In this document: positions 1 through 37,556 of the stretch, piece by piece
How the letters are laid out: every line of letters begins with the position of its first letter
Position numbering within the stretch: the first letter of the stretch is position 1
Origin: Myxococcales bacterium
GTDB taxonomy: Bacteria > Myxococcota > Polyangia > Polyangiales > Polyangiaceae
Assembly (NCBI GenBank): GCA_003151595.1
Contig: PLXW01000017.1
Span: 89,288 to 126,843 of the forward strand
Length of the DNA: 37,556 bases
Direction of reading: 5' to 3'
Translations under genes and position numbers: made by a program
The notes under the pieces: model-generated
Told to the model about the DNA's origin: nothing
Databases searched by the model: none
Seen by the model: only the letters and a program-made list of their open reading frames with translations

Positions 1-601
1 CGCTGCACGGCTCGTTGAACGCGCCGAGGATGCGCGGCTTGTTCTCGTCGCCGCTGCGACGCTCGAGGAGGGCCTCGGCCTCTTCGCGTCCGTCACGACC
101 GAAGTACGACTGGAGCAAGTACACCATCGCCCACAAGTGGCGCCCCTCTTCGACGTTCACCTGGAAGAGGTTGCGGAGATCGTAAACGCTCGGGCACGAG
201 TGACCGAGGAGTCGCTGCTGCTCGACGCTCGCCGGCTCCGTGTCGCCTTGCGTGACGATGAGCCTGCGGAGCGCGTTGCGATGCTCGCCCGGGACTTGCT
301 GCCAGACCGGTTCGCCGAAGCAGTCGCCGAAGCCGATCGTTCGATTCGGCACCGCGTCCGCGAGGAAGATCCCCCAGCGGTAGTCGGGCATCTTCACGTA
401 ATCGAAGTTCGCCCAGCCGTCCGACTCGACGCTGATGGCGGTTCGCAGGAACACGTCGTCCTGCTGGAACCCCATGGGCCCCATCTCTTTCCACCAGCTG
501 ATGAAGTTCGGCTGCCACGCCTCGAGCGCCCGCTGAAGCTTCTTGTCTTCTGACAGGCCGACGTTGTTCGGAATGCGTTCGTTGGTGACGACAGTGGACA
601 T
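1..601 (-). CDS. boxB: Benzoyl-CoA 2,3-epoxidase oxygenase subunit BoxB (3' end outside window)
   Basis: This is the di-iron oxygenase of the aerobic benzoyl-CoA pathway. With reductase BoxA it turns benzoyl-CoA into the 2,3-epoxide in the cytoplasm. Only the first 200 codons lie in the window, from ATG at 601; the rest continues off the left edge. The reading begins MSTVVTNERIPNNVGLSEDK and contains TEPASVEQQR and VNVEEGRHLWAMVYLL. Glu122, Glu152 and His155 match, with an offset of two, the family's iron ligands Glu120, Glu150 and His153; the remaining ligands would lie beyond the edge. It follows boxC after 143 bp, so the order is boxC then boxB. An A-rich GAAAAAAAGAA stretch precedes the start rather than a classic Shine-Dalgarno. 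Identity is firm; completeness cannot be judged. Confidence 0.95.
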   Translation of the reverse strand, partial: MSTVVTNERIPNNVGLSEDKKLQRALEAWQPNFISWWKEMGPMGFQQDDVFLRTAISVESDGWANFDYVKMPDYRWGIFLADAVPNRTIGFGDCFGEPVWQQVPGEHRNALRRLIVTQGDTEPASVEQQRLLGHSCPSVYDLRNLFQVNVEEGRHLWAMVYLLQSYFGRDGREEAEALLERRSGDENKPRILGAFNEPCS

Positions 602-693
602 GGTTGTTCTTTTTTTCTGCCCGGGGCCCGGTGACCCTGAGCCTCGCTCCGCCTACGGGCTCCGCTGCGGCATCAATGTCGACATCTTGCACC

Positions 694-722
694 CCGGGGG
701 GAGCGCAGCCGCTCCACCCCGG
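694..722 (-). other. Stable hairpin between boxC and boxB
   Basis: A 12-bp GC-rich stem (arms 694-705 and 710-722, a four-base CAGC loop, one bulged base at 716) sits in the 143-bp boxC-boxB gap. No T-run follows it on the transcribed strand, so it does not look like an intrinsic terminator. A role in transcript processing or in setting the boxC:boxB ratio is inference. Confidence 0.5.
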
Positions 723-744
723 ACCCCCCAGCCGAAAGCTTTCA

Positions 745-2400
745 CTAAGTCCGGCGCCAATCGAACTCGGGGCGTTCGGGCTTTCCGTAAAGGGTCAGAG
801 CGCCACGCTCGCCGACGGCGTTGGGGCGCTGGAAGATCCAGTTCTGCCAGGCGGTGAGGCGACCGAAGATCTTGGTCTCCATCGTCTCGGGGCCGGCGAA
901 GCGGAGGTTCGCTTCCATTCCGGTCATCGCGTCGGGCGACATGCTCACGCGCTCTTCGAACGCGATCCGGATCTCGTCGTCCCAATCGATGTCGTCGGGC
1001 GCCAGCGTGACGAGGCCGGCCTTCATCGCCGCGCTCGTGTCGATCGCGCCCGTCATCTCGAGCACGCGCGAGACGCGCTCGGGCTCGCGGAGAAAGCGCG
1101 TCTGAAGGCGCGTGAGCCCGTTGCCCATCGGGAACGGACCGGCGTTGAGCGCCGAAGTGTGAACCGCGACGCCGTCGGCCTCGAGCATGTAGATGCGGTC
1201 GGCCGCGAGCGCGAGCTCGAGCAACGATCCGGCGAAGCACGAGCCCGGCTCCACCAGCGCGAAGAAGCTCTTCGCGGTCATGTCGAGCCGCTTCAACACG
1301 CGACGCATGAGGAGCGTGACCTCGCGAACGAGCCCGTCGTCCTTGTGCTTGGAGAGCATCGCGTCGACCGCGAGGACCGCGGCCGCGTCGCCCGTCGTCT
1401 TCAGCGCGACGACGCCGATGGACGGCTGATTGAACCGCAGGTCGAGCAGCGCATCGTCGAGCTCGCGGAACGCGCGAATCGCCCAGGCGTTCGACCCCGC
1501 GTCGGCGAGCGCTTCCGGAGTCTGCGGCTCCGGCGACGAAGGGGCGCGCACGGTGATGGTCGCGCGTCGCCCGGCGGCGTCGAGCTCCAGCGTGACGTAC
1601 CTGTACTCTACACGCGCCTCGGATCGCTTCGCTTCGAGCGGCGCGAGCGTGATCGGCTTGAACGCCTTCCGCTTCGAGCGCGCCACCATCGCGTCCACCC
1701 GACGCTTCACCGCGTCGTCGAACTTCGCCTTCGGCGGCGCCTCGTCGATCACGTGCCAGTCGACCGCGCGCTTCCCGCGGATCCCTTCGGCCACCGTCGA
1801 GAACACGTCAGCCAGATCGCGACGCACCTTCCGCTTGTCGACCAAGCGCGTGAGCCCGCCGGTCCCCGGAAGCACGCCGAGCAGCGGCGCCTCTGGCAAG
1901 CTGACGGCGCTCGAGCCGTCGTCCGCCAGCACGATCTCGTCGCACGCAATCGCCAGCTCGTACCCGCCGCCCGACGCCGTCCCGTTCAACGCCGCGAGGC
2001 ACGGGATACCGGACTCGGCGCTCATCTCTTCGAGCCCGAGGCGCGTCTCGTTCGTGTACTTGCAGAAGTTCACCTTGAAGGCGTGCGTCGAGGAGCCGAG
2101 CATGTAGATGTTCGCCCCCGAGCAGAAGATGCGGTCCTTCGCGCTGGAGAAGACGACCGTCTTCACCTCGGGGTGCTCGAAGCGGATGCGACTGATGGCG
2201 TCGGCCAGCTCGATGTCGACGCCCAGGTCGTACGAGTTGAGCTTCAGCGGGTAGCCGGGGCGGAGGCCGCCGTCTTCCTTCACATCCATCACGATCTTCG
2301 CGACGGCGCCGGCGTACTCGACGCGCCAGTGGCGGTAGCGATCGGGATGCGTTTCGAAGCGAACGGGTTCTACGCGGTCCGTGTTCTCGTGTGCGCCCAT
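745..2400 (-). CDS. boxC: 2,3-epoxybenzoyl-CoA dihydrolase BoxC
   Basis: BoxC opens the ring of 2,3-epoxybenzoyl-CoA, giving 3,4-dehydroadipyl-CoA semialdehyde and formate. The 551-residue product matches the family's usual length of about 550 and is built from two crotonase-like halves. The first half shows FSSAKDRIFCSGANIYMLG, an oxyanion-hole type crotonase motif, and ALNGTASGGGYELAIACDEI. The second half carries ALVEPGSCFAGSLLELALAA. The ATG at 2400 (MGAHENTDRVEPVRFETHP) gives the normal length; the frame stays open upstream but that part overlaps the divergent control region. It lies upstream of boxB on the same strand and is divergent from boxR. Very confident. Confidence 0.95.
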   Translation of the reverse strand: MGAHENTDRVEPVRFETHPDRYRHWRVEYAGAVAKIVMDVKEDGGLRPGYPLKLNSYDLGVDIELADAISRIRFEHPEVKTVVFSSAKDRIFCSGANIYMLGSSTHAFKVNFCKYTNETRLGLEEMSAESGIPCLAALNGTASGGGYELAIACDEIVLADDGSSAVSLPEAPLLGVLPGTGGLTRLVDKRKVRRDLADVFSTVAEGIRGKRAVDWHVIDEAPPKAKFDDAVKRRVDAMVARSKRKAFKPITLAPLEAKRSEARVEYRYVTLELDAAGRRATITVRAPSSPEPQTPEALADAGSNAWAIRAFRELDDALLDLRFNQPSIGVVALKTTGDAAAVLAVDAMLSKHKDDGLVREVTLLMRRVLKRLDMTAKSFFALVEPGSCFAGSLLELALAADRIYMLEADGVAVHTSALNAGPFPMGNGLTRLQTRFLREPERVSRVLEMTGAIDTSAAMKAGLVTLAPDDIDWDDEIRIAFEERVSMSPDAMTGMEANLRFAGPETMETKIFGRLTAWQNWIFQRPNAVGERGALTLYGKPERPEFDWRRT

Positions 2401-2442
2401 GCGATCCACTTCGTACGACGAGACACGGCGACCAGCAAGTAG

Positions 2443-2482
2443 TATAGTGCTCCCCGCATTGAGTACGGCGCAATATAGTGCA
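2443..2482. promoter_or_regulatory. Putative BoxR operator: two TATAGTGC repeats 31 bp apart
   Basis: TATAGTGC occurs at 2443-2450 and again at 2474-2481, exactly 31 bp apart, or about three helical turns. The right copy lies in CGCA-N6-TGCA (2469-2482), one base from the TGCA-N6-TGCA arrangement recalled for BzdR/BoxR-type regulators. The left copy is flanked by AGCA and TGCT. Both sit just upstream of the divergent boxC and boxR starts. Operator function is inference. Confidence 0.55.
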
Positions 2483-3331
2483 GACGAGCCGCGCGCTGCC
2501 CACGGTCGCCGCGGAGAGCTCCTACGGAGCCTCGGAGCCGCGGTGCGCGCGCGCCGGAGCGAGCACGGCCTCACCATGAAGCAGCTCGGCGAGCGGGCGG
2601 GCGTGAGCGAGCGGTTCCTGGCGCAACTGGAGACGGGCGAAGGGAACATCTCGGTGGCGCGCCTCGAAGACGTGGCCGAGGCGCTCTCGACCACGGCAGC
2701 CAAGTTGCTGTCTGACGCAGGGACCCGGCCGCGCGAGGACGCGACGAAGACGAGCGCGCCCATCGTGGCGCTGCTCGGCTTGCGTGGCGCCGGGAAGAGC
2801 GCGATCGGCGCGCGCGTGGCGAAACGGCTGCGCGTCCCGTTCGTCGAGCTCGATGCGCTCGTCGCGCGCGAAGCGGGAATGTCCCTGGGAACGATCTTCG
2901 AGATGCACGGCGAGGCGTACTTCCATCGGCTCGAACGCGAGACGTTGAAGAAGCTGCTCGACGATGCCGGCTACCGCGGCGCGGTCCTGGCCACGGGCGG
3001 GTCGATCGTCAGCGACGCAGAGACGTTCGCGCTCTTGAAGAAGCGCACGCTGACCTTGTGGCTGAAGGCGCGCGCACGCGATCACTGGGACCGCGTCGTC
3101 GCCCAAGGCGACGTGCGCCCCATGCGCGATCGCACGAACGCCATGAGCGAGCTGAGATCGCTCTTGAAGGCGCGCAAGGATCTGTACGCGCAGGCCGCGC
3201 ACGCCATCGACACGTCGAGCATGGACCTCGACGAAGCGGTGGAGCGCGTGGTCCAGGCGGTCGTGAGCGACGGCGCGAGCAAGCGGAAGACGAAGACGCG
3301 GACGAAGACGAGCAAAGAGGTGCGATCGTGA
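2459..3331 (+). CDS. boxR: BoxR-type transcriptional regulator (XRE HTH plus shikimate-kinase-like domain)
   Basis: This resembles the BoxR/BzdR regulators that control benzoate genes and sense benzoyl-CoA. An XRE-type HTH spans about residues 25-80, with [22 protein letters not shown] shikimate-kinase-like domain follows, with a P-loop GLRGAGKS at about 107-114 and [20 protein letters not shown]. The C-terminus is a Lys/Thr/Arg-rich tail ([12 protein letters not shown]). The start is uncertain. In-frame ATGs at 2381 and 2399 would overlap the boxC start; the latter shares one CATG with boxC's ATG. TTG 2459 leaves a short divergent gap but keeps the right-hand operator repeat inside the gene. 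GTG 2543 would cut into the HTH. Its TGA overlaps the boxD GTG by four bases, so the two are co-expressed. Confidence 0.9.
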
Positions 3332-4881
3332 TCGAGCTTTCGAGTCATCTGGGCGGGCTCTGGGTAACGGGGAATGCCATCAAGGGGAACGGCAAGTCGG
3401 CGACGCTGGTGAATCCGTCGACGGAGGAGCCGATCGCGACCTGCTCGACCGAGGGGATCGATTTCGGCGCCGCGCTCTCGTACGCGCGTGACCGCGGGGG
3501 CCCCGCTCTTCGCGCCATGAGCTTCGCCGCACGCGGGGAGATGGTCCGCGGGATGTCGCGCGCGATGCACGCGCACCGCGACGAGCTCATCACGCTGGCC
3601 ATCGCCAACGGCGGCAACACCCGCAGCGACGCCAAGTTCGACATCGACGGCGCGTCGGGCACGCTCGCCGCATACGCCGATCTCGCGCAGGAGATCGGCG
3701 ACACGCGCGTGCTCGTCGACGGCGACGCGACGCAGCTCGGGCGCTCGGCTCGCCTCTTCGGTCAGCACGTCTTCGTCCCGCGCCACGGCGTCGCCGTGCA
3801 CGTGAACGCCTTCAACTTCCCGGCCTGGGGCCTCGCCGAAAAAGCCGCGGTCGCGCTCCTCGCCGGGATGCCCGTCGTGAGCAAGCCGGCCACGAGCACC
3901 GCGCTCGTCGCGCATCGCATCGTTCAGATCTTCGTCGAGGAGAAGATCCTCCCGGCCGGCGCGCTCTCCTTCATCTGCGGCAGCACCGGCGACCTGCTCG
4001 ATCGTGTGGGCGGACAGGACGTGCTCGCATTCACCGGCTCCAGCAACACCGGCGTCGTGCTCCGCGGCGGCAAGTCGGTGCTCGCTCACTCGGTGCGCGT
4101 GAACGTCGAGGCCGACAGCTTGAACGCGGCGGTCCTCGGTCCGGACGTGGACGACGACTCGGAGGTGATGAACCTCTTTGTCGCCGACGTCGCGCGCGAC
4201 GCCACGCAGAAGACCGGGCAGAAGTGCACCGCCATTCGTCGCGCGTACGTGCCTGCGGCGAAGGTCGACGCCGTGGTCGAGAAGCTGAAGGAGCGCTTCC
4301 TCGCGATCAAGGTGGGCGACCCCGCGCGCGAAGAGTTCACGATGGGGCCGCTGGCGACCGCGCAGCAGTTGAAGGACGTCGAGGCGGGAATCGCGAACCT
4401 CACGGCGTGCGCAAAGATCGTGCTCGGCGGAAAGCGCGTGGGCTCGAAGGGATTCTTCCTCGAGCCGACGCTGCTCGTCGGAAGCGACCCCAAGCCGGGC
4501 GACGCGGTGCACTCGCACGAGGTGTTCGGCCCCGTCACCACCGTGATGCCGTACGACGGCAGCGCCGATCACGCCGCTCGCCTCGTCGCGGCCGGCGGCG
4601 GTGGCCTCGTCGCCAGCGTGTACTCGGACGACAAGGACTTCGTCAGCGCGTGCGTCCTCGGCATTGCGCCGTTTCACGGTCGCGTGACGATCGGCTCCAC
4701 GAAGACCGCGTCGCAGTCGATTCCGCCCGGCACCGTGCTTCCGTCGCTCGTGCACGGAGGCCCGGGTCGCGCGGGCGGAGGCGAAGAGCTCGGCGGTCGC
4801 CGAGGACTTGCATTCTACATGCAACGCGTGGCGCTGCAGGGCGACCGCGCTCTCGTCGAAGCGATTGCCGGTAAGCGCTAG
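3328..4881 (+). CDS. boxD: 3,4-dehydroadipyl-CoA semialdehyde dehydrogenase
   Basis: This aldehyde dehydrogenase of the box pathway oxidises the BoxC product to 3,4-dehydroadipyl-CoA, probably with NADP+. The 517-residue product has the aldehyde dehydrogenase fold: [44 protein letters not shown], general base Glu261 in [14 protein letters not shown], and catalytic Cys300 in [19 protein letters not shown] 3328 is chosen because it gives a GTGA overlap with the boxR stop and has AGAGG at 3316-3320, seven bases upstream. The longer open frame to 3058 runs inside boxR and is rejected. The stop shares the palindrome CTAG (4878-4881) with the stop of the convergent gene. The assignment rests on family plus context; a general paralogue is unlikely. 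Confidence 0.92.
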
Positions 4882-5468
4882 TTCTCGGTCTTCGCGAGCT
4901 CCGCCTTCTCGTGGTCGCGCTTCGGGAGGACCGTGTTCTTTTCCACGAAGACCAAGTGCTCATCGTTCATGGGGTGATGCTGAATGTACGCAATCGGCCG
5001 TGACACCATCGCGCGCGACACGGCACTTCGGCCACACTGACCCGATGCATAGGCGCTCAATTTTTCATTAACGGGAAACGCCGTGCACATCCGAAAGGAC
5101 TCGCGCGCGACGTGAAGTCCCGCTCGGAAACAGAGTCGACGATCGGATGTGAGCTCCCCGCCCGTCCACCCTTCAACCGTTTTGCCAGCTCCGATGTGCA
5201 ACTGCATGAAGCACCACGAGCTGCCTCCGTCGCCTCGCGCCTTCCCGTTTTCGACGTCCTCACGAAACGTCGACTCGTGCGCGGCAATCGATGCGAGGAG
5301 CAGCGCGGTCTTCGCGCGGCCGTCTTCACCAGAGAAGAGAGGTTGTTCTTCCGGGTCGTACACGACGGCTGCGAGATCGCTGGCGATCTCCGTGAAGCGA
5401 GCGCGGTCGACTTCGTGAGCGGGCGTCCAAGCGAACATCGCCGCGACGAGCCAATTGATGATGTGCAT
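4878..5468 (-). CDS. Exported lysozyme/transglycosylase-like protein
   Basis: A 196-residue protein of uncertain function. The N-terminus ([18 protein letters not shown]) looks like a short signal peptide or membrane anchor. The segment [20 protein letters not shown], with candidate catalytic Glu65, then [11 protein letters not shown] and [10 protein letters not shown], is the pattern of lysozyme-like or soluble transglycosylase folds (helix with E-S, then an FMQ/GLMQ-like strand). ATG 5468 is favoured by a strong AGGAGG five bases upstream (5474-5479); the frame stays open to 5558 but that extension lacks such a site. Peptidoglycan cleavage is inferred from pattern only. It is convergent with boxD. 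A hairpin (GCCCGA 5492-5497 with TCGGGC 5507-5512) lies in its upstream region. Confidence 0.7.
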
Positions 5469-5737
5469 TCCAGCCTCCTGAACAAACGTGAGCCCGACTG
5501 GCAGACTCGGGCACGGTCCCCTCGCAAGATGCGCGCCCTTCGCGGCATGCGATGACACGGGAGTTGCAGCGGACTAGGTCGGACCAGGCAGGATCGGAAG
5601 CAGCTCCGTCCTTTCAGCTTTCGGAGCGCTACGGAAGAGGTGTAATCGACGCCGAGCTCTTGCTCGATCACGGCTGACGCGCACGTATCGCAGCCTTAGC
5701 TTTGGATGCGGCGCTTCAGGATCGGAGGATAGGAACG

Positions 5738-6127
5738 ATGAGCACGAGAGCGACCGAGTGCACTGTTCTCGTCGTCGACGACGACGCCCAGATTCGCGCG
5801 ACCTTGTCCGATCTGCTCGAGCACGAAGGGTACGCCGTGGTTCGCGCGGAGAACGGCGTGCAGGCGCTGGAGCAGCTGCGTCGCGTGCACCCGGACTGCA
5901 TGCTGCTGGACTTGATGATGCCCGTGATGAGCGGCTGGGAAGTGATCGAGGAGCTGCAGGAGAGCGGCGAGATCGACGACACGCCGATCGTGGTGGTGTC
6001 GGCGATGGGCCCGCCCGTCGAGTGCGAGTGTCTTCAGAAGCCCGTCGACCTCGACGAGCTGTTGAACGCCGTCGCGCGATGCTGCGGGACTCGCGCGCCG
6101 GCACCGCAAGCCGCGGCTCACTTCTGA
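5738..6127 (+). CDS. Single-domain response regulator (receiver only)
   Basis: A 129-residue CheY-like receiver with no output domain. The acidic pocket Asp14/Asp15 is in VLVVDDDAQIR, the phospho-acceptor Asp58 in CMLLDLMMPVMSGWE, Ser88 occupies the Thr/Ser switch position, and Lys101 is in CLQKPVD. The loop before the lysine is short and Cys-containing (PPVECECLQKP), so alpha-4 looks reduced. ATG 5738 is preferred over the upstream TTG 5702 because GGAGG (5724-5728) and AGGA (5731-5734) precede it. No kinase is adjacent, so the partner is unknown. It would act by protein-protein signalling in the cytoplasm. Family is certain, role unknown. Confidence 0.93.
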   Translation: MSTRATECTVLVVDDDAQIRATLSDLLEHEGYAVVRAENGVQALEQLRRVHPDCMLLDLMMPVMSGWEVIEELQESGEIDDTPIVVVSAMGPPVECECLQKPVDLDELLNAVARCCGTRAPAPQAAAHF

Positions 6128-6134
6128 TCGCGGT

Positions 6135-7142
6135 TCACGCGATTCCGCGAAGTCGGCGGCCCGCGTAGCCGTTCTCCGCGAACCAGGAGAGCGCGTCGCG
6201 GAGCGCGCGATCGATCGGCGTCTGCGGCATTCCCAGCTCGCGCACGGCCTTCGCGCAGTCCGCGGCGAGGCCGCGCTCGGCGATCGCCACCGACGCTGGC
6301 GTGAACAACGGCGCCCGATGCGAGACGCGATCGGCCCAGGCGCGCGCGCCACGTGCCGCTACGCGCGCGGCGACGAACGGCGCTTCGACGATCGGGCGCC
6401 GCACGCCGAGAACCTGGAGCGCCGTGCGCGCGAGGTCCGCGAGCGAGAGATCGCGATGGCCGAGCAGGTACGACTCGCCGCGACGCCCGTGCGCTGCCGC
6501 GAGCAGATGACCGCGCGCGATGTCGCGTACGTCGGCGAAGTTCACGACGCTGCGTGGAACCACCACGACCGGCATCGACAAGCATCGCAGGAGCAAACGC
6601 CCCGTCGGCGTCGGCGCGACGTCGCCCGGACCGATGGGCCCCGTGGGGGCGACGATGGTGACATCGAGATCGCGCGACGCTTCGAGGGCCGCGTCGTGCG
6701 CGTCGTTCTTGGTGCGCGAGTACACGTCGCCGGTGACGCCGAGCGCGAAGGGGCTCTCTTCAGTGGCGCGTGACCTGCGCCCCTGCCCGCCGAAGCGCGC
6801 GATCGAGCTGGTGTGCACGACGCGACGAACCCCTTCCCGGCGCGCCGCTGCCAGGACCACGCGCGTTCCGCCGACGTTCACGCGGTGCATCGTCCCCGGA
6901 GTTCGCTCCCAGAGCGCGTAGATGGCCGCGAGGTGGAAGACGAGCTCTCGCCCTCTCACCGCGTCGCGCATCCGCGCGGCGTCCGTCACGTCGCCCGCGA
7001 AGCGCTCCACGTCGAGCCCGCGGAGGTTCCGTAGATCCTCGTTCGGCAAATGGAGCGCCCGCACCTCGTGTCCATCTTCCACGAGCGCGCGCACGACGTG
7101 CGAGCCGATGAACCCGGCCGCGCCCGTGACGAGCGCTTTCAC
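6135..7142 (-). CDS. NAD(P)-dependent epimerase/reductase, extended SDR (HpnA/dihydroflavonol-reductase-like)
   Basis: A 335-residue extended short-chain dehydrogenase. The Rossmann motif GAAGFIG is at residues 7-13, active-site Thr/Ser in HTSSIARFG (110-118), and the catalytic Tyr141/Lys145 pair in VYSRTKNDAH. It resembles HpnA and dihydroflavonol-4-reductase-like proteins (FHLAAIYALWERTPGTMHRVNVGGT), which act on NDP-sugars or small hydroxy-ketones; the substrate cannot be read from sequence. The start is GTG 7142, overlapping the TGA of the upstream gene by four bases, so the two are translationally coupled. A longer open frame reaching 7904 crosses the neighbour and is rejected. It is probably under control of the TetR regulator at 7765. 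Confidence 0.9.
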   Translation of the reverse strand: MKALVTGAAGFIGSHVVRALVEDGHEVRALHLPNEDLRNLRGLDVERFAGDVTDAARMRDAVRGRELVFHLAAIYALWERTPGTMHRVNVGGTRVVLAAARREGVRRVVHTSSIARFGGQGRRSRATEESPFALGVTGDVYSRTKNDAHDAALEASRDLDVTIVAPTGPIGPGDVAPTPTGRLLLRCLSMPVVVVPRSVVNFADVRDIARGHLLAAAHGRRGESYLLGHRDLSLADLARTALQVLGVRRPIVEAPFVAARVAARGARAWADRVSHRAPLFTPASVAIAERGLAADCAKAVRELGMPQTPIDRALRDALSWFAENGYAGRRLRGIA

Positions 7143-7678
7143 CGCGCCAACCCGAAATACAAGACGAGGTTCGCGCCATGCGGCAGCTGCACGTAGGCCT
7201 GCCCGAGCCACAAGCCGGGCGAGAGCTCGCGTATCTCGTCCTTGATCGCGCGGATGAAGAACGGGTTGTCCGGGTTGTCGTAGTCGAGCTGGAGCGCGTC
7301 GAAGTCGCCGGCGCGCGAGCGACCGATGAAGGTCTCGAAGCGGTAAAGGTGCCAGCGATCGCGCACCACGCGGTTGATCCCGTCGCCGCGGAGCGCGTCC
7401 TTCGGCATGAAGGTCTTGCCGCGCCAGGGAAACGTGGTCGACGAGGCGAACGAACGAATCGCGCGGGCCGCACGGCCCCCGAGGACGGTCGTCGCCAGCA
7501 TGCGCCCGCGGAGGTCGCCCTTCACGTCGGCGAGGGTGGGGACCCGCGCGTTCGCGTACAGCGAAGCCAGGGTGTCGACGTCGAGATCGAGCAGCGCGTC
7601 GAGCGTGAGCGCCGTAGCGGCGGTGCGCGGCTCCACGGTGCGCGTAGACGACGGAATCGAAGCGGCAATCGAGGACAT
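7139..7678 (-). CDS. Conserved hypothetical protein, coupled to the epimerase
   Basis: A 179-residue soluble protein that I do not recognise. It has no signal peptide or membrane segment. Notable stretches are FPWRGKTFMPKDALRGDGIN, VRDRWHLYRFETFIGRSRAG, and a C-terminal LDYDNPDNPFFIRAIKDEIR followed by LWLGQAYVQLPHG. The conserved look of Trp, Gly and Asp residues suggests a small ligand-binding beta-rich fold, but that is impression only. It begins 86 bp from the divergent tetR gene, with two palindromic operators between them, and its stop overlaps the epimerase GTG. It probably works in the same reaction sequence as the epimerase and is induced when the TetR ligand appears. Confidence 0.75.
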   Translation of the reverse strand: MSSIAASIPSSTRTVEPRTAATALTLDALLDLDVDTLASLYANARVPTLADVKGDLRGRMLATTVLGGRAARAIRSFASSTTFPWRGKTFMPKDALRGDGINRVVRDRWHLYRFETFIGRSRAGDFDALQLDYDNPDNPFFIRAIKDEIRELSPGLWLGQAYVQLPHGANLVLYFGLAR

Positions 7679-7706
7679 CGTGGGCTCCTTTCGCGCAGCG
7701 CGCGTT

Positions 7707-7726
7707 CACATACGCATCCGTATGTG
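7707..7726. promoter_or_regulatory. TetR operator 1 (20-bp palindrome)
   Basis: CACATACG-CATC-CGTATGTG has perfect 8-bp arms. It lies in the 86-bp divergent gap between the hypothetical gene (start 7678) and tetR (start 7765). It matches operator 2, with centres 32 bp apart (about three helical turns). Binding by the adjacent TetR protein is inferred. Confidence 0.8.
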
Positions 7727-7738
7727 ACCTTGCTTTCC

Positions 7739-7758
7739 CACATACGGCGCCGTATGTC
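7739..7758. promoter_or_regulatory. TetR operator 2 (20-bp palindrome)
   Basis: ACATACGGC-GCCGTATGT is a perfect 18-bp palindrome inside the same 20-bp consensus as operator 1. It ends only six bases before the tetR GTG start, so bound repressor would cover the tetR ribosome-binding and initiation region. This fits autoregulation. Confidence 0.82.
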
Positions 7759-7764
7759 AAATGG

Positions 7765-8379
7765 GTGACCCCACGAAAGACGGCGACCCGCGAAGAGACC
7801 AAGCAGCAGACGCGCGCCGCGCTGATCGACGCCGGAATCGCCCTCTTCGCGTCGCAGGGACTCGACGTGAGCCTCGACGCGATCTGCGACGGGGCGGGCT
7901 TCACGCGCGGCGCGTTCTACGTCCACTTCGCCGATCGCGACGCGTTCCTCGAAGTGGTGATGGAGCGCCTCGGCGCGCAGTTTCTCGACGCCGTGCTCGG
8001 CGTCGCGGGCGACGAAGACGCTGGGCTCGCAGGGACCGCGGCGCGCTTCTTTCGCGCGGTGGCGATGAACGAGTATCCGCTGATGCGCGAAGGGGGCGTC
8101 CGTCCTCACCAGCTGCTCGATGCCTGCGCCCGCTCACCCGCCATCCGCGAGCGCTACGTCGCCCTGGCCGAGGAGAGCGTGGCGCGGCTCGTCAAGATCG
8201 TGCGCGCCGATCAGCGGGCGGGGAGAGTGCGCGACGACATGGACGCGCGAACCATCGCGACGATCTTGCTCGCCGCAATCATCGGCGTGCAGACGATGAA
8301 CGACCTGCGCATGCCGGTGGACCTCGCGCGGACGGGGCTGGCGACGCTCCGGCTCCTCGCGCCTTCGCCGCGCGCGTGA
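7765..8379 (+). CDS. TetR/AcrR-family transcriptional regulator
   Basis: A 204-residue TetR-type repressor. The N-terminal three-helix DNA-binding domain spans about residues 12-60, with the helix-turn-helix VSLDAICDGAGFTRGAFYVHF. The C-terminal helical domain (about 65-200) would bind an unknown ligand and form the dimer. The start is GTG 7765; an ATG at 7761 is in another frame. No Shine-Dalgarno is visible because palindromic operator 2 occupies the site. It is divergent from the hypothetical/epimerase pair, which are its most likely targets along with itself. It converges on the KdpE-like gene with an 18-bp gap. Confidence 0.93.
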   Translation: MTPRKTATREETKQQTRAALIDAGIALFASQGLDVSLDAICDGAGFTRGAFYVHFADRDAFLEVVMERLGAQFLDAVLGVAGDEDAGLAGTAARFFRAVAMNEYPLMREGGVRPHQLLDACARSPAIRERYVALAEESVARLVKIVRADQRAGRVRDDMDARTIATILLAAIIGVQTMNDLRMPVDLARTGLATLRLLAPSPRA

Positions 8380-8397
8380 CGCACCCTTCGGCCGACC

Positions 8398-9117
<720 letters not shown>

Positions 9118-9118
9118 C

Positions 9119-9143
9119 GCGCGTCGATCCTAGGACGACGCGC
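9119..9143. promoter_or_regulatory. Inverted repeat abutting the KdpE-like gene start
   Basis: Twelve-base arms (GCGCGTCG plus TCCT, then AGGA plus CGACGCGC) meet around a CCTAGG centre, with one extra base at 9127. The repeat ends one base before the regulator's ATG (9117, minus strand). It could be an autoregulatory operator or an RNA hairpin that hides the start. Both are inference. Confidence 0.5.
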
Positions 9144-9217
9144 CCCGAAGGAGCGCTAAAGAGTTACGCGCAATGCACCTGCGACCTTCGCGACACCGCG
9201 CGTATGCTGCCGCACGC

Positions 9218-9880
9218 ATGCACCGGCCCCGCAAACGGACGCTCTCTCTCCTCGCGCTGGCTACTCTCGGCTTCGCCAGCGCCGCCATTTTCTTCGGCGC
9301 CATCGCAGGCGGCTGCGTCTTCGGATCGCCCACGCCGCCGGTGACGGAAGTATGCGGCGCGCTCGGCGGGTATTTCCAGAGCTGTCCGGTCTCCAGCGCA
9401 TGCAGTGCCGCGTACTCGCGTGACTGCGACAAGGTCTCGACGGCGCTCTCCTCGGCCGCGATCAACGCGCTCTTTCTGTGCGCGCAGAACGGCCAGACGT
9501 GCGGCGACGCCGGCACGGCCGTGCTCTCGGCGTGCGTGACGATTGAGCTGAAGTCGCAGCCGGCCAGCGCTGCGCAGCTCCAGCTCGCGAGCGACTATTG
9601 CCGCGCGTGCGCGCCGACGGTGGAGAGTTGCGCCACGGATTTCTACCAACCAACCGGGCCCGCAGGCTCCGGACTCACGGCGTTGAGTCTCTCCGGCGAC
9701 GAAACGGTGCAGAAGGTCGACTCGGCGTGCACGCCTCACTTGCCGACCGACGCGGGAGCGGCCGCGTGCGACGACCAGTTCCGTGCCTGCGCCCTTCCCA
9801 TCGCCACAGCGGGGTTCTACCTTCCGCCCGAGTGCGTGAGCGACGCGGGGCTCCCGCTCGAACCGGCTGACGGCGGATGA
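9218..9880 (+). CDS. Putative Cys-rich outer-membrane lipoprotein
   Basis: A 220-residue exported protein of unknown function. The N-terminus has basic residues (HRPRKR), a hydrophobic stretch and a lipobox-like AGGC with Cys33, so it should be a lipoprotein. The mature part carries many cysteines in short-spaced pairs (SCPVSSACSAAYSRDC, CRACAPTVESC, CDDQFRAC), suggesting disulfide bonds in the periplasm or on the surface. ATG 9218 puts the signal peptide at the N-terminus; an in-frame ATG at 9173 would add 15 residues ahead of it. The stop overlaps the methyltransferase ATG by four bases (ATGA), so the two are co-translated. Confidence 0.8.
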   Translation: MHRPRKRTLSLLALATLGFASAAIFFGAIAGGCVFGSPTPPVTEVCGALGGYFQSCPVSSACSAAYSRDCDKVSTALSSAAINALFLCAQNGQTCGDAGTAVLSACVTIELKSQPASAAQLQLASDYCRACAPTVESCATDFYQPTGPAGSGLTALSLSGDETVQKVDSACTPHLPTDAGAAACDDQFRACALPIATAGFYLPPECVSDAGLPLEPADGG

Positions 9881-10689
9881 GCGGGCCCTGGCCTTCGCAC
9901 GCCCGACGATGGGATCTCCTCGGGCCTCCGCTGCGCCCTTCGCCCGAGGACGTCGCAGTCGTCGCGTCGATCGCGCGCGAGCCGTGGGTTACGCCTCCTC
10001 GCGTGGTTCTCCTCGGCGTGACGCCGGAGCTGGCGACGCTCGCGTGGCCCGCCGGAACGGAGCTCGTGGCGGTCGATCGTTGCGACACGATGATCGCCTC
10101 CGTGTGGCCGTCCTCCGGAAAACCGGCGGGGGCGAAGGCCGTGCTCGGGGAGTGGAGCGCGCTCCCGCTCGAAGCCGGCAGCGTCGATCTCGTCCTCGGC
10201 GACGCCGTGACCACGGTGCTGTCCTATCCGCACGCGCACGCTTCGGTCTTCACCGAGGTCGCGCGCGTCCTCCGCGTGGGCGGGCGCTTCGTCACGCGCG
10301 CTCTCGTGCCGCCGGCGTCGCGCGAGGACGTGTGCGCGATCGCGAGTGACCTCGCGAGCGGTCGCGTGGGCTCGCTCAACGCGTTGAAGGTGCGCTTGCT
10401 CATGGCGCTCAGCGCGCCGCCCGATCACGCCGTTCGCCTGGCAGACACGTGGGACGCCTGGCGGGAGATGGTCTCCGATCCGATCGCGTTGTTCGCGAAG
10501 CTGGGATGGAACCCCGAAGCGCTCTCCACGATCGACGTCTACCGCGACTCGCCGACGACGTACGCCTTCGCTTCGATCGACGAGCTCGATGCGATCGCGC
10601 GCGACGCCGGACTCTGCGATCGCGCCGTGCACACGCCGCGCTACGAGCTCGGGGATCGGTGCCCCACCATCACCTGGCGGAAGCGCTGA
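9877..10689 (+). CDS. Class I SAM-dependent methyltransferase-like protein
   Basis: A 270-residue protein with the class I methyltransferase pattern. Motif I is degenerate but present (RVVLLGVTPELATLAW, lacking the usual GxGxG). An acidic residue ends strand 2 (LVAVDRCDTMI), LPLEAGSVDLVLGDAV is the post-motif I / motif II region, and VARVLRVGGRFVTR is the post-I helix and strand 5. The substrate is unknown. The altered glycine loop means SAM binding should not be assumed. It is translationally coupled to the upstream lipoprotein through ATGA, and its 3' end overlaps the convergent ATP-grasp gene by 20 bp. Confidence 0.75.
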   Translation: MSGPWPSHARRWDLLGPPLRPSPEDVAVVASIAREPWVTPPRVVLLGVTPELATLAWPAGTELVAVDRCDTMIASVWPSSGKPAGAKAVLGEWSALPLEAGSVDLVLGDAVTTVLSYPHAHASVFTEVARVLRVGGRFVTRALVPPASREDVCAIASDLASGRVGSLNALKVRLLMALSAPPDHAVRLADTWDAWREMVSDPIALFAKLGWNPEALSTIDVYRDSPTTYAFASIDELDAIARDAGLCDRAVHTPRYELGDRCPTITWRKR

Positions 10690-11500
10690 GCAGGAGCGCG
10701 TCGATCCCCTTCGACAGCTCGCCCATCGCCGCTTTCACCGGCGCGCTCAGGTTCGCGGGAAGCGTCGGCGTGCGATTCACGTCGAGGAGCACCGGCGTCC
10801 CTTCGTGCAAGACGAAGTCGAACTTCCCGTAGTCGAACCCCAGCCGCGCTCGCGCGGCGCGCATCTCGTCTGGGATCGGCACCGGCTCCCGCTGGATCAT
10901 GTCTCCCCCTTTCACGACGGGGTGCGGACCGAGCAACCGATGGCATCGGTCGCGATCGCCGAGGAAGAGCCAGTGGCGCGAGTGGTATCCCCCATCGCCG
11001 CGCTCGGGGAGGAACTTCTCGATCACGAGATCGGGATCGAGGCGTAGCGCGGCGGGGACGGCGGCGATGGACGCGAAGACCGGATAGCGCTCGGTCATGT
11101 AGCGAACGGGCGGTCCCAGGGGCTCGCCTTTGCGTCGCGCGATCTCTTCGTGAAGGCGCTCGGGGATGCCGCCGGCGTTGGCGTTCGTCTTCACGATGAC
11201 CGGGCCGCGGTAGTCGTCGTACGGGCCGACGAGGTTCGCGCTGATGGCGCGCTTGCCGATGTCGCGCGTCGCGCCGTTGATGGCCACGCGGTAGCCACGG
11301 AGTGCGTCGATGTAGTCGTCGGCGACGAGCGTGCGGTCGACGTGAAGGAGCACGGCGTCGGCGCCGGGGAGGTTAGTGGTCCCTTCGTGCACGACGACGC
11401 GGTGTCCCATGTCGGTCCAGTGCGGGAAGAGCGCGTGCACCAGGAAGGGGCGCGATCGAAAGAGATCGTGCGGGTGGGTGAGCACCAGGATCGTCGCCAT
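10670..11500 (-). CDS. ATP-grasp-like protein
   Basis: A 276-residue protein that looks like a short ATP-grasp ligase. The order is PVIVKTNANAGGIPE (lysine and glycine loop of the ATP site), DLVIEKFLPERGDGGYHSRH, and DYGKFDFVLHEGTPVLLDVN with Asp/Asn metal-ligand positions, then RTPTLP. The N-terminal part (ILVLTHPHDLFRSRPFLVHA) suggests a Rossmann-like pre-ATP domain. The family makes carboxylate-amine or carboxylate-thiol bonds; the substrate is not evident. ATG 11500 gives a compact protein; the frame is open to 11737 but that extension enters the next gene's upstream region. It is divergent from the lipoprotein at 11550, 49 bp away. Confidence 0.7.
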   Translation of the reverse strand: MATILVLTHPHDLFRSRPFLVHALFPHWTDMGHRVVVHEGTTNLPGADAVLLHVDRTLVADDYIDALRGYRVAINGATRDIGKRAISANLVGPYDDYRGPVIVKTNANAGGIPERLHEEIARRKGEPLGPPVRYMTERYPVFASIAAVPAALRLDPDLVIEKFLPERGDGGYHSRHWLFLGDRDRCHRLLGPHPVVKGGDMIQREPVPIPDEMRAARARLGFDYGKFDFVLHEGTPVLLDVNRTPTLPANLSAPVKAAMGELSKGIDALLLSASAR

Positions 11501-11549
11501 CGGCGTTGCGACGATATACGCTCTCGAGCTCAGGGGGAGGAGTCGACTC

Positions 11550-12404
11550 ATGCGCCTGCGCGATGGAGTGACGTGCGCGACCATGACCTGCGTCGGAGCC
11601 GCGCTGGCGATAGGCGGTCTCGCGAGCTGCGTCGGCGACGACAACGCTGCGCCGGCGGTCGACGCGTCGATCAACGACGCCACCCAGCCCGACTCGAACG
11701 TTCCGCAGAGCGAGGACGCGGGGACCGATACCGGCACCGACGCAACCGACGCCGCGCCGCAAGTCGATGCGAACCCCGGCGTCGATGCAGCCGATGCGAA
11801 TCCGGGGTGCGTGCCGACGGGGCTCGCCTTCGCGCCGAAGGCGTATGTTCCCGCGCACGCGCAGACGTTCGACTGCTCGAACGACAGTCAGGATCTCGCG
11901 CTGGCGCAAGCCTGCATCGGCGACGCTTCGACGCTCGATGCGTGCGTGAACTTCGCCGCGCAGAACGCCGCGGAAGACGGCGGCGTCCCGGCCACGTGCA
12001 GCGCGTGCCTCCTGACGCCCGAGGGGAACGACGCCGGCACGTACGGTCCCGCGATCGTCGGATCGATCACCGTCCCGAACCTCGCCGGTTGCATCGAGCT
12101 GGCCGACCCCACGGACGCGGGCGTCGGCTGCGCGATGGCGATCCAGAGGGCGTGGGAATGCGCCGAGGTTCAGTGCAATCCGAACTGCGCGGTCACCGAC
12201 GAGCCGTCGCACGCGGCGTTCGTCGCGTGTACGGCGACGGCCGCCACGAACAGCGTATGCAATTCATACACGGTCGCCGCGAATGCTTGCTTGGCGACGG
12301 AGGCGGTAGACGGGGGCCCCTTCGCGGTCACCGCGTTCTGCGTCGGCGCGGGCGATCCGGTCACGCAGTTCGAAGACATCGCGCGCTTCTTCTGCACCAG
12401 CTGA
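11550..12404 (+). CDS. Putative Cys-rich lipoprotein with Asp/Ala-rich linker
   Basis: A 284-residue exported protein of unknown function. The signal peptide ends in a lipobox-like LASC with Cys27. A low-complexity Asp/Ala/Thr/Pro linker follows (about residues 29-85) with a short duplication (VDANPG then ADANPG), then a Cys-rich globular part (CSACLLTPEG, CAEVQCNPNC, CNSYTVAANAC). Such linkers after the lipid anchor are common in Polyangia surface proteins. ATG 11550 is supported by a GGAGGAG-type ribosome site about eight bases upstream. It converges on the sigma factor with one base between the stops. Confidence 0.8.
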   Translation: MRLRDGVTCATMTCVGAALAIGGLASCVGDDNAAPAVDASINDATQPDSNVPQSEDAGTDTGTDATDAAPQVDANPGVDAADANPGCVPTGLAFAPKAYVPAHAQTFDCSNDSQDLALAQACIGDASTLDACVNFAAQNAAEDGGVPATCSACLLTPEGNDAGTYGPAIVGSITVPNLAGCIELADPTDAGVGCAMAIQRAWECAEVQCNPNCAVTDEPSHAAFVACTATAATNSVCNSYTVAANACLATEAVDGGPFAVTAFCVGAGDPVTQFEDIARFFCTS

Positions 12405-12405
12405 T

Positions 12406-12966
12406 TCAGTCGTGCGCGCATCTGTGACTCGCATCGCACGTGCAGTCGAGGCACGGGCGTAGCGACGTCACACCGCAGTGACCGCGTACGCGCTCTTGCA
12501 ACGCGCGACGCGCGCGATGAAGTCGGACGTGGAGGTTGCTCGTCGAGATGCCCAGCGCGGCGGCGACGGCGTTCGGTTCTTCGCCGAGGACGTCGATGCG
12601 CCGGAGAGCTTCGGCGTACGCGGGGCGAAGCTCTTCGAGGAGATGCGTCGCGCAGGCGCACGGCGTCGGCGCCGTGCCTTCGGTTCGTTCGTCGGCGAGA
12701 TCGGCCGGGTCCGCGGTCGAGGGCGATCGCATCGGATCGCCAGCGCGTGAGCGATGATGGTCGGCGATCGCGTTGCGGAGGATGCGATGGAACCACGCGC
12801 GCGCGCGGGCCGGGTCATCGAGCGAAGACGCGCGATCGCTCGCGCGCAGCATCGCGCGTTGCACGATGTCTTCCGCGTCGGCCGCGGTCGCGACGCGGCT
12901 TCGGGCGAGGCTGACGAAGCGCGCGCGCTCAGGCGTGAGCACGTCGAGGAGCGCGCGCGCGTCCAT
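12406..12966 (-). CDS. ECF sigma factor with Cys-rich C-terminus (CorE/ECF44-like)
   Basis: A 186-residue extracytoplasmic-function sigma factor. Sigma-2 is about residues 10-75 (TAADAEDIVQRAMLRASDRA, ARAWFHRILRNAIADHHRS). Sigma-4 is about 108-160 (AYAEALRRIDVLGEE, ALGISTSNLHVRLHRARRAL). The linker holds CAC (Cys103, Cys105). The tail holds five cysteines (164, 172, 175, 177, 183) in HCGVTSLRPCLDCTC. CorE-type ECF factors of myxobacteria sense copper or cadmium through such a tail and have no anti-sigma partner; none is seen here. ATG 12966 is used because it follows the upstream metallothionein-like stop by five bases. The metal-sensor role is inferred from the tail and the neighbour. Confidence 0.88.
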   Translation of the reverse strand: MDARALLDVLTPERARFVSLARSRVATAADAEDIVQRAMLRASDRASSLDDPARARAWFHRILRNAIADHHRSRAGDPMRSPSTADPADLADERTEGTAPTPCACATHLLEELRPAYAEALRRIDVLGEEPNAVAAALGISTSNLHVRLHRARRALQERVRGHCGVTSLRPCLDCTCDASHRCAHD

Positions 12967-12971
12967 CGGGG

Positions 12972-13106
12972 CTACTTCGTCCGACCGCGCGCCTTGGTGC
13001 ACCCGCAGGAAGGACCGCACGTGCACGGCGAGCACAGGCACCCGGGGCCGCACGGGCACGACTGGGGGGGCTTCGGCGCAGTCTGGTTCGTCTTCGATTT
13101 CGTCAT
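12972..13106 (-). CDS. Metallothionein-like mini-protein with four CXC motifs
   Basis: A 44-residue protein. The first 16 residues (MTKSKTNQTAPKPPQS) are Lys/Pro-rich. The core has eight cysteines at 17, 19, 23, 25, 28, 30, 34 and 36, forming CPC, CLC, CTC and CGC in the symmetric spacing 3-2-3 between motifs, and the tail is basic (KARGRTK). There are no aromatic residues. This composition is that of metallothioneins, which bind Cu, Zn or Cd in the cytoplasm, though I recognise no known family. The gene is real by context: AGGAG lies at 13114-13118, seven bases before ATG; an ECF-type promoter is upstream; and the stop is five bases before the sigma factor start. Metal binding is inference. 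Confidence 0.8.
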   Translation of the reverse strand: MTKSKTNQTAPKPPQSCPCGPGCLCSPCTCGPSCGCTKARGRTK

Positions 13107-13151
13107 GGCTCTACTCCTGAGTGTGAGGCGGGTCGCCCGCTCTTGCACGCC

Positions 13152-13180
13152 TAGACGGGCTCCCGGCGCGATTCCTTACA
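13152..13180 (-). promoter_or_regulatory. Predicted ECF sigma promoter of the metallothionein/sigma operon
   Basis: On the minus strand TGTAAGG (13180-13174) is followed after exactly 16 bases by CGTCTA (13157-13152). That is the usual ECF spacing, and both elements resemble known ECF -35 and -10 boxes. Transcription would start near 13145, giving a leader of about 40 bases to the ATG at 13106. Autoregulation by the downstream sigma factor is the likely reading. Confidence 0.6.
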
Positions 13181-13251
13181 GTTCGATCGCTGGTTTCGTA
13201 ATTCCACGTCGGCGATCCGAGCTCGTCCTTCGCGCGTAGGCTCCGTATCCC

Positions 13252-13635
13252 ATGCGCTCGGCCCTCCGCGTCCTCGCCTCGCTCAACGCGCTGTTCCAGG
13301 TCGCGGTCGGGCTCCTGTGCATCTTCACCCCCATTGCGGCGGCGAAGGTGTTCCAGCTCGGTCAGATCGGCCCCTCGGTCTACGCGCTCACGCGGATGTT
13401 CGGCGGGCTGATCTTCGGCAGCGGGCTCCTCTCGGCGCTCGTCGCGCGGGATCCCGATCGCAACCCCGACCTGCCGCTCTTGCTCGTCATCTCCTGCGTC
13501 GCGAACGTCGGCGCCGACGCGATGGTCGTGGCCAACGGCGAGATGCTCTTCGGTCAGGTCGCCGTCGGCGTCTTTCTTCAGGTCGTCGTGGTGGGCGTCG
13601 CCGTCGCGTATCTAGCCGCGCGCAAGAAGGCGTAG
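13252..13635 (+). CDS. Small four-helix membrane protein (DUF4345-like)
   Basis: A 127-residue, strongly hydrophobic protein with four predicted membrane segments: about residues 5-27 (VLASLNALFQVAVGLLCIFT), 45-65 (ALTRMFGGLIFGSGLLSALV), 74-92 (LPLLLVISCVANVGADAMVV) and 98-122 (FGQVAVGVFLQVVVVGVAVA). It ends AARKKA. Arg48 with the following Gly-rich helix, and ARDPDR in the loop, recall small DUF4345-type inner-membrane proteins. The function is unknown. It is divergent from the metallothionein/sigma operon; the 145-bp gap could hold promoters for both. It converges on the carbonic anhydrase gene. Confidence 0.8.
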   Translation: MRSALRVLASLNALFQVAVGLLCIFTPIAAAKVFQLGQIGPSVYALTRMFGGLIFGSGLLSALVARDPDRNPDLPLLLVISCVANVGADAMVVANGEMLFGQVAVGVFLQVVVVGVAVAYLAARKKA

Positions 13636-13640
13636 CGCGA

Positions 13641-14321
13641 CTACTTCACCGACGGAGGCGGCTCGCTCCCGCCACGGCGCGTGAGCGGCTCGTCGCTCTC
13701 GCCGCCGATGGAGAGGAACTGCTCGGTCACCGGGTCGTATTCGAAGACGTCGCCCGTCGCGATCCGGAAGATCCATCCCATGATGTGGAGGTCGCCCTTC
13801 TCCAGGCGGCGATCGATGAAGTCGTACGTGCGGAGGTTCTCGAGCTGCGTGAGGACGTTCTCCTGCGTCGCCGCGTCGAGGCGCGCTTCGGGGGTGAGCG
13901 CGCCGTAGCGCTCTTCGAGGATGCGCGGGATGGTGCCCGCTTCGTCGAGCCAGCGCGAGACGAACTTCAAGTGGCGCGTGCGCTCGGGATGGACGATGGC
14001 GTCGATCGCGCCGCACTGCGTGTGTCCGCAGATGACGATGGCGCCGACGTTGAGCACCTCGACGGCGTACTCGATCGCCGCCGCGACGCCGCCGATGACG
14101 CCGCGGGTGACGGCGGGGACGATGTTCCCGACGTTCCGGACGATGAACAGCTCGCCGGGCGAGGAGCTCGTGATGAGGTTCGGCACCACGCGCGAATCGC
14201 TGCACGTGATGAAGAGCGTCTCCGGACGCTGCCCGTCGGCGGCGAGCTTCTCGAAGAGCGCACGGCGCGAGCGGAAGTACTCGGAGCGAAAGCGGTGAAT
14301 TCCGGAGGCGAGCCGCTGCAT
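13641..14321 (-). CDS. Beta-class carbonic anhydrase
   Basis: A 226-residue zinc enzyme interconverting CO2 and bicarbonate in the cytoplasm. Zinc ligands are Cys40 in FITCSDSRV, His100 and Cys103 in VICGHTQCGA, with the Asp42/Arg44 dyad in the first motif. GELFIVRNVGNIVP is the other family signature. The C-terminal 15 or so residues (GGSEPPPSVK) are a disordered tail. ATG 14321 gives the usual bacterial length; an in-frame ATG at 14366 would add 15 residues, and neither has a clear Shine-Dalgarno. It lies 59 bp downstream of the DNA ligase on the same strand and may be the last gene of that run. Confidence 0.95.
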   Translation of the reverse strand: MQRLASGIHRFRSEYFRSRRALFEKLAADGQRPETLFITCSDSRVVPNLITSSSPGELFIVRNVGNIVPAVTRGVIGGVAAAIEYAVEVLNVGAIVICGHTQCGAIDAIVHPERTRHLKFVSRWLDEAGTIPRILEERYGALTPEARLDAATQENVLTQLENLRTYDFIDRRLEKGDLHIMGWIFRIATGDVFEYDPVTEQFLSIGGESDEPLTRRGGSEPPPSVK

Positions 14322-14380
14322 GCGTCGGGGACTCTGGGGGCAGGCGCGGCGAGGGTCAACCGCCATCGCGCGGCGCGCGT

Positions 14381-15949
14381 TTACCCTTCGAAAAGCGAGA
14401 GCTGGCGGCGCTTCGCGTCGGCTCTCGTGCCGTGGTCGCCCGGCCCGAGCGCGATGAGCGCGTCGATCGTCTCCGCCTCCGCTGCGCGCTTGTCTTCGCG
14501 GTACCGAACGACGCGCGCGAATCGGAGGGCGACGCCGCCGGGATAGCGCGGGCTCCGCTGGACGTCGTTGAATCGAATCTCCACCACGAGCTCGGGGCGC
14601 ACGCGGACGACGTGTCCTTCGTGCGTCGTCGCGAGCTCGAGGAGGCGTTCTGTCTGCCACTTCAGCATCACGTCGGTGAGACCCTTGAACGTCTTGCCCA
14701 CCATGCAGAACGTTCCGTCGGCGCGGCGCGCTCCAAGATGCAAGTTCGACAGCAGTCCCTTGCGTCGTCCGCTCCCCCACTCGGCCGCGAGCACGACGAG
14801 ATCGACGGTGACGAACGGCTTCACCTTGCGCCACGCGCCGCCGCGCGCGCCGAAGCGGTACGGCGAGGCGAGGTCCTTCACCATGACCCCTTCGTGGCCC
14901 GTCGCGCGCGCCTCGTCGTAGAAGAGCGCGGCCTCCGCAGGCGCCACGTGTTGAAGGCACGGCACGCGGAGATCGTCGGCCGCGATGGCGTCGAGCGCCG
15001 CGCGCCTCGTCGCCAGCGGCTCGTCGAGAAGATCGTTCCCGTCGCGATGCAGGCAGTCGAAGAGAAACGCGCGCAGTCGATCGCCTCTCGGCGTCTCCCC
15101 TTTCGAGGCCACGGCCGAGAAGGAGTCCTGGAACGCGCGCGGCTTTCCGTCGGGCCCGACGAGCACCACTTCGCCGTCGAGGACGGCGCTCTCGGCGTCG
15201 AGCGCCCGCAACGCAGCAAGTAGCGGCGCGCAGCCGTCGGTGATGTCGTTCCCCTGGCGAGAGAAGATCGCGACGCGCGCGCCCAGCTTGTGGACCTGCG
15301 CGCGAACGCCGTCGACCTTCCACTCCACCTGCGCGTCGGCGATCCCGAGGAGCGCGTCCTGGATCGAGTCGGCGTGGAGCGCGAGCATCGGCGTGACGGG
15401 GTGAAACAGCTCGAGCGACGACGGGGGCGACGGATCGCGCGCATCGCCGAGCAGCGCATCGGCTGCCCGCGCGATCGATCCCTTCACCATCACGGCCCGA
15501 CGCACGACCGCATCGGTCTGGTTGGCGAGCGCCGCGAGCGCTGGGATCATCACGCCGCCGAGGCTCCCCTGCCGAAGCGAGCCGGTGAGCGCGCCGAACA
15601 GGAGGGAGCGCTCGCCGTCGGTGAGCTGCGCGAACAGTGACGCGACGCGCGCGAGCCTCTCGTCCCTTTCGCCGGTAGCCGCAGGATCCAGCGCGTCCTC
15701 CACGGCCCCCAGCGTCACCGACGCGCTCTTCGCGGCCGGCGTCTCCGACAGCGTGGAGAGCTGTGATGGCCCGATCCCGAGCGGCCCGCACAGCGGCTCG
15801 GCGACGAGCCAGCCTACCGCCGCGGCGATCTCGCTCGCCGGCGTGCGACCGAGGAGCTCCACCAGGATGGCCTTCTTCTCGAGCCGCGATCGCGTTCGCG
15901 CGAGGCGATCCGAGGCGCGCGCGAGATCCGCGAAGAGGAGCCCGTTCAC
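14381..15949 (-). CDS. ATP-dependent DNA ligase
   Basis: A 522-residue ATP-dependent DNA ligase that seals nicks through an enzyme-AMP intermediate. The N-terminal DNA-binding domain is about residues 1-180. The catalytic lysine is Lys211 in VEWKVDGVRAQVHK (KxDG motif I). Motif III lies around LDGEVVLVGPDG and FLFDCLH, motif IV is EGVMVKDLASPYRF, and motif V is WRKVKPFVTVDLV. The OB domain follows. It ends RRQLSLFEG. Bacteria seal replication nicks with LigA (NAD-dependent), so this enzyme probably serves repair. ATG 15949 overlaps the TGA of the Mur ligase-like gene by four bases (ATGA), tying it to the cyanophycin genes. Confidence 0.93.
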   Translation of the reverse strand: MNGLLFADLARASDRLARTRSRLEKKAILVELLGRTPASEIAAAVGWLVAEPLCGPLGIGPSQLSTLSETPAAKSASVTLGAVEDALDPAATGERDERLARVASLFAQLTDGERSLLFGALTGSLRQGSLGGVMIPALAALANQTDAVVRRAVMVKGSIARAADALLGDARDPSPPSSLELFHPVTPMLALHADSIQDALLGIADAQVEWKVDGVRAQVHKLGARVAIFSRQGNDITDGCAPLLAALRALDAESAVLDGEVVLVGPDGKPRAFQDSFSAVASKGETPRGDRLRAFLFDCLHRDGNDLLDEPLATRRAALDAIAADDLRVPCLQHVAPAEAALFYDEARATGHEGVMVKDLASPYRFGARGGAWRKVKPFVTVDLVVLAAEWGSGRRKGLLSNLHLGARRADGTFCMVGKTFKGLTDVMLKWQTERLLELATTHEGHVVRVRPELVVEIRFNDVQRSPRYPGGVALRFARVVRYREDKRAAEAETIDALIALGPGDHGTRADAKRRQLSLFEG

Positions 15950-17634
15950 GAGGCCGGCACCCCCAGGAGCGCGCGCACTCCGGCGGACTCGAGGTGGGCG
16001 AGGATCACGATCATGTCGCCCGGTTTACTCCACCCGAGCGCGCGACGGAGAGAGGCGACTTCGCTCGCCGCATCTTCGATGTCGGCGTCACGGAGGCCGC
16101 TTGCGACGAGCTCGGCGCGGAAGAGCGCGCGCATCTCCCCTTCCTTCCGGCCGCGCTGATACCCCGCAAGATCGCGGAGAACGACGAGCGCCGGCTGCTG
16201 CTCGCGGATCAGGCGCGCCGACGCGCGCACGCTGTCGTCGCTTCGATCGCCGCCGTAGCCGCAGAGGATCGCCAGCCGCCCGGCGGGCACGCGGAGCTTC
16301 GCCACGAGCGCGAAGACGTTCGTGAGCCCGTCGGGGTTGTGCGCGAAGTCGATGAGTATCTGAACGCCGCCGAGCTCGACGAGGTTCGACCGCCCCGGGT
16401 TGTCGTCGAACGACGGCTGGAACGAACGAAGCCCGTCGACGATCGCGTCCTCCGCGAAGCCCATGGTCGAGGCCAGCGCCGACGCTCCGAGCGCGTTGGC
16501 GAGGTTGAAGCGCGCCGCGCCGCCGTACGCGATCGGCACTTCGTCGACCTTCGCCAGGACGCGCTCCCCGTCGCGCGTCGATCGCACGAGCGCATCGTCG
16601 CGAAGGAACCAGGCGTCACCGCCGCGCGCCATGTGCGCCACGAGCGCAGGGGCGCGCGGGTCGAGCGAGAAGAACGCGACGGGCGCGCGGTACGACTTCG
16701 CAAGCGCGACGAGCTCGGGATCCTCCGCGTTCAAGACGACGCGCCCGTCAGGGACCACGACGTCGCCGACTACTCCTTTCACGCGCGCCATCGTCGGCAC
16801 ATCCATCACGCCGTAGTGCCCGAGGTGATCCGCCGTGACGTTCGTCACCAGCGCGCCGCACGCTTCCTCCACGGCGAGACCGCGCCGCAAGATCCCGCCG
16901 CGCGCCGTCTCGAGCACCGCGACCTCGGTCTCGCGATCGCGCAGCACCAGCCGGGCGCCCGCGGGCCCCGTGCAGTCGCCGCGATCGACCGCGCGATCGC
17001 CCACCTGCGCAATGTCGGTGGTCGTGCATCCCACGACGAGCCCCGCAAGGCGCGCCATCTTCGCCACGAGGCGCGACGTCGTCGTCTTTCCGTTCGTGCC
17101 GGTCACGAGCACGACCGGGATCGCGCCCAGCTCCGTCCACGGCACGTCGGCGCCGCGCGGGAGCGCATCGATCGCGAACGTTCGCGATCGTTTCCCCATC
17201 CCCAGGGTCACCGCCTCGTCGTCCCACAGAAACGGCACGCCGCGCCGTCGCGCTTCGTCTTCGAGCGCGATCAACGGCGCGTCGCCTCGTGGAACGAACG
17301 CGAGCTCGGAGCGCACTTCGCTCCATGTGCGCGGCGCGTTCCCGGTGAGCACGGCGTTCGCCGCCTCCACCGCCTTGTCCGTCACGTGCGTCGCCAGGAG
17401 AAGCGCGTCGATCCGCGCCGCGAACGTGAAGGTCGCGCCGCCTCGAAAGAAGCGAGCGGCAGGCGCGTCGTACGCCAGCCCCGCCGCCGTCGCGATCCGC
17501 GCGAGCTCTTGCTTCCACGCCCCGAACGCCGCCTCCGGATCATCGCCCGCGTCGAACGCGACCTCGGCGAGCGCCACGGGGACGCGCGCGTAGAGGCTCG
17601 GTCCCATCAGCCGCCACGAATCGACGAGGTGCAT
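15946..17634 (-). CDS. CphA-like Mur ligase lacking the ATP-grasp domain
   Basis: A 562-residue relative of cyanophycin synthetase. The N-terminal GPSLYARVPV (11-20) matches GPSVYAHFPV of the adjacent CphA, so the CphA N-domain is present. The Mur ligase P-loop GTNGKT is at 179-184 here but near 500-505 in CphA, so about 320 residues covering the ATP-grasp module are missing. The rest of the Mur ligase is intact: LETARGGILRRGLAV, VTNVTADHLGHYG, VLIDFAHNPDGL-like LIDFAHNPDG, and CGYGGDRSD. It could add Arg (the Mur ligase role in CphA) to an acceptor made elsewhere, or be accessory. It starts seven bases after the cphA stop and overlaps the DNA ligase start. Confidence 0.88.
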   Translation of the reverse strand: MHLVDSWRLMGPSLYARVPVALAEVAFDAGDDPEAAFGAWKQELARIATAAGLAYDAPAARFFRGGATFTFAARIDALLLATHVTDKAVEAANAVLTGNAPRTWSEVRSELAFVPRGDAPLIALEDEARRRGVPFLWDDEAVTLGMGKRSRTFAIDALPRGADVPWTELGAIPVVLVTGTNGKTTTSRLVAKMARLAGLVVGCTTTDIAQVGDRAVDRGDCTGPAGARLVLRDRETEVAVLETARGGILRRGLAVEEACGALVTNVTADHLGHYGVMDVPTMARVKGVVGDVVVPDGRVVLNAEDPELVALAKSYRAPVAFFSLDPRAPALVAHMARGGDAWFLRDDALVRSTRDGERVLAKVDEVPIAYGGAARFNLANALGASALASTMGFAEDAIVDGLRSFQPSFDDNPGRSNLVELGGVQILIDFAHNPDGLTNVFALVAKLRVPAGRLAILCGYGGDRSDDSVRASARLIREQQPALVVLRDLAGYQRGRKEGEMRALFRAELVASGLRDADIEDAASEVASLRRALGWSKPGDMIVILAHLESAGVRALLGVPAS

Positions 17635-17641
17635 CGCGCGG

Positions 17642-20449
17642 TCAGTCGTCCGTCTCGCGCGCGAGCCGCACGCCGCGTTCGTCTTGAATCAGCGTCTCGC
17701 CCGAGAACGCCTCCTGTGCGCGCAGCCGGCTCACGCTCGGCGACGACGGCTCCTTCGGCGGCGGCGTCGACGCCGGTCGACGCGAGCGCGCCTCGTCCCC
17801 TTCCGACTTGTAATAGATGATCTGCTTCCAGCTTCTCGAGATCATGTCTCCGAACACGAGCAGCAGATCCCCGCGACGCGCCATGCTCAAGGCGGCGCCG
17901 ATGGCCTCTTGCTCGTCGGGGATCACCTGCATGTGCTCCTTCGGATAGCCCTCTTCGAGCAGCGTCTTCTCCAGCATGCGCGGCACTTCGTCGGGCTGTC
18001 TTCCGCGGAGGTCGTCGTCGCGCCGCAAGATCAACCGGTCGAACGCCTTGCCGCCGATGCGCGCGATGTCGCGGATGTCTTCGTCGCGTCTGTCGCCCGG
18101 CGCGGCGAGCACGCAGATGCGGCGCCCGGTGCATTCGAGCTTCGTGATGAGATCGGCCATGGCCTGCACGGCGGCGGCGTTGTGGCCGTAATCGAGGATC
18201 ACCTTGAACGGGTGACCGTCGAAGACGTTCATGCGCCCCGGCGCCTGGAAGTACGTGGCGTCGAACGTGCGGAGCCCCTGGCGAATGTTCTCGGGCTTCA
18301 CGCCGAGCGCGTACGCCATCACGGCGGCGAACATGGCGTTCTGCACGTTGTGGAGCGCCTTGCCTTCGAGCGTCGCCGGGATCAGGTGCGTCCACAGGAG
18401 CGGCTGGTGCGCGCCGCGATCGTAGAGCGTGATCATCTGCCCGTTGATCCCCTCCTCGAGGACGACGGCCAGCCCTCCGGCGCGAATGTGCTCGCGAACG
18501 AGCTCGTGGCGCGGGTTCGTCGTGACGTACGCGATGCGCGTGGCCTTCGTGTGGTCGGCCATCTTGAGGCAGTGGAGATCGTCGGCGTTCAGGACGACGC
18601 AGTCGCGCGCCACCTCGACCACGATCCGCTTCACCTCCGCCAGCCGCTCGAGCGTCTCCACGCCGGCGAGCCCGAGGTGATCGGCCGTCACGTTGAGCAC
18701 GGCGCCGACGTTGCAGCTGCGATACCCCATGCCCGCGCGTAGAAGCCCGCCGCGCGCCGTCTCGAGCACGGCGGTGTCGACCACCGGATCGCGCAAGACC
18801 ATCCGCGCCGACTGCGGTCCGGTCATGTCGCCGGAGACGGTGCGCACGCCGTCGATGTAGATGCCGTCGGTGGTCGCGAGCCCCACGGTCTGCCCGGCCA
18901 TCTTCTGGATGTGCGCGAGCATGCGGCACGTGGTCGTCTTGCCGTTCGTTCCGGTGATCGCGCAGATCGGGATCTGACTCGGCGTCCCCTTCGGAAAGAG
19001 CATGTCGATGACCGGGCCGGCGACGTCGCGCGGTTTCCCTTCGGTCGGCGCGACGTGCATGCGAAAGCCCGGCGCCGCGTTCACCTCGCAGATGCCGCCG
19101 CCGACTTCGCGGTAGCTCTGCGTGATGTCGGGAGTGATGAAGTCGACGCCGATGACGTCGAGGCCGATGGCCTTCGACGCGCGCACGGCCATGTCGAGGT
19201 TGTCGGGGTGCACTTGATCGGTGAGATCGATCGCGGTGCCGCCCGTCGAGAGGTTGCCGGTCGAGCGCAGATAGAAGATCTCGCCCTTCGGAAGCACCGT
19301 GTCGCGCGTCGCGCTCTTCAGCGACATCAAGCGCTCGGCTTGATCGTCGAGCTCGATGCGCGTGAGCACCTTCTCGTGACCGATGCCGCGGCGCGGGTCG
19401 GAGTTCACCACGTCGACCAGCTGCGCGATCGTCCGCTCCCCATCGCCCACGACGTGGCCCGGGACGCGCTTGGCGACCGCCACGAGCTCGCCGTTCACCA
19501 CGAGCATCCGGTGGTCGAACCCCTTCAAGTAGTTTTCGACGATGACCGTGCGCGCATGCTCGCGCGCCTTCTCGAACGCGACCTTCACCTGCTCGGCGTT
19601 CACGATGTCGAGCGTCACGCCGCGCCCGTGGTTCGCGTCGAGCGGCTTCACCACCACCGGATACCCGAGGCGCTCGGCCGCGCGCACGGCTTGCTCCACG
19701 CTCTTGACGGTTCGCTGCCTGGGCACCGGTAGCCCGAGATCGCCGAGGATGCGGTTCGTCTCCTCTTTGTCCGACGCGATCTCGACGGCGATGTGGCGCG
19801 TCTCGGACGTGACCGTCGCCTGGATGCGCTTCTGGTACCGCCCGTGCCCGAACTGCACGAGGCTGTAGTCGTTCAAGCGGAGCCACGGGATGTCGCGCTC
19901 CTCGGCAGCACGCACGAGCGAACCGGTCGACGGCCCGAGCTGGCGGCGCTGCGCGAAGTCGATGAGGTCGCGAAGCTCGGCTTTGAAGTCGAACTTCGGA
20001 TCGGTGACCCCTTCGGGGCGCAGCTCGATCGGGAGCAAGTGATGGAGCAGCTTCAGCCCCAGGTCTCCCGCCGCTTCACCGACGCGCTCTTCTTCGTACT
20101 CGTAGACGACGTTGTAGTGCCCGTCCTGCGCGTCGTCCGCGCTCCGCGTTCGCCCGAACGAGACGTTCGCGCCCGTGAGCTGCTGAAGCTCGATCGATAC
20201 GTGCTCGAGCACGTGACCGAGCCACGTCCCTTCGTCCTCCTTCAGCCGCCGCACGAACCCGCCCGCTTCGCCGTACGAGCACGTGTGCTGCTGGAGCGAC
20301 GGAATCGCCGCGAGCAAGCCGTCGTTGAACCCGTCGATCTTCGCGCTGGGCCACGCCTCGAGCTTCCCGAGATCGACCACGAGGCGCATGACGGGGAAAT
20401 GCGCATAGACGCTGGGCCCGCGAAAAATGCGCTGCTCGAGGATCTTCAT
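17642..20449 (-). CDS. cphA: Cyanophycin synthetase
   Basis: CphA makes cyanophycin, a poly-Asp backbone with Arg side chains, from Asp, Arg and ATP. The 935-residue protein has the N-domain (1-165, FRGPSVYAHFPVMRLVV), then the ATP-grasp domain (about 210-470) with GHGRYQKRIQA and Lys268 in VVVKPLDANHGRGV, which adds Asp. The Mur ligase domain follows (about 485-870) with P-loop GTNGKTTT at 500 onward and TADHLG, which adds Arg. A tail of about 60 residues after YYKSEGDEARSRR is Pro/Ser-rich and charged, longer than usual for the family. ATG 20449 has GAGG very close (spacing about two bases). A hairpin precedes it, and a tandem repeat array fills the gap to cphB. Confidence 0.96.
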   Translation of the reverse strand: MKILEQRIFRGPSVYAHFPVMRLVVDLGKLEAWPSAKIDGFNDGLLAAIPSLQQHTCSYGEAGGFVRRLKEDEGTWLGHVLEHVSIELQQLTGANVSFGRTRSADDAQDGHYNVVYEYEEERVGEAAGDLGLKLLHHLLPIELRPEGVTDPKFDFKAELRDLIDFAQRRQLGPSTGSLVRAAEERDIPWLRLNDYSLVQFGHGRYQKRIQATVTSETRHIAVEIASDKEETNRILGDLGLPVPRQRTVKSVEQAVRAAERLGYPVVVKPLDANHGRGVTLDIVNAEQVKVAFEKAREHARTVIVENYLKGFDHRMLVVNGELVAVAKRVPGHVVGDGERTIAQLVDVVNSDPRRGIGHEKVLTRIELDDQAERLMSLKSATRDTVLPKGEIFYLRSTGNLSTGGTAIDLTDQVHPDNLDMAVRASKAIGLDVIGVDFITPDITQSYREVGGGICEVNAAPGFRMHVAPTEGKPRDVAGPVIDMLFPKGTPSQIPICAITGTNGKTTTCRMLAHIQKMAGQTVGLATTDGIYIDGVRTVSGDMTGPQSARMVLRDPVVDTAVLETARGGLLRAGMGYRSCNVGAVLNVTADHLGLAGVETLERLAEVKRIVVEVARDCVVLNADDLHCLKMADHTKATRIAYVTTNPRHELVREHIRAGGLAVVLEEGINGQMITLYDRGAHQPLLWTHLIPATLEGKALHNVQNAMFAAVMAYALGVKPENIRQGLRTFDATYFQAPGRMNVFDGHPFKVILDYGHNAAAVQAMADLITKLECTGRRICVLAAPGDRRDEDIRDIARIGGKAFDRLILRRDDDLRGRQPDEVPRMLEKTLLEEGYPKEHMQVIPDEQEAIGAALSMARRGDLLLVFGDMISRSWKQIIYYKSEGDEARSRRPASTPPPKEPSSPSVSRLRAQEAFSGETLIQDERGVRLARETDD

Positions 20450-20455
20450 TCCTCA

Positions 20456-20475
20456 CAGCGTCAGCCGTCACGCTG
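20456..20475 (-). other. Small hairpin in the cphA leader
   Basis: CAGCGT (20456-20461) pairs with ACGCTG (20470-20475) around an eight-base loop. It ends seven bases before the cphA ATG, so on the transcript it lies next to the initiation site and could affect translation. No terminator-like T-run follows. Confidence 0.35.
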
Positions 20476-20503
20476 GAGCTTGTCCAGAGGCAAGCGACCC
20501 GGC

Positions 20504-20839
20504 GATACGAGGTGTGGAGCCGGCCTTGCGCGCTACCGGCGCCCATTGTCGGCGTGTGAAGAGGGAGTGTCGGCGTACCACGACGAAGATCCGCTCGAAC
20601 GACACGCCGGTACGGGGTGTGAAGGCGATCTGTCGCGCAATCAACGCCTTCGCACGGCGTGTGAAGACGGTCGATCGCGCCCCCGGCGCCTCGGTACGGC
20701 GGATGAACGCCGTGACACGCGCAGATCACGTCCCGGTACGACGAGCGAAGGTCGTCAAACGCGCAACTGCCGTCCTGACACGTCGAGTCCTGGTCGTGAC
20801 ACGCGCGACCGACGGTTCGGTACGACGTACCGACGCCCT
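20504..20839. repeat. Degenerate 21/42-bp tandem repeat array between cphB and cphA
   Basis: The 388-bp gap 20450-20837 has no credible gene but is mostly tandem repeat. Units of 42 bp start at 20504, 20609, 20651, 20693, 20735 and 20777; a 63-bp unit starts at 20546; a partial unit at 20819 reaches the cphB stop. Each 42-bp unit is two 21-bp halves: half A resembles GGTACGGCGTGTGAAG, and half B contains a core like ACGCGCAA and ends near CGCCT. The 63-bp unit is A-A-B, so the base period is 21 bp (two helical turns). Unit 20693 has ACGGCG/CGCCGT arms in half A and unit 20735 has ACGAC/GTCGT at the same place, hinting at hairpins with a compensatory change. The role is unknown. Confidence 0.8.
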
Positions 20840-21674
20840 AGGTCGCCGGCGGAGGCTTCGCTTCGCGCGTCTCGAGGTCGAATGTCCCCCCTTCGGTGAG
20901 GACATGAAGGCGGATGTTCGTCATGCACAGCGGGCGGCCGTCGTCGGTCGTCGCGATCGACGAGTGACCCATGGCGCTGGCATCGACCAACGTGACGGCA
21001 CCCGAGCCGATGACCTCGATCTTCCGCGTCGGATCGATGAAGGCGGCCGTGTCTTCGTCGAGACCGATGCCGATGGCGAACGGGTTGTACGCCAGCGCCG
21101 TGAGGAGGCGGCCGATGCGATCGCGCTGCGTGAAGTGCTGGTCGATGATGACCCGGTTCGTGAGACCGAAGCCGGGCGCGAGCGTGGCCTTGCCGACGGA
21201 GGGCGTGGGGCCTTCGGCGCCGCTGGCGATCATGTGCTCGGAAAGGATCGCGGCGCCGGCCGACGTTCCGCCCACGGCGACGCCTCGCGCGTTCGCCCGC
21301 CGGATCGCTTTGGCGACGGGCGTGCCGCCGAGGATGCTCGAGATGCGGAGCTGGTTGCCGCCGGTGAGGAAGATGCCCGTCGCGCGATCGAGCTCGGCGA
21401 GCCAGTCTTCGCGTGACGTGTCGCTCCGCTCGGCGAAGGCGATGGCGCCTGCCGACTTCACGCCGAGCCCGCGGAACAGCTTCTCGTAGCGCTCGCCCGT
21501 GTCGGGGAGGACCGACGCCGTGGGGAGGATGGCGATGATCGCCTGCTCGCCCCCGGACACTTCGACGAAGCGGCGAAGGATCTCGGCGGGGCCGACTTTG
21601 TCCTCCGCGCCGCCGACGGCGACGATGAATCCGCGTTTCTTTTCCTGCTCTACTTTCGCGGGGCTCAAGCTCAC
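20838..21674 (-). CDS. cphB: Cyanophycinase
   Basis: CphB is a serine-type exopeptidase that releases beta-Asp-Arg dipeptides from cyanophycin. The 278-residue product shows the peptidase S51 signature: the nucleophile Ser138 in GGTSAGAAILSEHMI, His180 in VIIDQHFTQRDR, and FLTGGNQLRI. These align, with an offset of six, to the Ser132 and His174 recalled for the Synechocystis enzyme. IGIGLDEDTAAFI is also typical. No signal peptide is visible, so it acts on intracellular granules. The start is GTG 21674 with TAGGAG just upstream, formed partly by the iadA stop (TAG, 21681-21683), so the pair is translationally coupled. Downstream lies the repeat array, then cphA. Confidence 0.96.
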   Translation of the reverse strand: MSLSPAKVEQEKKRGFIVAVGGAEDKVGPAEILRRFVEVSGGEQAIIAILPTASVLPDTGERYEKLFRGLGVKSAGAIAFAERSDTSREDWLAELDRATGIFLTGGNQLRISSILGGTPVAKAIRRANARGVAVGGTSAGAAILSEHMIASGAEGPTPSVGKATLAPGFGLTNRVIIDQHFTQRDRIGRLLTALAYNPFAIGIGLDEDTAAFIDPTRKIEVIGSGAVTLVDASAMGHSSIATTDDGRPLCMTNIRLHVLTEGGTFDLETREAKPPPAT

Positions 21675-21680
21675 TGACTC

Positions 21681-22841
21681 CTACTCGAAGCGCCCCGGCC
21701 GCACCACTTTCCCCGCACGAACCATCCACGCGCCGCGCGCCATCACCTCCGCGAGGTGCGCCTCGCCGTCGAGCACCACCAGGTCCGCGTCGGCGCCGGC
21801 CGCGATGCGCCCCTTGGCGTGGAAGCGAAAGAGCGTGGCCACGTTCGAGGTGAAGACGGGGAGCACGTCGGCGAGCGCGTGGCCGCGGGCGAGGAGCGCG
21901 CGAAGCGTCTCGAGGAGCGCTGTCGATTGGCCGATGCCCATGGCGACGATGCGACCGTCGGCGTCGAACGTCGGGAGGCAGCCGCCGCCGTCGCTGCTGC
22001 ACGTGAGGCGCGAGCGATCGAGACCGGCAGAGAAGTAGCGCGCGATCGCGTCGGGGGCCGAGAGGCCGGGGTCGTCCGGCTCGACGGGGAAAGCGGTGAC
22101 GTCGATGTGAACGCCGCGGGCCGTGATCGCCAGCGCCTCGTCGAACAGCGCGCGCTGGCGGTTCACGTGCGTCGGATGAAACACGCGCGCGGGGATCTCG
22201 GTCGTATCGAGCGCGCGACGGACGAGATCGAGCCCGCGCGGACCGTCGCCCAGGTGGAGATGAACGAGCCCCGCCTTGCCGCTCATCATGCCGGCGACGT
22301 GCGCATCGGACGCGACGCGCGCCAGCTCGTCGAGCGTCGGCTGCGACGAGCGGTGACAGCTGAGCGCGAGCTCGCCGACGCCGACGATCGGATCGACGAA
22401 CAGGATGTCGCTCCGCACCGAGCCGGTGAGCGTCTGCAGCGGAAGCTCGTAGCTCCCCGTGTAGCAATACGCGCTGATCCCTTCTTCGCGCAGCCCGAGC
22501 GTCCGCGCGACGAGCGACGCGATCGTGCGGGTCGTGCCGTCCGTTCCGAGCAGCCCTATGCACGTCGTGACGCCGGCGAGCGTGAGCGACGAGAGCGCCA
22601 GCGGGGGAACGCGCGACGCCGGCCCCGATTCGCCGCCACCGCCCGTCACGTGAACGTGCGCGTCGATGAGCCCGGGAACGAGCCGGCGCCCGCCGAGATC
22701 CACTTCGACGACACCGAGCGCCGGCGGAAGCGCGGGAAGGCTCGGCCCGACGGCGAGGATCCGTTCACCCGCGATCAACACATCGACGCGACCCAGCGGC
22801 GCCGGCGCGTAGACCTCGGCGCCGCGAAGGAGCGTGAGCAC
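21681..22841 (-). CDS. iadA: Beta-aspartyl (isoaspartyl) dipeptidase, IadA type
   Basis: This amidohydrolase would split the beta-Asp-Arg made by cyanophycinase into Asp and Arg. The 386-residue product carries His62 and His64 in DAHVHVTGGGGE, His196 in LVHLHLGDG, His225 in FHPTHVNRQ, and Asp284 in TCSSDGGG, which match the metal ligands known from E. coli IadA. At the position of the carbamylated lysine (Lys162 in E. coli, 39 residues before the third His) this protein has Glu157 (VGVGELALSCHRSS). The start is GTG 22841. A 7-bp stem hairpin lies just upstream. It directly precedes cphB. The substrate is inferred from the locus. Confidence 0.92.
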   Translation of the reverse strand: MLTLLRGAEVYAPAPLGRVDVLIAGERILAVGPSLPALPPALGVVEVDLGGRRLVPGLIDAHVHVTGGGGESGPASRVPPLALSSLTLAGVTTCIGLLGTDGTTRTIASLVARTLGLREEGISAYCYTGSYELPLQTLTGSVRSDILFVDPIVGVGELALSCHRSSQPTLDELARVASDAHVAGMMSGKAGLVHLHLGDGPRGLDLVRRALDTTEIPARVFHPTHVNRQRALFDEALAITARGVHIDVTAFPVEPDDPGLSAPDAIARYFSAGLDRSRLTCSSDGGGCLPTFDADGRIVAMGIGQSTALLETLRALLARGHALADVLPVFTSNVATLFRFHAKGRIAAGADADLVVLDGEAHLAEVMARGAWMVRAGKVVRPGRFE

Positions 22842-22845
22842 GAGC

Positions 22846-22870
22846 CCACGCTACCAGCGTACCAGCGTGG
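22846..22870 (-). other. Hairpin between the NHL-protein gene and iadA
   Basis: CCACGCT (22846-22852) pairs with AGCGTGG (22864-22870) around an 11-base loop, inside the 38-bp gap between the NHL-protein stop and the iadA start. No T-run follows, so it is not a clear terminator. It may mark a boundary or tune iadA initiation. Confidence 0.35.
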
Positions 22871-22879
22871 CCGCTCGCT

Positions 22880-24064
22880 TCAGGATCCGATCTTCACGCG
22901 CACGACGCCGTCGTCGTGAACGACCCACAGCTGCCCGTCGGGACCGAACGCGAGATCGCGCGCGCTCTTCCATCGCCGTTCGAGGCGCCCCTTGGCGTGG
23001 CCGTCGTGATCGTAGACGTCGATGTCGTCGCCGTTGGTCGCGAAGAGTCGACCGCCGGGATCGATGGCCAGGCCGCGCGGGGCGTAGCCGCGATGGAAGT
23101 AACCGAGCGCCTCGCCGCTCCCGCCGATGCGGGTCACGGGGCGCGCGTGCGCGTCGACCTCGACCACGACCCCTTCGTACATGTGCGGTTCGAACAGATT
23201 CCCCGCGCCGTCGATCGCGATCCGATCGCTCGTGTCGTGCTCCCAGTCCGCGCTCTCCGGAAACGTCGCCAGCGTGTGCCCGCTCGCGTCCATCTTCACG
23301 ATGGCGTAGACGTTCGGATCCGTGCACGCGCTCACCACGAAGATCTGTCCGGTCTGGTCGAGCGTGATGTCGCGGTAACAGGTGTGCGGGTAGTGATGCG
23401 GCACCTTGATGAGCTGCTTGCCGCTCGTGGCGTCGTAGGCGATCAGGTCGTACCCCATCGACACCCAGACGCGCCCTTTGCGATCGACGGCCAGCCCCTG
23501 CGCCGTTCCGATGTCGTCGCTCGCCGGTCCATGAGGCGGGTTCGTGGTCTCCGATCGGAACGACGACACGAACGCGCCAGTCTCGTCGAAGCGCTGCACG
23601 CGCCCGGTGTGATCGACGACGTACCCGAACCCTTGCGCGTCGACCGCGACGTAGATCGCGTGATCGAACGCGCCGGGCTCGCCCCCCTGGTGGTGAAGAG
23701 AGAGCGTGACCGAGGTTGGGACGAGCGACGGATCGACCGGCGTCGGCGTGACCACGGGAACGGGCGCGGGCTCCACGGGCACGGGCACGGGCACGACCGC
23801 GACCGGCGGCTGCACCGGGCTCTCGGGGTGCGAGCGCGCGTTGTCGGCCGCGCGGTTCAACGCGAACCACACCATCGCGCACCCCACGATCACCGAGACC
23901 CCGATGATCGCCATCAGCCGTGGGTTCTCGCCGACGTCAGCGGGGAGCACGGGGGGAAGAGGCGGGGGCGCGTCCTCTGCGCCGCAGAAGCGACAGACCA
24001 GCGCCGAGCCATCCGCGGGACGCGTCAGCGGCGCTCCACAGCGACTGCACAGCGGCACGCCCAT
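22880..24064 (-). CDS. Zinc-ribbon membrane protein with NHL-type beta-propeller
   Basis: A 394-residue protein of unknown role. It opens with a zinc ribbon (CSRC at 6-9 and CRFC at 24-27). One membrane helix follows (about 50-69, LMAIIGVSVIVGCAMVWFAL), then a Pro/Val-rich spacer (about 80-118, PVPVPVEPAPVPVV), then a repeated six-bladed-type NHL/SMP-30-like propeller (about 125-390) with recurring motifs such as GLAVDRKGRVWVS, DITLDQTGQIFVVS, IAIDGAGNLF, GLAIDPGGRLFATN and DLAFGPDGQLWVV. The topology would place the ribbon in the cytoplasm and the propeller in the periplasm, perhaps sensing or binding partners. It is the first gene of the leftward run that contains the cyanophycin genes, but a shared function is not evident. 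Confidence 0.82.
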   Translation of the reverse strand: MGVPLCSRCGAPLTRPADGSALVCRFCGAEDAPPPLPPVLPADVGENPRLMAIIGVSVIVGCAMVWFALNRAADNARSHPESPVQPPVAVVPVPVPVEPAPVPVVTPTPVDPSLVPTSVTLSLHHQGGEPGAFDHAIYVAVDAQGFGYVVDHTGRVQRFDETGAFVSSFRSETTNPPHGPASDDIGTAQGLAVDRKGRVWVSMGYDLIAYDATSGKQLIKVPHHYPHTCYRDITLDQTGQIFVVSACTDPNVYAIVKMDASGHTLATFPESADWEHDTSDRIAIDGAGNLFEPHMYEGVVVEVDAHARPVTRIGGSGEALGYFHRGYAPRGLAIDPGGRLFATNGDDIDVYDHDGHAKGRLERRWKSARDLAFGPDGQLWVVHDDGVVRVKIGS

Positions 24065-24120
24065 CGCCGCATCGTCGCACGCGCCGCATTTTTCTGTACC
24101 CTCCTTCGCGGAGCGCTCGC

Positions 24121-24861
24121 ATGAACGACGTCAGTTACGCATCGACGATCCTCACGCTGGGAACCGAGACGCGCGCCTTCCTCTACCGGGCGGGCACGAG
24201 CGACGAAGGGGTCCTGGGGCAGATCTTCCGCACCGTCGACTACGACCTCTCTCGCCTTCGCCGCATGGTCGACCTCACGAGCTACCTCGCGCGCGGGGCC
24301 GCGTCGGGACTGCGCCCGCTCGTCATCGACGCCGGCGCGAACATCGGCGCGTCGCCCGTCTACTTCGGCTCGGCGATTCGCGGGGCGCGCGTGATCGCGA
24401 TCGAGCCCGACGCCGGCAACTTCGATCTCCTGACGAAGAACGTCGACGGCCTGGACGTCGTTTCACTGCGCGCCGCGGTCGCGTCGTCGTCGGGGCAGGC
24501 GCGCGTCGCGGATCCGGGCACGGGGCACTGGGGGTATCGCGCGGAGCGGGCGTCGGCGGAGGGAGAAGGGCCCGAAGTGGCGTGCGTGAGCATCAACGAT
24601 CTCTACGTGCAGCACCTCGATGGCTGCTTTCCGTTCGTCGTGAAGATCGACATCGAAGGGGCGGAGCGCGAGGTGTTCTCGGCGAACACGGAGTGGGTCG
24701 CGCGCACGCCGGTGCTCATCATCGAGCTCCACGACTGGCTCCTGCCGAAGCAGGGGACGTCGCTCCCGTTCTTGAAATGCATCGCCGCGCTCGACCGCGA
24801 CTTCGTCCACATCGGAGAGAACATCTTCTCGATCGCGAACGACCTCGCGTCGATCGCCTAG
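24121..24861 (+). CDS. FkbM-family methyltransferase
   Basis: A 246-residue SAM-dependent methyltransferase of the FkbM type, a family that O-methylates sugars, lipids or polyketides. Motif I is VIDAGANIGASPVYF (about residues 68-82). The strand-2 acid follows in VIAIEPDAGNFDLLTKNV. The family hallmark is VVKIDIEGAEREVF (about 174-187), with ELHDWLLPKQG near the end. No signal peptide is visible. The substrate is unknown; no glycosyltransferase or synthase lies nearby. ATG 24121 is 56 bp from the divergent NHL-protein gene. It converges on the kinase gene. Confidence 0.9.
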   Translation: MNDVSYASTILTLGTETRAFLYRAGTSDEGVLGQIFRTVDYDLSRLRRMVDLTSYLARGAASGLRPLVIDAGANIGASPVYFGSAIRGARVIAIEPDAGNFDLLTKNVDGLDVVSLRAAVASSSGQARVADPGTGHWGYRAERASAEGEGPEVACVSINDLYVQHLDGCFPFVVKIDIEGAEREVFSANTEWVARTPVLIIELHDWLLPKQGTSLPFLKCIAALDRDFVHIGENIFSIANDLASIA

Positions 24862-24918
24862 CGGCGCCGAAGGCGTCCGCGTCTTGAAGCAGGTTGCGAC
24901 AGCGCGGCGGCGCGCAGA

Positions 24919-26769
24919 TCAGACCCACTGAAAGCGCGCCACGAACGCGTTCCTCTCGCGCGCCAGCTCCTTGGCGTACGCGCGGTTCGCCACGAGGCGC
25001 ATGATCCCGAGGATCACGCCGAGGAACGCCGCGCGGAAGTACGTCTCCTCGAAGAGCTCGCAGCCGAGCACCTCGAAGATCGCCTCCTTCGGCCCGGCCT
25101 TGTGAACCACGATGGCGCCGCCGCGGGCGCCGCGTTCCCAGATCCGCGGCCCTTGCTCCCAGACCGTCCATCCGTCGACGCCTGCGGTCCGCGCGAGGGC
25201 CACGGCCGTGCGGGTGATCGATCCCTGCGCGCGCTCCCCGACTGCGAGCCCGAGATCGCGGCACTCGGTGTACGAGAGCCCGAGACGACCGCATGCTTGG
25301 TAGTGGATGCGCGCGATCGCGATCGGGATCCAGATGCCGGTGACCGTGAGCGGGAGCGAGTCGCGGTGGGTTGCAGGCAAGGCCTCGACGTAGCGCTTGA
25401 AGAGATCGCGCTCGCGCAGCGCCTGGAACGACGACGTGATCCACGTCGAGCGCCACTCGGTCACGGGCTTGAGATTCTCGCGCGGGCCAGGGAACTCGAT
25501 GAGCGGCTTGCCCGAGCGCGCCGGACCCCGCACCCGGGTGCCCGGAGTCGGAGTCGCGGTCGATGGAGGTGTTGCGCGTGGAGAGGATGGCGATGGAGTA
25601 CCCGGAGTCGGCGTCGCGGCCGATGGTGGCGCTGCGCGCTCCGCGGAGCGGGATGGAGCGCCCGCGGCTTCGGACGATTGGATCGACGCGGAAGCGCCCG
25701 CGACCGACGTCATCCGCGCGCTGCTCGGATCCGCCGCGCGCGGCCTCTTCTCGGCGCTTCGGCCGAGCGTCGCGCGAATCTTCGCGGCGCGTGACTCCGC
25801 ATCGAGCGCGCCTACGGATTGGAGCAGCTCCGACGCGAGCTCGGCGACGTCCGCCGGGCGCTCCTCTTGCTCCAACCGCAGGCACCGGAACACCGCGCGC
25901 TCGAGCGCATCCGGCACTTCGCTCGAGTGCTCGCGCATCGGTCGCGGAGGGGCGCCGCTGATCACGCGCGCGCAGAGCGTGGCCAGCGTCGGCTCGTCGA
26001 AGGCGCGCTTGCCGGTGGCGAGCTCGTAGAGGATGGCGCCCAGCGCCCAGACGTCGGCGCGCGTACCGACTTCGTTCACGGTGCCGAACTGCTCGGGCGA
26101 CATGTACTTCGGCGAGCCCATGACGACGCCGGTCTCGGTGAGATCGCTCACCGGCTGCTCGGCCGACAGGAGCTTCGAGATCCCGAAGTCGAGGATCTTG
26201 ATCAGCTCGGAGCCGTCGGTGCGCTGCGTGAGAAAGAGGTTCGGCGGCTTCAGGTCGCGATGGACGACGCCGTTGGCGTGCGCCTCGGCGAGCCCCTCGC
26301 ACGCTTGAACGATGTACTCCACCGCGCGATCGACCGGGAGCTTGCCGTCGCGGCGGAGCACCTCCTGGAGGTCGTTGCCTTCGACGAACTCCATGACCAT
26401 GAACGGCGTGCCGTCGGTGAGCGTTCCCACGTCGGCGACGCGCGCGATGTGCTCGTTGCGAAGCTGCGCGGCGACCTGCGCCTCGCGGAGGAAGCGCGAG
26501 GTGAACGCTCCACGCGAGCTCGTGCCGACGAGGAGCACCTTGATGGCGACGCGCTCCCGGAGCTGCACGTGGCGCGCGCCGAAGACGACGCCCATCCCGC
26601 CGCGGCCGATGATCGACTCGATTTGATATTTGTTGGCGACGAGATCGCCGACCTCGGGAATGCGCGGCGCGCCCCCTTCCGATACGGAGCGCGCGCTCTC
26701 CTGGACGAGCGACGCCGTGTCGAGTTGATCCGACGTCGGGCCGCCGCGGTCGTCTCGCCCCCCTGTCAT
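24919..26769 (-). CDS. Ser/Thr protein kinase with unknown C-terminal domain
   Basis: A 616-residue eukaryotic-type kinase. The kinase domain (about 48-320) is intact: P-loop GRGGMG (55-60), Lys77 in VAIKVL, HRDLKPPN with Asp172 and Asn177, DFG Asp194, and SPKYMSPEQF. A low-complexity Ala/Pro/Thr/Ser linker follows (about 330-445). There is no membrane helix. The last 170 residues form a separate domain (LPLTVTGIWIPIAIARIHYQ, GLSYTECRDLGLAVGER, ETYFRAAFLGVILGIMRLVA) that recalls DUF2378 or V4R-like ligand-binding domains of myxobacteria, but I am not sure of the family. ATG 26769 is one base after the stop of the FHA activator gene, so the pair is co-translated and probably works as one signalling unit. 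Confidence 0.92.
   Translation of the reverse strand: MTGGRDDRGGPTSDQLDTASLVQESARSVSEGGAPRIPEVGDLVANKYQIESIIGRGGMGVVFGARHVQLRERVAIKVLLVGTSSRGAFTSRFLREAQVAAQLRNEHIARVADVGTLTDGTPFMVMEFVEGNDLQEVLRRDGKLPVDRAVEYIVQACEGLAEAHANGVVHRDLKPPNLFLTQRTDGSELIKILDFGISKLLSAEQPVSDLTETGVVMGSPKYMSPEQFGTVNEVGTRADVWALGAILYELATGKRAFDEPTLATLCARVISGAPPRPMREHSSEVPDALERAVFRCLRLEQEERPADVAELASELLQSVGALDAESRAAKIRATLGRSAEKRPRAADPSSARMTSVAGASASIQSSEAAGAPSRSAERAAPPSAATPTPGTPSPSSPRATPPSTATPTPGTRVRGPARSGKPLIEFPGPRENLKPVTEWRSTWITSSFQALRERDLFKRYVEALPATHRDSLPLTVTGIWIPIAIARIHYQACGRLGLSYTECRDLGLAVGERAQGSITRTAVALARTAGVDGWTVWEQGPRIWERGARGGAIVVHKAGPKEAIFEVLGCELFEETYFRAAFLGVILGIMRLVANRAYAKELARERNAFVARFQWV
25541..25637 (-). repeat. 60-bp internal duplication in the kinase linker
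   Basis: Two 37-bp copies (25541-25577 and 25601-25637) share CCCGGAGTCGG and the bases that follow, with about five differences. They encode the Pro/Thr-rich segments TATPTPG and SAATPTPG of the linker between the kinase and C-terminal domains. The 60-bp (20-codon) offset keeps frame. Confidence 0.7.
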
Positions 26770-26770
26770 C

Positions 26771-28606
26771 TCAGTCTCCGCGCGGCTTCCGAGGCCGCGC
26801 GATTCCATACTGGTCGAGCCGCGCGATGAGCACGCCGCGCGAGACGCCGAGGAGCTGAGCGGCTTTCGTCTGATTCCAAACGCAGCGCTCGAGCGCGTCG
26901 ACGATGCGCTGGCGCTCGAGCGCTTCGAGCTCTCCTTTGAGGCCGCTCGGGCCGAGGGCCGCACCGAGAGACGGATACGTGTCGGTCTTGAACTCGGTCG
27001 GCGAATGCGTCGGCCGCGGATCGGACAGGGACGTGGGCGTCAGCGAAGGCACCGCCGGCACGCTCGGGCGCGAGACGACGCGCGTGGTCATGGGCGCGGA
27101 CATCTTCCCCACCGGGAGTGCCCTCGGCGTGATGTCGCCGTCGCCGCACAGAAGTACGGCGCGCTCGACGACGTTGCGAAGCTCGCGAATGTTCCCCGGC
27201 CAGCTGTACGCTTGGAGCATCGCCAGCGCCTCGCCCGTGAGCGCAGGCACACGCGGTCGATCGCGCGAGGCCTCCTGGATGAAGGTCGCCGCGAGCTTCT
27301 CGATCTCGCGGACGCGCTCGCGAAGAGGCGGGACGACGACCGTGACGCCGTTCAAGCGGAAGAAGAGATCTTGTCGGAACGTGCCGCGCACGATCTCGGC
27401 TTCGAGATCGCGGTTCGTGGCGGCGACGAAGCGCACGTCGAGCACCTTGGGGCTGAGCCCACCGACGCGCGTGACCTTCCGCTCTTCGATGACGCGAAGG
27501 AGCTTCACTTGGGTCGCCAGCGGTAGCTCGCCGATCTCGTCGAGGAACACCGTGCCGCCGTCGGCCGACTCGAGCAGGCCGCGCTTCTGCGTCACCGCTC
27601 CGGTGAACGCGCCGCGCTCGTGTCCGAACAGCTCACTCTCGAGGAGAGTCTCCGACAGCGACGCGCAGTTGAGGCAGAGGAACATCTTCTCGGAGCGAGG
27701 CGAAAGGCGGTGCACGGTCTGCGCCAGCACTTCCTTGCCCACACCGGTCTCTCCCAGAATGAGCACGCTGATGGTGCTCGCTGCGACGCACTCGACGAGC
27801 TCGCGAAGCCCTTCCATGGCGCCGCTCGCAGGGATCGCGTCGGCCAGCTTGCGGCCACGCACGGCGTCGTTCGCCGCGGCGATGAGCGCGCCGGCCGCGG
27901 CGCCGTCGGCGGGGTAGCTGGCGATCCCGATGCTGGCCTCGATGCTCGCGGCCTCGAGCGCGGCGGACAAGCGCGCCGTCACTTCGCGCGCCCCTTCGCT
28001 CCCGGTGTCGAGGAAGATCTCGTATTCGTTGGGCGCGTAGATCGCGAGGACGTCGTGCGCACGCAGCGCGCGTGCGAGCGCATCTTGAATCAGCGACGAC
28101 GCCGCCGGCGCCCTGACGTTGACGCGAACGACCGAGAACTCGCCGCCCGTACGGGCGCGGCGGGCGCACTCCTCTTCCAATCGGACTTCGAAGTAGTCGT
28201 GGCCGAGGACGCGATGCGGAGGGCGCGCCGCGGTGAACCGCTGGACGACGACCATCGCCGCGCCGAGCGTGATGGCGTCGCCGACGGAGATCTCGACCGC
28301 CTCCCCCGGCAGGATGCGATGGCCCGCCACCCGGGTTCCGTTCCCGCTCCCGACGTCGCGAATGCGGAGCGTACGACCGATCGAGAGGACGGCGTGCGCG
28401 CGGGAGATCGACGCGTGATCGATCCGCACCGTGCACGCGCTCCCGCGGCCGAGCGTGACGTCGCCGCTGCTCGGGAGGCGCACGGTCTCGAAGCGATCGT
28501 CGACGTGGACGACGAGCCGGAGTCGATCGGTGTCTTCCTCGATTGCCGCGTCGGGGTGATCGACGTGTGCGGCCGTGTCATCGAGCGAATCTCGACCTTC
28601 GCTCAT
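26771..28606 (-). CDS. FHA / GGDEF-like / AAA+ / Fis sigma-54-dependent activator
   Basis: A 611-residue enhancer-binding protein for RNA polymerase-sigma-54. The FHA domain (about 48-105) has [20 protein letters not shown] and SGNGT with Arg54, Ser69 and Asn89 for phosphothreonine binding. A degenerate GGDEF-like domain follows (about 155-250): the signature is replaced by PNEYEIF, but [12 protein letters not shown] is typical, so it is probably non-catalytic. The AAA+ domain (about 262-500) has Walker A GETGVGKE, the sigma-54-contact loop GAFTGA (332-337) and [10 protein letters not shown] Fis HTH (about 570-605, [19 protein letters not shown]) closes it. Its partner is probably the kinase one base downstream, and its target the divergent sigma-54 promoter at 28734. 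Confidence 0.95.
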
Positions 28607-28609
28607 TGC

Positions 28610-28624
28610 CCCGCATTATGCGGG
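28610..28624. promoter_or_regulatory. Inverted repeat next to the activator start
   Basis: CCCGCAT-T-ATGCGGG is a perfect 7-bp inverted repeat three bases upstream of the activator ATG. On the transcript it could form a hairpin over the ribosome site; on DNA it could be an operator. No Shine-Dalgarno is otherwise visible there. Confidence 0.4.
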
Positions 28625-28651
28625 CTCGACCAGGGAAGCGTCCACGCCCAA

Positions 28652-28678
28652 CGAATTGTACGACGCACAGACAATTCG
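28652..28678. promoter_or_regulatory. Candidate upstream activator site (CGAATTGT-N11-ACAATTCG)
   Basis: Perfect 8-bp arms around an 11-base centre. The centre is about 70 bp before the sigma-54 -24 element and about 95 bp before the expected start site, the normal place for an enhancer-binding protein. The adjacent Fis-type activator is the obvious candidate ligand. This is AT-richer than its surroundings. Confidence 0.6.
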
Positions 28679-28733
28679 CTCGATGCGCCGAGCAACGATT
28701 CGCCCCGATCGCATGAAATGGCGGTTTTTTCGC

Positions 28734-28749
28734 TGGCTCGCGCGTTGCT
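28734..28749 (+). promoter_or_regulatory. Predicted sigma-54 promoter for the exported-protein operon
   Basis: TGGCTCG-CGCG-TTGCT fits the -24/-12 consensus TGGCACG-N4-TTGCW with one mismatch. The GG (28735-28736) and GC (28747-28748) have the required spacing. The start site would fall near 28760, leaving about 18 bases to ATG 28778. The divergent gene encodes a sigma-54 activator, which supports the call. Confidence 0.75.
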
Positions 28750-28777
28750 CTAGTCCCTGTCGGAGGCGGAGAACAAC

Positions 28778-29734
28778 ATGCGCAATTCACTCGTCGTTGC
28801 ACTCGTGTCGTCGCTCATGGTCATCGGCGTGGGGTGTGGGTCCACACCGCAGACGACATCCACTGACAGTACGGGAACGGTCGCCGGAGCGATGAGCGTC
28901 GCTGCCAACACGAGCACCTCGTTCGACGCGACCATCATCGTCGGTAGCTCGTGGGCGCGTGCGCGTACCGAGTACACGGTGGCGACGACGCTCTACGAGA
29001 TCACCACGTCGCAAGGCACGGTCGTCGTTCGCACCGGCACGGCGGTGGACGGTCGCGACGAAGCGAAGCGCGTCCAGGATCCGCGCGCGGTCGAGGGCAT
29101 CGTCCACGTCGCCGGCACCGATCCGGAGCACGCCGTCCTCACGTCGCTCCTCGACGGGCTCATCGCCTCCGGCGCGAGCGAAGACCCCACGCGCCTGGAG
29201 GCAGGCTCGACGCTCTACGCCGCGGCTTACTTCACGGCGAGCGCGCTCGGCCTCGCGGCACCGACGAAGCACGTCGGAGAGTTCACGCGCGTGTCGAGCT
29301 GGCCGTACCCCGGCTTCTACAGCAAGGACGACATGCCGACGGCGCTCAAGGTCGCCGACGGTCTTCAGAACGGCAGCGGCGGCACGCCGTGCTGCGGCCC
29401 CTTCCTCTGCTACGACGCCGACTGGACGCCGAGCATGGCGGGCGGCTGCGACGATTGGTGCGCAGCGGGCGACGCCTGCAACGCCTGGGGCTGGGGAGCC
29501 TGCGGTACGGCGTTCTGGTGGCCGAGCGGCGGCTGCAACAGCTGCCCGCACTCGGACAGCGCCGAGATCAAGACGTTCAGCCCGTCGAACGACAACAACG
29601 GCACGTGCGGCGTCAAAGCGTACGAGCCCGGCACCACGCACAACGGCCCTGCGTCGAACTTCGACCAGTACGGCAAGTCGTACTTCGGCTCGGGCGGCGG
29701 CGAGTACGGCACCGGCCCGAACGATCACTTCTGA
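28778..29734 (+). CDS. Lipoprotein with Cys/Trp/Gly-rich C-terminal domain
   Basis: A 318-residue exported protein of unknown function. The lipobox-like GVGC places the lipid anchor at Cys20. The middle (about 50-165) is a mixed domain. The C-terminus (about 200-318) is Cys-rich, with ten cysteines (205, 206, 211, 224, 228, 234, 242, 253, 256, 277), many Trp/Gly residues (NAWGWGACGTAFWWPSGG) and a short TPCCGPFLCYDADW motif, so it probably folds with disulfides outside the cell. The end is Gly/Tyr-rich (YFGSGGGEYGTG). Two purine-rich sites (GGAGG at 28762, GGAG at 28768) precede ATG 28778. It is the first gene of a three-gene exported-protein operon behind a predicted sigma-54 promoter. Confidence 0.85.
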   Translation: MRNSLVVALVSSLMVIGVGCGSTPQTTSTDSTGTVAGAMSVAANTSTSFDATIIVGSSWARARTEYTVATTLYEITTSQGTVVVRTGTAVDGRDEAKRVQDPRAVEGIVHVAGTDPEHAVLTSLLDGLIASGASEDPTRLEAGSTLYAAAYFTASALGLAAPTKHVGEFTRVSSWPYPGFYSKDDMPTALKVADGLQNGSGGTPCCGPFLCYDADWTPSMAGGCDDWCAAGDACNAWGWGACGTAFWWPSGGCNSCPHSDSAEIKTFSPSNDNNGTCGVKAYEPGTTHNGPASNFDQYGKSYFGSGGGEYGTGPNDHF

Positions 29735-29754
29735 GCTATCAAGAGGGGAACCAC

Positions 29755-31266
29755 ATGCGATCGATCGTTGCTGCTGCACTCGGACTCGGTCTCGCAACAG
29801 GATTATCGATCGCGTGCGGCTCCTCCGGGCAGGAGCCCGCGGCCTCGAACGGCGACGCGGGCGCGCTCGACGCGAGCGCGAGCATAGACGCGGGCCCCTT
29901 CGCCTTCTCCATGCCGTGCACGGATTCGACCGACACCATCTACGAAGCGCCCGACGCGGCGACCTTCGCACACGGCGATCTCGTGCGCTGCGCCACCGGT
30001 ACGACGCTGACGCGCGAGACGATCCAGGCGGGCTTCGTCACCGGCGGAACGACGGCGCGCCCTCCGATCAGCGGCGCGCTCGAGTACCGCATTCTCTACC
30101 GCACGGAGCGCGCGACGAACCCCGTGTCGCAGGGGTACGCGACGGCGTCGGTTTTTCTTCCGGACACGCCGCGCGCCGGCGCCCTCCCCGTGATCGCGAT
30201 CGCGCATGGCACGGAAGGCACCGGCGGCGCGTGCGCCAACTCGAAGACGGGCAACCTCGATCCGCGGAACCCGCAGTTCTCGATGGTGTTCACGCTCGTC
30301 GCGCGCGGCTTCGCGGTCGTCGCTGCGGACTACGCGGGGTACGCGTCGTACGGGAGCAACCCGCCCGCCGGCTATCTCTTCGCCGACGACGAAGCGAAGA
30401 GCGTCCTCGACGCCGCCCGCGCGCTCCGCCAGCTCGCGCCGAAATCGTTCGGCGAGAACGTGGTCGTCGTGGGGTACTCGCAAGGAGGGCACTCCGCGCT
30501 CAGCGCGCTCGCCGAGGAGTCGTCGTACGGGACGGGCGGCAAGCTGGCGGGCGTCGTCGGCTACTCGCCGCTCTGGTTCAACATGGGGACGTGGGCCGCG
30601 GCCTTCTACGAAGCGAGCGCGTTCCAGCTCGCCGATCCCGCTTCGGGCGGCCTCATCAAATACGACATCTGGTACCACTACACGCACGGTGAGCTCCTCG
30701 ACGGTCCGGGCCACGGAGTCGACGTGTTCGCCGCCGACAAGCGCGGAGCCATCAAGGACTTCGTCGACACCGTCTGCAACCCGGGCGACGCGGGGATGAT
30801 CACCTCGATCCCCGGCGACCTCGCCAACCTCTACGATCCGGACTTCCTCGCGGCGGTGACGAACTCGCAGGCGCTCGGAAATGCCTGCCCGACGGATCCG
30901 ACCCGCAACGCGCTCTGCCAGAAGTGGAAGCCTCGCTACGCGGCCGATCGCCCGCACATCACCAGCGACGCGACGAAGGTCCCCACGCTGCTCGTTCGCG
31001 GCGGCGAGGACATCGACATCCCGCAAGATCGCTTCGTGTGCGGAACCGATCGCCTCACGGCCGACGGCGTGAGCTTCGAGGTCTGCTACGAGCCGACGGC
31101 CTCGCACACCACGACGATCGCGGTGCGCGGAGATTACGTGGCCGATTGGGTCGCGCACGTCGCGCTGGGCGAGCCTGCCCCCGCTGCGTGTCCTCTGAAC
31201 GGGTCGGCGATCATCGACGACGCCGGCGCCCCGATCACCTGCGGCACGCCGCCGAGCAACGACTGA
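29755..31266 (+). CDS. Secreted alpha/beta-hydrolase lipoprotein (lipase/esterase-like)
   Basis: A 503-residue hydrolase, probably surface-anchored: lipobox-like SIAC with Cys21, then a short Asp/Ala-rich linker. The alpha/beta-hydrolase core has the oxyanion region AIAHGTEGTGG and the nucleophile Ser242 in GYSQGGHSALSAL. DYAGYASYG, a late acid in VPTLLVRGGEDIDIPQDRF, and a His near SHTTTIAVRGDYV suggest the rest of the triad. The layout recalls secretory lipases with long insertions (YSPLWFNMGTWAAAF). The substrate could be a lipid or ester. ATG 29755 has AAGAGGGGAA just upstream and lies 20 bp after the previous stop, so it is in the same operon. Confidence 0.9.
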   Translation: MRSIVAAALGLGLATGLSIACGSSGQEPAASNGDAGALDASASIDAGPFAFSMPCTDSTDTIYEAPDAATFAHGDLVRCATGTTLTRETIQAGFVTGGTTARPPISGALEYRILYRTERATNPVSQGYATASVFLPDTPRAGALPVIAIAHGTEGTGGACANSKTGNLDPRNPQFSMVFTLVARGFAVVAADYAGYASYGSNPPAGYLFADDEAKSVLDAARALRQLAPKSFGENVVVVGYSQGGHSALSALAEESSYGTGGKLAGVVGYSPLWFNMGTWAAAFYEASAFQLADPASGGLIKYDIWYHYTHGELLDGPGHGVDVFAADKRGAIKDFVDTVCNPGDAGMITSIPGDLANLYDPDFLAAVTNSQALGNACPTDPTRNALCQKWKPRYAADRPHITSDATKVPTLLVRGGEDIDIPQDRFVCGTDRLTADGVSFEVCYEPTASHTTTIAVRGDYVADWVAHVALGEPAPAACPLNGSAIIDDAGAPITCGTPPSND

Positions 31267-31269
31267 TCG

Positions 31270-32502
31270 ATGGCGCGCGTCGTCTCTTCGCTCGCGGGAG
31301 TCGGCGGCTGCGTGGCGACGATCGTCGCGCTGTCGGCGCTCTCGGCGCTTGGGTGCGCCAGCGACGTGCGCGAGAGCGTGGGCACTTCTCGGGCGGCGAT
31401 CGTCGATGGCGAGATCGATACGGGCGACCCGGCGATCGTCCACCTGCCGGCGTCGAACTGTTCGGGGACTCTCGTCGCCCCACGGGCCGTGCTCACCGCG
31501 GCTCACTGCGGAGTCTCCGCAGGCGACCCCGTTTCGTTCGCGGACGGTACGACGATCTCGGCGCTCGCGTTCCACGCGTATCCGAGCTGGGATCCGAGCA
31601 CGGCACGAAACGACATCGCGATCGTCGTGCTCGCCGAGGCCTCCGCGGTCGCGCCGCTTCCGCTCTTCGCGGGGCCGTTCGACGACGCGCTCGTCGGCAC
31701 GCAGGTTCGCATCGTGGGCTACGGTGCGACGGGCGACGGCGGCCCTGCGGGGACGAAGCACACGGGCTTCACGACGATCGCCAGCTACGAGGACACGACG
31801 TTCCTCGACTCGGCGGAGCCCGCGGCGTCGTGCGCGGGAGACTCGGGAGGCCCCGCGCTGCTCACGGTGGGCGGTGTGGAGCGCGTCGCCGGAGTCACCT
31901 CGCGAGGCGACACGGCGTGCAGCGCGTTCGGCGTGAAGACCCGCGTGGATGCGTACCTCGCGAGCTTCGTCACGCCGACCATCGCGGCAACGGGCCTGGG
32001 AACCGTCGCCGTCGGAGCGAAGTGCGACGTGAACGACGAGTGCGCGAGCGGGTCGTGCGTCGTCGCGGTCGACTCCAACCTCGTTCACTACTGCTCGTCC
32101 AAATGCAGCGCAGACGGCGATTGCCCGCACGCGATGCAATGCGACGACGGCGCGTGCCGGTACGCCGCTCCCTCCCCCGGCGCGCTCGGCGCGGCCTGTG
32201 AAGCGAACGGCGACTGCGCGGGCTCGCTCTGCGCGGCGAGATCGTTCGGTGGCGCACGCACGTGCAGCACGCTCTGCGACGCGACCGCGGCGAGCCCGTG
32301 CTCCACGGGGTTCGTGTGCGCTGCGATCGAGAGCGCCACCACGACCGCATGTTTCGCTTCCGCGACATCCGCCGCTCCGTCGGCGCGCGGCGGGTGCACG
32401 CTCTCCCGCCGCCCGAACGGCGAGCCGCCCTACGCCATCGTCGTGGCCCTCTTCGCGCTGGCGATGCGTCGCCGCGCGCGCGCTCATCCGCAGGATTCGT
32501 AG
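31270..32502 (+). CDS. Trypsin-like serine protease with MYXO-CTERM-like sorting tail
   Basis: A 410-residue secreted protease. The N-terminus is hydrophobic with a lipobox-like ALGC (Cys29), so lipidation is possible. The mature domain probably begins at IVDGEIDTGD (44 on). The triad is His79 (LTAAHC), Asp115 (RNDIAIVVL) and Ser192 (CAGDSGGPAL). After about residue 245 come Cys-rich repeats with DxCxxGxC-like pieces (CDVNDECASGSC, CSADGDCPHAMQC, CEANGDCAGSLC). The tail GGCTLSRRP, a hydrophobic run (AIVVALFALA) and a basic end (MRRRARAH) match the tripartite MYXO-CTERM sorting signal. It starts three bases after the hydrolase stop. Confidence 0.92.
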   Translation: MARVVSSLAGVGGCVATIVALSALSALGCASDVRESVGTSRAAIVDGEIDTGDPAIVHLPASNCSGTLVAPRAVLTAAHCGVSAGDPVSFADGTTISALAFHAYPSWDPSTARNDIAIVVLAEASAVAPLPLFAGPFDDALVGTQVRIVGYGATGDGGPAGTKHTGFTTIASYEDTTFLDSAEPAASCAGDSGGPALLTVGGVERVAGVTSRGDTACSAFGVKTRVDAYLASFVTPTIAATGLGTVAVGAKCDVNDECASGSCVVAVDSNLVHYCSSKCSADGDCPHAMQCDDGACRYAAPSPGALGAACEANGDCAGSLCAARSFGGARTCSTLCDATAASPCSTGFVCAAIESATTTACFASATSAAPSARGGCTLSRRPNGEPPYAIVVALFALAMRRRARAHPQDS

Positions 32503-32541
32503 GGCACGTCAGCGAGCTACGAGGACCCTGGCGAAGTCGCC

Positions 32542-34128
32542 TCACGCGTAGCGCGGATGCCAGAAGCGTTCGCGCACCAGCGCGTCGATGTCGTCCCTCG
32601 ATCGGCGATCGATTCGCGCGACCCCGTCTTCGATCGCGCGCGCGACGACGCTCGACGCGACTCGCAGCGATGCCTCTCGAAGCGCGGCGATCGGCGGGTA
32701 GACGCGATCGGCCCAGCGCTCTTCGGTGAAGCGCGCGAGCGCGTACGCCGCGTCCTGCACCATGCCGTCGGTGACCTCACGCGTTTCGGCGATGACGGCG
32801 CCGAGGCCGAGACCCGGAAACACGAAGGCGTTGTTGCCCTGGCCGATCGATGGACCGAACGGACTTCCGGTGGCGACGATCGCCTGGCCGTTCGTCCACG
32901 CCAGCACGTCCGCCGGATCGGCTTCGCACGATGCGTTGGGATTCGACAGTGGGAACACGATGGGTCGCGGCGTGCTCTCGCGCATCGCCCCGACGACGCT
33001 CGCGTCGAACGCGCGCGGCTGTCCGGACAGACCGATGAGGACCGTCGCCTTCGCGAAGCGCACCGTCTCGGTCAACGTCGCCGGCCTCGTTCGTCCCGCG
33101 GGCTGCGCGAACGGGCGCTTGTAGCTCTCCATCTCGCGGTCGGCGGTGAGGAGCCCCTTCGAGTCGGTGACGAAGATTCGCGCACGCGCTTCGTCGGCGG
33201 AGAGACCCTCGCGCTCCAATCCGCGAAGGCAGGCCCACGCGACGCCGATCCCGCCGGCGCCGGCGCCGTGAATGACGATGCGCTGATCGCGGAGGCGGTC
33301 GCCGCGCAGACGGCACGCGTTCAAGAGGCCTGCGAGCGCGACGGCGCCGGTTCCCTGGATGTCGTCGTTGAACGACGGAACGGACGCGCGATGCCGTTCG
33401 AGCACGTCGAACGCGGCGTCCTTCGCGAAGTCTTCCCACTGCACGATCGCCCGTGGCCATCGCGCGCGCACCGCGTCGACGAAGGCATCGAGAAATTCCG
33501 TGTAGGCCGCGCCGCGCAGGCGACGGTGGCGCACGCCGAGGTAGTGAGGGTCGGCGAGCAGGTCGTCGCGATCGGTGCCGACGTCGAGGCCGATGGGAAC
33601 GGTGTGGAACGGACTGAGACCGCCGACGGCGTAGAGCGCGAGCTTGCCGATCGCGATCCCGATGCCGCCGTACCCCTGGTCGCCGATGCCGAGGATGGCC
33701 GACGAGTCCGTCACGACGACGAGACGCGCGTCGTCCATCGGATGATTCGCCACGATCTCGCGGGCGCGCGCGATCGTCTCGGTCGAGAGCGTGAGGCCGC
33801 GCGGCTGCTCGTAGAGCGACGAGAACCGCCGCACCGCTTCGCCGACCGTCGGCGTGTACACGATGGGGAGCATCTCCTCGACGTGGGCGCCGACGAGCGC
33901 GCAGAAGAGAACCTCCTGGCGATCCTGGAGCCCGCGCAGGAAGCGATGCTTCTCGATCGGCGTGGCGAGGGTCTCGTACGTCGCGTACGCGCGGTCGCGT
34001 TGCGTCTCGAGCGTCTCGACGGCGGGGGGGAGAAGACCGTGGAGGCCGAGGGCGGTGCGCTCTTCGTTCGTGAAGGCCGTCCCCTTGTTGCCGAGAGCCG
34101 AGCGCAGCACGTCGCTCGCGCGCGTCAT
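32542..34128 (-). CDS. NAD-type malic enzyme
   Basis: Malic enzyme decarboxylates malate to pyruvate and reduces NAD(P)+. The 528-residue product has the large NAD-malic-enzyme form: catalytic Tyr91 in [11 protein letters not shown], Lys162 in [10 protein letters not shown], metal ligands in [15 protein letters not shown] and [17 protein letters not shown], the dinucleotide fold in [11 protein letters not shown], and [15 protein letters not shown]. The length and the maeA-like motifs favour NAD+. ATG 34128 overlaps the leuB stop by four bases (ATGA), so it is the last gene of a branched-chain biosynthesis operon, where it could feed pyruvate to citramalate synthase. It converges on the protease gene across 39 bp. 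Confidence 0.95.
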
Positions 34129-35198
34129 TGGGGGCGAATCCGTTCGCGGATGGCCTCGCCCATCTCGCGCGTGGAGATCGGACGCGCGGTGTCGAGGTCG
34201 GCGGTGCGACAGCCGTCCTCGATCGCGCGCGCGATGGCACGCTCGAGCGCGTCGGCCTCGCGCGGGAGGCCGAGCGAGGAGCGGAGGAGCATCGCCGCGC
34301 TGGCGATGGTGCCGATGGGATTCGCGATCCCCTTTCCTTCGAGGTCGGGCGCCGAGCCGTGGATCGGTTCGTACAGGCCGCGCGTCCCCTCGCCGAGCGA
34401 GGCGCTGGGGAGGAGGCCGAGGGAGCCGGCGAGCACCGCGGCCTCGTCGGTGAGGATGTCGCCGAACATGTTCTCGGTGACGATGACGTCGAACGACCGC
34501 GCGTGCGTGATGAGGCGCATGGCGCACGAATCGACGAGCTGATGCTCGAGGCGCACGCTCGGATACTCGCGCGCGACCTCGGTCACCACCTCGCGCCACA
34601 AGCGCGACGACTCGAGCACGTTCGCCTTGTCGACCGAGGTGACGACGCGGCGCCGATGCATCGCCAGTCGAAAGGCGACGTGCGCCACGCGGCGAATCTC
34701 GGCGTCGGTGTACTCGAGCGTGTCGACCGCGCGCGTGACGCCTTCTTTCGTTTCCCGGAGGCGCGGCTGGCCGAAGTACAGGCCGCCGGTGAGCTCGCGC
34801 ACGACCACGAGGTCGACGTCGGCCAGCTTCTCGGCGCGCAACGGCGAGCACGCCGCGAGCTGCGCGTAGGGGCGCACCGGCCGCACGTTCGCGTAGAGGC
34901 CGAGCGCGCGGCGAATGGCGAGGAGCCCCTGCTCCGGGCGCACCGTGGCCTTCGGATCGTCCCATTTCGGACCGCCGACGGCTCCGAGGAGGACCGCGTC
35001 CGCCGCCTCGCACGCTTCGATCGTGCGGGGCGGGAGCGCGCTCCCGGTGAGATCGATCGCGGCGCCACCGATGGTGTGCTCGGTGAAGAAGAGCTCGTGT
35101 CCGAACAGCGAAGCGACCGTCTCCAGCGCCGCCCGCGCTTCGCGTACGACCTCCGGACCGATGCCGTCGCCTGGGAGCAAAACGATCGTCGCTTTCAT
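34125..35198 (-). CDS. leuB: 3-isopropylmalate dehydrogenase
   Basis: LeuB oxidises and decarboxylates 3-isopropylmalate in leucine synthesis, and 3-methylmalate in the citramalate route to isoleucine. The 357-residue product begins [18 protein letters not shown]. It has [19 protein letters not shown], the metal/substrate signature in [22 protein letters not shown], and [20 protein letters not shown] for NAD+ binding. ATG 35198 has GGAGG a few bases upstream and overlaps the cimA stop by four bases; the open frame to 35303 runs inside cimA. Very confident. Confidence 0.97.
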
Positions 35199-36796
35199 GC
35201 CGCCTCCGTCTGCGCTCGCGCGAGAAACCCGTACTCGACCCCGTCGGCGATCGCTTGCCACGACGCCTCGATGATGTTGCGTGAGGCGCCGACGGTGCTC
35301 CACCGCCGGTCGCCGTCGCCGTGCTCGATGAGGACGCGCACGACCGCCGACGTGCCGTCACCGCCGTCGAGGATGCGGACTTTGTAGTCGAGGAGTCGCA
35401 CGCGCGCGACCTCGGGGAAGAGCGGCACCAGCGCCTTTCGAAGCGCCGAGTCGATCGCGTTCACCGGGCCGAGCCCTTCGGCCGTGGTGTGGACGATCTC
35501 GCCGCGCACCTCGAGCTTGATCGTGGCGTCGGCGAACGACGCTCCGTCTTTCACGCCGACGATCACGCGGAGGTCGAGCAAGCGAAACGGCGCCGCGTAC
35601 GACGGCGCGCGGCGCGCGAGCAGCAGAGCCACGGAGGCCTCGGCGCACTCGTACGCGAACCCGACGGCCTCCCCCGCCTTGATCCGCGCGAGCACCTCGC
35701 CGTGCGCGTCGTCCGTCGCGGCCACGCCGAGCTCGTCGGCCTTCGAGGCCACGGCGGTCTTGCCCGACAGCTCGCTCACGACGATGCGCGTCTCGTTGCC
35801 GACCAGCGCGGGATCGATGTGGTTGTACGACGCGGAGGTCCGGCGCACGGCGGCGACGTGCACGCCCCCCTTGTGCGCGAAGGCGCTCCGCCCGACGTAC
35901 GCCGCGTGCTCGTCCGGCGCGACGTTCGCGACCTCGGCGACGAAGTGCGCCAGCGAGTGAAGCTCCGCGAGCGCCCCTTCGCGAAGGCAGCGGCGCTGCA
36001 TCTTGATCTCGAGCGTGGGGACGACGGCGCACAGGTTCGCGTTTCCGCACCGCTCGCCGTACCCGTTGATCGTCCCCTGCACCTGCGTCGCGCCGGCCCG
36101 CACGGCGGCGAGCGACGACGCGACCGCGCACCCGATGTCGTCGTGGGCGTGGATGCCGAGGGGGCGCCGCACCGCGCGCGCGACCTTGCGCACGATCGAC
36201 GCGACCTGCCACGGCACCGTGCCGCCGTTGGTGTCGCACAAGACGAGCCGCTCGGCCCCTCCACGCTCGGCGGCGAAGAGCGTCTCCATGGCGTACGCGG
36301 CGTCGCGGTCGTAGCCGTCGAAGAAGTGCTCGGCGTCGTAGATGACGCGTCGCCCGTTCGCGACCAGCCACCGCACGCTGTCCTCGATGAGCGCGAGGTT
36401 CTCGTCCATCGTCGTGCGGAGCACCTCGGTCACGTGGAGCGTCGAGCTCTTGCCGAAGATGGCGCACACGTTCGTCCCGGCATCGACCAGCGCGCGGAGA
36501 CTGGCGTCGTCTTCCACGGCGACGTTCACGCGGCGCGTCGCTCCGAAGGCGACGATCTCGGCGCGCTTCCACTCCACGTCGCGCGCGCGAAGAAAGACCT
36601 CGGCGTCCTTCGGGTTGGAGCCCGGCCACCCCGCTTCGACGTACGCGACGCCGAGGGCGTCGAGACGCCGCGCGATGGCCAGCTTGTCGGAGACGCTGAG
36701 CGAGAGCCCCTCGCGTTGCGCGCCGTCGCGCAGCGTCGTGTCGTAGATCTCGACACGCGCATTCCCGGGCAGCGCTTCACGCGCGCGCGGCTTCAT
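35195..36796 (-). CDS. cimA: (R)-citramalate synthase
   Basis: CimA condenses acetyl-CoA and pyruvate to citramalate, the first step of a threonine-independent route to isoleucine. The 533-residue product has a TIM barrel with the metal motif [12 protein letters not shown] near the N-terminus, [27 protein letters not shown] and [13 protein letters not shown]. The C-terminal regulatory domain (about 380-525) includes [20 protein letters not shown] and [18 protein letters not shown], typical of the CimA branch rather than LeuA. ATG 36796 overlaps leuD by 20 bp. The alternative, 2-isopropylmalate synthase, is less likely because of the C-terminal pattern. Together with leuBCD it completes the path to 2-oxobutyrate. 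Confidence 0.93.
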
Positions 36797-37361
36797 GGGC
36801 CTCGATGAGCGGCAAGTGCGAGAGGAGAAGCCCGAGCTCGTCGACCCCTTGGAGCAGACAGCGCTTGGCGAAGGGATCGATCGGGAACGTCGCCGTCGTG
36901 CCGTCGGGGAGCCGAAGCGATTGCGACGCGAGATCGATCGCCACGGCCACCGACGTATCGAGCGCCGCCGCGCGAAGAAGACTGGCGTGAAACCCCTCGT
37001 CGACCTCGATGGGAAGAAGGCCGTTCTTGAGCGCGTTCGCGCGGAAGATGTCGGCGAACGAGAGCGCGACGACGGCACGAAAGCCGGCCGCGGCCAGCGC
37101 CCACACCGCGTGCTCGCGCGACGATCCGCAGCCGAAATTGCGGGCCGCGATGAGCACCTCGGCGCCGATGGCCTGGCGCGCGTCGAGCGGAAACTCTTCG
37201 CCGCCGGCGCGCGTTCGCCAGTCGGCGAAGAGGGCGCTCGCGAGCCCCACCTTCGTCGTCGTGGTGAGAAATCGCGCGGGGATGATCTGGTCGGTGTCGA
37301 TGTCGTCCATCGGCAACGCGACGACGCGCGCGCTGAACCCCGTGAAGCGCTTGGTGCTCAT
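36777..37361 (-). CDS. leuD: 3-isopropylmalate dehydratase small subunit
   Basis: LeuD is the small subunit of isopropylmalate isomerase and also handles citramalate/methylmalate. The 194-residue product shows [15 protein letters not shown] and [14 protein letters not shown], the substrate-binding signature, then [16 protein letters not shown]. The length is typical. ATG 37361 overlaps the leuC stop by four bases (ATGA), so LeuC and LeuD are made at equal rates. It lies upstream of cimA. Confidence 0.97.
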
Positions 37362-37556
37362 CGTGTCTTCGCCCCTTCCTGCAAGAGAACGCGCGGGTCT
37401 GCGACGCAGCCGGCGATCGCCGACGCTGCCGCGGTGAGGGGCGACGCGAGGAACGTGCGTCCCCCTTTGCCCTGGCGCCCTTCGAAGTTTCGGTTGCTCG
37501 TGCTCACGGCGTACTGCCCCGGCGCGAGCGTGTCGCCGTTCATGGCGATGCACATC
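37358..37556 (-). CDS. leuC: 3-isopropylmalate dehydratase large subunit (C-terminal end only)
   Basis: Only the last 65 or so codons are in the window; the start lies beyond the right edge. The reading [20 protein letters not shown], then [20 protein letters not shown], is the C-terminal iron-sulfur signature of LeuC-type aconitases; the first Cys is the last [4Fe-4S] ligand of the CxxC pair. It ends [11 protein letters not shown] and overlaps leuD by ATGA. It is the first visible gene of the leuCD-cimA-leuB-malic enzyme run. Confidence 0.95.

Follow-up and report, generated by a model that had tools for sequence, protein, structure and literature searches.

A putative metal-responsive operon pairing a metallothionein-like CXC gene with a CorE-like ECF sigma factor gene

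Does a 44-residue frame rich in cysteine, lying immediately upstream of an ECF sigma factor gene, encode a metal buffer that shares both transcript and control with the sigma factor? The question arises on the minus strand of a 37,556-nt stretch of DNA (the window), where a sequence-only reading had proposed a self-contained metal response of two genes. The features examined here suggest that the two genes probably form a metal-responsive operon, in which a metallothionein-like CXC protein and a CorE-like ECF sigma factor are translationally coupled, and the pair is likely to be a small self-regulating metal-response unit of a kind that annotation tends to miss. The features are as follows.

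13153..13180, minus: promoter-like dyad TGTAAGG-N17-GTCT, 46 nt ahead of the small-gene ATG, the sole match in the window
13118-13114, minus: Shine-Dalgarno AGGAG of the small gene, 7 nt ahead of its ATG, read directly
13106-12972, minus: metallothionein-like 44-aa gene, ATG at 13106 and TAG at 12972; MTKSKTNQTAPKPPQSCPCGPGCLCSPCTCGPSCGCTKARGRTK
12999..13058, minus: CXC core of the small gene, units CPCGPGCLCSP and CTCGPSCGCTK, the single pattern match in the window
12967..12971, minus: 5-nt junction CCCCG between the small-gene TAG and the sigma ATG (12966), read directly
12966-12406, minus: CorE-like ECF sigma factor gene, 186 aa, with a Pfam match to both sigma domains
12652..12660, minus: linker CXC (C103, C105), Cys in 120/120 listed homologues
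12418..12477, minus: Cys-rich tail C164-x7-C172-x2-C175-x-C177-x5-C183, kept in homologues

The small gene and the adjoining sigma factor gene

The small gene, its strong AGGAG site and its stop five bases before the sigma gene are all found as the sequence-only reading had described them, and no strong ribosome site for the sigma gene itself is seen at the junction. The eight cysteines (residues 17, 19, 23, 25, 28, 30, 34 and 36) make up the claimed four CXC motifs, in the layout C-x-C-x3-C-x-C-x2-C-x-C-x3-C-x-C, or two 11-residue units; the spacing, which had been called even, is nearly but not exactly so. The 60-nt CXC pattern, with two mismatches allowed, has a single match in the window and none in 100 dinucleotide shuffles, and GC3 is 0.89 in the small ORF and 0.80 in the sigma gene. 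Metallothioneins are generically small, Cys-rich proteins with CXC motifs and few aromatic residues, a description that fits the small protein (44 aa, eight Cys, four CXC, no aromatic residues), which also contains no His.

The small protein had been said to belong to no recognized family, and indeed no Pfam or NCBIfam family matches it up to E 10, the Pfam profile Metallothio_Pro (PF02069) included. A protein search with the 44-mer returned no significant sequence homologue and no candidate having three 5-residue words in common with it, and plasmid tblastn using the same query returned nothing. An alignment with five hypothetical cores, inferred from the frame-shifted shadows described below, found a single protein, P0121 (E 9.4), which is not significant; its CXC repeats start with the spacing of the small ORF, and it was kept as an illustration and as one alignment row. 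Two PDB cyclotide matches (E 2.6 and 8.1) were dismissed. The CXC pattern matched at least 120 stretches of viral contigs, where the core is interrupted by a stop in 149 of 275 pattern reads and, by eye, most of the short open reads are poly-Cys repeats. As a separate observation, an AT-rich stretch of a 158-kb viral contig (L168) holds a short, metallothionein-like CXC-repeat frame, MRNRQNCNCENCKCQKACNCMKCNCSKSCDCACCDC.

Since the flanking plus-strand ORFs lie tail to tail (ending at 12404) and divergently (starting at 13252), the pair looks like a two-gene unit. The former (11376-12404) is a Cys-containing, lipoprotein-like ORF without a family above cut-off that ends 1 nt from the sigma stop, and the latter (13252-13635) has a small product that matches DUF4345 weakly (below cut-off at E 0.001). 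Elsewhere in the window, on the minus strand, Pfam matches outline an apparent cyanophycin cluster (15949-22841), with a cyanophycin synthetase (17645-20449), its Mur-ligase-like partner (15949-17634), a peptidase S51 as in cyanophycinase (20841-21674) and an amidohydrolase (21684-22841).

The sigma factor matches Sigma70_r2 (3.5e-12) and Sigma70_r4_2 (1.3e-7), and neither of the two genes flanking it matches an anti-sigma family in Pfam. The five tail cysteines reported by the sequence-only reading are C164, C172, C175, C177 and C183; the linker CXC had gone unmentioned. At E<=1e-5 the sigma factor has 170 homologues, the best at 82% identity, and one of those listed is named Polyangiales. 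Counted over the 120 homologues listed of these 170, C164, C172, C175 and C177 are Cys in all, as are the linker cysteines, and C183 in 117. More distant relatives were returned from genome contigs (54, the best at 43%) and, with the sigma alignment as query, from viral contigs (five ECFs). An AlphaFold model has a mean pLDDT of 81.8, with both domains confident; no metal site is visible in it, because most of the linker and tail is modelled without confidence.

By spacing, C164, C172, C175 and C177 of the window sigma correspond to C181, C189, C192 and C194 of CorE. Four CorE tail cysteines (181, 184, 192 and 194) are called absolutely conserved in PMC3107203; the window sigma has equivalents of 181, 192 and 194, together with 189, and lacks 184. 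The C184 position (by spacing C173 in CorE2, with the motif taken from PMC9023288) is Cys in 2 of the 120 listed homologues, P0057 and P0120, whereas 117 of the 120 carry a Cys absent from CorE, six residues past the CxC. Because one tested definition fails at C184, the window sigma is assigned to a distinct CorE-like subgroup and not to CorE itself: the earlier claim of CorE-type sensing holds for the presence of a linker CXC and tail cysteines, but not for this position. A tree groups the 18 CorE-type rows in a single clade (100/99), but long branches make its placement with respect to the query family unsafe.

Traces of the pair in relatives

In many of the predicted sigma homologues the N-terminus runs on too far, in the sigma frame, into the region upstream of the gene. 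The sigma start could be placed by rule in 107 of the 120 listed homologues, 39 of which carry an extension of over 12 residues; the 13 unplaced homologues fall outside the analysis, P0077, P0082, P0098 and P0119 among them being extended by eye. In these extensions, a V, L or M followed by a codon beginning with C or T permits a TGC or TGT one frame over, and the pattern that results from this frame-shifted reading is the Cys spacing of the window small ORF. Under a strict test of at least five contiguous template positions, this shadow of the small gene is present in 21 of the 39 extended homologues, with all eight positions in 10, as against 0 of 3195 windows of sigma body and a mean of 0.005 (maximum 1) in shuffled extensions. 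Of the 18 extensions that fail the test, 14 have runs that look partial or shifted by eye and four (P0053, P0076, P0086 and P0101) have none. Furthermore, the six longest full-shadow extensions allow an ATG that precedes the first Cys by 16-23 codons (16 in the window) and a stop exactly nine codons past the last (nine in the window), with no forced stop in between. Judged on this evidence, which consists of amino acids with inferred codons and covers those homologues that have an extension, the small gene is conserved among the sigma homologues, and at least 21 of the 120 listed appear to carry a false N-terminus formed by the small gene in the wrong frame, a correction to their annotation. 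Conservation of the small frame had been proposed as a check by the sequence-only reading, and the 21 shadows, the freedom from forced stops in the six longest and the DNA arrangement at locus L229, described below, speak in its favor.

The same extensions could be taken at face value, the upstream stretch being the true N-terminus of a longer sigma factor with no small gene at all. Extension of 39 of the 107 placeable homologues (of 120 listed) and a GTG at 13059 from which the window sigma frame can start would agree with this, but residues of the extensions alternate among V, L and M just where TGC or TGT is possible in the other frame, the small ORF has an AGGAG and an ATG of its own, and in L229 the small-ORF stop overlaps the sigma GTG. 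A longer sigma factor is hence extremely improbable, and a separate small gene is the reading retained here.

Loci with DNA context were sought in 195 genomes of one phylum, taken to be Myxococcota from CorE gene context, GC and LeuB identity, among others; LeuB identity to these genomes reaches 65%, and CorE genes adjoin multicopper-oxidase-like frames in two loci (L057 and L062). At E<=1e-25, CorE-like sigmas 33-44% identical to the query were found in 77 of the 195 genomes, and a profile of the sigma family found none at E<=1e-48. Thirty-five CorE-like loci were read, 15 returned by the sigma search and 20 picked by hand, and their tails are of CorE type in 28, of CorE2 type in five and of the window's type in two, L229 and L230. 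In L229, a 14-Cys metallothionein-like ORF (MSEPTTCQCQRCEATCGCQGVAPSTSGCCCGPKCTCGPSCACPPTCRCPKK, 824-979) lies upstream of the sigma gene with the window-type tail, and its stop overlaps the sigma GTG (976). L230 has the window-type tail and the dyad described below, but no small CXC gene. In L235, a small ORF (MKTETCSCNPCHADVCKCSSRADAKPAANNGCCCGDACGCGEACDCPTSCGCN, 621-782) lies upstream of a CorE-type sigma that retains C184 and whose ATG, at 990 by the analyst's choice of start, follows the separate small gene by 207 nt. A small CXC ORF is absent, by filters and reading, from the other 33 of the 35 loci, and an ORF with three or more CXC is absent from all 18 CorE-type loci drawn from other sources (L001-L003, L055-L064 and L190-L194). 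The pairing of the small gene with a CorE-like sigma is not general: the conserved pairing with ECF44-like sigma genes that had been proposed as a check is seen in the shadows, L229 and L235, but not in those 33 loci. A strict rule whereby the small gene replaces C184 is opposed by L230 and L235.

When a profile was built from the small proteins of the window, L229 and L235 together with P0121, it gave three matches in the 195 genomes: L229 and L235, both part of the profile, and one outside it in genome G204 (E 7.5e-4). The latter gene (locus L247), a single case found without regard to sigma genes, encodes 54 aa with a signal-peptide-like start and ends 3 nt ahead of the ATG of a sigma gene whose product has a Sigma70_r2 match (6e-13), no region 4 family and no Cys tail; this stretch (L247:1480-2205, locus GC 0.42) may join an exported chelator to another sigma group. 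The five small proteins that were compared have Cys contents of 18-27%. In the phylum of G005 the profile matched 0 of 376, and its 2 matches among 367 in the phylum of G002 did not prove, on reading, to be small CXC-repeat genes. The 44-mer alone gave weak matches in 9 of the 195 genomes, of which only L201 passed a three-CXC filter and turned out to be a 117-aa frame without a CXC repeat, and PF02069 gave 5 weak matches in the 195, none above cut-off.

A promoter-like dyad upstream of the operon

The dyad at 13153..13180 occurs in 0 of 100 shuffles of the window, and within the window no copy faces the divergent gene at 13252-13635 (plus strand). In the form TGTAAGG-N16/17-GTCT it is common to the regions upstream of the window operon, the L229 operon and the L230 sigma gene, and in 2000 triple shuffles of the 130-nt pieces a shared 7+4 dyad never arose, while a shared 7-mer alone arose in 116. 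The dyad was spotted by eye in these three loci and later relaxed to fit L235. The relaxed form, [TC]GTAA[GT]G, lies within 450 nt upstream in the window, L229, L230 and L235 and in none of the 50 other CorE-like rows (54 rows in all, in which L060 and L224, and L062 and L244, are identical places); the simple value for 4/4 against 0/50, 3e-6, is optimistic for a motif picked out by eye and subsequently relaxed. Loosening the pattern further adds upstream matches in L223 and L241. Among the 251 loci scanned, the exact dyad also turns up in L003, L074 and L228 at places that do not precede a sigma start, and the relaxed dyad has 12 matches in 450,304 strand-bases of these loci, upstream sites included. 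In L230, a second, divergent copy (797-832) lies 7 nt ahead of the ATG of a membrane-protein gene, whose product resembles isoprenylcysteine methyltransferases and which is a candidate second target of the sigma factor. The claim that the small gene and the sigma gene share a transcript gains support from the single upstream dyad and from the 5-nt or overlapping junctions.

Coupled small ORFs are known to attenuate expression in response to cysteine from mycobacterial work, and the small ORF might likewise be a leader peptide, devoid of function as a protein, whose Cys codons sense cysteine supply and control translation of the sigma gene. Its richness in Cys, its strong ribosome site and its 5-nt or overlapping junction with the sigma gene would all suit such a role. 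The hallmark of Cys-codon leader peptides, however, is a run of Cys codons near the stop, and the window ORF has no adjacent Cys codons and places its last Cys nine codons before the stop; its CXC units are identically spaced in the 10 full shadows and in the window and are not clustered at the stop. Furthermore, in L235 one dyad copy precedes the small gene and another the sigma gene, which stand 207 nt apart as separate genes. A leader peptide is therefore decidedly unlikely, and a metallothionein-like product remains the preferred reading.

Proposed mechanism and comparison with known systems

According to PMC3107203, CorE requires its tail, in which C189 is the main activating and C184 the main inactivating cysteine, the C184A change leading to constitutive expression without copper. 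Both the linker CXC and the Cys-rich tail are essential in CorE and CorE2, and CorE2 responds to Cd and Zn (PMC8999054). By analogy, a thiophilic metal (Cu, Cd or Zn) would bind the linker CXC and tail cysteines of the window sigma and render it active, and the active sigma would bring RNA polymerase to the TGTAA[GT]G-N16/17-GTCT dyad and switch on its own operon. The small CXC protein, made in step through coupled translation (the 5-nt gap here, the overlap in L229), would then chelate the metal, buffer the cell and turn the sigma off. The tail, which has the activating Cys of CorE but neither C184 nor the CorE2 pair, does not point to any one of these metals. The chelator may supply the off-switch, since the subgroup lacks the C184 that CorE needs for inactivation. 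What can be read in the sequence is two frames, conserved cysteines, a dyad common to several upstream regions and, in relatives, traces of the pair; the metal, its activation of the sigma factor and the feedback are what we infer.

The small protein could instead act as a metallochaperone that loads, and thereby activates, the sigma factor. Its tight pairing with a sigma whose presumed ligands are Cys would fit, but the Cys content of the five small proteins resembles that of storage proteins; the sequence does not decide the matter, and we hold a chaperone to be unlikely. It could also be a soluble anti-sigma factor released by metal, in keeping with the usual position of such genes next to ECF genes. 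The zinc-binding anti-sigma (ZAS) motif is, however, H-x3-C-x2-C, which a protein without His cannot contain, and the small gene precedes the sigma gene. No linked anti-sigma genes were found for CorE-like sigmas in PMC3107203, and an anti-sigma role is very improbable. The reading of the small protein as a buffer that shuts the sigma off allows, quite tentatively and with the balance of probability against it, for a recurrent module of chelator plus sigma, built more than once (L229, L235 and L247), in which the CXC protein would be a dedicated off-switch replacing C184. Its forms would be an overlapping gene with a same-tail sigma (L229), a separate gene under the same dyad with a C184-type sigma (L235) and an exported-looking chelator with a tail-less sigma (L247).

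Among the titles and abstract starts listed from the open PMC subset, none describes the pairing of a metallothionein gene with a gene for an ECF sigma, and the word "metallothionein" is absent from PMC3107203 and PMC8999054. Bacterial metallothioneins with described regulators are, in the sources consulted, under SmtB (PMC7387436) or RicR (PMC10141476). If true, control of a metallothionein by a metal-sensing sigma factor encoded in the same operon would be a new logic, and the coupling of a chelator to a sigma that lacks the inactivating Cys would make the off-switching of such sigmas directly testable.

Among the closest known systems are CorE (MXAN_3426) and CorE2 of Myxococcus xanthus, formerly of group ECF44 and now ECF238, which have in common with the window sigma the sigma2 and sigma4 domains, the linker CXC, the Cys-rich C-terminal tail and the absence of an anti-sigma alongside. 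The window sigma differs from CorE in being directly preceded by a metallothionein-like gene, and its dyad carries GTAA[GT]G where an AAC-bearing -35 is given for CorE. With the SmtA/BmtA-type bacterial metallothioneins (PF02069) the small protein shares its size, Cys-richness and CXC motifs, but it lacks both a family match and His; and whereas smtA is under the repressor SmtB (PMC7387436), the small gene would be sigma-controlled. MymT of Mycobacterium tuberculosis, compared by its description in PMC10141476, is likewise a metallothionein under a metal-responsive regulator, yet that regulator, RicR, is a CsoR homologue and not a sigma factor encoded in the operon. Like the window sigma, OrbS of Burkholderia cenocepacia is an ECF sigma that carries a Cys-based metal sensor at its own C-terminus, but it is inhibited by Fe(II) and its Cys spacing is different (PMC9023288). 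Set against these systems, the pair is best read as a putative autoregulated metallothionein-sigma operon, a variant of the CorE scheme in which the tail is without the Cys that CorE needs for inactivation.
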